Of a stretch of 64,000 bases of DNA, positions 1-64,000 are shown in pieces. The stretch spans positions 44,491 through 108,490 of the forward strand of contig JALEPL010000018.1 of NCBI GenBank assembly GCA_022766245.1, in the 5' to 3' direction. The translations under genes were made by a program, and so were the position numbers. A model generated the notes under the pieces. That model had not been told where the DNA came from and ran no database searches. It saw only the letters and a list, made by a program, of their open reading frames with translations. Positions within the stretch are counted from its first letter, which is position 1, and every line of letters starts with the position of its first letter. This stretch comes from Lachnospiraceae bacterium. GTDB taxonomy: Bacteria > Bacillota > Clostridia > Lachnospirales > Lachnospiraceae.

Positions 1-64
1 AAAAGGTATATAAGCACAGGCGAGGAAATTAATTGCTCATAGTCACATTCATTTAATAAAAAAG

Positions 65-87
65 GGGTAGATGCATCGCATCTACCC
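65..87 (-). terminator. Rho-independent terminator of the amino-acid ABC operon
   Basis: GGGTAGATGC-ATC-GCATCTACCC perfect hairpin; on the minus strand it is followed by CTTTTTT; overlaps the stop codon of the 82..867 CDS. Confidence 0.8.
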
Positions 88-867
88 TTGTGTAAATCTG
101 GATAAAAACTGTTTGGTACGTTCTTCCTTGGGATTTTCAAACACTTCCCGGGGATCTCCCTGCTCTAAGATTCGGCCGTCATCCATGAAGATCACCTGAT
201 TGGCCACATCCCTGGCAAAAGCCATCTCATGGGTGACGATAATCATGGTGGTGTTCTGGTCCGCCAGCTCCCGCATGACCTTCAACACTTCTCCGGTGAG
301 CTCCGGATCCAATGCGGAGGTGGGCTCATCGAAACAAAGGATATCCGGCTGCAGTGCCAATGCGCGGGCAATAGCCACACGCTGGCATTGTCCACCGGAG
401 AGCTGATGGGGATAGTTGGTCATTCGGTCTGCCAGTCCCATCTGCTTTAAGAGAACTTCCGCCTGAGCTTCAATCTCTGCATGAATCTCCTTTTTTCTTG
501 CCTTGTAGTCCGGCTGTTCCTTCGCTAAAAGCTCCTTTGCCAGCATCACGTTTTCCATGGCGGTGTACTGGGGAAACAGGTTAAAGGACTGGAACACCAA
601 TCCAAAGTGAAGACGTTTTTTGCGCACCTGAGATTCCTTCCAGGTGGAAGCATCCTTTGCATCCAGCAGAGTTTCTCCATTTACACGGATGATACCGCTG
701 TCCGGGCGCTCTAAAAAGTTCAGACATCGAAGCAGTGTAGTCTTGCCACTTCCGGATGATCCGATGATGGAAAGCGCCTGTCCCTTTTCCAGAGAGAAAT
801 TGATGTCCTTTAAGATTGCCGTTCCGTCAAAAGATTTTTGAATATGTTCTACTTCTAATATTGACAT
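82..867 (-). CDS. Amino acid ABC transporter ATP-binding protein (GlnQ type)
   Basis: Walker A GSSGSGKTT, LSGGQCQRVAIARAL signature, Walker B ILCFDEPTSALDPE. Confidence 0.95.
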   Translation of the reverse strand: MSILEVEHIQKSFDGTAILKDINFSLEKGQALSIIGSSGSGKTTLLRCLNFLERPDSGIIRVNGETLLDAKDASTWKESQVRKKRLHFGLVFQSFNLFPQYTAMENVMLAKELLAKEQPDYKARKKEIHAEIEAQAEVLLKQMGLADRMTNYPHQLSGGQCQRVAIARALALQPDILCFDEPTSALDPELTGEVLKVMRELADQNTTMIIVTHEMAFARDVANQVIFMDDGRILEQGDPREVFENPKEERTKQFLSRFTQG

Positions 868-879
868 CCCATTCCCTCC

Positions 880-1566
880 TTACTTAAAATAACTCAGTTT
901 TTTCTCTAGTCGTCCAAACAGAACCGTGAGGATACCGTTGCAGATGAGATAGTAAACTGCGGTGAAAAACAGTGGCCAGATAGCTCCGGAAATACCCTGA
1001 GAGCCTTTCATAAATGCCTGTCCGGCCCATATAATCTCCTGCAGTGCAATGATGCGTGCCAGAGAGGTGTCTTTTACCAAAGTAATAATTTCGTTGGACA
1101 TGGGCGGCACGATTCGTTTGATCATTTGAAGCAATGTGACCTTAAAGAAGATCTGACGTTTGGTCATACCCAGTACCAGACCGGCCTCTTCCTGTCCCAC
1201 GGGCACACCCTGAATTCCACCGCGGTAAATCTCAGAAAAATAGCAGGCATAATTCAGGATAAAGGACACGGATGCGGCAAGAAAACGTCCTGTTTCACCG
1301 CCGCCCCAGATGGGATTGCCCAATACCAGACCGGGAAAGTAGTAGATGATCAGAAGCTGAATCATCAGAGGAGTTCCTCTGACGATCCAGACGATAATCT
1401 TGACAACGCTGCTCAGAGGCTTGAACCGGGACATGGATCCAAATGCAATCACCAGACCCAGCGGAATGGCTCCGATCAGTGTTACAAAAAATAGTTTTAA
1501 TGTCTGTAAGAAGCCGACGTTTAATGCCTGAATGACAATCGGCAGTTGTTCCAGAAATTGTTCCAT
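880..1566 (-). CDS. Amino acid ABC transporter permease
   Basis: Polar amino acid permease (HisM/GlnP) features (IVRGTPLMIQLLIIYY, EIYRGGIQGV); operon with ATPase and binding protein. Confidence 0.93.
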   Translation of the reverse strand: MEQFLEQLPIVIQALNVGFLQTLKLFFVTLIGAIPLGLVIAFGSMSRFKPLSSVVKIIVWIVRGTPLMIQLLIIYYFPGLVLGNPIWGGGETGRFLAASVSFILNYACYFSEIYRGGIQGVPVGQEEAGLVLGMTKRQIFFKVTLLQMIKRIVPPMSNEIITLVKDTSLARIIALQEIIWAGQAFMKGSQGISGAIWPLFFTAVYYLICNGILTVLFGRLEKKLSYFK

Positions 1567-1601
1567 GAATTTTCCTGCTTTCTATGGATTTAGGATTTAT
1601 C

Positions 1602-2468
1602 TTACTGCTCGATGATGGCAGCCTGAACACCGTATTTCTCAGCGCACTCCATCATGGTTCCGTTCGCGTAGCTATCGGAGAAGAAATTGTTTAACGCATA
1701 AGCAAGGTCAGAGCCTTTGCGGAAACCAACACCGTACTCCTCGCTGTTTAAGCCTACCGTATAGGTAAGGTTCTCGTAGCTGGTTCCTTCACCAACCATT
1801 GCAGCAGCCATCAGGGAATCGATTACAGCGGCATCAGATGTTCCGGCTGCAACCTCCATCAGGGCATCCGACTGAGCCTTAACGGGTGTGTAGTTTAAAC
1901 CAAGTGCGCTCACTTCTTCTTCGCCGGCACTTCCTGCCTCTACAGCGAAGGATAAATCGGAAAGGCTTTCAACATCCTGATACTGGTCTGCCGTATCAGC
2001 AGGAACGATTACGATCTGTGCGTTGTTGCAGTATGCATTGGAGCATTCCATGGCGCTGGTTACCTCGTCAGTCAGGGTCATTCCGTTCCATACACAGTCG
2101 ATGCTCTTAGAATCAAGCTCTAAAATCTTGTTATCCCAGTCGATTTCTACGAACTCAACCTCAACGCCCAGGCTCTCAGCAAAAGCTCTTGCCATATCTG
2201 CGTCAAAACCGATCCACTCGCCGTTCTCGTCTTTATAATCCATAGGCTCGAAGTCTGTAATACCAACCACTAAGGTTCCCTTGTCGGTTACATAAGCCAG
2301 GTCGCTGTCTGCTCCGGTCTCGGTGGAGGCGTTAGCAAGAGCATCCTGTAAAAGGCTGTCGGTTTCAGCATTGGCTTCCGCATCGGTGGAATCTACATCA
2401 GAGTTGCCACAGGCAGCCAGCGACAGGGTTAATGTAAGTGTCATCATGATTGCAAGTAATTTTTTCAT
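1602..2468 (-). CDS. Amino acid ABC transporter substrate-binding lipoprotein
   Basis: Lipobox LSLAACG; SBP_bac_3 motifs (LVVGITDFEPMDYKDENGEWIGFDADMARAFAE). Confidence 0.94.
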   Translation of the reverse strand: MKKLLAIMMTLTLTLSLAACGNSDVDSTDAEANAETDSLLQDALANASTETGADSDLAYVTDKGTLVVGITDFEPMDYKDENGEWIGFDADMARAFAESLGVEVEFVEIDWDNKILELDSKSIDCVWNGMTLTDEVTSAMECSNAYCNNAQIVIVPADTADQYQDVESLSDLSFAVEAGSAGEEEVSALGLNYTPVKAQSDALMEVAAGTSDAAVIDSLMAAAMVGEGTSYENLTYTVGLNSEEYGVGFRKGSDLAYALNNFFSDSYANGTMMECAEKYGVQAAIIEQ

Positions 2469-2641
2469 AGTGTTCTCCTTCTTTATTTATAACATATTGG
2501 TTTAGTCACGCCATTATACTAGCAAGCTGCCCTGCTAAAGTCAAGCAATAGTTATCCTTGAACTTGCAAAGAATTCGGTGTATAATGACAGAGGCAAAAA
2601 TTAGAATGAAAAAATATATCAACATTCAGGAGGAATCTATT

Positions 2642-4222
2642 ATGGCAACTTGGAGTAACTTGGATACTCTTGCTTCTTATCAGGAGCTTACTAAGGCCGC
2701 TCGTGTAAATCTTGCAGAGGTTATGAGCGGAGAAAAAGGAGCAGACCGTGTGAAAAATTACAGCATTCCCATGGCAGAGGGACTTGTCTATAATTACGCT
2801 TCAAAGCAGGTGGATGATCAGCTGCTCTCTGCTTTGGCGAAACTGGCAGAGGAGGCACAGCTTTCTGAGAAGTTTGAGGCTCTGTACAATGGCGAAGTGG
2901 TAAATACCGGTGAGAAGCGTCTGGTGCTTCATCACATGACCCGTGGTCAGCTGGGACAGGCTGTGGAAGCAGACGGAGTGGATAAGAGATCCTTCTATGT
3001 TGAGCAGCAGCAGAGAATCGCTGATTTTGCAAATAAGGTACATTCCGGTGAGATTACAAACGCAGCAGGCGAGAAGTTCACTACTGTAGTTCAGATCGGT
3101 ATCGGCGGAAGTGACTTAGGTCCCCGTGCCATGTATCTGGCACTGGAGAACTGGGCAAAGAAGAATGGTTTGTTCAAGATGGAAGCAAAGTTCATCAGCA
3201 ACGTAGATCCCGATGATGCAGCAGCAGTATTAGCTTCTACCGATGTGGCTCACGCTGTATTCGTATTAGTATCAAAGTCAGGTACTACATTAGAGACATT
3301 GACAAACGAGTCTTTCGTGAAGGATGCATTAAAGAATGCCGGTCTGGATCCTGCAAAGCATATGATCGCAGTTACCAGTGAGACTTCTCCTCTGGCAAAG
3401 AGTGATGATTATCTGGCAGCATTTTATATGGATGACTATATCGGAGGTCGTTTCTCTACTACTTCTGCAGTGGGCGGTGCCGTATTGTCACTGGCATTTG
3501 GACCGGATGTATTTGCTCAGTTCTTAGAGGGAGCTGCGGCTGAGGATCAGCTGGCAGCCAAGAAGGATGTAATGGAGAATCCGGCTATGCTGGATGCACT
3601 GATCGGCGTATACGAGCGCAACGTACTTGGCTATCCTGCTACAGCAGTGCTTCCTTACTCTCAGGCACTGAGCCGTTTCCCGGCACACTTGCAGCAGCTG
3701 GATATGGAGTCCAATGGAAAGTCAGTGAACCGTTTTGGTGAGCCGGTGAATTATCCTACCGGTCCGGTGATCTTTGGTGAGCCCGGTACCAACGGACAGC
3801 ATTCCTTCTATCAGCTCCTGCATCAGGGAACCGATATCGTGCCCCTTCAGTTTATCGGATTCAAGAATAATCAGATGGGCACAGATGTGGTGATCCAGGA
3901 CAGCACCAGCCAGCAGAAGCTCTGCGCAAACGTGGCAGCTCAGATCGTGGCATTTGCATGTGGTAAGTCTGATGATGACCGCAACAAGAACTTCGAGGGT
4001 GGTCGTCCTTCCAGCATCATCATCGGTGAGGAAGTAAATCCGAAGACTTTAGGTGCATTGCTGGCACACTTTGAGAATAAGGTAATGTTCCAGGGATTTT
4101 TGTGGAATGTAAACAGCTTCGACCAGGAAGGTGTTCAGCTGGGCAAGGTTTTGGCAAAGCGAGTATTGGCTCATGAGACAGACGGAGCACTGAAGGTGTA
4201 CAGCGATTTATTGAATATTTAG
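2642..4222 (+). CDS. pgi: Glucose-6-phosphate isomerase
   Basis: PGI motifs (IGGSDLGPRAMYLAL, VSKSGTTLET, GGRFSTTSAVGG, FGEPGTNGQHSFYQLLHQGT); start moved to the ATG after CAGGAGGAATCTATT. Confidence 0.95.
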   Translation: MATWSNLDTLASYQELTKAARVNLAEVMSGEKGADRVKNYSIPMAEGLVYNYASKQVDDQLLSALAKLAEEAQLSEKFEALYNGEVVNTGEKRLVLHHMTRGQLGQAVEADGVDKRSFYVEQQQRIADFANKVHSGEITNAAGEKFTTVVQIGIGGSDLGPRAMYLALENWAKKNGLFKMEAKFISNVDPDDAAAVLASTDVAHAVFVLVSKSGTTLETLTNESFVKDALKNAGLDPAKHMIAVTSETSPLAKSDDYLAAFYMDDYIGGRFSTTSAVGGAVLSLAFGPDVFAQFLEGAAAEDQLAAKKDVMENPAMLDALIGVYERNVLGYPATAVLPYSQALSRFPAHLQQLDMESNGKSVNRFGEPVNYPTGPVIFGEPGTNGQHSFYQLLHQGTDIVPLQFIGFKNNQMGTDVVIQDSTSQQKLCANVAAQIVAFACGKSDDDRNKNFEGGRPSSIIIGEEVNPKTLGALLAHFENKVMFQGFLWNVNSFDQEGVQLGKVLAKRVLAHETDGALKVYSDLLNI

Positions 4223-4269
4223 TGATATTGTTTTTAATGTTTTGCGAGAGCCAGCGTGGATAAACAGTG

Positions 4270-4299
4270 CGGTCATACCTGATGTAGTCGGTATGACCG
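4270..4299 (+). terminator. Putative terminator downstream of pgi
   Basis: CGGTCATACC-N10-GGTATGACCG inverted repeat followed by T/A-rich sequence. Confidence 0.55.
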
Positions 4300-4313
4300 T
4301 ATTATATTGAGGG

Positions 4314-4928
4314 ATGGGCACTATGCTTTATGATAAAGATATCCGGGAGCCGTTGTTTGAATACCTGGATGAAACCTTTGGGAAAAATCGCATGATCGAG
4401 GAAAAGCAGATCCGCAAATGCCGGGCCGATGTGATGATGGTATTGGAGGAGGATCTGGTGGGAATCGAGATTAAAAGTGATGCGGATACTTATGTTCGTC
4501 TGGAACGGCAGGTAAAGTTTTACAATCTGTTTTTTGATTACAACATGGTGGTGGTAGGAACATCCCACGCAGCCCATATCAAGGAGTATGTGCCGGAATG
4601 GTGGGGAATCATCACGGTGGAGGAATCGGAAGGGAAGCCTGATTTTTACTGTTACCGACAGATGCAGCCCAATCCAAGAAAGCATCAGCCATCCTTCCTG
4701 AAGCGGCAGCTTACTTTCTTATGGCGTCCGGAGCTGGCTCATATACAGGAACTGAATGAGATGCCAAAATATCGGGAGAAGAGTAAGAAATTTGTATCAG
4801 AAAAGATTTTGGCCAAGGTGGAACCACAGGTGTTAAAGAGTCAGATTTGCGAAGCGCTTTTTGAGCGGGACTACAGCACTATAGCGGAGACCATCCAGGA
4901 ATACAAGAAGGCCCGGGAGAAAAAATAG
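4314..4928 (+). CDS. sce7726-like / PD-(D/E)XK-type nuclease-related protein
   Basis: RKCRADVMMVLEEDLVGIEIKSDADTYVRLERQVKFYNLFFDYNMVVV resembles the D...ExK core of sce7726-type proteins. Confidence 0.65.
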   Translation: MGTMLYDKDIREPLFEYLDETFGKNRMIEEKQIRKCRADVMMVLEEDLVGIEIKSDADTYVRLERQVKFYNLFFDYNMVVVGTSHAAHIKEYVPEWWGIITVEESEGKPDFYCYRQMQPNPRKHQPSFLKRQLTFLWRPELAHIQELNEMPKYREKSKKFVSEKILAKVEPQVLKSQICEALFERDYSTIAETIQEYKKAREKK

Positions 4929-4948
4929 AATTATCAGAATTATTAAAA

Positions 4949-4985
4949 GAGCCTTCAAAGCTTGCTTCGTATAGCTTTGGAGGCT
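4949..4985. terminator. Bidirectional terminator between convergent genes
   Basis: GAGCCTTCAAAGCT-N9-AGCTTTGGAGGCTC with flanking A/T-rich tracts. Confidence 0.7.
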
Positions 4986-4994
4986 CTGAATATT

Positions 4995-6092
4995 TTATAG
5001 AATAATGATGCTGGCACAGCCTAAGTCTTCCCCCAGATCGTACACCTTTCCAGAGGTGATACCGACTACTGTGGGACGAAGAATGTAGTGAGGATTGTTT
5101 TTTACCACCTTTGCCTTTTCTCCGTTACTAAGCTCCACGATGGAATCCACCGGATAGAGAATCATGCTTTCCAAAAAGCATTGCATGGCGTTGATGTCCA
5201 ATTCACCGGTCATGGACATGATCATCTCCACCGCATCACGCTGGGAGAAAGCTTTTTTATAGGGGCGTTCTGTAACCAGCGCATCGTAAATGTCTGCCAC
5301 GGCAAGGAGCTTGGCATAGGGAGTAATCTGCTGGGCGGTGGCACCTAAAGGATATCCGGCGCCGTTGATCTTCTCATGGTGCTGTAAAACCGCCATGCAC
5401 ACGGCATCACTGAACTCGTTGCGAGCCTTTACAATGCGATAGCTGAACACGGAGTGCTGTTTCATCACGGCAAATTCATCGTCGTTGAGACGGCTGGGCT
5501 TGTTGAGGATTTCCAATGGTACCTTTGTTTTTCCCACATCATGCAGCAAACCGGCCACTCCGATATCGTGGATGTCTTTTTTAGACATGCCCTGTTGCTT
5601 GGCCAGAATCATGGAAATGGTGGCCACATCCACACTGTGTTTGAAGGTGTACTCATCACTGGTTTTCAACGTGCTGATGTCAATGGCAATGGCGTCGCTG
5701 GAGTCAATGGCCTCCAAAAGGTCGTTGGCAATGCTGTCTGTGGCATTTGCCAGACCGTCGCCATCTGCGTTACTGTAGATATATTGAATGCCGGTGGACA
5801 CACGTTGGCGCACACTGGCAGAGAGCGTAACCTTGGCACGATCCTCGGTGTGGAGGCGCTCAATATTGCGCTGTGCGATAGGCGTTATCTTTTTTTCGTC
5901 TTCTGCAGGATCGTATTCCCCATCCTGTATGTAAATGCCCATGATACCCAGTGACAGCATGGAATCGATGATATATTGATCCATTACGGCACCTCTGGCG
6001 ATGAGTGTCCTGCCCATGCGGTCCACAATGGATTGATCGGACTTCATACCGGCTGTCAGCAAGCGGGTTGGCAAAAATTTTCGTCGAACCAT
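4995..6092 (-). CDS. HD-GYP domain protein (putative cyclic-di-nucleotide phosphodiesterase)
   Basis: HSVDVATIS, LLHDVGKTKVP, HHEKINGAGYPLG, VADIYDALVTERPYK. Confidence 0.9.
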   Translation of the reverse strand: MVRRKFLPTRLLTAGMKSDQSIVDRMGRTLIARGAVMDQYIIDSMLSLGIMGIYIQDGEYDPAEDEKKITPIAQRNIERLHTEDRAKVTLSASVRQRVSTGIQYIYSNADGDGLANATDSIANDLLEAIDSSDAIAIDISTLKTSDEYTFKHSVDVATISMILAKQQGMSKKDIHDIGVAGLLHDVGKTKVPLEILNKPSRLNDDEFAVMKQHSVFSYRIVKARNEFSDAVCMAVLQHHEKINGAGYPLGATAQQITPYAKLLAVADIYDALVTERPYKKAFSQRDAVEMIMSMTGELDINAMQCFLESMILYPVDSIVELSNGEKAKVVKNNPHYILRPTVVGITSGKVYDLGEDLGCASIIIL

Positions 6093-6253
6093 AACTTTCC
6101 ACCCCTCTTAAAGATGTATCCATTATAGCGTATTTTTATCATCTTTCCAATCAGTTTTCGCATAGCAATGGTATTGCAATTTGGCGTTATGAAAATTAAA
6201 ATGGTTACTGCGGAGGTGATGACACCTCATGCTAGAAGAAAGGAGAAATTATT

Positions 6254-6706
6254 ATGTTAGAGATAGGAACAAAGGCGCCGGCGTTTTCACTGTCGGATCA
6301 GAATGGGGATATTCACACATTGGAGGAATATGCAGGGAAAAAGCTGATTCTGTATTTTTATCCCAAGGATAATACCGCAGGATGCAGCAAGCAGGCTTGC
6401 GGTTTTGGAGAGTTGTATCCGCAGTTTTTGGAAAAAGATGCAGTGGTGGTTGGAGTCAGCAAGGATTCTGTGGCATCCCACAAGCGGTTTGAGGAAAAAT
6501 ACGGACTTCCCTTTACATTGTTATCTGACCCGGAGCTTGCGGCCATTCAGGCCTATGATGTGTGGCATGAAAAGAAGATGTGTGGCAAGGTTTCCATGGG
6601 TGTGGTGCGGACCACGTATCTGATTGATGAGAATGGAATCATTGTAAAGGCTTTTGACAAGGTAAAAGCGGTGGAGAATCCGGCGCAGATGTTGGAGTTG
6701 CTGTAA
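6254..6706 (+). CDS. bcp: Thioredoxin-dependent peroxiredoxin (BCP family)
   Basis: LYFYPKDNTAGCSKQACGF motif with peroxidatic Cys, TYLIDENGII. Confidence 0.92.
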   Translation: MLEIGTKAPAFSLSDQNGDIHTLEEYAGKKLILYFYPKDNTAGCSKQACGFGELYPQFLEKDAVVVGVSKDSVASHKRFEEKYGLPFTLLSDPELAAIQAYDVWHEKKMCGKVSMGVVRTTYLIDENGIIVKAFDKVKAVENPAQMLELL

Positions 6707-6707
6707 G

Positions 6708-6986
6708 ATGGCAGATACGAAGAATTATTCCTTTTTTCAACATAAGGAATGCGAGTATTTTCCCTGCCATAAGGGAGCGGATCGGGAGAATTTTAACTGC
6801 CTGTTCTGCTACTGCCCGTTGTATGCCCTGGGAGAGAACTGTGGGGGGGATTATGTGTACCGGGAAAATGGCGTCAAAGACTGCACGAATTGTCTCTATC
6901 CCCATCGACGGGAGAATTATGATGCCATCAATGCCAGATACCGGGAAATCATGGAACTGGCAAAACAGAAACCGTCGAAAGAGTAG
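6708..6986 (+). CDS. Cysteine-rich small domain protein
   Basis: Conserved Cys pattern CEYFPCHKG...NCLFCYCPLY...CGG...CTNCLYPH; 1-nt gap after bcp. Confidence 0.8.
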   Translation: MADTKNYSFFQHKECEYFPCHKGADRENFNCLFCYCPLYALGENCGGDYVYRENGVKDCTNCLYPHRRENYDAINARYREIMELAKQKPSKE

Positions 6987-7022
6987 AGACACAGTGCGGG
7001 GGGATGGTTCTGGATGAGACAA

Positions 7023-8210
7023 TTACAGGTACTTCTTTAAATCATCCACCTTATTCAGCTCCTCCCAGGGCAGGGCAATGTCGGTACGTCCAAAATGACC
7101 GTATGCTGCGGTGGGGCGATAGATGGGACGTCTTAAATCCAGCATCTTGATAATGCCGGCAGGACGCAGATCAAAGTTTTCACGGATGATTTCTACAATC
7201 TTCTCATCGGAAAGCTTGCCTGTACCAAAGGTGTCCACCATGATGGAAGTGGGCTGTGCTACACCGATGGCATAGGATAACTGAATCTCGCATTTGTCAG
7301 CCAGACCGGCAGCTACGATATTTTTAGCCACATAACGCGCTGCATAAGCTGCGGAACGATCTACCTTGGTGCAGTCTTTTCCGGAGAAGGCTCCGCCGCC
7401 GTGACGGGCATATCCGCCGTAGGTATCTACGATGATTTTTCGTCCGGTGAGACCGGCATCTCCGTGAGGTCCGCCAATCACAAAGCGCCCAGTGGGATTG
7501 ATGAAAAACTTCGTGTTATCGTCTACCAGCTCAGCGGGAAGGACGGGATCAAAAACATATTTTTTAATATCGCTGTGAATCTGCTCCTGAGTCACATCCT
7601 CGTCATGCTGTGTGGAGAGAACCACTGCCTCCAGACGCTGGGGTGTGCCATTCTCGTCATATTCAACGGAAACCTGAGTCTTTCCGTCCGGTCTTAAGTA
7701 GGACAGGGTACCATCTTTGCGCACTTTGGTTAACTGCAAAGCCAGCTTGTGAGCCAGAGAGATGGGATAAGGCATGAACTCCGGTGTTTCGTTGGTGGCA
7801 TATCCGAACATCATACCCTGATCACCGGCACCGATGGCTTCGATCTGGGCATCGGTCATTTTGTTTTCTCTGGCTTCTAAGGCCTTGTCTACGCCCATGG
7901 CGATGTCCGGAGACTGCTGATCCAGTGCAACCATTACTGCGCAGGTGTGTCCATCGAATCCGGTCTTTGCATCGTTATAGCCGATACCGTTTACGGTTTC
8001 ACGAACGATGGACGGAATGTCCAAATGTGCTTTGGTGGTAATCTCACCGGTTACCAGGATAAAGCCGGTACAGCTGGCTGTCTCGCAGGCTACACGGCTC
8101 ATGGGGTCTTCGGCCATGCAGGCATCTAAGATTGCGTCAGAAATGGCATCGCATACTTTGTCCGGATGTCCTTCTGTTACGGACTCGGAAGTGAATAAAA
8201 GTTTTTCCAT
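7023..8210 (-). CDS. metK: S-adenosylmethionine synthetase
   Basis: [62 protein letters not shown]. Confidence 0.97.
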
Positions 8211-8251
8211 GATAATCTCCTTTTCTTTTGATTGATTTGTGTGTGTTTTCG

Positions 8252-8286
8252 CAATAAAAAATCCGCTTACATAACAAGCGGACCCG
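8252..8286 (-). terminator. Expression-platform terminator of the metK SAM riboswitch
   Basis: Minus strand TCCGCTTGTTATGTAAGCGGATTTTTT between the aptamer and metK. Confidence 0.85.
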
Positions 8287-8303
8287 ATGGTAAATAATCA
8301 AAT

Positions 8304-8405
8304 CCTCTTATTGTTCGATTTACTCGCTCAGGTTGGCACCTTCCTGTAAAAGGGGTTGCCGTGACTTCACAGATCCTATGTATCTCCATCACTCTGAATA
8401 AGAGA
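8304..8405 (-). promoter_or_regulatory. SAM-I (S-box) riboswitch aptamer
   Basis: Minus strand CTTATTCAGAGTGATGGAG...GGATCTGTGAAGTCACGGCAACCCC...AGGAAGGTGCCAACCTGAGCGAG...AATAAGAG matches the S-box core and P1 pairing, upstream of metK. Confidence 0.95.
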
Positions 8406-8612
8406 AATAAATATTAAATTGTGTCTTATAGAGGGATACTACACCCATACCAGAGCCTTGTCAAGGGAAAATATTGACTTTTTTTTGGAATAGCTTATAC
8501 TAAAATAAGAGAAAACCATGATTATGATGGTGATTTGAAAGTTACAGAGGGATTTTTACATGGGATTGTAATTGGCTCAAGGGCACAGTTGCAGTAGAAC
8601 GGGGTTTAATTT

Positions 8613-9746
8613 ATGACAAAAGAGTATGCAGTGAAAGATCTGAAACCGGGAATGGTCACGGCGATTCCGGTTCGAACCAGACGAGGACAGTTGGTGGTGA
8701 ACCAGGAAACTTCGTTGTCCGCATCGCTGATTGCGCGTTTGGAATTTTACGGGATAGAGAAGGTTCAGATTAAAGAGAATGATGTCCATGCGGAAGACAA
8801 AGGAACACAGGTGACGGAGGCGGGCTATACACCGGCTAAGAATCCGGCACCGGTACAAAGCCCGGTTTTGGACGCATCCTATTCTCAGAAGGTAAAAAAG
8901 ACAGATGATTTCAAGCGGTTTCAGATTGAATTTACCCTGCGTTGCAATGATTTGAAGAATTGCTTTGATGCAGTTCTCACTTCGGGAAACGTGAATAAAG
9001 AGGAGTTGTTGGAGAAGACCACATCCCTAATCCGCAAACAGCAGACTACGATAGATATTTTTGATATGCTTCATAATATGCGGCAGGTGAATGACAGCAC
9101 TTATGCCCACAGTATAAATGTGGCACTGATTTCCCGGATTATCGGGAAGTGGCTGCGTTTTTCCCCAGAGGAGTTGGATACGCTGACTTTGGCGGGGTTG
9201 TTGCATGATATCGGAAAGACCAGCATTCCTAATGAGGTTCTGAATAAGGATGGTCGTCTCACGGACGAGGAGTTCCAGCTGATTCGCAGGCATCCGAAGA
9301 TGGGTTATGACATTCTAAAGATGCAGCCACTGGATAGCCACGTGAAAAAGGCTGCGTTGATGCATCATGAACGTTGTGACGGATCCGGTTATCCCATGGG
9401 ACTTACCATGGATGAGATCGATGATTACGCTTTGATCATTGCCATTGCGGATGTGTATGATGCCATGACGGCAGCCCGATCTTATCGTCAGCCGCTTTGC
9501 CCGTTCCAGGTAATTGCAGAGTTTGAAAAGGATGGTTTGCAGAAATATAAGCCGAAGTATATTCTGACATTTTTAGAGCGCATTGCCACCACTTATCAGA
9601 ATAACCGTGTGATGCTAAGTGACGGAACAACCGCAAAGATCGTGTTGTTAAATCACAACCATCTGTCCAAGCCCTTGGTGCAGTTGGACGACGGGTCCTG
9701 TCTCGATCTGGACAAGAGCCCGCTCTATATTATGTCTCTGATCTAA
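8613..9746 (+). CDS. HD-GYP domain protein
   Basis: HSINVALISRIIGKW, LLHDIGKTSIPNEVLNKDGRL, MHHERCDGSGYPMG, IADVYDAMTAARSYRQP. Confidence 0.92.
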   Translation: MTKEYAVKDLKPGMVTAIPVRTRRGQLVVNQETSLSASLIARLEFYGIEKVQIKENDVHAEDKGTQVTEAGYTPAKNPAPVQSPVLDASYSQKVKKTDDFKRFQIEFTLRCNDLKNCFDAVLTSGNVNKEELLEKTTSLIRKQQTTIDIFDMLHNMRQVNDSTYAHSINVALISRIIGKWLRFSPEELDTLTLAGLLHDIGKTSIPNEVLNKDGRLTDEEFQLIRRHPKMGYDILKMQPLDSHVKKAALMHHERCDGSGYPMGLTMDEIDDYALIIAIADVYDAMTAARSYRQPLCPFQVIAEFEKDGLQKYKPKYILTFLERIATTYQNNRVMLSDGTTAKIVLLNHNHLSKPLVQLDDGSCLDLDKSPLYIMSLI

Positions 9747-9754
9747 CGAAAATC

Positions 9755-9885
9755 GTAACTATTCAGTACTTCATAGTTATGCGCACAAATCCATGAAAAT
9801 TTGCTTTGCAAATGGATTTGTGCTTGCTAAATATACGTTTTTTCACGGCATCCGCAGTAAATGCGTATGCCTGCTGAACAATTAC
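9755..9885 (-). repeat. Dispersed ~133-bp palindromic repeat, copy A (reverse orientation)
   Basis: GTAACTATTCAG...CTGAACAATTAC ends; near-identical reverse complement of 41637..41769 and 42821..42953. Confidence 0.92.
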
Positions 9886-9891
9886 CGATAA

Positions 9892-10527
9892 TCATTTTAT
9901 TCTTTTCAGGCAGATGTCCTGCAGCACACATTGATCACAGTAGGGAGCGGTTCTGGCGGTGCAAACTGCACGACCGTGATCTACCAGCCGGTGGCAGAAG
10001 TTGTTGCTCTCCTCTGGTGGGATCAGTTTCCACAGTGCCATTTCCACTTTTTTGGGTTCTTTGATGTTGTCCACCAGGCCGATGCGGTTGCACAGGCGGA
10101 TGCAGTGGGTGTCCGTCACGATGGCAGGTTTGCCAAATACATCTCCCATGATCAGGTTAGCGCTTTTGCGTCCCACGCCGGGAAGTGTTAAAAGCGTGTC
10201 AAAATCCTCGGGAACCTTATCCTGATACTGATCGTGCAGGATGCGCATGCAGGCGCTGATATCCCGGGCTTTGCTATGCCCCAGACCGCAGGGCTTGACG
10301 ATGGCTTCGATTTCTTCCGGTTCGGCAGCGGACAACGCAGCTACTGTGGGGAATTTCTTATATAAATCCACTACTACCACGTTTACTCGGGCATCGGTAC
10401 ACTGAGCTGCCAGGCGAACGCTCACTAAGAGCTTCCAGGCTTCATCATAGTCCAGCGTGCAGTCGGTGTAGGGATATGCTTCTTTCAGACGGGCCACCAC
10501 CTCGGCGGCAAGTTGTTTTTTGGTCAT
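9892..10527 (-). CDS. nth: Endonuclease III
   Basis: HhH LPGVGRKSANLIMGD, VDTHCIRLCNRIGL-type region, C-terminal 4Fe-4S Cys set CTARTAPYCDQCVLQDIC. Confidence 0.95.
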   Translation of the reverse strand: MTKKQLAAEVVARLKEAYPYTDCTLDYDEAWKLLVSVRLAAQCTDARVNVVVVDLYKKFPTVAALSAAEPEEIEAIVKPCGLGHSKARDISACMRILHDQYQDKVPEDFDTLLTLPGVGRKSANLIMGDVFGKPAIVTDTHCIRLCNRIGLVDNIKEPKKVEMALWKLIPPEESNNFCHRLVDHGRAVCTARTAPYCDQCVLQDICLKRIK

Positions 10528-10769
10528 AATGATTCTCCTTATCCTTCGGTGTATTTATAGAAAGGGGATGCCCCAGCACCTGTTCCAGTTCGGTTTTGGT
10601 AAATGAATACTGTGACTTCAAATAGACTATAGCATAAATTGAATGATTATGCCATTTTCAGATTGCTCGATTGTAATAGAATAGGCAGGAAAAATTTTTA
10701 TAAATTTTGGTAGAGAAATGCGTCGGTGATTCGTCTTAATAGGTAAGCAGGCAAATCATAGAAAATAGG

Positions 10770-10788
10770 TATCTGTTCAGAACAGATA
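10770..10788. repeat. Short perfect palindrome TATCTGTTCAGAACAGATA
   Basis: Palindrome 28 nt upstream of the ECF sigma gene; sequence resembles the tip of the dispersed repeat. Confidence 0.55.
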
Positions 10789-10815
10789 GAGAAAATATTT
10801 TAGGCAGGGGATAGA

Positions 10816-11358
10816 ATGTTACTGTTACTTGCGGCAATGGATACGCCGGAGGAGAAGCTGGATTTTGTCCAGATTTATCGCAAAAATTATAAAAAAATGT
10901 ACTATGTGGCCTACCGCATGTTAGGAAGTAAAGAGGAGGCGGAGGATGCGGTACAGGATGCCTTTGTGAAACTGGCGGATCGTTTCTCCCGTTATCGGAG
11001 GCTGCCAGAGGATAAGATGTGTGCACTTTGCATAACCATTCTGCGCAATCAGTCCATCGACCGGATTCGACAGAACCGGCATCTGGCGGATACAGATGTG
11101 GAGGAACTTCTGTTGTACTGGGCGGACGAAAGACCGGATGCACAGCAGCTTGTGGAACAGGGAGAATTGTCTGCCTCAGTGAAAAGTGCCCTTGCCCAGT
11201 TGCCAGAGGTGATGAAACTGACGTTGGAATTAAAGTATTATCAGGAGTACTCGAATCAGGAGATTGCCCGGATTCTGAATGTGCCGGTGAAAACCGTGGA
11301 AATGAGGCTATACCGTGGAAAAAAGAGACTGGAGGTGCTGTTACATGAAGAAATATGA
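10816..11358 (+). CDS. ECF-type RNA polymerase sigma factor
   Basis: Region 2 YRMLGSKEEAEDAVQDAFVKLADRF; region 4 LKYYQEYSNQEIARILNVPVKTVEMRLYRGKKRLE. Confidence 0.9.
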   Translation: MLLLLAAMDTPEEKLDFVQIYRKNYKKMYYVAYRMLGSKEEAEDAVQDAFVKLADRFSRYRRLPEDKMCALCITILRNQSIDRIRQNRHLADTDVEELLLYWADERPDAQQLVEQGELSASVKSALAQLPEVMKLTLELKYYQEYSNQEIARILNVPVKTVEMRLYRGKKRLEVLLHEEI

Positions 11359-12229
11359 TGCTTCTGAGGAAAGGATTGCATCCGTTGTTTCTAAAATGCA
11401 GGAGGCCGAACTCTCATGGATTCCGGAGGATGAGGTGCTGGAACGGGAGTATCCGGTTTCGGAGTCCTTTCGACAGAGGATGGAGCTGTGGATAAATAAG
11501 ATGTCTGAGCACCGGAGAAGACGTAAAATCGGAAAGACTTTAGCGACGGCTGCATCTGTCTTAATTGTTCTCCTAGCGGCGCTGAATTATCCCAGCGTGG
11601 CGAGGGCGACACAGTTTATAGTTCGCTGGATTGAACAGAAGAATCCGGAATCTGGGATGGTAGAGGAACTGGAGACAGAGCAGGAAACAGAGACGGAGAC
11701 GACAAGCCAGTATCCTATGCGGGGAAGCACGGAGCAACATTTTACTTATCGTGTGGAGACCGGAGCTAATGGAGAAACCTACGTATACAAGAGTAAGAAT
11801 GGAAAAGAGGTTCCCTGCTGTGAGGAGTATATTTACGGGTTTAATCCGGAAACGGGAGCTTGTGACGTGCAGGGGGCTGCCTATTATGTGGGACCGGAGG
11901 GGTATCTGTACAAAAACGGTTGGTTTTTGACGAAATACGGTGGACAGTATCTGTGGAAGTATTTCGATGAGAGTGGTCAGATTGCCCGAAAATGGCGGGA
12001 AATCGATGGGGAGTGGTATTATTTCAACTATAATGGAATTCCATTACGAGATGAGACCCTGGAGGAAAATGGTGTAATCTACTATTTTGATGAAGATGGA
12101 AAATGGATTCAGGAGGAGACGATCGAGAATACAACACCGGAAGGAATAGTCCCGGAGGAGGGAGCTTCCCCAGAGGAGGAAAGCCCGGGAAATGAGACGA
12201 CTTCCGGAAACGAGGGAGCGTCCGGGTGA
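11345..12229 (+). CDS. Single-pass membrane protein with C-terminal cell-wall-binding-like repeats (candidate anti-sigma/sensor)
   Basis: Overlaps the 3' end of the sigma gene; TM TLATAASVLIVLLAALNY; repeats GYLYKNGWFLTKYGGQYLWKYFDESGQ / REIDGEWYYFNYNGI / NGVIYYFDEDGKWIQ. Confidence 0.7.
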   Translation: MKKYDASEERIASVVSKMQEAELSWIPEDEVLEREYPVSESFRQRMELWINKMSEHRRRRKIGKTLATAASVLIVLLAALNYPSVARATQFIVRWIEQKNPESGMVEELETEQETETETTSQYPMRGSTEQHFTYRVETGANGETYVYKSKNGKEVPCCEEYIYGFNPETGACDVQGAAYYVGPEGYLYKNGWFLTKYGGQYLWKYFDESGQIARKWREIDGEWYYFNYNGIPLRDETLEENGVIYYFDEDGKWIQEETIENTTPEGIVPEEGASPEEESPGNETTSGNEGASG

Positions 12230-12261
12230 AAAAGTGATGTTAGTATAAGGAGGAGATTGCG

Positions 12262-13038
12262 ATGAAAGAGATAAAGAGATGGAAAAGAGGATTGGCACTG
12301 CTGCTTTGTGTGGGCTTACTGACCGGCTGCGGAGCAGCAGAACAGGTCGCAGACACGGAGGTGCAACATGTGGTAGAGGTCTACCAGGAGCCGGGAACCG
12401 AGTCGCTGGCGGTGAATGAACCGGAGACAGAAGCGTCGCCTTTGTTGGCGGAGCCTCCTTCTGAGGAAACGGTTTCTGAAATGCTGGGATCATTTTTGAA
12501 CTGGAGTGCCATGTCCTATATGGTGGTTTTGGGAGAAGAATTCCGGGAGCAGGATGAACTTACCCCGAAACAGATGATTCCTATGGCTGCCCATGCGGCA
12601 GCAATCAGTGATGCCCGGATCACAAAGGATGATGAAGTGGGATGCTATGTGATGACAGAGGAAGTTTTAGAGGAATATGAAGAGAATTTATTTGGCCAAA
12701 CTTGCGAGCTATCACAGTACACTTTGGATAAAGAGGATCAGGCAGCTGTGGATAACCGTGGTATTAATATGCGGGATAATCTGGGAATTGCATCAGACGG
12801 AACAATCTGGGTGCCCATGGGAGACTGGGGCGGAATTGAACCGAAGTTCCAGATACAGGAGATTGCCCGGATAGAGGACACGAATCAGTTTCAGGTGAAG
12901 GTAAATTATTATGAGTATAGATGGCTGGATGATCCGGAGACCTCCGAACTGGGGATGTTGGCCGAGTACACATTTGAGCCCTCTGAGACTTCCACCTACG
13001 GATATGTCATCACAGATATGAAGTACATGGAGCCATAA
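12262..13038 (+). CDS. Putative lipoprotein of unknown function
   Basis: N-terminal signal with lipobox GLLTGCG; good RBS; downstream of the sigma/membrane pair. Confidence 0.7.
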   Translation: MKEIKRWKRGLALLLCVGLLTGCGAAEQVADTEVQHVVEVYQEPGTESLAVNEPETEASPLLAEPPSEETVSEMLGSFLNWSAMSYMVVLGEEFREQDELTPKQMIPMAAHAAAISDARITKDDEVGCYVMTEEVLEEYEENLFGQTCELSQYTLDKEDQAAVDNRGINMRDNLGIASDGTIWVPMGDWGGIEPKFQIQEIARIEDTNQFQVKVNYYEYRWLDDPETSELGMLAEYTFEPSETSTYGYVITDMKYMEP

Positions 13039-13117
13039 TTGGATTCATCAGACAAATAAATGTGCGACAAAAAAGACTTAAGTGGAAAGGATTTATATCT
13101 TTTTTGATGTGTATAAA

Positions 13118-13150
13118 ATAAGGAGTCTGCCGTATTTGCAGACTCCTTAT
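13118..13150. terminator. Bidirectional terminator
   Basis: ATAAGGAGTCTGC-CGTATTT-GCAGACTCCTTAT between convergent genes. Confidence 0.75.
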
Positions 13151-13161
13151 CCGTGTTCTGT

Positions 13162-14196
13162 CTAAATTACAGAAAAATGATACAATGTCTTTGAATGATA
13201 CTTTTCCTCCGGATGAAGAATTACGGAAGGGAACTCCGGAATGTTGACCGCATTAGGAAAATGTTGTGCTTCTAAGCATACTGCACAGTACATGGGAGGG
13301 GTATCTTCGGATTTTTTGTCCTGTGGAATGAAGCATGGTACATACAACTGTACTCCCGGCTGATCCGTAAAGCAGGTCATGCGGATGCCGCTCTTTTTGG
13401 ACTGCAGCACGGCCGCTTCCCGTAACCCATCGCCGTTGAGAACGAAGTTCTGGTCATAGGTATGACCGATGGCTAACTGGGGATGGGGGGTCAAAATATC
13501 CTGAACCACTGGCTTCATGGTGCGGAAATCGAAGGGTGTATTTTCTACAGGCAATAAGACCCCGGTAGCAATCTGTGTTGGATTCAGCTCCGTGATATAG
13601 TCTGCATCGATGCGAAGTTCATGGTCAGATACATCGGAAAAGCCCTCTCCGTTCAGATTGAAGTAGCCATGACTGGTAACGGAAAATGGTGTATCCTGGT
13701 CGCAGGATGCATCGTAAATGATGGAAAGCTCGTTGTCCTCAGACCAGGTATAAGTCACGGACACGTTCAGATTTCCCGGATAATTTTCCTCCCCATCCGG
13801 AGAAAAACGGGAAAAAATAATGGAATCTTCCTGTATGGTGGTATCCCAGATACGCTGACCGAATCCGGTGGGACCGCCGTGCAGGTGGTTCGGGCCGTTG
13901 TTGATGGCCAATTGATATTCTTTGCCATTTAAGACAAAGTGTCCTTTGTCGATGCGGTTGGCGCAACGACCTACTACAGCGCCCATGCTGATGTTGTCTT
14001 TCAGATAATAGCTGCTGTCCGGATATTTTAGACATACATCCTTCAGCTCGCCCTGTTTGTCCGGGACTTTAATGCTGATCAGCCGACAGCCATAATCAGA
14101 AACTGTGACAGAGGCTCCGGAAGAATTCGCTATGGTATAGGTGGAAAATTCTGCTCCGCCCTCGGTTGTTCCAAAAGTGTTTTTTGTAATTGTCAT
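13162..14196 (-). CDS. galM: Aldose 1-epimerase
   Basis: GRCANRIDKGHFVLNGKEYQLAINNGPNHLHGG and SHGYFNLNG motifs. Confidence 0.93.
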   Translation of the reverse strand: MTITKNTFGTTEGGAEFSTYTIANSSGASVTVSDYGCRLISIKVPDKQGELKDVCLKYPDSSYYLKDNISMGAVVGRCANRIDKGHFVLNGKEYQLAINNGPNHLHGGPTGFGQRIWDTTIQEDSIIFSRFSPDGEENYPGNLNVSVTYTWSEDNELSIIYDASCDQDTPFSVTSHGYFNLNGEGFSDVSDHELRIDADYITELNPTQIATGVLLPVENTPFDFRTMKPVVQDILTPHPQLAIGHTYDQNFVLNGDGLREAAVLQSKKSGIRMTCFTDQPGVQLYVPCFIPQDKKSEDTPPMYCAVCLEAQHFPNAVNIPEFPSVILHPEEKYHSKTLYHFSVI

Positions 14197-14221
14197 GGGT
14201 TTCCCCTTTCTTAGTTCTTCA

Positions 14222-14312
14222 GTATCTGTTCAGTACTTCACAGATACGATTCGCAAAAATAGAAACTGTTCAGTACTTCATAGTTATGAGTGCAAATCCA
14301 TAAAAATTTGCA
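14222..14312. repeat. Truncated copies of the dispersed repeat (two terminal hairpins)
   Basis: GTATCTGT-TCAGTACTTC-ACAGATAC followed by AAACTGTTCAGTACTTCATAGTTATGAGTGCAAATCCATAAAAATTTGC, matching the start of 9755..9885. Confidence 0.8.
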
Positions 14313-14407
14313 ACTTTGGAGATATGTCATATTATCGCACAATTACGAATAAATGACAAGTGTTTGTCCACTTGCCCCCAAAGAACAAAAGTGTTATAAT
14401 GTGACCT

Positions 14408-15457
14408 ATGAGAACGGACATTGTCAAAATCGACAGAAACAACATTGATATAAAAGAAATGCGGCACGCAGGAGAGATTATCCGTGAGGGTGGTCTGGTG
14501 GCTTTTCCCACAGAAACCGTGTATGGTCTGGGGGCGGATGCACTGAGTGCAGAAGCATCCGGACGAATCTATGCAGCCAAGGGAAGACCATCTGATAATC
14601 CGTTGATTGTGCATATTGCAGAATTTAAGGATCTGGCAGCCATTGCCCAGCAGGTGCCATCTCAGGCGCAGGCTTTGGCAGATGCATTTTGGCCAGGACC
14701 ATTGACCATGATTGTTAGGAAAAACAGCAAAGTGCCATACGAGACCACCGGAGGAATGGATACGGTGGCTGTGCGCATGCCCAGTGATCCGATTGCACTG
14801 GAGCTGATTCGTCAGAGTGGGGGATATATTGCGGCACCCAGTGCCAATACATCCGGAAAGCCCAGCCCCACCATGGCTGAGCATGTGGCATTGGATCTGG
14901 ATGGAAAGATTCCGTTGATTTTAGATGGAGGTCCGGTACAGATTGGACTGGAGTCTACGATTATTGATTTGACTGAGGAGATTCCTATGATTCTTCGGCC
15001 AGGGTATATTACCCGAGAGATGTTGACCAAGGTGATTGGCGATGTGGAGACGGATCCGGGACTTATTGCTGCGGATTCAGATCGAAAGCCAAAGGCACCC
15101 GGTATGAAGTACAAACATTATGCGCCAAAGGCGGATCTGGTGTTGATAGACGGGGATGAGGAGAAGGTTGTAGCAAAAATAAACGAACTGACTGCAGAGG
15201 CAGAGGCCAGAGGAGAACGGGTGGGGATTATCGGCACAGATGAAACCATTGCCCGTTACAGCCGGGGCGAAGTGGTCAGCATAGGTGCACGTGAGGATGA
15301 GGATGCCATTGCACAGCATTTGTATCGTATTCTGCGGGAGTTTGATGATTTGGGAGTAGATCGAATCTATTCCGAGAGTTTTGCGACTCCCCGTATCGGA
15401 CAGGCCATCATGAATCGTCTGCTGAAGGCAGCAGGGCATCAGGTTCTTACGGTGTAA
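14408..15457 (+). CDS. L-threonylcarbamoyladenylate synthase (Sua5/YwlC)
   Basis: FPTETVYGLGADA, KGRPSDNPLIVHI, SANTSGKPSPT; C-terminal Sua5 domain. Confidence 0.95.
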   Translation: MRTDIVKIDRNNIDIKEMRHAGEIIREGGLVAFPTETVYGLGADALSAEASGRIYAAKGRPSDNPLIVHIAEFKDLAAIAQQVPSQAQALADAFWPGPLTMIVRKNSKVPYETTGGMDTVAVRMPSDPIALELIRQSGGYIAAPSANTSGKPSPTMAEHVALDLDGKIPLILDGGPVQIGLESTIIDLTEEIPMILRPGYITREMLTKVIGDVETDPGLIAADSDRKPKAPGMKYKHYAPKADLVLIDGDEEKVVAKINELTAEAEARGERVGIIGTDETIARYSRGEVVSIGAREDEDAIAQHLYRILREFDDLGVDRIYSESFATPRIGQAIMNRLLKAAGHQVLTV

Positions 15458-15467
15458 GGAGGTTTTT

Positions 15468-15974
15468 ATGAAAGCGTACAAACGAATTGTGTTTGTGGCG
15501 GAAAGCGGAACCAGCAGAGCTCCCATGGCGGAGGCGCTTTTTCGTGAGAATGCGGTGAATTGCCCGGTGGAAGTGGAGAGCAGAGGGCTGGTGGTGCTTT
15601 TCCCGGAGCCGCTGAATCAAAAGGCGGAGGCTGTCATGATCAGCAATGGAATCAATCTGGAGGGATATATGTCAAAACAGATTACCCCGGAGGATGTGGA
15701 TTCGGATACTCTGGTAATCGCCATGGATCAGATACAGCGACAGAAGCTTTTTGATATTTTGCCGGACGCTGAGCCGGAACAACTGGTGGTATTAAATGAA
15801 CTGGTAGGGGAAGAATTACCTATCATGGATCCTTATGGTGGGACATTACAGTCCTATGGCCTTTGTTTTGAGACGCTGAGCCGCACCATTAAAAAACTAA
15901 TTAAGACTATAAATGAAGGAGAACAATCAAATGGCAAAGGTGATGGTAATGGATCATCCGTTGATCCAGCATAA
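15468..15974 (+). CDS. Low-molecular-weight protein tyrosine phosphatase-like protein with Cys-to-Ala in the P-loop
   Basis: [21 protein letters not shown] aligns to VCxxNxCRSPMAE with nucleophile C replaced by A; DPYGG general-acid motif retained. Confidence 0.85.
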
Positions 15975-16560
15975 GATTGGATGGATTCGCAGGCAGGAAA
16001 CCGGCTCTAAGGAATTCCGTACACTGATCAGCGAGATTGCGATGTTGATGTGCTATGAGGCAACCAGAGATCTGCAGTTGTCAGATATCGAGATTCAAAC
16101 ACCCATTTGTACGGCAACGGTAAAAGAGCTGAAAGGGAAAAAGCTGGCTGTGGTGCCTATTTTGCGTGCCGGACTGGGTATGGTAGATGGAATGCTGAAT
16201 ATGATTCCTGCTGCAAAGGTGGGACATATTGGTTTGTATCGTGATCCGGAGACATTGAAACCGGTGGAGTATTACTGCAAGCTTCCGGAGGACTGCGGCG
16301 AGCGCGAGGTGTTCGTGGTGGATCCCATGCTGGCTACAGGAGGGTCTTCTGTGGCAGCGATTCAGATGCTGAAGGACAAGGGAGTAAAAAATATTCGTTT
16401 CATGTGTATCATTGCGGCACCAGAGGGGGTAAAGGCTATGCAGGAGGCACATCCGGATGTGGACATCTACATTGGGGCGTTGGATGATCATCTGAATGAG
16501 CATGGATATATTGTTCCGGGATTAGGAGATGCCGGAGACCGTATTTTTGGAACGAAATAA
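15931..16560 (+). CDS. upp: Uracil phosphoribosyltransferase
   Basis: [44 protein letters not shown]; start set at the ATG after AAGGAGAAC. Confidence 0.96.
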
Positions 16561-16568
16561 TTAGAATG

Positions 16569-16615
16569 AAAAGGATACAGCTGAGAGGGAGCCAACCATC
16601 AGAGGTATCCTTTTT
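16569..16615 (+). terminator. Terminator downstream of upp
   Basis: AAAGGATAC ... GTATCCTTTTT inverted repeat with T-run. Confidence 0.6.
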
Positions 16616-16645
16616 GTGTCTTTCATTTGCGCAGGAGGACAGAAT

Positions 16646-17131
16646 ATGAGCGGCAAGAGAACAGATTATATCAGCTGGGATGAATATTTTATGGGTGTGG
16701 CAAAGCTGTCTGCCATGCGGTCGAAAGATCCAAACACCCAGGTGGGGGCATGTATTGTGAGCCGGGAGAACAAGATTTTATCCATGGGCTATAATGGATT
16801 TCCCACCGGCTGCTCGGATGATGAGTTCCCTTGGGAGCGGGAGGGAGAACCTCTCAGTAATAAGTACTTTTACAGTACACACAGTGAGTTGAACGCAATT
16901 TTGAATTATCGTGGCGGGAGTCTGGAGGGAGCCAAAATGTACGTTACGTTGTTTCCATGTAATGAATGCGCAAAGGCCATTATCCAGGCAGGAATAAAAA
17001 CACTGGTATATGACGATGATAAATACAGTGGAACACCGTCGGTAATTGCATCGAAACGGATGCTTACAGCAGCTGGGGTAAAGTTCTATCCCTACCAGAG
17101 AAATCATAAGGAAATCAACATTTTATTGTAG
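16646..17131 (+). CDS. dCMP deaminase family protein (ComEB-like)
   Basis: HSELNAILN and PCNECAKAIIQAG zinc-binding cytidine/deoxycytidylate deaminase motifs. Confidence 0.92.
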   Translation: MSGKRTDYISWDEYFMGVAKLSAMRSKDPNTQVGACIVSRENKILSMGYNGFPTGCSDDEFPWEREGEPLSNKYFYSTHSELNAILNYRGGSLEGAKMYVTLFPCNECAKAIIQAGIKTLVYDDDKYSGTPSVIASKRMLTAAGVKFYPYQRNHKEINILL

Positions 17132-17182
17132 TATAGTAACTCTGAATTGTTACGTAATATATTATTACGGAAAGGAGCCTCC

Positions 17183-17431
17183 ATGAAGGACAATCGGGAT
17201 GTATTCGAAGCATTGGTTATGGTGCTGCAGTTCGGGATCAATATGATCGTTCCCATTATGCTCTGTACCGGAATCGGCGTGTGGATTTACCGGCGCTACG
17301 GGCATCCTATGATTGTGATATTGTTGTTTGCGGTAGGTGCAGTGGCAGGCTTTCAGAATATTTATCGTATGGCAAAACGGATTTACAGCCGGGAGCCAAA
17401 GAGGAAGAGTCATCATGTTAAAAAGGATTAA
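17183..17431 (+). CDS. AtpZ/AtpI-like small membrane protein
   Basis: Two predicted TM helices, position at the head of the atp operon; GVWIYRRYGHPM. Confidence 0.75.
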   Translation: MKDNRDVFEALVMVLQFGINMIVPIMLCTGIGVWIYRRYGHPMIVILLFAVGAVAGFQNIYRMAKRIYSREPKRKSHHVKKD

Positions 17432-17837
17432 CCTTGTATTGCCGGAGTTGGAGCTTGGTATTTTGTTTTACGGAATCTTGGTACAGCTTCTGGGCGTTTG
17501 GTTTGTGGAAGATAAGCTCAGATATTCCACCGGATTGTGGATAGGAATCATACTTGCCATGGGCTCGGCGGTTCATATGGCCATGGTGCTGCGGGATTCC
17601 ATGGATCTGGCAGAAAAGGGAGCAAGGGTAAAAACTACTTTTGGATATATGCTGCGTTATGCAGTGGTTGTTGTGGTCTGTTTTCTTACAGGGTATTTTA
17701 AGCTGGGAAATGTGGTCACATTGTTTATCGGCGTATTGGGCTTAAAGGCGGGAGCCTATCTGCAGCCCTTTACACATAAATTCATCTCGAGGATGCGAGG
17801 GGAGGAAGAAATTCCTGAAAAAATACAACAAGAATAA
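17415..17837 (+). CDS. atpI: ATP synthase subunit I-like membrane protein
   Basis: Four predicted TM helices, directly upstream of atpB. Confidence 0.7.
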   Translation: MLKRINLVLPELELGILFYGILVQLLGVWFVEDKLRYSTGLWIGIILAMGSAVHMAMVLRDSMDLAEKGARVKTTFGYMLRYAVVVVVCFLTGYFKLGNVVTLFIGVLGLKAGAYLQPFTHKFISRMRGEEEIPEKIQQE

Positions 17838-17851
17838 GGAGGTGAAAGTGA

Positions 17852-18589
17852 GTGGATCACGGGATTTTATTAGCGTCCGGCAACGACATTGACTTTATGA
17901 TACATGGCTTGTTTTCCTATAAGCTGTTTGGACATGAAGTGTGGATTACCACATCCCATGTGTGTATTTTGATCGTTATGTTGGTGCTGATGGGATTTTC
18001 CTTTGTGGTGAAACACAAAATGAAAAACGCCACAGAGATACCGGGAAAGTTTCAGAATGTGGTGGAACTTCTGGTTGAGACTCTGGATGGAATGGTCAAG
18101 GGCACAATGGGGAAAAATGCCGGTAAGCTGGTAGATTATATCAGCACCATTTTTATATTTATCCTGATGTGTAACATATCAGGACTATTCGGACTCAGAC
18201 CACCCACTGCAGATTACGGAACAACGCTGGCACTGGGACTTATCACATTTTTTATGATACACATAGCCCAGTTTAAATACCAGAAGCCGAAGCAGATCTG
18301 GAAGGATATGTGTTCGCCGCTGCCCCCATGGCTGCCTATCTGGTTCCCCATTAATCTCATCAGTGAAGTGGCAGTACCGATTTCACTGTCCCTGCGTTTG
18401 TTTGCAAACGTGTTATCCGGGACGGTTATGATGGCGTTGGTTTATGGACTTTTGTCCAAGTTTGCCATTATCTGGCCGGCAGCGTTGCATGTGTATTTTG
18501 ATTTGTTCTCAGGAGCAATTCAGACCTATGTATTCTGTATGCTGACCATGACTTACGTGAACCAGCAGATGGAAACAGAAACAGAGTAA
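17852..18589 (+). CDS. atpB: F0F1 ATP synthase subunit A (GTG start)
   Basis: VPISLSLRLFANVLSGTVMMALVYG motif; operon position. Confidence 0.95.
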   Translation: MDHGILLASGNDIDFMIHGLFSYKLFGHEVWITTSHVCILIVMLVLMGFSFVVKHKMKNATEIPGKFQNVVELLVETLDGMVKGTMGKNAGKLVDYISTIFIFILMCNISGLFGLRPPTADYGTTLALGLITFFMIHIAQFKYQKPKQIWKDMCSPLPPWLPIWFPINLISEVAVPISLSLRLFANVLSGTVMMALVYGLLSKFAIIWPAALHVYFDLFSGAIQTYVFCMLTMTYVNQQMETETE

Positions 18590-18618
18590 ACAGGATATGC
18601 CTTATGGCATGAAATTAA

Positions 18619-18894
<276 letters not shown>

Positions 18895-18937
18895 GAGTGA
18901 CTGAAAACGAAGAGAAAGGAGGCGCAGCGAGCAGACA

Positions 18938-19440
18938 ATGGAAAGATTGTTTAATCTGGACTTTCAGCTATTGCACGATACCGTGCTTTTAGCCATTTCC
19001 GTGTTCTTCTTGTTTCTTGTCATGTCTTACAACCTGTTTCATCCGGTTCGTAAGATGTTGGAAGAACGAAAAAAGCGGATCAGCGGAGATCTGGAAGCTG
19101 CAGCAGCAGATAAGCAGGATGCTGCCGCTTTAAAGCAGCAGTATGAGGAAAAGCTGAAGAATGTAGAAAAAGAGGCAGAGGTTATTCTCAGCGAGGCGCG
19201 TCAGAAGGCGTTGAAAAACGAGAATCGTATTGTGGACGAGGCCAAGGAGGAGGCTGCCCGTATCATCCGCCGCGCACAGGAGGAAGCAGAGCTGGAGAAG
19301 AAGCGTGTCATGGATGATGTGAAACAGGAAATGATTCAGGTGGCAACCATGATGGCACAGAAGGTGGTGACGGCATCTATGGATCCCGTCATTCAGGAGT
19401 CTCTGGTTGAGGAGACCTTAAGAGAGATAGGTGATACCAC

Positions 19441-19453
<13 letters not shown>
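18938..19453 (+). CDS. atpF: F0F1 ATP synthase subunit B
   Basis: N-terminal TM plus long charged coiled coil; operon position. Confidence 0.94.
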
Positions 19454-21506
<2,053 letters not shown>

Positions 21507-21534
21507 AGCTTTTAAGAAAAGGCGGTGAGATAGT

Positions 21535-22392
21535 ATGGCGTCCATGAGAGATATTAAGCGACGCAAAAGCAGTATTTCAAGTACGCAGCAAATCACAAAG
21601 GCCATGAAGCTTGTTTCCACCGTAAAACTGCAGAAAGCTAGGGGAAGAGCAGAGGCAGCCAACCCATATTTTAATTATATGTATGATACGGTTACCTCCA
21701 TGCTGGCCAGAAGCGGGAATGTGAACCATCCTTATCTGAATGGGAATTCCAGCAGCAAGAAGGCAGTAATCGTCATCACTTCCAATCGTGGTCTGGCCGG
21801 CGGATACAATACCAATGTGGTGAAGCTGGTGACAGAGGGTGACTTTGAGAAAGAGGATACGCTGATCTATGCCATCGGAGGAAAGGGCCGGGAATATCTG
21901 GCACATAGAGGTTACCACATTTCCTATGAGGATCCGGAGTTAATGGAAGCCCCAGATTATGAGGATGCATCCAAACTGGCAGCCACACTGTTGGATCTGT
22001 ATGGAAAGGGTGAAATCGGTGAAATCTATTTGGCATATACGCATTTCAAGAACACCGTGGTGCATGAGCCGACCATGATGAAGCTTTTGCCCATTAACTT
22101 AGAGGATGTGACCTTGTCCGATGAGGAGAAGCAGACACAGATGAACTATGAGCCGGGTGAGGAAGAGGCGTTAGAGGGGATTATCCCGAAGTATGTGACC
22201 AGCCTGTTTTATGGTGCACTGGTGGAGGCTTTAGCCAGCGAGAATGGTGCCAGAATGCAGGCCATGGACTCTGCTACCAGCAATGCGGAGGACATGATCA
22301 GTGATTTGTCATTGAAATACAACAGAGCACGTCAGGGCTCTATTACGCAGGAATTAACAGAAATTATTGCAGGTGCATCCGCAATTTCCTAG
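21535..22392 (+). CDS. atpG: F0F1 ATP synthase subunit gamma
   Basis: ASMRDIKRRKSSISSTQQITKAMKLVSTVKLQKA; C-terminal RQGSITQELTEIIAGASAI. Confidence 0.96.
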   Translation: MASMRDIKRRKSSISSTQQITKAMKLVSTVKLQKARGRAEAANPYFNYMYDTVTSMLARSGNVNHPYLNGNSSSKKAVIVITSNRGLAGGYNTNVVKLVTEGDFEKEDTLIYAIGGKGREYLAHRGYHISYEDPELMEAPDYEDASKLAATLLDLYGKGEIGEIYLAYTHFKNTVVHEPTMMKLLPINLEDVTLSDEEKQTQMNYEPGEEEALEGIIPKYVTSLFYGALVEALASENGARMQAMDSATSNAEDMISDLSLKYNRARQGSITQELTEIIAGASAIS

Positions 22393-22426
22393 TGGATGGC
22401 ATCGGAAAATAGAAAAGGAGTGGTAG

Positions 22427-23830
<1,404 letters not shown>

Positions 23831-23845
23831 ACAGAGAGGTGAACC

Positions 23846-24253
23846 ATGGCAGAGGACAAAAATATTTTTAAAGTTGAAATTGTGACCCCTGACCGGGTGT
23901 TTTATACCGGAGATGCCACATTTATTGAGTTCAATACCACCGAGGGTGAAATCGGTGTTTACAAGAACCATATTCCGCTTACCACTGTATTGGCGCCGGG
24001 TGTCGTGACCATTACCAATGGAGAGGATGTAAAGGAGGCGGCGGTGCATGCCGGATTTGCCCAGATTTTGGGTGACCGCGTGAGATTGATGGCGGAGATT
24101 GCGGAGTGGCCGGATGAAATTGATGAGAGACGTGCAGAGGAGGCCAAAAAGCGTGCTCAGGAACGGATCAATAGCAAGGCAGCGGCCATCGATATGAAGC
24201 GTGCAGAATTTGCCCTGCGCAGGGCATTGGTGCGAATTGAGATCAAACACTAG
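23846..24253 (+). CDS. atpC: F0F1 ATP synthase subunit epsilon
   Basis: VEIVTPDRVFYTGDATFIEFNTTEGEIGVYKNHIPLTT. Confidence 0.95.
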   Translation: MAEDKNIFKVEIVTPDRVFYTGDATFIEFNTTEGEIGVYKNHIPLTTVLAPGVVTITNGEDVKEAAVHAGFAQILGDRVRLMAEIAEWPDEIDERRAEEAKKRAQERINSKAAAIDMKRAEFALRRALVRIEIKH

Positions 24254-24259
24254 AATCAG

Positions 24260-24305
24260 ATTTGTCTGTGGAGCGTGTGAAACATGCCTGCAGACAAATT
24301 TTTTT
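24260..24305 (+). terminator. Terminator of the atp operon
   Basis: ATTTGTCTG...CAGACAAATTTTTTT. Confidence 0.8.
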
Positions 24306-24456
24306 GGTTACAAAAAATTAAGAACAAAAAAATTAAGAAAATTAAAAAAATATTAACAGTTTGGGGCATAATGTGGTATGCTAGTCGTAATGGTTATTAA
24401 AATGAAGAAACTATAATGGTGATGAATAGTTACAAAAGGATTTGGGGTAGTAAGTA

Positions 24457-25398
24457 GTGCGAGAGAAATTTGACTTAAAGAAACTTGAAAATGAGATACC
24501 GCTGAAGGAATTCTTCCTGTATGAGAATCCGGTGCTGGTGTCAAAGAGCAACGCAGTTAGTTCCAAGCTGATGCTTGCAGCAGAGATCGGATGCTACGAT
24601 ACCGTGGGCTACGATTGCGTGGCGGTGTGTATGAATGATATCTGGGCTGCCGGTGCAAAGCCCATTTTATTTTACAATAACATATCCAGCGCCCGTCCAA
24701 GGGCAGAGCATATCAAAAAGTTGGAGGATGGCATTGAACGTGGCTGTCAGGCAGCAGGCATACCACATGTAGGAAGTGAGATTAAGGAACTGGCAGAAAT
24801 TTTCAGCTATGATCAGTATGATCTGGTGGGATTTGCTGCAGGAGTTCTGGACAGAAATACGGAGGAAAAGAAGCCGGAGATAAAATCAGGGGATGTGATT
24901 ATCGGTCTTCCTTCCAATGGATTACATAACAATGGATATGTGGCTGCCAGAAAAAAGCTCTATCTTACGAAAACTTCCATGGAAGTATATTACGAGAGTC
25001 TGGGAGCAACACTGGGCGAGCTGTTGATGGCGCCCACTAAAATGTATTATACCGGGATGCGTGCCATTGCGGATTCCAATCTGGAGGTAAAGCGCTGCGT
25101 GCAGGTGGCACATGGCGGACTGGATCGTGCAGTGCGTAAACTGGTGACACCGGGGCATGGCGCAGTGGTTAAGCAGAAGGCAGACAGCATTCCGCCGCTT
25201 TATGATATGCTTCACAAGGATGGCAATATCAATGAGGAACTGATGCGTAAGACCTTCAATATGGGAATCGGAATGTTGATGCTGGTCTCAGAGGAACAGA
25301 CCGATCAGATTGCAGAGCTGTTAGAAACGGTGGGAGAACATCCGGTATTACTGGGACTGGTGGAAGAAGGATCAGAGGACATCCGTTATATTATTTAA
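24457..25398 (+). CDS. AIR synthase (PurM)-like protein, orphan (GTG start)
   Basis: GYDCVAVCMNDIWAAGAKPILFYNNISSARP and LPSNGLHNNGYVAAR resemble PurM; canonical GGET is GSEI. Confidence 0.75.
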   Translation: MREKFDLKKLENEIPLKEFFLYENPVLVSKSNAVSSKLMLAAEIGCYDTVGYDCVAVCMNDIWAAGAKPILFYNNISSARPRAEHIKKLEDGIERGCQAAGIPHVGSEIKELAEIFSYDQYDLVGFAAGVLDRNTEEKKPEIKSGDVIIGLPSNGLHNNGYVAARKKLYLTKTSMEVYYESLGATLGELLMAPTKMYYTGMRAIADSNLEVKRCVQVAHGGLDRAVRKLVTPGHGAVVKQKADSIPPLYDMLHKDGNINEELMRKTFNMGIGMLMLVSEEQTDQIAELLETVGEHPVLLGLVEEGSEDIRYII

Positions 25399-25417
25399 TA
25401 ATGGGAAGGAAGAGGGC

Positions 25418-26125
25418 ATGGGCACTCAGGATAAATTAGAACGGGTTTTGCGTGATATTCACGTGATGATATCAAAAAGTGAACTGTATGATAAATCCGG
25501 AGAGAAGATTATCGTGGAGAAAAAGAAGATGTTCGAGCATCTGAATCATCTCAACGATTGTATCTATGAGATGATGGATGAGTATGAGGTGACAAAACAG
25601 AGCCGTGATAAGGGAGATCGCCGGGCGAAAAAGAAAGGTGACGAGATTATTTTTGCGGCTAGCCGGAATGCGGAGGACATTTATGCTGCATCCATTCTTT
25701 ATTCCGATGAAGCGTTGCAGCGTGTGCAGGACATGATGCAGGAGACGGAAGATCGGGTACGCGAGATTTTGGAAGAGAGCCAGTCTCTCATGGAAGAGCA
25801 TCGAAAAATGTTGAAATCCAATCAGTTGGAGCTTAAGAGTCAGCTGGAGGATATGGTAGATACAGAGAAATATCTAAAAATTATAGAGGAGAGGAATTGC
25901 CAGCTCCAGAAAGAAAAAGAGGGAAAGAAGGAGGAGTCGCAGTCTGAGGAGGAGTCTCCTTATGCAGCGATCAAGCCGGAAATCCGTGTAAACGAGGAGT
26001 ATTTCAGGAAAGCCGGTATTCCTCTGGAGGATGCAAAGGGAGAGGCAAAGAAGCCGGAACCGGTGGAGGTGAAGGTGGATCTGGATGCAGAATATTTCAA
26101 ATGGAAAAAAGGGGAGAATTTATAG
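25418..26125 (+). CDS. Coiled-coil protein of unknown function (DivIVA-like composition)
   Basis: Long charged heptad-like region; no recognised catalytic motif. Confidence 0.5.
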   Translation: MGTQDKLERVLRDIHVMISKSELYDKSGEKIIVEKKKMFEHLNHLNDCIYEMMDEYEVTKQSRDKGDRRAKKKGDEIIFAASRNAEDIYAASILYSDEALQRVQDMMQETEDRVREILEESQSLMEEHRKMLKSNQLELKSQLEDMVDTEKYLKIIEERNCQLQKEKEGKKEESQSEEESPYAAIKPEIRVNEEYFRKAGIPLEDAKGEAKKPEPVEVKVDLDAEYFKWKKGENL

Positions 26126-26707
26126 TAAATCCTCCCGACAGTTTTTCAATGTTTCACAGGTAGCAAGGATATCCTTGTTACCTTTTTCTAATTGTGTCAC
26201 AATAATTTCCATATAGATAACAGCCTTATTGACCAGACGCTGATCCGTGCCATTGATGCAGCGGTCTAAGTATTGTAACAGGGCTTCATTATCACATGAG
26301 GCCGATAGCTCGCGAAGCTGTTCCTGACAACGGGATTTGTCTGCATAATTCACCGGTTCTGTCTGAACGATGAATCCACCGGACAATTCTTCCGTGTAGA
26401 AATAAGCATCCTCCTTCGGGGTGTGTATGAAGGGCAGCAGGCTTGATTTTTTTAACGTTCCAGCCTGAATCAGCCGAAGCATTTCTATGGAAAAAAGAAT
26501 CAGGATTGCACAGACAGCAAGGGAAAAAAGCAACAGGCAAGGCGGATTAGCTGCAAGAACTGACCGTTTCATATAGCCTATGGTGCAAAGTGCTGCGATG
26601 GCAATTACACAGGAAAAGGGGCGCAGCCACAGACTGCTGATTAAAACCTTGCGAAAAGATGAGATATCATTTTTCTTTAATGGAATAAAAATATAGTGTT
26701 TGCGCAT
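26120..26707 (-). CDS. Membrane protein of unknown function
   Basis: Two hydrophobic segments; start at the ATG after TTAGGAGG. Confidence 0.6.
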   Translation of the reverse strand: MRKHYIFIPLKKNDISSFRKVLISSLWLRPFSCVIAIAALCTIGYMKRSVLAANPPCLLLFSLAVCAILILFSIEMLRLIQAGTLKKSSLLPFIHTPKEDAYFYTEELSGGFIVQTEPVNYADKSRCQEQLRELSASCDNEALLQYLDRCINGTDQRLVNKAVIYMEIIVTQLEKGNKDILATCETLKNCREDLL

Positions 26708-26857
26708 AAAAAAGCCTCCTAACTTATAATACAAAAAATAGGGGCAAATAGCAACTTGGGCGAAATATTAAACTTTTTTTAAGAAACATTGCTATCGAAA
26801 TTTTGTTTTTTTTGCTATGCTAGAAAAAATGGCTGTAATGCGAGGAAAGGAGTCAAT

Positions 26858-27550
26858 ATGAATATACTGGTATGCGATGATGATAAGGAAATTGTGGAGG
26901 CCATTGAAATCTACCTGCAGCAGGAGGATTTTATGGTGTATAAGGCCTATGATGGGGAGCAGGCTTTATCTATTCTGCAGAAGCAGGATATTCAGCTATT
27001 GATTATTGATGTGATGATGCCGAAACTGGACGGAATCCGGGCTACCCTTAAAATTCGGGAGAGAAGTGCCATTCCTATCATCATTCTTTCAGCAAAATCC
27101 GAGGATGCGGATAAGATTCTGGGACTGAATATCGGGGCGGATGATTATGTGACAAAACCGTTTAACCCGCTGGAACTGGTGGCCAGAGTAAAATCCCAGC
27201 TGCGCCGGTACACGCAGTTTGGAAATGCCATGGAGACAAATGAGGCAGTTTATCAGGTAGGAGGACTGTCGATCAACGATGACCTGAAGGAGGTAACGGT
27301 GGATGGAGAAGTAGTAAAAATGACACCCATCGAGTATAATATTCTGCTGCTTTTGATGAAGAACCAGGGCAAGGTATTTTCCATTGAGCAGATTTACGAG
27401 AGCATCTGGAATGAGGATGCCATTGGTGCGGATAACACTGTGGCTGTGCACATTCGGCATATCCGCGAGAAAATCGAGATTAATCCGAAAGAGCCACGGT
27501 ATCTGAAGGTAGTGTGGGGCGTGGGTTATAAAATTGAGAAGAATGGATAG
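26858..27550 (+). CDS. OmpR/PhoB-family response regulator
   Basis: CDDDKEIVEAIE, LLIIDVMMPKLDG, winged-helix KVVWGVGYKIEK. Confidence 0.94.
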   Translation: MNILVCDDDKEIVEAIEIYLQQEDFMVYKAYDGEQALSILQKQDIQLLIIDVMMPKLDGIRATLKIRERSAIPIIILSAKSEDADKILGLNIGADDYVTKPFNPLELVARVKSQLRRYTQFGNAMETNEAVYQVGGLSINDDLKEVTVDGEVVKMTPIEYNILLLLMKNQGKVFSIEQIYESIWNEDAIGADNTVAVHIRHIREKIEINPKEPRYLKVVWGVGYKIEKNG

Positions 27551-27559
27551 GATCTGATT

Positions 27560-29815
27560 ATGAAAAGAAGCTATTATTCGAATCTTTGCAAGACGCTGGT
27601 GACCATAGCAGAGATTGTCTTTGCAGTGGTTTTTGTGATGTCATGTTTTCTGTTAGTGACGTTGAATAAAAAAAATATTACCGACATGAATCATCTCACA
27701 GATGATTCATACGTTCATTCCGCATATTACAGTGGCGTATTTGAAGATAAACTTAATAGCCTGGTGCAGTATCTGCGTTTGCGTCAGGAGTTTGAGACGG
27801 ATGGAGTGTATGATCCGGAAAAGGTGGTAAATATTTCCGGAGAGGATATTAGGCAATCCGGTGAGCAGGTGGAATTATCTGCCAGTGATCTCCAGTGGTA
27901 TTACAGTCTCTCAGATCTTGTGGCATGGTCGAAGAGTGGATATGTCATGTACGGTGGGAAGATTCAGGAGGATTATCTGCCTGTTACCGGGATATCTGTC
28001 AGCGACAGTGTGACCACAGGTGTGCTTACACCAGAGGAGGCGAACATGCTGTATCAGCAGCTTCAGTCGGTGTTGGACCGGGTGGGACAGGAGGAAACCA
28101 TCTACCGCCAAGGGCTTAACAGCTTTGATGGGGAGGAGACGAATCTTTCCTATGTGTATAAGGAAAAGGACAGGGTAATCTACAGCAATCTGGAGGATGC
28201 GAAGACGTCCATGGATCTTCTGGCATATGGTAGGGAGCAGGGCAGCTATTTCTATTATGATGATGACACACTCATGTTTCGAACGAATGTGGATGGCCTG
28301 GAGAATTTTTATTATCAGGGGATGCAGGAAAGTGTCAGAGGTCTTGGACGACATGCATCATTTTTAGTTGCGGTAGATACAGATTTTATTATGGAGGATG
28401 ACTTTACAGAAGCTTATCGGGAGTTTGTCACACTTCATCCATGGGGGATGGTCAGCCTGGTTCTGATTATTGTATCATTGGTGGGATGGTTGTTTTCTTT
28501 TGTGTATCTGACTCTTTCTGCGGGAAGAAAAGATACGGATGAACTGGTGCATCTGAATCTGATGGATCGGGTTCAGACAGAATTCTGGTTGCTGGGATTT
28601 ATTGTGTTGTCCGTTCTCACGTTCATTCTGATTGCTGCGGCTATGGGATATGAGTGGGATGTGGCAGGCATGATGATTGTGGTAGGAAGCGTCAGCTTTT
28701 TGTATAATGGGGTATTTTTGATTTTCTATCTCAGTATGATACGCAGGATGAAGGCTGGGGTGTTATGGGAGAACAGTTTTGTGCACTGGGTCGTGGTGAG
28801 TGTGAAGCGGGTTATTGATACCTGGAAATCATCTACGCAGATGATTTTGTATTTAGCAGGCAATTTCTCACTAATTCTTGCTTTGACATACGGGATATTT
28901 GGAAGAAAACAACTGTGGTGCGCATTACTATTGCTCCTTCAGATGGCGGTGGTCAGTGTGCTGCTGCTGCGGGATCGCGTGCAGAAGCAGGAAATTTTAG
29001 AAGGAATCCAACAAATCAATGAGGGAGATTTGGTCAATAAGATTCCCATGGAGCACATGCATGGACATAACCGTAAGCTGGCGGAAGCTGTTAACAGTAT
29101 CGGAGGTGGATTACAGCGGGCATTAGAGGATAAGACGAAAAATGAAAGGATGAAGGCGAGCCTGATTACCAACGTATCTCATGATATTAAGACACCTCTG
29201 ACCTCCATTATCAACTATGTCAATCTGATGAAAATGGAGAAAGTGGAAAATGAACGCATGCAAAACTATATTCAGGTGATGGAGGAGAAGGCTTCCCGAC
29301 TGCGCCAGCTCACCGACGATCTGGTGGAGGCATCCCGTATCAGCACCGGAGCAATCAGTCTGCAGATGACCAGAATCAACCTGGTGGAGATGGTTTACCA
29401 GACCGGTGGTGAATTCCTGGACAAATTCGAAGCCAAGTCCTTGACCACGGTGACCAAAATGCCCAAGGAGCCTGTGGTTATCATGGCAGATGGACGGCGA
29501 ATCTGGCGCGTTCTGGAGAACTTATACAACAATGTGTCCAAGTATGCCATGGAGGGAACCAGGGTGTATGTGACCTTGGAGGTTGTGGAAGGACAGGCAT
29601 GTTTTTCCATTAAAAACATTTCGGAACAGCCACTGCAGCATACGGATGAGGAATTGAAGGAGCGATTCGTAAGGGGCGATGAATCCCGCAGCACAGAAGG
29701 AAGCGGGCTGGGACTTTCCATTGCGGATAATCTCACCGTGCTCATGGGAGGGCAGTTTATTATTGAACTGGATGGAGACCTGTTTACGGCAAAGCTTATG
29801 TTTCCGGTGGTGTGA
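27560..29815 (+). CDS. Sensor histidine kinase
   Basis: TNVSHDIKTPLTSIINYVNLM H-box, RVLENLYNNVSKYA N-box, GSGLGLSIA G-box; paired with the preceding regulator. Confidence 0.94.
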   Translation: MKRSYYSNLCKTLVTIAEIVFAVVFVMSCFLLVTLNKKNITDMNHLTDDSYVHSAYYSGVFEDKLNSLVQYLRLRQEFETDGVYDPEKVVNISGEDIRQSGEQVELSASDLQWYYSLSDLVAWSKSGYVMYGGKIQEDYLPVTGISVSDSVTTGVLTPEEANMLYQQLQSVLDRVGQEETIYRQGLNSFDGEETNLSYVYKEKDRVIYSNLEDAKTSMDLLAYGREQGSYFYYDDDTLMFRTNVDGLENFYYQGMQESVRGLGRHASFLVAVDTDFIMEDDFTEAYREFVTLHPWGMVSLVLIIVSLVGWLFSFVYLTLSAGRKDTDELVHLNLMDRVQTEFWLLGFIVLSVLTFILIAAAMGYEWDVAGMMIVVGSVSFLYNGVFLIFYLSMIRRMKAGVLWENSFVHWVVVSVKRVIDTWKSSTQMILYLAGNFSLILALTYGIFGRKQLWCALLLLLQMAVVSVLLLRDRVQKQEILEGIQQINEGDLVNKIPMEHMHGHNRKLAEAVNSIGGGLQRALEDKTKNERMKASLITNVSHDIKTPLTSIINYVNLMKMEKVENERMQNYIQVMEEKASRLRQLTDDLVEASRISTGAISLQMTRINLVEMVYQTGGEFLDKFEAKSLTTVTKMPKEPVVIMADGRRIWRVLENLYNNVSKYAMEGTRVYVTLEVVEGQACFSIKNISEQPLQHTDEELKERFVRGDESRSTEGSGLGLSIADNLTVLMGGQFIIELDGDLFTAKLMFPVV

Positions 29816-29897
29816 GTCATAGCATGGCATGAGCAGAATATGGAAAATGTTCATGGAGAAGTGTGTCAGAATGAATTTGTGAAAAGAATGTGAATTA

Positions 29898-29924
29898 TTA
29901 GCACTCGCTATTGACGAGTGCTAA
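29898..29924. promoter_or_regulatory. CIRCE element (HrcA operator)
   Basis: TTAGCACTC-GCTATTGAC-GAGTGCTAA: perfect consensus 9-9-9 inverted repeat. Confidence 0.96.
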
Positions 29925-29939
29925 TAACGGTGCTATAAC
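29911..29939 (+). promoter_or_regulatory. SigA-type promoter of hsp20
   Basis: TTGACG - 17 nt - TATAAC; the -35 lies inside CIRCE. Confidence 0.75.
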
Positions 29940-30009
29940 ATAATCAGAACAAGAAAAGATGTTCCAAATACTAATTGACATATGTATTAGAAAAAAGGAG
30001 GAATGACTT

Positions 30010-30450
30010 ATGTTAATGCCTAGTATTTTTGGAGAGAACCTTTTGGATGACTTTTTTGGGATGCCCAGTTTCCCGAAGTTTACGGGATACAGCACCAATA
30101 GCACCAACAACATTATGCACACCGATGTAAAGGAGACGGACAGCGGCTATGAGGTCGCCATGAATCTTCCGGGATTTAAGAAGGAAGATGTGCAGGCTGA
30201 GCTGAAAGATGGTTATCTGACCATTCACGCCACCACCAATACATCCAATGATGCAAAGGATGATGACGGAAAATATATCCGGAGAGAGCGTTACAGTGGA
30301 TCCTGCAGCAGAAGCTTCTATGTGGGAGAAGACATTACCCAAGAGGATATCAAGGCAAAATTTGAGGATGGCGTGCTAAAAATCGCTGTTCCCAAGAAGG
30401 AAGCGAAACCGGCAGTAGAAGATAAGAAATATATCGCTATTGAGGGATAA
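30010..30450 (+). CDS. Small heat shock protein (Hsp20/alpha-crystallin)
   Basis: YEVAMNLPGFKKEDVQAELKDGYLTIHA...RRERYSGSCSRSFYVGEDI...FEDGVLKIAVPKKE. Confidence 0.95.
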   Translation: MLMPSIFGENLLDDFFGMPSFPKFTGYSTNSTNNIMHTDVKETDSGYEVAMNLPGFKKEDVQAELKDGYLTIHATTNTSNDAKDDDGKYIRRERYSGSCSRSFYVGEDITQEDIKAKFEDGVLKIAVPKKEAKPAVEDKKYIAIEG

Positions 30451-30478
30451 AGAAACACAAGCTCACACAGGTGAGAAA

Positions 30479-30524
30479 AGGGCCGCAGCTCCCATGATGA
30501 AAATCATGAGGGCGGCGGCCCTTC
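30479..30524. terminator. Bidirectional terminator
   Basis: AAGGGCCGCAGCTCCCATGAT-GAAA-ATCATGAGGGCGGCGGCCCTT extended hairpin between convergent genes. Confidence 0.7.
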
Positions 30525-30536
30525 TGTTATTTTTTG

Positions 30537-31706
30537 TTATCCGTTTTTTTTCTGCTTTAACTGCTTATTTCCCACCAGATAGGCCACAAACAGCGCTATG
30601 GCGAACAGAAGCTGTATGCCAATGCACATCAGGTAGCTGTCCCGGGTAAACACTTCGTCGGAAATCCCGTAGATCAGGTTGTTGGCCCGGACATACCAGT
30701 AGACAGGCAGAAAACGTGCCACATTTAATACGCCTTGTGACAGGTAGCTCTGGCTGACAAAGACACCGCAGAGAAAACTCATGCCCAGTCCAAGGATGTT
30801 AGTGATCATGTTCAGCGCATTTCCACCGGGGGAAAACAGGCTGATAAACAGAGTCAGTGCAATGGTAACCAATAGGAATGCAAAGCTGTTTCCGATACAT
30901 AAAAGTCCTTTTTGCCCCAGAATCTCATCAGCACCGTAAATGAAAAATGCCACCAGAAGAAATAGAATCCACATGGAGATACTGTATACAATAGCTGCCA
31001 GTGATATCTGAATATTGCGTACCAGCATAGGTTGGGAGGAGCAGTTGATTCGGCGTTCCCTATCCTCCTGTCGGAAAACAATCAATACAGAGGTCATGCC
31101 CATCAGCAGGATGGTCAGGAGAAAATATGCCAGGTACTGAAAATAGTAGGAGGCAGAGGAAACCTCTTGGGAATCGGATGCTTCGTCGGCAACCACCGTC
31201 ACTTCAGGAAGATCCTGGATGGAATCTGAGGTTTTATCCAGTGCATCCTTTAGTTCAAAACCCCCGTTCAGATACAGGGAACAGGCAGTAAGATAAGCAT
31301 TCACCTGCTGATCGATATAGTATCCATCGGCACTTTGGTGACTCATACCTTCCTGCAGCAGATTCTCTGTTTCTCCCGCCAAAAGTTTCTCTTCAAAGCC
31401 TTCGGGGATGATCAGGGCATAGGAAATCATGCCATAATACAGGTTATCCTGGATTTGCTCCTCATTCGCATCAGAAAATTCTTCCACCGTGTGGATGCTT
31501 CCCAGATATTCCACTAAGGCTTCGCTGGCAGTGGAGTGATCTTCATCGATGACTGCCACATTCAGAGAGCTCATCTGAAAATTAGTAGCATCATCCATGG
31601 AAACATTGCTCATTACCACAATGAGAATCAGGTAGATGATGGCATAGACGGTAAGGGATGGTGCTTTCTTTTTTGCTATTTTAAAAAATGACTTAAAGGC
31701 TTGCAT
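30537..31706 (-). CDS. ABC-2 type transporter permease
   Basis: YhgE/ABC-2 topology: N-terminal TM, large extracytoplasmic domain, C-terminal TM cluster; operon. Confidence 0.85.
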   Translation of the reverse strand: MQAFKSFFKIAKKKAPSLTVYAIIYLILIVVMSNVSMDDATNFQMSSLNVAVIDEDHSTASEALVEYLGSIHTVEEFSDANEEQIQDNLYYGMISYALIIPEGFEEKLLAGETENLLQEGMSHQSADGYYIDQQVNAYLTACSLYLNGGFELKDALDKTSDSIQDLPEVTVVADEASDSQEVSSASYYFQYLAYFLLTILLMGMTSVLIVFRQEDRERRINCSSQPMLVRNIQISLAAIVYSISMWILFLLVAFFIYGADEILGQKGLLCIGNSFAFLLVTIALTLFISLFSPGGNALNMITNILGLGMSFLCGVFVSQSYLSQGVLNVARFLPVYWYVRANNLIYGISDEVFTRDSYLMCIGIQLLFAIALFVAYLVGNKQLKQKKNG

Positions 31707-32835
31707 ATTTTTTCCTCCTTGTCAGTAAGAATCCTGCGAAGCAGAAAATAACGGAAAAAATCAACAAAGTAATGATATTTCCCATATAACGGTTTAGATC
31801 GTCGTAGGCAATCAGGGAATAGAAGCAGTCGGAAATCCGTGCGGCTGGATTGATCCGGTTGATGATGGGACAGTATTTCTCCACATACATCCGCATGTTG
31901 CCCACCATAAGTCCGCTTAAAAAGCAGCAAAACATGATAAAGGCAATGGTGACGGAAATTTTGGTGTTTTCCGACGCTCTGCCGATGGAGCCGACGCAAA
32001 ATCCCAGGGAGGTGCCAGCAGCGCAGCTGACAAAAATGGTCAGGATAGCCAGTGGCAGCCGGGTGGTCAGATCAATCTGCAGTACCAGCACAATATATGC
32101 ATAGCCAATCAGGTTGATCAGGAATCGGAAGATGATGCAGGAAAATAGTTCTCCTGCCATCAGCTTAAGCTTGTGGGTGGGGGATATATTTTTCCGGGCA
32201 CCCAGTGCAGACAGATTTCCCTGATTGTTGATGGCGATGTAGAGGCCGGACAATGCGGTATAGAGGCAGCTCATGGCAATCAGATTGTAAAAGTACTGAT
32301 CGTAAGAGTCTAAAATCTTACTGTTAAAGGAAATTACCGCAGTGTAGCCGGAGGTGTTTTCCATTGATGATATGGCATCTGCCACCAGCTCCGGGGAATT
32401 CATGGCGATTTCCGTAATGGCTGCCGCATTCAGGTTGAACTGATCCACCAGGCATTTCAAGGTGGACTGAGCGGTGGTATCGTCGGTGTTTGCGGCCACA
32501 CTTAAGGTTACATCCTCATCGGCGTAAATAATGCCGGTCACCTCTTTTTCATTCAGCAGAGCCAGTGCTTCCTCCTCATCACAGTAGGTGGGAATCAGAA
32601 TCTGATCATCTCCCTCCTCACCTAAAATATCCGCCAGTTCTTTGAATTCATCTGCTGCGTATCCGTCACCGCACACAATGGCCACGGGGATGGGATCAAA
32701 ACGCTCTGCATCCATCAGGGAACCGAAGGCTGCTTTAAACAGGCTGCCCAGCAGAATGGGAAACAGCAGAAGCCAGAACAGTTCCATGCGGTTCCGCAGT
32801 AGTTGTTTAAAAGAATATTGAAAAATTCTTAACAT
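31693..32835 (-). CDS. ABC-2 type transporter permease
   Basis: As above; overlaps the neighbouring permease gene. Confidence 0.85.
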   Translation of the reverse strand: MLRIFQYSFKQLLRNRMELFWLLLFPILLGSLFKAAFGSLMDAERFDPIPVAIVCGDGYAADEFKELADILGEEGDDQILIPTYCDEEEALALLNEKEVTGIIYADEDVTLSVAANTDDTTAQSTLKCLVDQFNLNAAAITEIAMNSPELVADAISSMENTSGYTAVISFNSKILDSYDQYFYNLIAMSCLYTALSGLYIAINNQGNLSALGARKNISPTHKLKLMAGELFSCIIFRFLINLIGYAYIVLVLQIDLTTRLPLAILTIFVSCAAGTSLGFCVGSIGRASENTKISVTIAFIMFCCFLSGLMVGNMRMYVEKYCPIINRINPAARISDCFYSLIAYDDLNRYMGNIITLLIFSVIFCFAGFLLTRRKKYASL

Positions 32836-32862
32836 AGTTTCCTCCTCAATCGTGCCTGAAAA

Positions 32863-33804
32863 TTAATCTCTCAATTCTTTACCGGTAATCTCTAAGAACA
32901 CATCGTTTAAAGTGGGAAGTTCGGAATATACTCTGCCAAAGGACAGCTCCTTTTCTTTCAGATAATCCAAAACCCGCAGCAGGTTATGCTTGCCGCCGCT
33001 GCAATCAATGGTCAGGGTATGATCTTTGTAGTCCACGTTGTACACATGATCCAGATTCCGGATAGCTTGTAAATCTTCTGTGCAGATATCCTGCATTTCA
33101 ATGGAAATGGTTTCACTTTTCTTAATCATACGTTTCAACTCATCCTTGGTTCCGATGGCAAGATTTTTTCCTTTATCCATAATGGCAATGCGGGTACAGA
33201 TCTGTTCCACTTCCTCCATGTAGTGGGAGGTGTAGATTACGGTGGCTCCCTGGCGGTTCAGCTCCTGAATGCCCTCTAGAATTTTGTTACGGCTCTGAGG
33301 ATCCACAGCCACGGTGGGTTCGTCCAGGATGATCAGGGATGGCTTGTGGGCAATGCCGCAGGCGATGTTCAGTCTGCGCAGCAGTCCGCCGGAAAGTTTT
33401 TTGGGAAAAAATTTTGTGAATTCCTGCAGTCCTACAAAGTCGATGGCTTCCTGCACATATTTCTTTCGCAGGGCTTTATCGGATACATAGAGACCGCAGA
33501 AGTAATCGATATTTTCATAAACGGTAAGTTCGTCGAATACCGCTACGTTCTGCATGATCACACCAATCTTTGATTTGATGTCATAGCTGTCCGGACGCAT
33601 GGGCTGGCCAAAGAGCTGAATATCTCCTTTATCATAGCTCAAGAGAGACAGAAGACAGTTGATGGTGGTGGTTTTGCCGGAACCGTTGGGTCCCAGCAGA
33701 CCAAATACTTCTCCTTCCTGTATTTCCAGATTAAAATGATCCAACGCCACCAGTTCCTTGTAGCGTTTCACCAGATTTTCGATTTTAACAACGGGTGTTG
33801 ACAT
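32863..33804 (-). CDS. ABC transporter ATP-binding protein
   Basis: GLLGPNGSGKTTTINCL, LSGGLLRRLNIACGI, LIILDEPTVAVDPQSR. Confidence 0.94.
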   Translation of the reverse strand: MSTPVVKIENLVKRYKELVALDHFNLEIQEGEVFGLLGPNGSGKTTTINCLLSLLSYDKGDIQLFGQPMRPDSYDIKSKIGVIMQNVAVFDELTVYENIDYFCGLYVSDKALRKKYVQEAIDFVGLQEFTKFFPKKLSGGLLRRLNIACGIAHKPSLIILDEPTVAVDPQSRNKILEGIQELNRQGATVIYTSHYMEEVEQICTRIAIMDKGKNLAIGTKDELKRMIKKSETISIEMQDICTEDLQAIRNLDHVYNVDYKDHTLTIDCSGGKHNLLRVLDYLKEKELSFGRVYSELPTLNDVFLEITGKELRD

Positions 33805-33881
33805 AGGGCTCCTCCTTTTTCTTATCATTGGTTGGTTTCATTCTATCAAAGGAAAAAGCTGGATTGAAGTGAATAACGTCA

Positions 33882-33908
33882 GGAAATGATATGACAAATG
33901 TCATTTCC
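33882..33908. promoter_or_regulatory. Candidate response-regulator operator
   Basis: GGAAATGATATGACAAATGTCATTTCC; core ATGACAAATGTCAT palindrome between the ABC operon and the divergent two-component genes. Confidence 0.5.
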
Positions 33909-34021
33909 CACAGGATGAGGTTGGATTTTTTAGAGTTGATATAGTAATATGGAAGGGATGAAATAAGTGGAATCGTGGGAAATGGTGTCAAGTTTGCCAA
34001 GGATAAGGGGGCGGATCGAAA

Positions 34022-35104
34022 ATGGAGCGTTTGACGGATCAATTACTTTTATTTGCTTTGTGTGCTTTTCTGCTTGTGGGGCAGGATGATTATACATTGC
34101 CTGTATTGGTGGCGGTAGCCATGGTGGGTTTGTCCGGTCTGGCTCGTTATGTGGAAAAGCCTGCTAAAAAACTGATTCTATTTGTCCTTTATCTTCTGGT
34201 GGTTTTCATGGTGCCGGAGTTTATTTTGTTTTTTCCCATGGTGCTCTATGAGGTATTTCAGGAAAAGTTCTGGTGGGGGCTTGCGGCAGGCTGCCTGTTT
34301 GGAATGGAGTGGCAGAGGATGACTGTGATGCAGATGGCGCTGTGGCTATTCGGCTGCTTGTTGGCATTTTTCCTGAATAAAAGAACGGGAGAGGTGTTGT
34401 CCGGCCGGCACAAGCTGATTGTGCTGCGGGACAGTGACAAGGAACTGGAAAATCTCATGCGGGCGAAAAATCGGGAACTCATTGAAAAGCAGGATTATGA
34501 GATTCATGTGGCTACCTTGCAGGAGAGAAATCGTATTGCCAGGGAAATACATGATAACGTGGGACATATGCTGTCTCGCAGCATTCTTCAGATGGGAGCA
34601 TTGCAGACCATTTATCAGGAGGAACCGTTGCAGGGACAATTGGCCGGAATCAACGACACGCTGAATCAGGCTATGAACAATATCCGGGAGAGTATCCATG
34701 ATCTGCACAACGATTCCATTGACCTAAGACAGGCTATCGTGGATGCCACCAAGGATATGCATCCTCGGTATCAGGTGCATCTGGAGTATGATGTCCCCGG
34801 TGTGGTCCCCAGAAAAATTAAGTACTGTTTTATCGCCATTGTAAAGGAAGCGGTGGCAAATATTTTAAAGCACAGCAACGGAGACCAGGTGACCATCATC
34901 ATCCGGGAGCATCCGGCACTGTATCAGCTCTGTGTGGAGGATAATGGAAACAGTGCCGCAGGCAAGCCGGTGGACAGTCTGCAGGATGGTATTGGCCTAT
35001 ATAATATGCGGGAGCGTGTGGAGGCGTTGCAGGGAAGTATTAACATTGAAAATAAAAACGGATTTCGAATTTTTGTGACGATCGGAAGGAAGGCGGAAGC
35101 ATGA
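34022..35104 (+). CDS. NarL-family sensor histidine kinase (HisKA_3)
   Basis: ERNRIAREIHDNVGHMLSRSILQM; GIGLYNMRERVEALQGSI. Confidence 0.93.
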   Translation: MERLTDQLLLFALCAFLLVGQDDYTLPVLVAVAMVGLSGLARYVEKPAKKLILFVLYLLVVFMVPEFILFFPMVLYEVFQEKFWWGLAAGCLFGMEWQRMTVMQMALWLFGCLLAFFLNKRTGEVLSGRHKLIVLRDSDKELENLMRAKNRELIEKQDYEIHVATLQERNRIAREIHDNVGHMLSRSILQMGALQTIYQEEPLQGQLAGINDTLNQAMNNIRESIHDLHNDSIDLRQAIVDATKDMHPRYQVHLEYDVPGVVPRKIKYCFIAIVKEAVANILKHSNGDQVTIIIREHPALYQLCVEDNGNSAAGKPVDSLQDGIGLYNMRERVEALQGSINIENKNGFRIFVTIGRKAEA

Positions 35105-35724
35105 GAGTAATTGTGGTGGATGATGATCAGCTGGTTGCAATATCTTTAAAGACTATTCTGGAGGCGGCTGAGGATATGGAAGTGGTGGCCATGGGAAACG
35201 ACGGAAAGGAAGGTCTGGACCTGTATAAAACATATCAGCCGGATGTGCTTTTGATGGATATCCAGATGAAGACCATGAGTGGATTGGATGCGGCTAAGGA
35301 AATATTGTCCGAGTACCCTCAGGCGCGAATCCTGTTTCTGACTACTTTTTCCGATGATGAATATATTGTAAAAGCACTGAATCTGGGTGCTAAGGGATAT
35401 ATTCTGAAACAGGATTTTAAGGGGATTGTTCCGGCACTTCGTGCAGTTCATCAGGGACAGAGTGTATTTGGGGGAGAGATCATGGGGAAAATACCGGTGT
35501 TGATGCAGAGCCGGGAATCATTTGACTATGAGCAGTATGATATTGGGGAAAAGGAGCAGGAAATCATCGAGCAGGTGGCTTCCGGCAAGAGTAATAAGGA
35601 AATTGCAGAGAGTCTGTTTTTGAGCGAAGGCACGGTGCGTAATTACATCAGCACCATATTGGATAAGTTGTCACTGCGGGACCGGACCCAGCTGGCGGTA
35701 TTCTATTATAAAAATATTCGGTAG
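35101..35724 (+). CDS. NarL/LuxR-family response regulator
   Basis: VDDDQLVAISLKTIL, DVLLMDIQMKTMSG, HTH GKSNKEIAESLFLSEGTVRNYISTILDKL. Confidence 0.94.
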   Translation: MRVIVVDDDQLVAISLKTILEAAEDMEVVAMGNDGKEGLDLYKTYQPDVLLMDIQMKTMSGLDAAKEILSEYPQARILFLTTFSDDEYIVKALNLGAKGYILKQDFKGIVPALRAVHQGQSVFGGEIMGKIPVLMQSRESFDYEQYDIGEKEQEIIEQVASGKSNKEIAESLFLSEGTVRNYISTILDKLSLRDRTQLAVFYYKNIR

Positions 35725-35734
35725 AGGTAAATGT

Positions 35735-36514
35735 ATGATATTTGAAACACATGCGCATTATGATGATGAGAAGTTTGATGGAGACAGGGCGGCATTGCTT
35801 GCATCCCTTCCTGCGAAAGGAATTGAACGGGTGATCAATGTGGGGGCAGAGTATCAGGGCTGTCTGGACAGTGTGGAGCTGGCAGAAACCTATCACCATG
35901 TTTATGCAGCCATAGGGATTCACCCCAGCAATATTTCGGATCTGACGGAGGAGGTATTTGACTGGCTGTGGGAAAAGTCGGCCTGGGAGAAAACAGTGGC
36001 CATTGGAGAAATCGGCTTGGATTACTACTGGGATAAGGAACCGGCAGTGCAGCAGGCCCAGAGGGAAGCCTTTGTACGGCAGTTAAAGCTGGCGAAGGAA
36101 ACGGGGCTGCCGGTGATTATCCATTCCAGAGATGCGGCAGAGGACACTATGAGGTTAATGAAAGAACAGCATGCGGAGCAGATTCCCGGAGTGGTCCATT
36201 GCTATTCTTACTCGAAAGAGATGGCCAGGGAGTTTGTGAAAATGGGATACTATATTGGTGTGGGAGGTGTGGTGACCTTTAAGAATGCCAAGAAGCTGAA
36301 GGAAACGGTGGCGGATCTGGGATTGGAACATATCCTGCTGGAGACGGATTGCCCTTATATGGCACCGGAGCCGCATCGGGGTAGCCGCAACGATTCCACG
36401 AATATCCCCTATGTGGTACAGACAATCTCCCAGTTGACCGGGCAGGATCCGCAGACTGTGGAGGCGATAACATGGGAAAATGCCTGTCGGTTGTTTCCAA
36501 AGGTGAAATGCTAA
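35735..36514 (+). CDS. tatD: TatD family hydrolase
   Basis: ETHAHYDDEKFD, GEIGLDYYWD, IHSRDA, LLETDCPYMAPEPHRGSRN. Confidence 0.95.
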   Translation: MIFETHAHYDDEKFDGDRAALLASLPAKGIERVINVGAEYQGCLDSVELAETYHHVYAAIGIHPSNISDLTEEVFDWLWEKSAWEKTVAIGEIGLDYYWDKEPAVQQAQREAFVRQLKLAKETGLPVIIHSRDAAEDTMRLMKEQHAEQIPGVVHCYSYSKEMAREFVKMGYYIGVGGVVTFKNAKKLKETVADLGLEHILLETDCPYMAPEPHRGSRNDSTNIPYVVQTISQLTGQDPQTVEAITWENACRLFPKVKC

Positions 36515-36521
36515 CAATTAG

Positions 36522-37310
36522 CTACCTGATCTGCTGTAGTTCCACCGTGTCTTTCCAGAATCTCTTGGGGATGTTCTGACTCTGCAGTTTCGGATTGCGC
36601 CGGGCTTCGATGGCGATGCTGTCAAAAAAGGTGCACCAGAGCCGTTGGAACTGTAGTTCTTCTGTGGAAACATCATCCATCATTTCCGGACGGATGCCTG
36701 AGGCATCCACCAGAATAAACGGAGCACCGGGAGTGTGCAGCACGGCGGTCTGATGCAGCTCATCGTAAATCAGAAAACGCTCCTGCGGCAGGCGGTCAGA
36801 AAAATGTTCGCCTAAAATGGGCAGCACATCATTCTTTGGATGTATGGTGGAAGCCAGGATGCCGTTTTTGAGCTGGCGAAAACGCAGAAATCCAAGTAGA
36901 TGGTGAGCCTCCCGGTCGGTGGAGCGGGCCAGCTCAAATACCCGTGCTACGTAGGGCTCTCCCAGAGCGGTTAGTACCTGGTGGCCATCGTGCATGGCAA
37001 ACCCTAGTAGAATTGTGCGGTAAATACAGTCTGCTTTATCCAGACGATGGCGTTTCTTGGTATCAGTTGCCATGATAGCCTGACAGATATCCTGATATAC
37101 CTCACGGCCGAAGCTGTTGCACACAGCACGGCTGATTTTTTGACTCTTTTCCGGGCTTGGAACGACCCGGATATACTCGCAGAATAGTTCGTAGGTCTGT
37201 GGTTCTTCTATGGTAAGCCGGAGATTTCGATGGCCGTATCTGCTGGCCCAGGCATCATACACACCGGTAAATATGCCTTCGATGGAATTTTCACAAATAA
37301 ATACGTACAT
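36522..37310 (-). CDS. Putative DNA repair/metabolism protein (DUF4130/TIGR03915-like)
   Basis: Partner of the radical-SAM gene; C-terminal LWCTFFDSIAIEARRNPKLQSQNIPKRFWKDTVEL. Confidence 0.85.
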   Translation of the reverse strand: MYVFICENSIEGIFTGVYDAWASRYGHRNLRLTIEEPQTYELFCEYIRVVPSPEKSQKISRAVCNSFGREVYQDICQAIMATDTKKRHRLDKADCIYRTILLGFAMHDGHQVLTALGEPYVARVFELARSTDREAHHLLGFLRFRQLKNGILASTIHPKNDVLPILGEHFSDRLPQERFLIYDELHQTAVLHTPGAPFILVDASGIRPEMMDDVSTEELQFQRLWCTFFDSIAIEARRNPKLQSQNIPKRFWKDTVELQQIR

Positions 37311-37329
37311 TTAAAACACCTCGTTTTTC

Positions 37330-38652
37330 TTATCCGGTGGATGCAAGTTTATAGTCGCTGGAAACATCGTCCCCGAAAAAGTTTAATTGTTGATAGGATA
37401 GTCCCTGTAATTCCCGTGGAACCTTTTGCTGTTCCATGAGCAGATTTTCGCAGATGTAGTCTGCGTCCAGCTTCGTGCGGTACATCATGCGGCCGGAGCA
37501 GGTGATGAAGTACAGTGCCCGCCGCAGGACCACTCCCATTTTCTTTAAATCAGAAAAGTCCAGACGGTTCATACGCCGGGCCTTTACGATCCGACTGGCG
37601 GACTTGTATCCGATACCGGGTACGCAAAGCAGAGTCTGGTAGGACGCACGATTGATCTCAATGGGGAATTCCTCCAGATGGCGTAGCGCCCAGTCGCATT
37701 TGGGATCCAGAAATAAGTTAAAATTCGGATTGTCCTCGCTGAGCAGTTCGGAGACCCGGAAGTGATAAAACCGCAGCAGCCAGTCTGCCTGATACAAGCG
37801 ATGCTCTCTGAGAAGCGGCGGCCCGGAGGGAAGCATGGGCAAACGGCTATCCTGGGTGGTATTTACAAAAGCAGAATAAAAGACACGCTTTAATTCAAAT
37901 TTATCATACAGGCTCTCTGCCACACTCATAATCTGGTAATCGTTCTCCGGTGTAGCACCGATAATCATCTGGGTACTTTGCCCTGCCGGTACAAAATTCG
38001 GTTCCTTGTGATATGGAATCAGTTCCTGTCGGTTCTGCTCAATGCCGTTTTGAATCATGCGCATGGGAGTCAGAATCGTGCGGCGGGATTTGTTCGGGGC
38101 CAAAGCACTCAGATATTTTCCGGTGGGAAGTTCCAGATTCACGCTCATACGGTCAGCCAGAAAACCGGTCTGCCGAATCAGCTCCGGATCTGCGCCGGGA
38201 ATCGCCTTCACATGGATGTAGCCATTGAAATGGTGGATGTGGCGCAGCTTGTAAAGGGTCTGATAGATCAAGTCCATGGTATAGGTGGGATTCACTAAGA
38301 TACCGGAGCTTAAGAACAGTCCCTCGATGTAATTGCGTCGGTAAAACTCCATGGTGAGGGTGCATACCTCATCCGGGGTGAAGGAAGCACGGCGCACATC
38401 CTTGTGACAGTTGTTCTGGCAGTAGGCGCACTGAAACACGCATTCATTGGTGAATAAAATCTTTAGAAGAGACACGCATCTGCCGTCTGCAGAAAACGTG
38501 TGGCAGATTCCGGGGGCAATGGAATTCCCCATGCCGATGCCGTTTCCTTTCCGGTCTACGCCGCTGGAGGTGCATGCCACATCGTACTTGGCAGCATCCG
38601 ATAAAATCTCTAATTTTTCCTGCAGTGACATATTCTGCTGAATGTACATCAA
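37330..38652 (-). CDS. Putative DNA modification/repair radical SAM protein (TIGR03916-like)
   Basis: CVFQCAYC (CxxxCxxC) radical-SAM cluster; HhH LLCVPGIGYKSASRIVKARR. Confidence 0.9.
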   Translation of the reverse strand: MMYIQQNMSLQEKLEILSDAAKYDVACTSSGVDRKGNGIGMGNSIAPGICHTFSADGRCVSLLKILFTNECVFQCAYCQNNCHKDVRRASFTPDEVCTLTMEFYRRNYIEGLFLSSGILVNPTYTMDLIYQTLYKLRHIHHFNGYIHVKAIPGADPELIRQTGFLADRMSVNLELPTGKYLSALAPNKSRRTILTPMRMIQNGIEQNRQELIPYHKEPNFVPAGQSTQMIIGATPENDYQIMSVAESLYDKFELKRVFYSAFVNTTQDSRLPMLPSGPPLLREHRLYQADWLLRFYHFRVSELLSEDNPNFNLFLDPKCDWALRHLEEFPIEINRASYQTLLCVPGIGYKSASRIVKARRMNRLDFSDLKKMGVVLRRALYFITCSGRMMYRTKLDADYICENLLMEQQKVPRELQGLSYQQLNFFGDDVSSDYKLASTG

Positions 38653-38684
38653 TCAGACCTTCCTTTCTGAATATAGTGATTACG

Positions 38685-38733
38685 TATCTGTTCAGAGCCA
38701 ACCTCGAAAACTAACGTTTTCTCTGAACAGATA
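38685..38733. repeat. Inverted repeat related to the dispersed repeat termini
   Basis: TATCTGTTCAGAG - 23 nt - CTCTGAACAGATA (13-nt perfect arms). Confidence 0.75.
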
Positions 38734-38745
38734 TCAAATTCGCTC

Positions 38746-38775
38746 TTGCCACAGGAAGACTCTCTCTGCTATGAT
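38746..38775 (+). promoter_or_regulatory. Candidate plus-strand promoter toward rsmA
   Basis: TTGCCA - 18 nt - TATGAT with extended TGC upstream of the -10. Confidence 0.45.
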
Positions 38776-38801
38776 ACTTCTATAAAAAGTCGCAACTATT
38801 C

Positions 38802-38815
38802 AGAACACTTGTTCT
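38802..38815. promoter_or_regulatory. LexA-box-like palindrome (weaker)
   Basis: AGAAC-ACTT-GTTCT; GAAC-N4-GTTC core. Confidence 0.55.
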
Positions 38816-38822
38816 AATAAGA

Positions 38823-38851
38823 ATCATAGCACAGAAGTTTTATAAATACAA
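38823..38851 (-). promoter_or_regulatory. Candidate minus-strand promoter for the radical-SAM pair
   Basis: Minus strand TTGTAT - 17 nt - TATGAT with TGC extended -10, lying between the two LexA-like boxes. Confidence 0.5.
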
Positions 38852-38858
38852 GAAAAAT

Positions 38859-38872
38859 CGAACGAAAGTTCG
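38859..38872. promoter_or_regulatory. LexA box (Gram-positive consensus)
   Basis: CGAAC-GAAA-GTTCG, perfect match to CGAAC-N4-GTTCG. Confidence 0.75.
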
Positions 38873-38902
38873 TGAATTATAAATTTTGTAGAGGAAGACA
38901 GG

Positions 38903-39769
38903 ATGGCAACATTAGGAAATCCGCAGAACACTATTGAGATTTTGCAGAAATATCATTTTAATTTTCAAAAGAAATTTGGTCAGAATTTTCTCATCGATCC
39001 CCACGTTTTGGAGCGTATCATGGAAGCGGCCGGTGTGACAAAAGAGGATTTCGTGCTGGAGATTGGCCCCGGCATCGGCACCATGACCCAGTATTTATGC
39101 GAGAATGCAAGAGAAGTGGCGGCGGTGGAGATTGACAGCAACCTGATTCCGATTTTACAGGATACGCTGAAGGATTACGATAATGTGACGGTGATTCATC
39201 AGGACATTTTGAAAGTGGATATCAATGCACTGGCGGCGGAGAAAAACAACAGCCAGCCCATCAAAGTGGTGGCAAATCTGCCCTATTATATTACCACCCC
39301 CATCATCATGGGGCTGTTTGAAAGTCATGTGCCGATTGACAGCATCACCATTATGGTGCAAAAGGAAGTGGCCGACCGGATGCAGCAGGGACCTGGCAGC
39401 AAGGAATATGGTGCGTTGTCTTTGGCTGTGCAGTATTATGCAAAGCCGGAGATTGTGGCAAATGTGCCGCCCAATTGCTTTATGCCAAGACCCAGTGTGG
39501 GCAGTGCGGTGATCCGTCTCACCAGACATCGTCAGCCTCCCGTGACGGTTCAGGATGAGAAGCTGATGTTCCGCTTGATTCGGGCCTCCTTTAACCAGCG
39601 TCGGAAGACGCTGGCAAATGGTCTGAACAATGCGCCGGATATCCCCCTGTCCAAGGAGCAGATCCAGGAGAGCATCCTGGAACTGGGCGTACCGGTAAAT
39701 ATCCGGGGGGAGGCACTAAGTTTGGAGCAGTTTGCCCGTCTGTCCGACATTGTGGGGGCAAAACTATAA
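38903..39769 (+). CDS. rsmA: 16S rRNA dimethyladenosine transferase
   Basis: FGQNFLIDPHVLERI, VLEIGPGIGTMTQYL, VVANLPYYITTPIIM. Confidence 0.96.
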   Translation: MATLGNPQNTIEILQKYHFNFQKKFGQNFLIDPHVLERIMEAAGVTKEDFVLEIGPGIGTMTQYLCENAREVAAVEIDSNLIPILQDTLKDYDNVTVIHQDILKVDINALAAEKNNSQPIKVVANLPYYITTPIIMGLFESHVPIDSITIMVQKEVADRMQQGPGSKEYGALSLAVQYYAKPEIVANVPPNCFMPRPSVGSAVIRLTRHRQPPVTVQDEKLMFRLIRASFNQRRKTLANGLNNAPDIPLSKEQIQESILELGVPVNIRGEALSLEQFARLSDIVGAKL

Positions 39770-39906
39770 AATAGCAAAATTCATTCGGGAAAGACACAAA
39801 AGTAAAAAGGGAGTTATATATCGACTTCTATCCATGATATATTCGCATATAATAGTCCTAGCCAGATAATTGATTTTTGACATGGGAAGAAAAGAAGGAT
39901 AGGCGC

Positions 39907-40806
39907 ATGGGTGAAGCGATAAAGAAAATAGCGTGTATGGCACTGCTCATAGTGGGACTTCCTCTGGTGGTGACGCTGCTTTTTCAGGGAGGCAGCATAC
40001 TTCCGGAGTACGAGGAACTGAGTACAGAAGATAACAGCCGGCAGGATGAGGACCTGCTGGCTGTTTTTGTGGGAATATTGGCACAGCAGATGCCTGCAGA
40101 CTATGAGGAGGAAGCGTTAAAGGCCCAGGCCATTCTGGTGCGGACGAATTATGAGTATGCGTTTGCTCAGGGGAAGCAGCCGGAGCAGGGTCTGGACACA
40201 CTGCAGCTGCAGGAAATGTTTGGACGGGAAAACTATGCGGATTATTATGAAAAACTGAAATCCTGCCTGCTGCAGACGGATGGTCTGATACTGACCTATC
40301 AGGGAAATCTGGTAGACTGTCCCTTTAGTGCAGTCAGTGCAGGCTATACCAGAGGTGCCCAGGGAGGACAGGAATATCTAAAAAGCGTGGAATCAAAGTG
40401 TGATGTGCGGTCAGAGGATTATCTGAAAGTAATTTTTTATGAAAAAGGTGAGTTCATCCGGCTGGTACAGCAGAATTATCCGGAGGCGGAACTGACAGAG
40501 GACGTCCGGATGGAGCAGATCGTTATCGAAGAGCGGGAGGACAGCGGCTATGTAAAAACGATTCGACTGGGGAATCTGTCCCTGGATGGAGAAGAGTTTC
40601 GCAATGCCTGCGGCTGGAACTCCGCGGCATTTTATATCAAGGAAGTAGACGGGAAAATCCGCATAGTGACGAAAGGCTTGGGCCATGGATACGGCATGAG
40701 CTGTTTTGGGGCCAATGAGATGGCGAAGGAAGGAAAAAGCGCGGAAGAAATCTTGAATTATTATTTTTCCGGCATGGAACTCACCACCCTTCAAGGAAAT
40801 AATTAA
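39907..40806 (+). CDS. spoIID: SpoIID/LytB-domain protein
   Basis: EEALKAQAILVRTNYEYA, GLGHGYGMSCFGANEMAKEGKSAEEILNYYFSG. Confidence 0.88.
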   Translation: MGEAIKKIACMALLIVGLPLVVTLLFQGGSILPEYEELSTEDNSRQDEDLLAVFVGILAQQMPADYEEEALKAQAILVRTNYEYAFAQGKQPEQGLDTLQLQEMFGRENYADYYEKLKSCLLQTDGLILTYQGNLVDCPFSAVSAGYTRGAQGGQEYLKSVESKCDVRSEDYLKVIFYEKGEFIRLVQQNYPEAELTEDVRMEQIVIEEREDSGYVKTIRLGNLSLDGEEFRNACGWNSAAFYIKEVDGKIRIVTKGLGHGYGMSCFGANEMAKEGKSAEEILNYYFSGMELTTLQGNN

Positions 40807-40877
40807 AAACTTGTATAAACATAAAAAAACTGTCAACACTATCCATAAAATATAATTCTTATATGGATGGTGATGAC

Positions 40878-41609
40878 ATGAAAAAATCGTTAGTGATAGC
40901 CTGTGCGGTGATGCTGGCCACAGCAGCCACCATGACGGCAATCTATGTGAAGCAGAACAATGACAAACAGCAGCAGGAGGAATCCCAGCTGGCCATGGTA
41001 GATACCGAGGAAGCACCGGGGGAGACCATAGAGTCGGTGGATACGGAAGTATCGTCTCAGGAAGTAGCGGCGGCAGACAGTATCATTGAACCGGAGAATG
41101 AAGCGATTCAGGCGGAGAAGGACACGATTGATACAGAGGAGGATACCGAGCAGGTGGTGGAGACAGCAGCGGACAGTAACAACGTGGTTCTGCACTTTTC
41201 CCAAGACTCCAGCGTTAACTGGCCTCTTCAAGGAACTGTACTGATGAATTACAGCATGGATCAGACGGTGTATTTTGCCACACTGGATCAGTACAAGTAT
41301 AATCCGGCCATTATCATTGGATGTAATGTGAATGACCGGGTAAACTGTGCGGTGGACGGTGTGGTGACAGACATTTCTACCAATGAGGTGACCGGATGCA
41401 CCGTTACCATGGATATCGGAGATGGATATAGTGTGATTTATGGGCAGTTGAAGCAGGTGCCCTATGAAGAAGGCGCAATGGTCATGCAGGGAAGTCTGGT
41501 GGGATACGTGGCGGAGCCCACCAAGTATTATTCTGAGGAAGGTTGTAATCTGTATTTTGCCATGGAAAAGGATGGCGTTCCGGTGGATCCCGCCAGTTTC
41601 TTTGAATAA
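40878..41609 (+). CDS. spoIIQ: SpoIIQ-like M23/LytM-domain protein, degenerate active site
   Basis: Single N-terminal TM, LytM fold DRVNCAVDGVVTDI...YSVIYGQL...GCNLYFAMEKDGVPVDPASFF, next to spoIID. Confidence 0.8.
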   Translation: MKKSLVIACAVMLATAATMTAIYVKQNNDKQQQEESQLAMVDTEEAPGETIESVDTEVSSQEVAAADSIIEPENEAIQAEKDTIDTEEDTEQVVETAADSNNVVLHFSQDSSVNWPLQGTVLMNYSMDQTVYFATLDQYKYNPAIIIGCNVNDRVNCAVDGVVTDISTNEVTGCTVTMDIGDGYSVIYGQLKQVPYEEGAMVMQGSLVGYVAEPTKYYSEEGCNLYFAMEKDGVPVDPASFFE

Positions 41610-41636
41610 GGATCCTTCAAAGCAAGATGAAAAAAA

Positions 41637-41769
41637 GTAATTGTTCAGCAGGCATACGCATTTACTGCGGATGCCGTGAAAAAACGTATATTTAGCAAGC
41701 ACAAATCCATTTGCGAAGCAAATTATGTATGGATTTGTGCGCATAACTATGAAGGGACTGAATAGTTAT
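41637..41769 (+). repeat. Dispersed ~133-bp palindromic repeat, copy B
   Basis: GTAATTGTTCAG...CTGAATAGTTAT; terminal hairpin CATAACTAT-GAAGGGACTGA-ATAGTTATG. Confidence 0.93.
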
Positions 41770-41777
41770 GAAAAAAG

Positions 41778-41911
41778 GTAACTGTTCAGAACAGGCCGAA
41801 TCACTTGCTGATGAGGCCGTAAGAACATGATTCAGGTGTGAGCAAACCCCATCGGCGCAGCCGATTTCCATGGGTTTGCGAATCGTGTCTGTGAAGGTAC
41901 TGAACAGATAC
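41778..41911 (+). repeat. Dispersed ~133-bp palindromic repeat, copy C (divergent interior)
   Basis: GTAACTGTTCAG...CTGAACAGATAC; terminal hairpin TCGTGTCTGT-GAAGGTACTGA-ACAGATACGA; 8 bp after copy B. Confidence 0.88.
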
Positions 41912-42017
41912 GAAAAAAGTATGATACAATCTATATGGGTTGTGTTATACTTTTTTTAGTTTCCGGCATTGGCGGGGACCGAAATTAATTGAAAGTGTAA
42001 AGTCAAATATGAAAACC

Positions 42018-42056
42018 GACACAAGGGCTCCGTCACCTGCGGTGACACCTCGTGTC
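42018..42056 (+). other. Nested stem-loop in the presumed 5' leader of 42078..42821
   Basis: GACACAAGG-GCTCC-GTCACC-TGC-GGTGAC-A-CCTCGTGTC. Confidence 0.55.
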
Positions 42057-42077
42057 AAAATTTGCTGAGGAAAACAA

Positions 42078-42821
42078 ATGATTACATGTAAAAATTGTGG
42101 CGCAGATTATGATGAAAATACGGAACGATGCCCCTATTGCGGTGGAGATAATTTTGAAAAATCCGTGCGTACCCATCAGGAGAAAATCAGTGGTCTCCAT
42201 CAGGAGAAGAAAAGGTGGGAAGCTATGCCGGATAAGGTGGCACAAAAAATGGTGTCTTTGACTATGAAGATTGTTATTTGTGCAGTGATAGGTGTAGTTT
42301 TAGTTTGTATATTACTGTTCGCCGGTACGAGAATCAAAAACAGTGTCATGAATAAAATGGATGCAGCAGCAATTGAAAAGCTGGAGGAAATGTACCAGAA
42401 CGGAGACTATACCGGAATCAGCAAGTATATGGATAAACTGGGGAATCCCACGCGGCCGAAGTATGAGAAATATAATCAGATTGTGATTTTGGAAGAGTTA
42501 CTGTCTCATATTCAGAAGGAAGATGAAGGCTATCTTCAGTTTCTTGTCCGTGAGAATGAGGTGCCTACCAATATTACATACATTGTCTGGATTTTAAAAG
42601 AATGTCAGTTCTATGAGAATGAATATTATAAATATGACGAGCAGGATGTGGTGGAGGCTTATCGGAAGTGGTGTTATGATTTCATGGAAGAGCAATACGG
42701 ACTACCAAGGGAAGAGGCAGAGGGAGTGTTTGAGGCTGCTGGAGAGGTGAACTGGGATAATGAGGACGAAGTCCGAAAGGATCTGGAACAAAGAGCGTTG
42801 GCACATTTAAAGGAAAAATAG
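42078..42821 (+). CDS. Zinc-ribbon membrane protein (paralogue 1)
   Basis: CKNCGADYDENTERCPYCGG followed by TM IVICAVIGVVLVCILLFAG and an extracytoplasmic domain. Confidence 0.75.
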   Translation: MITCKNCGADYDENTERCPYCGGDNFEKSVRTHQEKISGLHQEKKRWEAMPDKVAQKMVSLTMKIVICAVIGVVLVCILLFAGTRIKNSVMNKMDAAAIEKLEEMYQNGDYTGISKYMDKLGNPTRPKYEKYNQIVILEELLSHIQKEDEGYLQFLVRENEVPTNITYIVWILKECQFYENEYYKYDEQDVVEAYRKWCYDFMEEQYGLPREEAEGVFEAAGEVNWDNEDEVRKDLEQRALAHLKEK

Positions 42822-42953
42822 TAACTGTTTAGTAGGCATACGCATTTACTGCGGATGCCGTGAAAAAACGTATATTTAGCAAGCACAAATCCATTTGCGA
42901 AGCAAATTATGTATGGATTTGTGCTCGCAACTATGAAGGTACTGAATGGTTAC
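42821..42953 (+). repeat. Dispersed ~133-bp palindromic repeat, copy D
   Basis: GTAACTGTTTAG...CTGAATGGTTAC; nearly identical to copy B over the interior; starts on the last base of the upstream TAG stop. Confidence 0.93.
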
Positions 42954-42983
42954 GAAAAATAGTGACATATCAGGGGGAAAAAG

Positions 42984-43739
42984 ATGGAGTGTGTAAAATG
43001 CGGGTATGATTATCCGGCAAAGGAAATAAAATGTCCTTACTGTGGTGAGCCGAATCCGTTGGGAATTGCATGGAAAGAGGAAGAAGAACAGAAGAGGGCG
43101 GAGACAGAACATACCAAAAGAAGAATCCTGAAGTCTATGCCTCTTTACATAGCCAACAAGCTTGTGAATGTGATTTTGATACTGGGTGTGTTGTTGAGCG
43201 TCGTGTTTGTGGCGATTGCATTTATTGCGTCTGGAGTGGAATCGGCGCTCACGGAACGCAAGCAGAGTCAGGCATCTGTTGCAGAAGCGGAAAAGCTGTT
43301 CGAGGAGGATGACAATGCGGCGTTAAAGACATATTTGAAACAATATGAAGTGTTTGGGAAGGTCGGCTATGAGAAATACACAGAACGAGTGTTACTGTAT
43401 GATGAATATGTAGAGTTCATGCGGTCAGCATTTGAGATCCAACAGGTACTGGATTGGGGGAGGGGAGAACAGCCAAATATTATTTGGGTGGACGGATTTA
43501 TGGACGCAGGACACGACATTCTCCAGGCAGATAGCTATGAATTTCGAGATTTGGAATATGATGAAAACATTCAGTATTTAGAGGAAATGCAGGGTCAGGT
43601 ATCGGCGGTATTCATGGGGGTCTTCGAAATGACAGAGGATGAAATGAAATCATTTGTCGGCCTTCCTGAATATTCAGAGGAGTACGATGAAACGGTAAAA
43701 ATGGTTATGGAAAGAAAAGGCTGGGAGTATGCAGAATAA
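42984..43739 (+). CDS. Zinc-ribbon membrane protein (paralogue 2)
   Basis: CVKCGYDYPAKEIKCPYCGE, single TM, same architecture as 42078..42821. Confidence 0.75.
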   Translation: MECVKCGYDYPAKEIKCPYCGEPNPLGIAWKEEEEQKRAETEHTKRRILKSMPLYIANKLVNVILILGVLLSVVFVAIAFIASGVESALTERKQSQASVAEAEKLFEEDDNAALKTYLKQYEVFGKVGYEKYTERVLLYDEYVEFMRSAFEIQQVLDWGRGEQPNIIWVDGFMDAGHDILQADSYEFRDLEYDENIQYLEEMQGQVSAVFMGVFEMTEDEMKSFVGLPEYSEEYDETVKMVMERKGWEYAE

Positions 43740-44256
43740 AATCAAGATCAAAGAATTATTTCAGTTTAAGGATAAAACAGGGGAGTATAAGGTAAATCTG
43801 GTGGCATTTATCATAAAGTCCATAGCAGCGTTTTTGGTTGTGTTAACGGCAATCAGCGCCATTGGTGTCGTGTGGGAAATGGTGATAGACGAGGCGGAAT
43901 ACTCGGGGCAGGAATATTATCTATCCCGCTGTGAGCAGCTCTATATGGATCGGGAGTTTTCGCAGCTATATGACAATATGAATCTATATAATCTGACCGA
44001 ACCTGAGTATGATAAATATTGGGAATTGGTGAATGGATATCAGGATAATCTTCTGTATCTCAGCTATCGCAGTGTGCAGGAACAGGGGAAGAAACAGGTG
44101 GATTTCGCATACATCAATGGAGAGGAAGAATCCGCCAGAATATATTTTGATGCAGATGAAAAAACACAGTACTATGGGAATAAAGTGCAGGAAAATGCTG
44201 AAAACTGCCGATTTGAAAGCAATGAGAGATACTTAGCCGGTTTCGCAGAGAAGTAG
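43729..44256 (+). CDS. Membrane protein lacking the zinc ribbon (paralogue 3)
   Basis: Single TM IIKSIAAFLVVLTAISAIGVV; similar extracytoplasmic layout; overlaps paralogue 2 by 11 nt. Confidence 0.65.
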   Translation: MQNKIKIKELFQFKDKTGEYKVNLVAFIIKSIAAFLVVLTAISAIGVVWEMVIDEAEYSGQEYYLSRCEQLYMDREFSQLYDNMNLYNLTEPEYDKYWELVNGYQDNLLYLSYRSVQEQGKKQVDFAYINGEEESARIYFDADEKTQYYGNKVQENAENCRFESNERYLAGFAEK

Positions 44257-44315
44257 CGATACGTGCAACCTTGAATCTCTTGAAAAAAGGGGATATCCCA
44301 TTTATAATAAATATG

Positions 44316-44448
44316 GTAACTGCTCAGTACAGGACGGAGCGGAACCGCATAGACCGTAAGAACATGATTTAGGAGTGCAAAAATCCCATCGTCGAAGACG
44401 ATTCTCATGGATTTTTGCATTGTAACTGTGAAGGAACTGAACAGTTAC
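44316..44448 (+). repeat. Dispersed ~133-bp palindromic repeat, copy E (divergent interior)
   Basis: GTAACTGCTCAG...CTGAACAGTTAC; terminal hairpin GTAACTGT-GAAGGAACTGA-ACAGTTAC. Confidence 0.9.
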
Positions 44449-44501
44449 TGAATATGTATGTTTGCAGAAGGTCTATGATGTATGCGTAAGAGGGTAAAGG
44501 T

Positions 44502-46148
44502 ATGGGTGGAATGGGATACGATCAGCAGGTATCGGATTGGCTGAATGAGGTACAGAAAAGCCGTGGAGCTGATCCGGATACTACACTGGTTTATTGTAAA
44601 AAAATCGAAGAATATGCCAGGGAACAGAAGGATGAATGGCTGCTGGGATATGCTTTTTATCACAGTGGAGAGGTGTATTATCTGCACAATGATTTTGAGC
44701 AGATGTTTCACAGCATGTTCCGCTCCCTTAGTTATTTGGAGCATACCGGACAGTATGGTCTGCTGGTGCGTGGATATAATATCCTGGCCATCACAGCCAT
44801 GAATCAGGGCAATGCTCCTTTTGCGCTGGATTATTACTTAAAGGGGCTAAGCTATTGTGAGAAATATTGTCTGTTCGATGTGGGCATTATGATACGGATT
44901 AATATTGGAACGCTCTATAATAATTGTGGGGAATATAATCAGGCATCCCGTTATCTGGAAGAAGGCTATGTGTTATTGCAGCAGCATCGTGAGATACCGG
45001 AGTATTACAATGCGTTGATGAGTATCTATATCGGAATGGTGAATAGCTGTATCCATCGGCAGCAGTTGGATCGGGCTATGGAATATATCCGTAGATTTCA
45101 CAGTGAGTGTGAGGAGTTCATGCAGGAGGAGGATCGACTGGTCTTTGCCTGCAGCCAGGCCAGAGTGTTTCATCTGCAGGGGAAAGTAAGACAGAGGGAC
45201 GATGCGATTGCTATGGTTCATACGCTGGTAAATCAGCAGATGCCGGTGCTGGATATTTTTGATGATCTGTACGAATACTGTCTCATGCTGCTGGAACTGG
45301 AGCGGTATGAGGAGTTACGTTATCTGTTGGAGCAGCTGGAGGCAATGGCGCAGAAGGCGGAAGCCGGGAATATGAGAAAACGAATTCTCACGTTAAAGGC
45401 AAGAGTCTGTCTCAGAGAGGGAGACGAGGTATGCTACCGCAAAATCACAGTGCAGTTGTTTGAACTGGAGGAAGTATTGGAAAAGGACCGTCAGCGGATG
45501 GTACTACATATGTTGTCGGTACGAAATGAACTGGAGGAAAGTCAGCGTCACCGCCGCAGAATAGAACAGGAGAACCGGAGGCTGTTCAAGCGCTCCCAGA
45601 CAGATTCCCTCACCGGTCTGGCAAATCGGTTTCATCTGAATTCCTACGTGGCGGAGAGCTTTGCCCGGGCGCAGGAGCGGGGAGAGGCTCTTGGTATTGA
45701 AATTCTGGATATTGATTATTTTAAACAGTACAATGACAATTATGGCCATCAGGCAGGAGATATCTGTATCCGGCAGATTGCCCGGATTTTACAGAAAATG
45801 GAAGATAAAGGGGACATCTTTTGTGCCCGCTATGGCGGGGACGAGTTTATCGTGATTTACGAGTCCTGCAGTCGGGAAGATGTGGAGCAGTGGACGAAGG
45901 AACTGAGGCAGGAGATTGAGGAGCTGGGCTTAAGGCATGAGTTTTCGCAGGCGGGATCTTTGGTGACGATATCTCAGGGCCTCTGTTTCGATACTCCGGC
46001 TACAGAGGATACGGTGGAGGACTTTTTGTTGGCAGCAGACCGCCTGCTGTATCAGGTGAAGGAACAGGGGAGAAATAATATACGCATCGGAGACTGTGGA
46101 AGAAGTGGAGACGAAAAGGAACCTTTGAAGGAAACAGGCATACAATAA
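44502..46148 (+). CDS. Diguanylate cyclase with N-terminal TPR-like region
   Basis: RYGGDEFIVIYES, DSLTGLANRFHLNSY; helical repeat N-terminus, no TM. Confidence 0.9.
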   Translation: MGGMGYDQQVSDWLNEVQKSRGADPDTTLVYCKKIEEYAREQKDEWLLGYAFYHSGEVYYLHNDFEQMFHSMFRSLSYLEHTGQYGLLVRGYNILAITAMNQGNAPFALDYYLKGLSYCEKYCLFDVGIMIRINIGTLYNNCGEYNQASRYLEEGYVLLQQHREIPEYYNALMSIYIGMVNSCIHRQQLDRAMEYIRRFHSECEEFMQEEDRLVFACSQARVFHLQGKVRQRDDAIAMVHTLVNQQMPVLDIFDDLYEYCLMLLELERYEELRYLLEQLEAMAQKAEAGNMRKRILTLKARVCLREGDEVCYRKITVQLFELEEVLEKDRQRMVLHMLSVRNELEESQRHRRRIEQENRRLFKRSQTDSLTGLANRFHLNSYVAESFARAQERGEALGIEILDIDYFKQYNDNYGHQAGDICIRQIARILQKMEDKGDIFCARYGGDEFIVIYESCSREDVEQWTKELRQEIEELGLRHEFSQAGSLVTISQGLCFDTPATEDTVEDFLLAADRLLYQVKEQGRNNIRIGDCGRSGDEKEPLKETGIQ

Positions 46149-46320
46149 GGTATCATAACCAGATTTTTTCACAGAGAGAGACAAATCGCAGCCGGATCAT
46201 GCTCTCACGAGAAATGTTTATGATACCCGCCAAAGAGCGGAGTATTTGAGAAAATACCACAAACTGCCCGCAGGCAGTGAAAAACGGCTGCTTGACATAT
46301 AGGACTGGGGCAACCCAGTC
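46149..46320. other. Hairpin-rich intergenic region, candidate structured RNA
   Basis: GGTATCATAA...TTATGATACC; GTATTTGAGAAAATAC; CTGCCCGCAGGCAG; GACTGGG-GCAA-CCCAGTC. Confidence 0.5.
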
Positions 46321-46363
46321 TACATAGCACGAAAGAGGGAAGTTTGGGAAAGGGTTTTGTGAA

Positions 46364-48868
46364 ATGAATTACGAGAACATTCTGTGTTTTAAGGGGATCT
46401 GGAGAAACTATCAGGACAGAGTATTGAAAAATACGAAAAAATATGTGGCAGACGGGCATATTCATATCGTGGCAGCCCCGGGATCAGGGAAGACAACCCT
46501 TGGTATTGAGCTGATTGCCAGAATGGGAGAGCCGGCACTGGTTTTTGCTCCCTCCGTTACCATCCGTGAGCAGTGGGTGGCACGGATAGCTGAGGGATTC
46601 CTTTGCGACGGGTTAAAGCCGGAGGACTACATATCACAGGATTTTAAGGAGCCCAGATGTATCACCGTGGTGACTTATCAGGCCTTGCACAGTGCCATGA
46701 AGCGGTATAAAGGAAAACAGATGTCGGACGAGGAGTCGGATGATTTTGTAGCGGTGGAGGAAGTAGACTACAGTGATTTTGACGTGGTGTCTGAGATGAA
46801 AGCTGCCGGTGTGGGCGTGCTTTGTCTGGACGAGTGTCATCATCTCCGTAGCGAATGGTGGAAGGCGCTAGAGGAGTTTAAGGATGCTTTGGGCAAGGTG
46901 AAAATCATCGCCTTAACTGCCACTCCGCCCTATGATTCCACACCTGCCATGTGGGAGCGTTACATGCAGATGTGCGGAGAGGTGGATGAGGAAATCACTA
47001 TTCCGGAGCTGGTGAAGGAGGGAAGCCTTTGTCCCCATCAGGATTTTGTATACTTTAACTATCCTACAGAGGAGGAAAAGGCGGAAATCAGAAAGTTTCA
47101 GGAGCGAAGCAAGACAATGCAGCAGAAGCTGCTGACAGACAGTGAACTGATGGAAGCCATGGGAATTTCCCAGACTGCCGGGATGACAGCCGGAAAGCTG
47201 GAGCAGCGTCTGCAGAGCTTTCTGTACGACGATGCAGAGATGTATTCTGTAGAAAAAGAATATCGGGAACAAAAGATTGATGAACTGAAGGCAGCCGGTT
47301 TTATTGATAAAAAGCAGGTGATGCTGACCGCTAATGCGGCTATCGAAAAGCTTTTGATGAATTCCAAGGCCAAGAGCCGCAGTATTCAGGCCATTGTGGA
47401 GAGTGAGAGCCGAAATATGGGAGAAAAGCTACGCATGCTGATTCTCACGGACTACATTCGGAAAGAATACGAGCAGTCACTGGGAGATGCATCGGCAGAT
47501 ATCAATGCACTGGGTGTATTGCCCTTTTTCGAGCAGCTTCGTCGGGCGTTAGCATCGGCTGGGAAAATTCGGCTGGGCGTGTTGTGTGGAACTATCGTGA
47601 TTATTCCGGCGGAAGCAAAAGAGAGTCTGCTGCAGGCCGTGGGCGAAAGCGGCAAGGTGAATTTTTCCCCGATCGGACAGCTACAGGAAAGTGATTATGT
47701 AAAAGTGACAGCGGTAGGGGATGCCCACTTTCTTACCAGTGCGGTGACGGAGGTATTTTCTCAGGGCTATATGCAGGTCCTCATTGGAACAAAATCCTTG
47801 CTGGGTGAGGGATGGGATTCCCCCTGTATCAATTCTTTGATTCTAGCAAGCTTTGTAGGTTCCTTTATGCTGAGTAATCAGATGCGGGGCCGTGCCATCC
47901 GTGTTTGGAAGCAGAATCCGGAGAAGAGCAGTAACATTTGGCATCTGGTGTGTCTGAATGAAAATCAGGAGCAGGAAAGTGAGGATTTTGCCCTGTTGAA
48001 GCGGCGGATGGAGCATTTTCTGGGACTGCATTATACGGAAAATGTCATTGAGAGCGGAATGGAGCGTCTGTCCTATATCGAAGAGCCCTATACACCGGAA
48101 CACATTACAGAGATTAACAATCAGATGCTGACATTGGCAAAGGAGCGCGAACAGCTGAAAAGTCGCTGGCAGCAGGCAGTGACAAAATCAAAAGAGATGC
48201 AGATTGTGGATGAAACGGCTGTATCTGAGGAAAGCATCTCAAAGACGGTTTACAAAAAAGCATCCACTAAGCTTACTGCCTGTGGAGTGGGTGCTACGGC
48301 ACTGTTTGTGGCTGCGGGTATCGCTACCGGCGGACTTCTCACGGCAGCATGTGGATTGGCAGGTGTGGTGGCAGCAGGCGCAGCATTAACGGCATTGCCG
48401 GCCACCTTGAAATACAATTCTTCCCGGAAACGCCTGCGTGCTTACGGGGAAGGAATCTATCGTGCATTGGCATCGGCGAATCTTTTGGAGGAGCGGAACG
48501 GACGTGTCACGGATGGTCTCAGCGAAAAAGGAGAGCCTACGATTTACCTGAAATCCGGAAGCAAAAAGGATCAGGAACTGTTTGCCGGATGTGTGACGCA
48601 GATGTTCGCAGATGTGGAGAACCAGAGATATCTTCTGGTAAAACGTGGAAACCATAAGGCATCGGATGGCATTTACTGTGTGCCGGACTGCTTTGCTTCG
48701 AAAAAGGAGCTGGCCCAGGGCTTTTATGATTGTCTGAAGAGTGCCATGGGAGAATATGATCTGGTGTACACCAGAAATGAAGCAGGAAAGAAGTTGTTTC
48801 TTGCGCTGCATAAGGAAGGAGGAGAGGTGTTCAGAAACCGAAGTGTCAAGAAAACAAGTGTAAAATAG
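46364..48868 (+). CDS. Superfamily 2 DEAD/DEAH-type helicase with internal hydrophobic hairpin
   Basis: AAPGSGKTTLGIEL (I), LDECHH (II), ALTATPP (III), GTKSLLGEGWDSPCIN and QMRGRAIR (V/VI); hydrophobic stretch LTACGVGATALFVAAGIATGGLLTAACGLAGVVAAGAALTALPA. Confidence 0.85.
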   Translation: MNYENILCFKGIWRNYQDRVLKNTKKYVADGHIHIVAAPGSGKTTLGIELIARMGEPALVFAPSVTIREQWVARIAEGFLCDGLKPEDYISQDFKEPRCITVVTYQALHSAMKRYKGKQMSDEESDDFVAVEEVDYSDFDVVSEMKAAGVGVLCLDECHHLRSEWWKALEEFKDALGKVKIIALTATPPYDSTPAMWERYMQMCGEVDEEITIPELVKEGSLCPHQDFVYFNYPTEEEKAEIRKFQERSKTMQQKLLTDSELMEAMGISQTAGMTAGKLEQRLQSFLYDDAEMYSVEKEYREQKIDELKAAGFIDKKQVMLTANAAIEKLLMNSKAKSRSIQAIVESESRNMGEKLRMLILTDYIRKEYEQSLGDASADINALGVLPFFEQLRRALASAGKIRLGVLCGTIVIIPAEAKESLLQAVGESGKVNFSPIGQLQESDYVKVTAVGDAHFLTSAVTEVFSQGYMQVLIGTKSLLGEGWDSPCINSLILASFVGSFMLSNQMRGRAIRVWKQNPEKSSNIWHLVCLNENQEQESEDFALLKRRMEHFLGLHYTENVIESGMERLSYIEEPYTPEHITEINNQMLTLAKEREQLKSRWQQAVTKSKEMQIVDETAVSEESISKTVYKKASTKLTACGVGATALFVAAGIATGGLLTAACGLAGVVAAGAALTALPATLKYNSSRKRLRAYGEGIYRALASANLLEERNGRVTDGLSEKGEPTIYLKSGSKKDQELFAGCVTQMFADVENQRYLLVKRGNHKASDGIYCVPDCFASKKELAQGFYDCLKSAMGEYDLVYTRNEAGKKLFLALHKEGGEVFRNRSVKKTSVK

Positions 48869-48928
48869 AAAAGTAATTGATCGGTACTATTCCGAATAAA
48901 CTAGGAACAAAAGAAAAGGAGAGAGAAA

Positions 48929-50569
48929 ATGTTTGAATGTCCAAGTTGTGGAGGGGAGTTACGGTTCGACATAGAAACCCAGGGAATGCTGTGTCCGTTC
49001 TGTAATTCCGCTTATGACCCGAAAACTGTTGAGAAGGGTTATGATGCCGAGGAACAGGAAGGCATGGACCCGGAGATGATGGGAATGCAGGATCCGGACA
49101 CCTTTGATGCTACAATCTTTACCTGTCCCCAGTGTGGTGGAGAAATCCTGAGCATGGATAACGAAGCTACTTCGTTTTGCAGCTTCTGTGGTGCATCCAC
49201 CATCTTAAGCAGCAGACTCAGTCACGAAAAGAAACCGGATTATATCATACCGTTTCAAGTGACAAAAGAAGAGTGTAAGAATGCTTACAGCAAGTTGATG
49301 AAGGGAGCGTTTTTCGCACCGAAGGAGTTGCGGGAAGGGGGAACGGTAGACAAGTTCCGCGCCATCTACATGCCCTACTGGGTATATGATATGAGACAAA
49401 ACGGTAACATTCATTTGCAGGCAAGTAAGAGTTACCGCAGTGGTAATTACCGGATTACGGAGGATTATCTTCTTTCCGGAGATGTGGATGCGTATTACAA
49501 GGGTATTTCCTTTGATGCATCCTCATCCTTTGCGGACAATATCAGCGAATGCATTGCACCTTATGATGTGAAGGGAATGAGTCAGTTTTATCCTGCTTAT
49601 CTGGCGGGGTTCTATGCGGATACCGCAGATGTGGAGGAAGGCTTGTACCGGGCAGATGCAGAGGATCTGGCAAATAAAGCAACAATAGATCAAATCAAAG
49701 AAGAGCCGGCATTTAAGGACAAAACTCTGAAGATGCCTAATGATGAAATGGCTAGCAGGCTTTTGTGTACCAGTTGTAAAAAAGTGGACCGGGCGATGTT
49801 CCCGGTGTGGTTCCTTTCCTATCGGAAGGGGGACCGTGTGGCTTATGCCACGGTGAATGGTCAGACCGGAAAGGTGGCATCTGATTTGCCGGTGGATGTC
49901 AAAAAGTATTTGTTGGTATCTCTGGCACTTTCATTACCATTGTTTCTTCTGTTGAATTTGTTTTTAACAATTACACCATCGTTTGTTATGCTGATAACAT
50001 CGATTATAGCGCTTATTACCATGTTTATTCATGTGGCTGAGCTGAAAGAAATCGGTCGGACCGAGTTGCAGCTGGACAATAAGGGATATCTGGCGAAAAC
50101 AGGAATCCGTAAGGATATGGATGCATCCGCTTTTGGAAAACCCAAAAAGAAACAAACAGCAAAAAAAAGCACAAAAGCTTTGGGAACAAAAATTCTTGGT
50201 TTGTATGTTGTTTCGATTTTGGGAATATCGTTCCTGAGTGCGATAGGAAACGTTATGATGCATACAGGACTATATATGCTGATTATCTTTGCAGTCAGCA
50301 TTTTTCCGCTGGTAAGAGGGCTTGGTATGTATTCGAAACTACCCAAGGGGTATCGCAAGCCCGGATTTATGTGGGGGTTTGTGGCTGTTTTAATTGCCAC
50401 CATGGTGGCAATCATCAATCCGGTGGCAGATTGGATTTATTATGCAGGTGCGGTATTGTCCCTTGCAGCAGTGCTTTGTACTATGCTGAGCATCATCACG
50501 GCCTACAATATTTTATCAACAAGACCATTGCCCCAGCTGAACAAAAGAGGAGGTGAGGAGCATGAATAA
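48929..50569 (+). CDS. Zinc-ribbon (TFIIB-type) membrane protein
   Basis: CPSCGGELRFDIETQGMLCPFCNS and CPQCGGEILSMDNEATSFCSFCGA; C-terminal TM helices. Confidence 0.8.
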   Translation: MFECPSCGGELRFDIETQGMLCPFCNSAYDPKTVEKGYDAEEQEGMDPEMMGMQDPDTFDATIFTCPQCGGEILSMDNEATSFCSFCGASTILSSRLSHEKKPDYIIPFQVTKEECKNAYSKLMKGAFFAPKELREGGTVDKFRAIYMPYWVYDMRQNGNIHLQASKSYRSGNYRITEDYLLSGDVDAYYKGISFDASSSFADNISECIAPYDVKGMSQFYPAYLAGFYADTADVEEGLYRADAEDLANKATIDQIKEEPAFKDKTLKMPNDEMASRLLCTSCKKVDRAMFPVWFLSYRKGDRVAYATVNGQTGKVASDLPVDVKKYLLVSLALSLPLFLLLNLFLTITPSFVMLITSIIALITMFIHVAELKEIGRTELQLDNKGYLAKTGIRKDMDASAFGKPKKKQTAKKSTKALGTKILGLYVVSILGISFLSAIGNVMMHTGLYMLIIFAVSIFPLVRGLGMYSKLPKGYRKPGFMWGFVAVLIATMVAIINPVADWIYYAGAVLSLAAVLCTMLSIITAYNILSTRPLPQLNKRGGEEHE

Positions 50570-51350
50570 ATCTATGAAAAAAATGAGTCTTTGGCTCACC
50601 GGATGTGTGTTGGGACTTCTGTTTTTCTTTGGGAGCACACAGAAGTGTCTGGCAGAGACCGTATATGTAAATCCGGATACCGGTTATGAAGCGGTAATTG
50701 AGGATGGGGCAGGTCTCCTTACTACGGAGGAGCTGGATAAGCTGGCCATAGAGATGAAGGAGGCTACAGCATACGGAAACCTCATGTTTGTGAGCATTGA
50801 CTATAATCCGAATTATGGCGAAGATGCCAGTTATGAATATGCAGCAGATACCCTGGAGGAGCGCTACGGATATGAAAGTTCCACCATTTTTCTGATTGAT
50901 ATGGATGAGCGTATGATCTACATATACAGCATCGGAGCAAATTATAAAACCATCAGCAAGGCCCGGGCCAATACCATAACAGACAATGTTTACAGGTATG
51001 CATCCGATGCGGAGTATTATCTCTGTGCGTCCAAGGCTATCGAACAGATTACTACGGTGCTGTCCGGCGGAAGAATTGCCCAGCCTATGAAATACATAAG
51101 CAACGCATTTTTGGCATTGATACTTGCACTGCTTATTAATTTCATTGTAGTAAGAGTGATTTCTAAAGCGAAGAAACCGGGACGAGACGAGCTGTTGGAG
51201 GGTGTTTTTGCAAAATGCACCATCAATCATCCCAAAGCAACTATGACAAATCAGACCAGAGTATACGATCCACCATCCTCCAGCGGTGGCGGAGGTGGCG
51301 GCGGAGGTGGCGGCGGTCACTCCGGAGGTGGCGGCGGTCACAGCTTCTAG
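50562..51350 (+). CDS. TPM-domain (YgcG-like) secreted/membrane protein
   Basis: TPM domain LLTTEELDKLAIEMKEATAYGNLMFVSIDYN; TM; Gly-rich C-terminal tail GGGGGGGGGGGHSGGGGGHSF. Confidence 0.85.
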   Translation: MNKSMKKMSLWLTGCVLGLLFFFGSTQKCLAETVYVNPDTGYEAVIEDGAGLLTTEELDKLAIEMKEATAYGNLMFVSIDYNPNYGEDASYEYAADTLEERYGYESSTIFLIDMDERMIYIYSIGANYKTISKARANTITDNVYRYASDAEYYLCASKAIEQITTVLSGGRIAQPMKYISNAFLALILALLINFIVVRVISKAKKPGRDELLEGVFAKCTINHPKATMTNQTRVYDPPSSSGGGGGGGGGGGHSGGGGGHSF

Positions 51351-51440
51351 GCCATCCGATATTAACTGTCACTTTGCGATTCTCTTTCGCAGAGTGGCAG
51401 TTTTCATACGCATAGAAACATAAAAGTTGGAGGAAATCGT

Positions 51441-51986
51441 ATGGGAATTTATGAAGAACTTATGGATATGGCAGACGACGTGATAGAAGACACAAAAAAC
51501 AGACAGGAAAAGGAACGGCAGGATGCCTTAGAAAAAGAATTGTGTGATGTGCATTTTAAACTGGTCTATGACAGTAGCCTAAATACCATAGTCGCAGTGT
51601 TATTGGGCTTGGCTCTAATCTTATTTTTAAAAATCCTATGTAAGCCTATAGTGAAACGGGTAATTTATGGGTATTCCATACAGTTAGGTATTATGGGGAT
51701 TATTGCCTTAATTCTGATTGGTCTTATCGTTATTCTTGCTATTGCAGGACCATTTTACCTGTCACATAGAGCATTGCCGGAAATAAAAGGCACCATGTTG
51801 TACTATAAGGGAAGCATTTATTATGCCCGTCAGATCACCAAAATAAAGGTCTCTTCCATGAAGATTGCCACGGTTTATATTGATGGGAAAAAATGTTTTT
51901 GGACATCAACCAATGATTTGAATTATGAAGCGTTTCTAGATTGGGCAAGAAAATGTAACATTCCACTTAAAATAAACAGTAAATAG
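51441..51986 (+). CDS. Membrane protein of unknown function
   Basis: Two TM segments, RBS GGAGG. Confidence 0.6.
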   Translation: MGIYEELMDMADDVIEDTKNRQEKERQDALEKELCDVHFKLVYDSSLNTIVAVLLGLALILFLKILCKPIVKRVIYGYSIQLGIMGIIALILIGLIVILAIAGPFYLSHRALPEIKGTMLYYKGSIYYARQITKIKVSSMKIATVYIDGKKCFWTSTNDLNYEAFLDWARKCNIPLKINSK

Positions 51987-52003
51987 GAAGAGGAAAAGAA
52001 AGA

Positions 52004-52708
52004 ATGAAAAAACGAGTGATTGTTGTAACCATGTTGACTATGCTGGCAGCAACCATGGGTGCATGTGGAAAGGAGTCACAGAATCAGAGTGACTTGTATG
52101 AACAGTCTGTGGAGGATGCGGTATTTGCAGAGGAGGACGAGATCATGGAGCTGGTGTCCCTGACTAGCGAAGATGACCGAGTGACTTGGGATGATCAGGG
52201 GCGTGTTTTGCTGCTGACCTTCCATAGCTATCCGGACAGTTATCCCGAAGGGGAGACGGTTACTTTGGAATGGGGGGAAGTGTGGACCTTTACCGAGAAG
52301 GAGATGGCATCACGGTTTGCGGAAGAGATGAAGGAAGACAAGGATTATGATCTGGCGTTAAAGCATTTGCTGGGATTGCCACAGGAGAAAGAAAGTACCA
52401 CTGTCACTGCCTTTTGGGTAGATCCCGAGGATGTGATCCGACCTGCGTACCAGATGGATGCCACCGATGGAAGTATGACTGTAACCCTTTCAGATGATGT
52501 GGACGAGGAAGATAAGGCATGGTTTGATCAGAATATTCTGGATTCCTACTTCTATGGAGATTATCCCTGGACCCGTCTGGGGTATACCTACAACTGGGGT
52601 GGACATGGCACGGAGTATGGTGTGACGGAGTTTCTTGTAAAAGGCGGCGCTCAGGTGGAAGTGGAGTACACCAAAACAGAGGAGGAATTTGTAAATGGAC
52701 TTGAGTAA
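52004..52708 (+). CDS. Putative lipoprotein of unknown function
   Basis: Lipobox AATMGACG. Confidence 0.65.
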   Translation: MKKRVIVVTMLTMLAATMGACGKESQNQSDLYEQSVEDAVFAEEDEIMELVSLTSEDDRVTWDDQGRVLLLTFHSYPDSYPEGETVTLEWGEVWTFTEKEMASRFAEEMKEDKDYDLALKHLLGLPQEKESTTVTAFWVDPEDVIRPAYQMDATDGSMTVTLSDDVDEEDKAWFDQNILDSYFYGDYPWTRLGYTYNWGGHGTEYGVTEFLVKGGAQVEVEYTKTEEEFVNGLE

Positions 52709-52745
52709 AATCCAAAAAGCGGTTGTGCTTTTTATTATTTAAACT

Positions 52746-53363
52746 TTAAACTCTCAAGGAAAGGTAGTTCAATGCTCCGGGGGGAGTGCCGGTTCCTTTT
52801 TCCAAGAGTTCTACCAGACCGTGCAGAGTTTTTTCGATATCTTCCGTGTCGGAGAGGGCAATGGTGTTGTCCAATTTTACAGATAGTACAATCAGCACGA
52901 TCTCTGCCAGTGACGCAGCATCGGAAAAATGGATAACGCCGCTGTCGATTCCCTGTTGGATGATTTCCGTGAGAGCTGGCTTTAATTGCGAAATTACGTG
53001 GTTTAAATATTTCTGATGGAGCAGTGCATTCTCCTGTGTTTCTGCGGTGGATTTGGAAGCACGCTGCCTTATAAATTCTGAGGAAGAGTTCCGGCAGGCT
53101 TGAAAAAGCATAGCCATTCGGGTAAAGGGTGAAATGTCCGTCTGGGTTGACAGAGTCGCCGCTGTCTCCAATGGCTTCTCGTAGCTTCTGGTGATGTAAG
53201 CTTCTAAAATAGCTTCCTTGGAGGGAAAATAGTAATAGATACTTCCCTTACCAATACCGGCCTTTTGGGCAATCTCACTGACGGTAATGGTCTGAAACTC
53301 TTGCTTCTCTAACAGATCCTCTAACGCATCTAATATTCTGTGGTATTTTTCTGTGTCAGCCAT
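52746..53363 (-). CDS. TetR family transcriptional regulator
   Basis: ITVSEIAQKAGIGKGSIYYYFPSKEAILEAYI HTH. Confidence 0.93.
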   Translation of the reverse strand: MADTEKYHRILDALEDLLEKQEFQTITVSEIAQKAGIGKGSIYYYFPSKEAILEAYITRSYEKPLETAATLSTQTDISPFTRMAMLFQACRNSSSEFIRQRASKSTAETQENALLHQKYLNHVISQLKPALTEIIQQGIDSGVIHFSDAASLAEIVLIVLSVKLDNTIALSDTEDIEKTLHGLVELLEKGTGTPPGALNYLSLRV

Positions 53364-53459
53364 ACCATTCTCCTTTATCTTTATCTTAGTTGCCTTTGCG
53401 GACATTATACCATAAAAATATTTTGTCGAAAATAAATGAACAAAATTTTTTTCATGTAA

Positions 53460-53520
53460 TTGACCGTTGGTCGAAATGATGATAAATTAAAAGTATACGA
53501 AATCGACCGCTGGTCGAAAT
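53460..53520. promoter_or_regulatory. Paired TetR-type operators and promoter
   Basis: GACCGTTGGTC (53462..53472) and GACCGCTGGTC (53505..53515), each followed by GAAAT; the first overlaps TTGACC-N17-TAAATT. Confidence 0.75.
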
Positions 53521-53533
53521 AAGGAGGTATGTT

Positions 53534-53866
53534 ATGACATTTGCAGATGTATTCGCAGATTTGAAAGGAAAGTTTTTAGAGGCAGACATCAGTGAGATCA
53601 AGGAGCACCTGGCATTTCAGTTTAATATTACCGGTGAGGCCGGAGGTATTTTTTATGTGGAAGCAAAGGACGGAGAACTGTCTGTAGAGCCTTATGAGTA
53701 CCATGATCGGGACGCTATGTTTACCGCAACACCGGAAGTGTTTTCCAAGATTGCGGAGGGCAAGCTGGACCCGGTTTTTGCATTTACAACGCAGCGCCTG
53801 AAGGTAGAGGGAAATATTGACAAAGCTTTAAAGCTTAAGGACATTATCGATAGCAAAAAGAAATAG
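53534..53866 (+). CDS. SCP2 sterol-binding domain protein
   Basis: SCP2-like GIFYVEAKDGELSVEP...ATPEVFSKIAEGKLDPVFAFTTQRLKVEGNIDKALKL. Confidence 0.85.
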   Translation: MTFADVFADLKGKFLEADISEIKEHLAFQFNITGEAGGIFYVEAKDGELSVEPYEYHDRDAMFTATPEVFSKIAEGKLDPVFAFTTQRLKVEGNIDKALKLKDIIDSKKK

Positions 53867-53876
53867 GAGTAAACAC

Positions 53877-54818
53877 ATGAGTGCATTGAAAATCGCATGT
53901 CTGGCCGCAGGAGCCGTTGCATTGGGTGTGGCTGCAGAAACGGTATATTTTTACCGAAGAACCATGATAAGAAGCCATGCGAAGGTGGAGCGGACCATGA
54001 AAATGGCTGGCACAGACTGGAGTCAGTATTTCGATTTTATAGTTGGCAGAAAGGAGTACATGCTGGCGCAGCCACATCAGGATGTGTACCAGACTTCAAA
54101 GGACGGCTTAAAGCTTCATGCCACATTTTTCCCTCAGGGGGATAAGAAGAAGGTGGCTATCTGTTTTCACGGATACACCAGTCAGGGCATGACAGATTAT
54201 ACTGCTTTGTCTGATTACTATCTGAAGCATGGGTTCAGTATGCTGCTGCCGGATGCCAGAGCTCATGGACAGAGTGAAGGTACATATGTGGGATTTGGCT
54301 GCCTGGACCGCTACGACGCACTGGGATGGATCCAGTGGATTATTCAGGAGTGCGGAGAGGACGTGCAGATTCTGCTCCATGGTACTTCCATGGGAGGAGC
54401 CACGGTTCTTATGACTGGCGGACTGGAACTTCCCGGGCAGGTGAAGGGTATTATTTCAGATTGTGCCTTTACTTCACCAAAGGAAGTGTTTACACATGTG
54501 CTTCATTCCATGTACCACTTGCCGGCATTTCCGCTGATTCCATTAACAGATGTGTTAAATCGAAAGCTGGCCGGATATGGTACGGATGAGTGTAATGCGG
54601 CCAGAGAGGCGGTGAAAATTCGCATACCGCTTTTGGTAATTCATGGTAGTGCTGACACATTTGTCCCCACAGCCATGTGCCACGAGATTTACGATAATTG
54701 CCAGACGAAGAAAAGGCTGCTGGTTGTTGAGGGAGCCGCTCATGCAGAGAGCTACTACAAAGAAACCAAGGCGTATGAAGAGGCATTAGACTGGATGATT
54801 GAGGAGGTAATTAAATAA
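53877..54818 (+). CDS. Alpha/beta hydrolase
   Basis: GTSMGGATVLMTG nucleophile elbow; HGSADTFVP Asp motif; AHAESY His motif. Confidence 0.9.
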   Translation: MSALKIACLAAGAVALGVAAETVYFYRRTMIRSHAKVERTMKMAGTDWSQYFDFIVGRKEYMLAQPHQDVYQTSKDGLKLHATFFPQGDKKKVAICFHGYTSQGMTDYTALSDYYLKHGFSMLLPDARAHGQSEGTYVGFGCLDRYDALGWIQWIIQECGEDVQILLHGTSMGGATVLMTGGLELPGQVKGIISDCAFTSPKEVFTHVLHSMYHLPAFPLIPLTDVLNRKLAGYGTDECNAAREAVKIRIPLLVIHGSADTFVPTAMCHEIYDNCQTKKRLLVVEGAAHAESYYKETKAYEEALDWMIEEVIK

Positions 54819-56218
54819 TGAAAACACATAAGGGTTATAAGGTTTATCCGTTGACAGCGGCGCAAAAATTCCATTTTTACTATATGAATTTCTGCCCGAA
54901 AAAAGAGGTGCTGAATATCGGTACCAGTCTTACCATTGAGGCCGACATCGACTGGGAAGAGCTGGAGCGGGCTATTCATGCTGCCAGTATGCGTTGCGAC
55001 TGTATCCGTCTGCAGTTTACACAGGATAAGGATGGTACATGGTATCAGTATGTTGTGAGTGAGGACAACCGCAAGGTCGAGTTTGTGGATTTCTCTGACA
55101 AGACCACGGAGGAGGCTGACGAGATCATGCGTCAGTGGAGTACTGTTCCTTTCAAGAGAAAAGATTCTTTTATGAATCGTATTGTGATGATTAAAATGCC
55201 CAACGGTTATAATGGATTATATTTCTTGGTGGATCACACCACTATGGATGCTCAGTCATTGATTTGTTATTTGCGGGATATCATTGAGATGTACTGTAGT
55301 GTAAAATTCGAGGGAATCGATTATCCCAAGGAGATGGCTTCCTACATTGAGCAGCTTGAGAAGGATCTGGCTTACGAGGCTGAAAGTCCTGCAAAGAAAA
55401 AGGATGATGAGTATTTCCATAAGCTCATTGAGACCTCCGAACCAATCTTTAATGGAATTAATGGAGATATGCTGTTACAGGCTCAGAGAAGACGGGACAA
55501 GAACCCGGACTGCCGGGCAGCCATCAACGTATCTGACAGCGTGGACTCTGCATTGGACATCTTCCATTTAGAGGAGGAACCCACGCAGCGTCTGATGAAA
55601 TTCTGTGAAGACAACCATGTGTCACTGGCATGCCTGCTTTTGATGGGTATCCGCACTTATTTCCAGAAAATGAATGGAAACGAGGATGTGTCTGTAAACG
55701 TGGCCATTGCGCGAAGAGCGACATTAAAGGAAAAGAGATCCGGTGGAACCAGAATTCACTCTTTCCCATTCCGTACCATCATGCCGGAGAGCACCCGGTT
55801 TATCGATGGTGTACAGCAGATTCGTGATACCCAGAACGAAATGTTCCGTCATGCGAACTATGATCCGGTGGCATATTTTTCTTACAGAAGTCAGGTATAT
55901 CATACTCCACAGGGAGCCACCTATGAGCCCATGTCACTGACTTACCAGCCCATGACCTTGAAGGAGCAGGGTCTGACCAAGCTGGGAGATATCAAGTATC
56001 GTACCAAATGGTATCCCAATGGAGCAACTACACAGGGAATGTATTTGACGGTTATGCATCGCCCCGACGATAATGGGCTGGACTTTAACTTTGAGCATCA
56101 GGTGCGTGCGGTGAGCAGAGAACAGTTAGAGTACTTCTATTACTACCTGTGCAAGATTATGTTTAAGGGAATCGAGAACCCGTACCTGACAGTTGGAGAA
56201 ATCATTAAACTTATTTAG
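54818..56218 (+). CDS. Condensation-domain-like acyltransferase, stand-alone
   Basis: YFLVDHTTMDAQSLICYLRDI (HxxxD core), YPLTAAQKFHFY N-terminus; ~466 aa single domain. Confidence 0.75.
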   Translation: MKTHKGYKVYPLTAAQKFHFYYMNFCPKKEVLNIGTSLTIEADIDWEELERAIHAASMRCDCIRLQFTQDKDGTWYQYVVSEDNRKVEFVDFSDKTTEEADEIMRQWSTVPFKRKDSFMNRIVMIKMPNGYNGLYFLVDHTTMDAQSLICYLRDIIEMYCSVKFEGIDYPKEMASYIEQLEKDLAYEAESPAKKKDDEYFHKLIETSEPIFNGINGDMLLQAQRRRDKNPDCRAAINVSDSVDSALDIFHLEEEPTQRLMKFCEDNHVSLACLLLMGIRTYFQKMNGNEDVSVNVAIARRATLKEKRSGGTRIHSFPFRTIMPESTRFIDGVQQIRDTQNEMFRHANYDPVAYFSYRSQVYHTPQGATYEPMSLTYQPMTLKEQGLTKLGDIKYRTKWYPNGATTQGMYLTVMHRPDDNGLDFNFEHQVRAVSREQLEYFYYYLCKIMFKGIENPYLTVGEIIKLI

Positions 56219-56293
56219 GGAGAAGCCCAACATGAACGAAGTTCATAATTGGAATGCGTTCCGCTATATATTAATAACCAGGAGGAATTGAAA

Positions 56294-56521
56294 ATGTTAG
56301 ATCAATTAAGAGAGATTATTGTAAATTATGTGGATGTAGATGCTGCAAGCATCACACCGGAATCCCGTTTTATGGAAGATTTAGGACTTTCTTCCTTTGA
56401 TTTTATGACCATGCTGGGTGAGCTGGAGGAGACTTTTGACATCGAGGTGGATGAGGCAGAGGCTTCCAAGATTGTCACTGTACAGGAAGCTTTGGATTAT
56501 ATTAGCCAGTTGCAGGCATAA
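56294..56521 (+). CDS. Acyl/peptidyl carrier protein, stand-alone
   Basis: DLGLSSFDFMTMLGELEETFDIEVDE phosphopantetheine-Ser motif; start at ATG after CCAGGAGGAATTGAAA. Confidence 0.9.
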   Translation: MLDQLREIIVNYVDVDAASITPESRFMEDLGLSSFDFMTMLGELEETFDIEVDEAEASKIVTVQEALDYISQLQA

Positions 56522-56558
56522 GAGCACCTGACCATCTGAAAAGAAAAGGAGATTATAC

Positions 56559-58070
56559 ATGAAGGTATATCATACACTGAAAGATTTGCTGGTAGGAGCG
56601 GAGAGTGCCTACGGAAGTAACGATGTGATGCGCTATAAAGTCGGGAGAAAAGAAGTTGCATCCAAAAGTTATACCGATTTGAAAAACGACAGCGAAAAAT
56701 TGTCTGCTGCATTAGAGAAACTGGGTGTGCTGGGAGCACACATCGCCCTTACCGGAAAGACATCCTATTCCTGGCTGCTTTCTTTTATGGGTATTGTAAA
56801 CAGTGGTAGTGTGGCAGTTCCGTTGGATGTGTCTCTGCCGGCTGATGAACTGTGTGAACTGGTTCGCCGCAGCAGAGCGAAAGCTTTTATTGTGGATGAG
56901 ACACGTCTCGATGTGGTGGAACAGGTAAAGGAGCATTGCCCGGAACTGCAGTACATTATATCCATGCAGAAGGAAGAAAGTGATGAGAAGATGCTTTCCT
57001 TAAATCAGCTGTTGGATGCGGAACAGCCGGGCTTCGACACCGAGGTGAAACCGGAAATGCTGTGTACCATCATGTTTACGTCCGGAACCACCGGAAAGAG
57101 CAAAGGCGTTATGCTGACCCATCAGAACTTAGCAGACAATGCCACCTGCCTGGATATGAAGATACCGGATGGTACGGTGATTCTTTCTGTACTTCCCATT
57201 CATCATGCATACTGTCTCAGCATGGATATTTTAAAGGGTATTTCTATTGGCAGTGTGATTTGCGTCAACGATTCGCTGCTCCATGTGGCGAACAACATCA
57301 AGCTGTTTGAGCCGGAAATGATTCTGATGGTTCCTATGATGATAGAAGTATTTGCAAAGAAGCTGCAGGATGCACCTGCTCTTCCGCCGTTTATTATCCG
57401 CAAGAAAGTATTTGGCGGCAAACTGCACACCATTTGTAGTGGAGGCGCTTATCTGAATCCGGATTATATAGATTTCTTTGCGAAATATGGCATTAAGATT
57501 TTACAGGGATATGGCATGACAGAGTGTGCTCCGGTTATCAGTACCAACCTGCCATGGGATATCCGGAAGGGCACCGTTGGAAAGCTGATGCCAAACTGTG
57601 AGGCAAAGACTGTAGACGGCGAACTTTGGGTACGAGGCAGCAGCGTGATGCAGGGATACTACGAGATGCCTGAGGAAACGACGGCTGCATTGCAGGACGG
57701 ATGGCTTCGCACCGGTGACTTGGGATACATAGATGAAGAGAACTACGTATACCTAACCGGTCGCTGCAAGAATCTGATTATCACGAAAAATGGTGAGAAT
57801 GTATCTCCGGAGGAGATTGAGAATAAGCTGGGTGAGTCCCGTTTGGTACAGGAGATTATGGTTCGTGAAAAGGAAGGCGTGATCGAGGCAGAGATTTTCC
57901 CGGATTTGGACTATGTAAAGAAGCATAAAGTAAAAGATATTCAGGCATCCCTTCAGGCTTTGGTGGATGAATATAATGCCACCGCCCAGAGCTTCAAGAA
58001 AGTGTACAGCCTGATTGTACGGGAGGAACCTTTTGAGCGTACTGCTTCTGGAAAGGTGAAACGGTTCTGA
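56559..58070 (+). CDS. AMP-dependent acyl/amino-acid ligase, stand-alone
   Basis: TIMFTSGTTGKSKGVMLTHQN, GYGMTECAPV, GWLRTGDLGYIDEE, ASGKVKR. Confidence 0.92.
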   Translation: MKVYHTLKDLLVGAESAYGSNDVMRYKVGRKEVASKSYTDLKNDSEKLSAALEKLGVLGAHIALTGKTSYSWLLSFMGIVNSGSVAVPLDVSLPADELCELVRRSRAKAFIVDETRLDVVEQVKEHCPELQYIISMQKEESDEKMLSLNQLLDAEQPGFDTEVKPEMLCTIMFTSGTTGKSKGVMLTHQNLADNATCLDMKIPDGTVILSVLPIHHAYCLSMDILKGISIGSVICVNDSLLHVANNIKLFEPEMILMVPMMIEVFAKKLQDAPALPPFIIRKKVFGGKLHTICSGGAYLNPDYIDFFAKYGIKILQGYGMTECAPVISTNLPWDIRKGTVGKLMPNCEAKTVDGELWVRGSSVMQGYYEMPEETTAALQDGWLRTGDLGYIDEENYVYLTGRCKNLIITKNGENVSPEEIENKLGESRLVQEIMVREKEGVIEAEIFPDLDYVKKHKVKDIQASLQALVDEYNATAQSFKKVYSLIVREEPFERTASGKVKRF

Positions 58071-58097
58071 TTTGTCGGGAAACCAAAACCGCTTAAT

Positions 58098-58144
58098 AAA
58101 GCTGATGACTTTTGTGATGATTCACAGGGTCACCAGCTTTTTTT
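58098..58144 (+). terminator. Terminator of the TetR-controlled operon (first)
   Basis: AAAGCTG...CAGCTTTTTTT. Confidence 0.6.
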
Positions 58145-58158
58145 GAGGGAGGAACCAA

Positions 58159-58187
58159 CCCTGCGAATGCAGGGCTTTTTGTTTTTT
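58159..58187 (+). terminator. Second terminator
   Basis: CCCTGC-GAAT-GCAGGG followed by CTTTTTGTTTTTTT. Confidence 0.8.
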
Positions 58188-58267
58188 TATAAAATGGATT
58201 TATATTTTGAATAAATGTGTTAAAATAGGTAGATATAATAGAAATTTTTTACGGGAGGAAGAAAATT

Positions 58268-59566
58268 ATGAGTATGCTGTCGTATTTTGCATTGATTGCA
58301 CTTATGATTGTCATAATCAGTGTGGTGAATGAAAAATGGTTACATATTCAGGGGGATATTGTGATCGTTTTGTTTTCCCTGATCATCGGAATCGTGCTGT
58401 TGGTGTTGGAGCAGATGCCACAGTTTGCAGAGACCATGACAGAGTTGCGGTTGAAGGTGAACTTTGATTTTGCAGCGTATTTGCTGGATGGTGTGCTGTG
58501 CTTTATGTTGTTTGCGGGAGCGAGCCGGGTATCTGTAACGAAATTCAGACAGAACCTCAGACCGATCACCCTTTTGGCATTGTTGGGTACCCTGGTGTCC
58601 TCTGTGGTGTACGGACTGATGTTCTTTGTGATTGCATGGATTTTCCGCATGAATATGAATCTGTGGACCTGCATTTTATTAGGTTGTATCGTGTCCCCCA
58701 CGGATCCCATTGCGGCAACAGGAATTCTGAGTAAGTTAGGAATGTCAAAAAACGTCACCTCAGTGATTGAGTGTGAATCGTTGTTTAATGATGGAACCGG
58801 TGTGGCGTTGTTCTTGTTTTTTAAGGGAATTGTAGCTCATGAGAGCGGTGGAAACTTTTTCTACATTATGGGAAAGGAATTGTTTGGAGCCATTGCAGTG
58901 GCAATCGTGGTTTCCTTCCTGTTGTTTTCCCTGCTTCGTCTCACAAAAGATCCCATTAAGCATATTCTTATCAGTTTGACGGATGTGATGCTGGTCTATG
59001 TAATCTGTGAACATATGGGATTCTCAGGTGTGATTGCGTCGGTTGTCTGCGGGATGTGCTTTGCCTATATGAGAAGCAGAATTGACAGACAGCTTCAGGT
59101 ACAGGATCCGGAGAAGCTCTATGATCATTTCTGGGAGGCGGCAGACGCAATTCTCAATGCCGCATTGTTTATGCTGCTGGGGTTAACAGTTTCGACTATG
59201 ACCATAAGCAAGTATTTCCTGCTCCTTCTTCCGCTGGGAATTGCGGCGGTGATTTTGTCCCGGTATGCAGGAGTGAGGACCTGTACGGTTTTCATGGATA
59301 AGAATCATATGCCGGGAAATTACAACAGCAAGGAGTTTTCTAAGCTGATGACCTGGAGTGCCTTAAAGGGAGGTCTTTCTCTGGCACTTGCTCTGGGAAC
59401 CCAGGAATTGCTGACGGATTCGGTGTATCTGATTGTATTGAATACGGTATACATTACCATTTTCTTTACGGTATTGGTACAGGGTCTCACCGTAAAGAAG
59501 GCTTATTTTGCAATCGAGGAAGAAAAAAGAGGCGCTTCAAAAAATAGGTCGAAGCGGAAAATGTGA
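58268..59566 (+). CDS. Na+/H+ (cation:proton) antiporter, CPA1 family
   Basis: LLGCIVSPTDPIAATGIL, ECESLFNDGTGVALF. Confidence 0.93.
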   Translation: MSMLSYFALIALMIVIISVVNEKWLHIQGDIVIVLFSLIIGIVLLVLEQMPQFAETMTELRLKVNFDFAAYLLDGVLCFMLFAGASRVSVTKFRQNLRPITLLALLGTLVSSVVYGLMFFVIAWIFRMNMNLWTCILLGCIVSPTDPIAATGILSKLGMSKNVTSVIECESLFNDGTGVALFLFFKGIVAHESGGNFFYIMGKELFGAIAVAIVVSFLLFSLLRLTKDPIKHILISLTDVMLVYVICEHMGFSGVIASVVCGMCFAYMRSRIDRQLQVQDPEKLYDHFWEAADAILNAALFMLLGLTVSTMTISKYFLLLLPLGIAAVILSRYAGVRTCTVFMDKNHMPGNYNSKEFSKLMTWSALKGGLSLALALGTQELLTDSVYLIVLNTVYITIFFTVLVQGLTVKKAYFAIEEEKRGASKNRSKRKM

Positions 59567-59612
59567 AGGTACTGAACAGTGACGTAAAAGCAGAAAGGAA
59601 CAGGTAATACGG

Positions 59613-60995
59613 ATGAAAATCATAATTGTTGGAATGGGACAGACCGGTAGAATGTTAGCGATTGCTGCTTGCAAAGAACAGCATGAAGTAATAGTAATCG
59701 ATAGCAAAAAAGAAGCCGTGGATGAAATGACGGATAAATACAATATGAATGGCGTGGTGGGAAGCGGTGGCTCCCGCAATATCCTCATGCAGGCAGGGGC
59801 GGAAGACGCAGATCTTCTGGTGGCATTAACACCCTACGATGAATTAAATATTCTCTCCTGTATGACGGCAAAAAAGCTGGGAACCCGGGACACTTCTGCC
59901 AGAATTCATTGCCCGGAGTTCGATGAGGATGAAGCATACATTCTGAAGGAGTATGGCATTGATAGATTGTTAAATCCGGAGAAGGAAGCAGCAAAGGAAA
60001 TGCTCTGGCACATCGGCCAGTCTTCTGCCCTGCGAACCGAGGCATTTTTTGAACGGAAGATTCTGGTTTCTGAGTTGGAAGTGGAGGAGAATAGTCCACT
60101 GATCAATATGACAGTACGGCAGGTGAAAGAATTTTTTGACACAGACATGCTGGTGGTGGCCATCCGCAGGAAGAAAGGAATCCTGATTCCTGATGGCAAT
60201 GCACAGATCATGCATCAGGATAAACTGGAAGTGATTGTACCGGTGAAGTCTGTGCGGACTATCTTCCGAAAACTGCGGATGAAGGAGAAGCGGGTAAGAA
60301 CCATTTTCATGGTGGGCTGTGGTACCACAGGGTACTATTTGGCCAAGGAGCTGGAAGGAACCGGGTACTCGCTGAAAATTCTGGAAAAAGACAGAGAGCG
60401 GTGCATCGAACTGACCAATCAGTTTCCCAAGGCTCAGGTGGTTTATGCAGATGCGGTGGACCCGCAGATACTGGAGGAGGAAGGAATCAAGCGGATGGAT
60501 GCCTGCGTTTCTGTGACCGGAAATGACCGGACCAATCTGGCAGTTTCCTTGTATGCGAACTCCGAGGGTGTGACTCAGGTTCTGGCCAAAATCAATGAAG
60601 CAGGTTATGAGCAGATTTTGAAAAAGTCTGATATCAGCACCTGCGTATCGCCCAGCAGCGTCATCGTACACGAGCTCCTGTCGGTGATCCGCAATCTGGG
60701 CAGCAGCAACGACAGTTGGATTAAAAAGCTGTACCGTATAGCAGATGGCCAGGCGGAGGCCATTGCCTTTGAGGTGTCAGATCATTGTGATTGGAGTGAT
60801 ATGCCTTTCCGTGCACCGGAGTTCCGATTGAAAAAGGGAATTCTCATCGCTGCCATTATCCGGGGAAAGGAAATCTTTATCCCGGATGGAAACAGCAGCA
60901 TGCAGGCCGGTGATACGGTGGTGGTGATATCGGACACCCGCAATATTCTGAAAGAAATTGACGATATTTTTGATAAGAAAACGAAAACACAATAA
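59613..60995 (+). CDS. trkA: Trk system potassium uptake protein TrkA
   Basis: Two tandem RCK/NAD-binding modules (IIIVGMGQTGRMLA, IFMVGCGTTGYYLA) and TrkA_C domains. Confidence 0.93.
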   Translation: MKIIIVGMGQTGRMLAIAACKEQHEVIVIDSKKEAVDEMTDKYNMNGVVGSGGSRNILMQAGAEDADLLVALTPYDELNILSCMTAKKLGTRDTSARIHCPEFDEDEAYILKEYGIDRLLNPEKEAAKEMLWHIGQSSALRTEAFFERKILVSELEVEENSPLINMTVRQVKEFFDTDMLVVAIRRKKGILIPDGNAQIMHQDKLEVIVPVKSVRTIFRKLRMKEKRVRTIFMVGCGTTGYYLAKELEGTGYSLKILEKDRERCIELTNQFPKAQVVYADAVDPQILEEEGIKRMDACVSVTGNDRTNLAVSLYANSEGVTQVLAKINEAGYEQILKKSDISTCVSPSSVIVHELLSVIRNLGSSNDSWIKKLYRIADGQAEAIAFEVSDHCDWSDMPFRAPEFRLKKGILIAAIIRGKEIFIPDGNSSMQAGDTVVVISDTRNILKEIDDIFDKKTKTQ

Positions 60996-61209
60996 TTTAC
61001 GTTAACCAGATGGTAAGTAATAAGATTTTAAGAGGTATGTCAGACTGCGATGACATACCTCTTTTTCTGCGGATTTTTAGACTCTGGGCTGAGAATCGTG
61101 TATGATGATACTGATATTGATATAAATGTTGTAACGAATCGGAGAGACATTTGTCTAATAGATAGAAGTGATAGAATTGTTCCGGACAAAAGAAAGGGGA
61201 TGATCGGCA

Positions 61210-61701
61210 GTGGATATAGGAGAAATCTATGAACGCTATGGGCCGGAGGTGTATCGGTTTCTGCTTCGCCTGTCCGGCAATCCCACATTGTCAGAGGATA
61301 TTACTCAGACCACCTTTTTAAAGGCCATCGAGCATATTGATTCCTTTAAAGAGCAATGCAGTCTGAAGACATGGCTCTGTCAGATTGCCAAAAACGAATA
61401 TCTGAATACGTTGAAAAAGGCGGAAAGCCGGAACGTTCCCCTGGAGGAAGAACACTTAGAGCATTCCCGAACCACAGTTGGATTGGAGGAACAGATGGCT
61501 CATGCAGAAACAGCCCGGGAAATTAGGGCTGCAGTAAATCATTTAAAGGAACCCTACAAAGAAGTATTTATTCTTAGAGTATACGGAGAGTTGTCATTTC
61601 GGGAAATTGGAGATGTTTTTGGAAAAAGTGAAGTGTGGGGAAGAGTAACATACCTGCGCAGCAGGGAAAAGGTGGTGGAATTATGGAAGAGAGGAGAGTG
61701 A
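61210..61701 (+). CDS. ECF-type RNA polymerase sigma factor
   Basis: SEDITQTTFLKAIEHIDSF; FILRVYGELSFREIGDVFGKSEVWGRVTYLRSREK. Confidence 0.92.
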   Translation: MDIGEIYERYGPEVYRFLLRLSGNPTLSEDITQTTFLKAIEHIDSFKEQCSLKTWLCQIAKNEYLNTLKKAESRNVPLEEEHLEHSRTTVGLEEQMAHAETAREIRAAVNHLKEPYKEVFILRVYGELSFREIGDVFGKSEVWGRVTYLRSREKVVELWKRGE

Positions 61702-62930
61702 CAGACATGGTAGAAAAGAATGTTGATCAAAACAGCCAGTGCAAAATCGTGGAGGATTTACTGCCACTCTACACGGAGGGAATGTGTTCGGAGGAGACTC
61801 AGATCTATTTGGAAGAACATATTGCTGCATGTGCGTCCTGTCGTGAGAAAAAAAGAAATTATGAAAAAAATATTGAGGACATGATTCAGGCAGAACAGCA
61901 GGAACGCATGGAAGAGACAGAAAAAGAGATTCAGCCCATGAAAAAAGTAAAGCGGAAAATGAGGAAGAATCAGTGGATAATCCGCATTCTTGTGCTGCTT
62001 CTGATTGTTCTCGTAGGCAAGCTTGCCATGATGACCTATGGGCAGCTGAATCCCGGAACCTTTACGAACTTTGAAATGCTGACAGAGAGACACCAGGTTC
62101 GAAAAGTGCTGGATCAAATGTGCCGGGGAAATTTTGAACCCTTTCTGGAATGCATAGACTACAATCCGGAGGAATACACGCTGGTTGTTGCAAAGGATGG
62201 GGAAAGCAACCATAACCGGGCAGCCGGGGAGATCATGCAGGCATCCGTAGAGAAGGTATTCCGTGGAAAAGAAATAGAACTGGCGGATGATGTGGAGGTA
62301 AATTATGTGTGGATAAATGGCGAAAATACCCGGTGTGAGCTGGTGATAGAAGCTAATGTGCTTGTAGATGGAGAAATGCTGGAGTTTTCCTTTACCCAAA
62401 AAGGAAATGGGCACTATGATGTTCTTTGTGATGCTGCAGATTCTGTCTCTGAATATGCTGGATTTAGCAATACGCTGTGGTATGTGCAGCATAGGGATAT
62501 GGGAACACTGCCACTTTGGGCTCTAACGCAAAATGTGGACGAAGCCTATGAAGCTATGTTAGAGGGCGAAAAGGAAGATGTGAGAAAGGAATTACAGGAT
62601 GTTTCCCGTTTGTTTTCTTCCCCAACGAATCAGTTCAATGGGGGAAACGAAGAATATTCCCAGCAGATTGAGGACAGTCTGTACGGGTTATACGAAGAGA
62701 ATATTTATCTGAAGGAGATATGCGCAAAGATAGCATCATTTGATACGGATGTGGAAAAGGAAAAACTGGAGTTGGTTTTTGTGTTTGAGAATCAAAGCAC
62801 CGGAGAACTCATCATGTTTTCCGAGGAGTTTCAGGATGGCTCTTTTTATGAGGTGACGGATAAACCGGTTACAGTGCAGGGGAATATTTCACCAGAAGTG
62901 AAACAAGAATTGTTGTCATTATTTCATTAA
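61683..62930 (+). CDS. Zinc-finger anti-sigma factor-like membrane protein
   Basis: zf-HC2 C-x..-HIAACASCREKK, single TM, overlaps the sigma gene. Confidence 0.85.
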   Translation: MEERRVTDMVEKNVDQNSQCKIVEDLLPLYTEGMCSEETQIYLEEHIAACASCREKKRNYEKNIEDMIQAEQQERMEETEKEIQPMKKVKRKMRKNQWIIRILVLLLIVLVGKLAMMTYGQLNPGTFTNFEMLTERHQVRKVLDQMCRGNFEPFLECIDYNPEEYTLVVAKDGESNHNRAAGEIMQASVEKVFRGKEIELADDVEVNYVWINGENTRCELVIEANVLVDGEMLEFSFTQKGNGHYDVLCDAADSVSEYAGFSNTLWYVQHRDMGTLPLWALTQNVDEAYEAMLEGEKEDVRKELQDVSRLFSSPTNQFNGGNEEYSQQIEDSLYGLYEENIYLKEICAKIASFDTDVEKEKLELVFVFENQSTGELIMFSEEFQDGSFYEVTDKPVTVQGNISPEVKQELLSLFH

Positions 62931-62959
62931 ATGGCGGAAACGCGGAAGGGAGTGGAAAG

Positions 62960-64000
62960 ATGTTTCATATTGTATACAAATACATCAAAGGATATAAAAA
63001 GAATACCGTGTTATGTATTTTGGGAATTGCATTCTCTGTTACTTTGATGTTTTCGGTCATACAGATGGGCAATCGTTTACTATTTCAATTTAGACAAATG
63101 CTCAATTCGGTGGCAGGAGACGACTTTCAAGTGGTGGATATCAGTTTTGAGCAGATGGATCAGATTTATTCCTACATACAGAGCAATGCTGTAGAATTTT
63201 CTTCCATGAAGCGGACGATATATGGTACGTCTCGGTTTGATGATAATCTTGCTACAATCCAGATAGCAGGTGTAGAGGGCCAGTGGCAGGATTTACTGAA
63301 TGTAAGTCTCTTGGCAGGCGAGCCACCCGCAGAGAGTAATGAAATCTGTGTAGAACAAAAGTATTGCGATTATTTAAAGAAAGATATGGAGGAAATGGTG
63401 GGACAGGACATAACCCTCGTGGTAGGGGATGATGAAGGAAATGAATTCGAAATAACATATCGAGTGTCTGGAATCATCAGTAATGCACCTACCAGTTATC
63501 CCATTTATTATATGTATACCTCATATGATGGCGCCATTGCGCAAATGAATGCCTATCATTTTAAACATGATCAGCAATACGATTCGGTTGCGGTTTTACT
63601 TGATAAAAATTCTAACGACACAGAAAAGATTATGGATTTGGTAGTTCAGATTATGGACAAATATGGTGAGGGAGAAAAGTTTTATGCCAATCATATAAAG
63701 TTTAATGAATACCGATTGGAAATTTTTAATAACGAGGGAGCCTATAGAGGGGTGAGAATGACCTTTTATGGAATCGCGGTGTTCATTGCATGTTGTCTGG
63801 TGCTTTTTGTGTATCATACCATCAGTATGGGAATGGCAGAGAAAATCCGTCAGTACGGCACAATGCGCTGTATCGGGCTGGATCATATACAATTGATAAA
63901 ACTAATGGGAATGGAGATGTCTCTGTATGCACTTTTGGGCCTGATATTGGGCATTCTATCGGGAAATGTATTGAATGAATTAGTTGCTGACAGAATCATC
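62960..64000 (+). CDS. FtsX-like ABC transporter permease, truncated by window end
   Basis: Open frame from ATG at 62960 without a stop: MFHIVYKYIKGYKKNTVLCILGIAFSVTLMFSVI...MAEKIRQYGTMRCIGLDHIQLIKLMGMEMSLYALLGLILGI; absent from the ORF track because it runs off the end. Confidence 0.88.
   Translation, partial: MFHIVYKYIKGYKKNTVLCILGIAFSVTLMFSVIQMGNRLLFQFRQMLNSVAGDDFQVVDISFEQMDQIYSYIQSNAVEFSSMKRTIYGTSRFDDNLATIQIAGVEGQWQDLLNVSLLAGEPPAESNEICVEQKYCDYLKKDMEEMVGQDITLVVGDDEGNEFEITYRVSGIISNAPTSYPIYYMYTSYDGAIAQMNAYHFKHDQQYDSVAVLLDKNSNDTEKIMDLVVQIMDKYGEGEKFYANHIKFNEYRLEIFNNEGAYRGVRMTFYGIAVFIACCLVLFVYHTISMGMAEKIRQYGTMRCIGLDHIQLIKLMGMEMSLYALLGLILGILSGNVLNELVADRII

Follow-up and report, generated by a model that had tools for sequence, protein, structure and literature searches.

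Correia/nemis, RUP and ERIC elements are among the comparable bacterial MITEs. QMITE2 of Coxiella is a bacterial MITE with a stable transcript fold (PMC10969869), and the repeats described here resemble elements of this kind in their size of 100-200 bp, inverted termini, target-site duplications (TSDs), intergenic location and stable transcript fold; they differ in having a distinct end sequence, a different host clade, a three-hairpin plan and recurrent 27- to 66-bp remnants with the TSD intact. Elements of the IS66 family have canonical ends of 20-30 bp, starting with GTAAGCG, and 8-bp direct repeats (PMC11946415). Our repeats share the GTAA tip and the 8-bp direct repeats, and PF03050 genes of relatives carry the same 12-bp ends, but the repeats end in GTAACTRTTCAG and have no coding capacity. 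Like REP/BIME elements with their TnpA-REP, they are high-copy, short intergenic palindromes; unlike them, they have 8-bp TSDs, inverted termini, empty sites and ends of IS66 rather than HUH type.

We consider it quite probable that these repeats form a non-autonomous MITE family of IS66 type, moved in trans and carrying conserved, covarying hairpins. Judged by ends and duplication length, this is a genuine MITE family of the IS66 type, and as far as the open literature shows it is newly described: we found nothing relevant there on IS66 MITEs or on MITEs in Blautia or Lachnospiraceae, and the exact end strings occurred in papers whose titles point only to apparent primers or unrelated sequences.

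Copies in the window and across the Lachnospiraceae

The window (the whole 64,000-nucleotide stretch of DNA analyzed) comes from a draft genome of 2.44 Mb in 60 contigs, 96% complete, referred to below as G000. The five copies of 131-134 bp recognized by the initial annotation are all confirmed in position and length (Table 1), and the two interior types are present as it described them. The flanking 8-bp duplications, which it had overlooked, are exact or near-exact at 5/5 copies in the window; the copy at 41778 was inserted adjoining the one at 41637, with the duplication GAAAAAAG common to both. Ends resembling GTAACTGTTCAG (at most two mismatches) number 23 in the window against 3.6 expected (0/100 shuffles). 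The 51-bp element is probably a remnant of a second, 153-bp MITE family of the source genome.

Table 1. Repeat copies, their parts and related elements in the window, with the loci of two further MITE families
Feature	Position or locus	Strand	Flanking duplications and remarks
Full MITE copy, type 1, 131 bp	9755..9885	-	CGAAAATC (9747-9754) / CGATAATC (9886-9893)
Full MITE copy, type 1, 133 bp	41637..41769	+	GAAAAAAA (41629-41636) / GAAAAAAG (41770-41777)
Full MITE copy, type 2, 134 bp	41778..41911	+	exact, GAAAAAAG (41770-41777, 41912-41919)
Full MITE copy, type 1, 133 bp	42821..42953	+	exact, GAAAAATA (42813-42820, 42954-42961)
Full MITE copy, type 2, 133 bp	44316..44448	+	TAAATATG (44308-44315) / TGAATATG (44449-44456)
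Left terminal inverted repeat GTAACTGTTTAG, example of one copy	42821..42832	+	
27-bp right-end hairpin (inner arm, GAAGGTACTGA, terminal arm), example of one copy	42927..42953	+	
Truncated copy, 3' part	14256..14311	-	right-end hairpin at 14262-14287
Second right-end hairpin, beside the truncated copy 14256..14311	14222..14247	-	type-2 flank TGCGAATC; remnant without duplication
Degenerate right-end hairpin	59557..59583	+	without target duplication
51-bp element, ends GTATCTGTTCAGAGCC / CTCTGAACAGATAT	38684..38734	+	
Second (153-bp) MITE family of G000	L340, L348, L351, L352		
165-bp MITE family of G084	L354-L365, L324, L335, L343		

The left part of a full copy consists of the end GTAACTRTTCAG, stem I (10 bp, loop YTTRC) and a linker that begins with CGTAAGAA; stem II has a long arm ending in CCAT, a distal hairpin (e.g., GCGAAGC) and then ATGG with the return arm, and the copy closes with the right-end hairpin, GTAACTRT-GAAGGNACTGA-AYAGTTAC. 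Alternatively, the left end can pair with the right end, and minimum-energy folds use either arrangement. The right terminal repeat reads inward as GTAACTGTTCAGNACCTTC, so the near-constant loop that had been noted in the right-end hairpin belongs mostly to the inner portion of that repeat. Within stem II, variants of 185 bp and longer (L256, L257, L261, L263 and L265 in G000; L114, L135, L156 and L159) have an additional hairpin of at least about 50 bp (e.g., GTCTACGCTTCGCTTCGGTCGG...AGGTGCCACTGGCACCT), and the inserts differ between genera.

Several neighboring features deserve mention. The stop codon (42819-42821) of the ORF at 42078-42821 is made up of the last bases of the duplication and the first base of the copy at 42821. 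This ORF and the one at 42984-43739 have a zinc-ribbon-like N-terminus; they are two of the three small ORFs that lie, together with four repeat copies, in the segment 41610-44596, which is apparently missing in the congener G001, where the flanking matches are ~170 bp apart. Rfam gave no family over the repeat copies (in the window and in a set of six loci), and its sole match in the window was a SAM riboswitch elsewhere (RF00162, 73 bits, 8305-8404, minus strand).

The proposal of a dispersed mobile family holds well beyond the window. A 133-bp query gave 41 BLAST matches in G000, and the terminal hairpin AACTRTGAAGKNACTGAAYAGTT (at most three mismatches) occurs 119 times there versus 0 for the reversed pattern; 107 hairpins of G000 were examined and comprise 41 full copies, 22 solo hairpins (duplication matching at 6/8 or more) and 44 that are unclassified or truncated. 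GTDB species genomes scanned with an exact pattern gave at least 116 stretches; among the matches listed, records named by group were nearly all Lachnospiraceae, and the genera named were Blautia, Oliverpabstia, Eisenbergiella, Roseburia, Murimonas, Acetatifactor and Coprococcus. Of 250 genomes sampled from the Lachnospiraceae, roughly one for each genus, 26 had hairpins, with the counts at up to two mismatches reaching 90 in G000, 74 in G132, 41 in G252 and 37 in G255, and zero in the congener G005 in the same survey. A class-wide sample of 292 genomes had matches only in G000, apart from one single match with two mismatches. In these samples the distribution is patchy, high-copy and confined to Lachnospiraceae; such patchy presence, with high copy numbers in a few hosts, is what an element that moves horizontally and multiplies in bursts produces. 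A 12-kb phage record of fecal origin, "Bacteriophage sp." MT836459.1, also contains half a copy (7730-7802) at ~80% identity.

Target duplications, empty sites and short remnants

The copies, at 131-236 bp with GTAACTRTTCAG ends, are short and without a transposase gene, and they show both 8-bp TSDs and two empty sites, as MITEs do. In 108 full elements the TSD matched at 8/8 positions in 44 and at 7/8 in 23; the left ends in this tally were picked partly by their duplication match, so the histogram of end-pair lengths is the fairer test. At all loci examined, 71 end pairs had an exact 8-bp repeat, with length peaks at ~27 and ~130 bp; although the range was allowed to extend to 4000 bp, just two of the 71 exceeded 300 bp. 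Terminal repeat pairs up to 4 kb apart at these loci revealed no long autonomous element with the hairpin at its end.

A search for empty sites in relatives, as the initial annotation had proposed, yielded two in a comparison of G132 and G564, which belong to the same genus (~82-98% identity per block over the compared stretch), each with a single copy of the target. In G564 (C23) a 142-bp copy at 60350-60491 lies between two GAAATGTA and a 27-bp copy at 58920-58946 lies between two AAAGTAGT; the corresponding empty sites in G132 have one GAGATGTA and one AAAGTAGT, respectively. At another site, with the duplication GTATTTTG common to both genomes, the element is 138 bp in G132 versus 45 bp in G564, the deletion joining at AGGT, which shows in-situ deletion at work. 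The other copies of this pair occupy identical sites in both genomes, with small indels. Congeneric genomes, at ~70% identity, yielded no base-level empty sites.

The 27-bp solo hairpins are probably remnants of such in-situ deletion. Slippage between short direct repeats, such as the GTAACTRT of the left end and the GTAACTRT of the inner arm, would remove the interior and leave hairpin remnants of 27 to 66 bp with the original duplication retained. In solos with a ACAGATAC arm, the left arm comes from the left-end variant in 5/11, versus 3/21 full copies (Fisher p = 0.09); chimeric stems in this direction are what slippage predicts, and they are only suggestive rather than proof. It is doubtful that the 27-bp terminal hairpin is itself mobile, as two overlapping ends inserted by a DDE transposase with an 8-bp duplication, and in-situ deletion is the simpler account of both the 27-bp copy with its empty site and the 22 solos. 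If true, a mobile hairpin of 27 bp would be among the smallest transposable elements known.

Termini and the candidate IS66 transposase

Exact 12-mers of the form GTAACT[AG]TTCAG occur six times in 58 IS66 loci (174 kb) versus 0.04 expected, and shuffled 12-mers gave a mean of 0.02. The IS66 genes of relatives that have these ends are divergent members of the family. At L201 the inverted ends GTATCTGTTCAGAACCCCC and GTAACTGTTCAGAACCCCC, matching the MITE end at ~16/19 bp, flank a PF03050/DUF6444 transposase; this element had no counterpart in plasmids. L209, a decayed copy of 1067 bp, has both ends and AAAATTTG repeats offset by one base, L208 has one exact end and L194 has GTTACTGTTCAG on both sides. 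L201 and L194 are without target duplications, and no autonomous element turned up that is complete, matches at both ends and has an exact TSD; L201, L194 and L209 all fall short. Identity to the IS66 ends is confined to ~12-19 bp, and the repeat tip is GTAACTG, not the typical GTAAGCG. The second MITE family of G000 (153 bp) has GTAACTATTCAGAACCCC ends (an 18-bp IS66-subgroup end), with an exact TSD, TTTATTTC, in L340 and a 60-bp deletion derivative between exact CATTATGA duplications. G084, host of the L208 IS66 gene, has 114 end matches and 165-bp MITEs with GTAAYTATTCAGCACCCC ends, along with derivatives of 42 to 76 bp, several of which have exact duplications.

The repeats thus have the 8-bp TSD and the termini common to an IS66 transposase element (12-bp match) that an IS66-derived MITE should have. 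The PF03050 (IS66) gene of an autonomous partner was found neither in G000 itself nor in the high-copy genomes G252, G255 and G166, and matching ends were sought and absent in the IS66 copies of high-copy G132, so that we infer the IS66 assignment from end sequence and duplication length. A transposase of the DDE type from the IS66 subgroup, supplied in trans, would bind the terminal repeats, on the right with an inner ACCTTC in addition to the 12-bp tip, move the MITE and leave the 8-bp duplication.

The lack of a PF03050 match in four high-copy genomes and of matching ends in G132 would also fit a MITE of the same kind mobilized by some other DDE family that makes 8-bp duplications. We regard this as unlikely: a GTAA tip with an 8-bp TSD is the IS66 pattern, and the six exact end 12-mers in the 58 IS66 loci speak for the same family; moreover, multi-copy IS elements are often missing from drafts, and the transposase may have disappeared from the hosts. 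The initial annotation had instead suggested REP/BIME-like hairpins or mobilization by a tyrosine transposase (Y1/HUH, as in TnpA-REP), and the short palindromic hairpins scattered between genes, 119 of them in G000, do recall REP elements. To our knowledge, Y1/IS200-IS605-type single-strand transposition is not expected to produce a target duplication. The 8-bp duplications and empty sites depart from the absence of TSDs in REP/BIME elements, and the true inverted termini are of IS66 (DDE) type and common to IS66 loci, which makes mobilization by a Y1 enzyme extremely improbable.

Folding of the interior and what may maintain it

The covariation claimed for the stems is borne out by compensatory changes across many genomes; the five window copies alone are weak evidence for it. 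The stem of the copy at 42821 is GCAACTAT/ATGGTTAC, including a C.A mismatch, and the stem GTATCTGT/ACAGATAC belongs to the separate hairpin at 14222 rather than to one of the five copies. Anchored on its loop, stem I pairs at 8.83/10 positions within copies versus 6.65 across copies (0/2000 shuffles), and stem II at 10.52 versus 9.20 in chimeras given the same optimization (0/5000). In 30 non-redundant copies 91.7% of the cells pair and 16/23 pairs have changes on both sides; double-change cells number 105, versus 33 in shuffles (0/500), which ignore relatedness, and versus 13-30 when partners are slid, a control that keeps it. The mean MFE z is -5.4 on the forward and -5.3 on the reverse strand. 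Covariation is thus present, and the similarity does not go back to one recent segmental duplication. The copies are spread over dozens of contigs, where their flanks are unrelated and their TSDs differ.

Copies between tandem genes are oriented 22 sense versus 7 antisense (p = 0.008, simple ORF calls), which hints at an effect at the RNA level, and insertion bias could also account for the 22:7 ratio. They also lie close behind genes (median 41 bp). Most likely, the two-hairpin interior stays folded because sense RNA hairpins would make insertions just downstream of genes tolerable, or would protect or process the transcript.

A stronger version of this idea is that the repeats are a host-functional structured RNA, either an element for processing or stability of the 3' UTR or a regulator, that was spread by transposition and is under selection as RNA. 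The covarying stems and conserved loops, the sense bias, the position near gene ends and the internal mismatches of stem I, which resemble sheared GA pairs (GA..GA), all agree with it, but the patchy occurrence (26/250 genera, zero copies in congener G005), the insertions polymorphic between close genomes, the equal folding of the reverse strand and the lack of an Rfam match do not, and we think it quite unlikely. The folding may instead be kept by palindrome correction at the DNA level, that is, hairpin-templated repair within a foldback MITE would produce the covariation by mutation rather than by selection. The inner and right arms match each other and the left terminal repeat varies independently, with a GTAA left end combined with GTAT-type arms in 14 full copies, and the terminal hairpin is 97.5% paired, which speaks for such repair; the conservation of stem I loops and internal mismatches across genera argues against it and the sense bias is left unexplained, so that we see this as a possible, if less than likely, source of the covariation.

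The MITE family described here is widespread in gut Lachnospiraceae, apparently unnamed, and tied by our reading to an IS66 subgroup, and short palindromes dispersed between genes would be explained as remnants of transposons. With dozens of genera and two close genomes, it provides a natural data set on why the interiors of bacterial MITEs stay folded, for which selection on RNA, selection on DNA structure and palindrome-correction mutation are the candidate causes.
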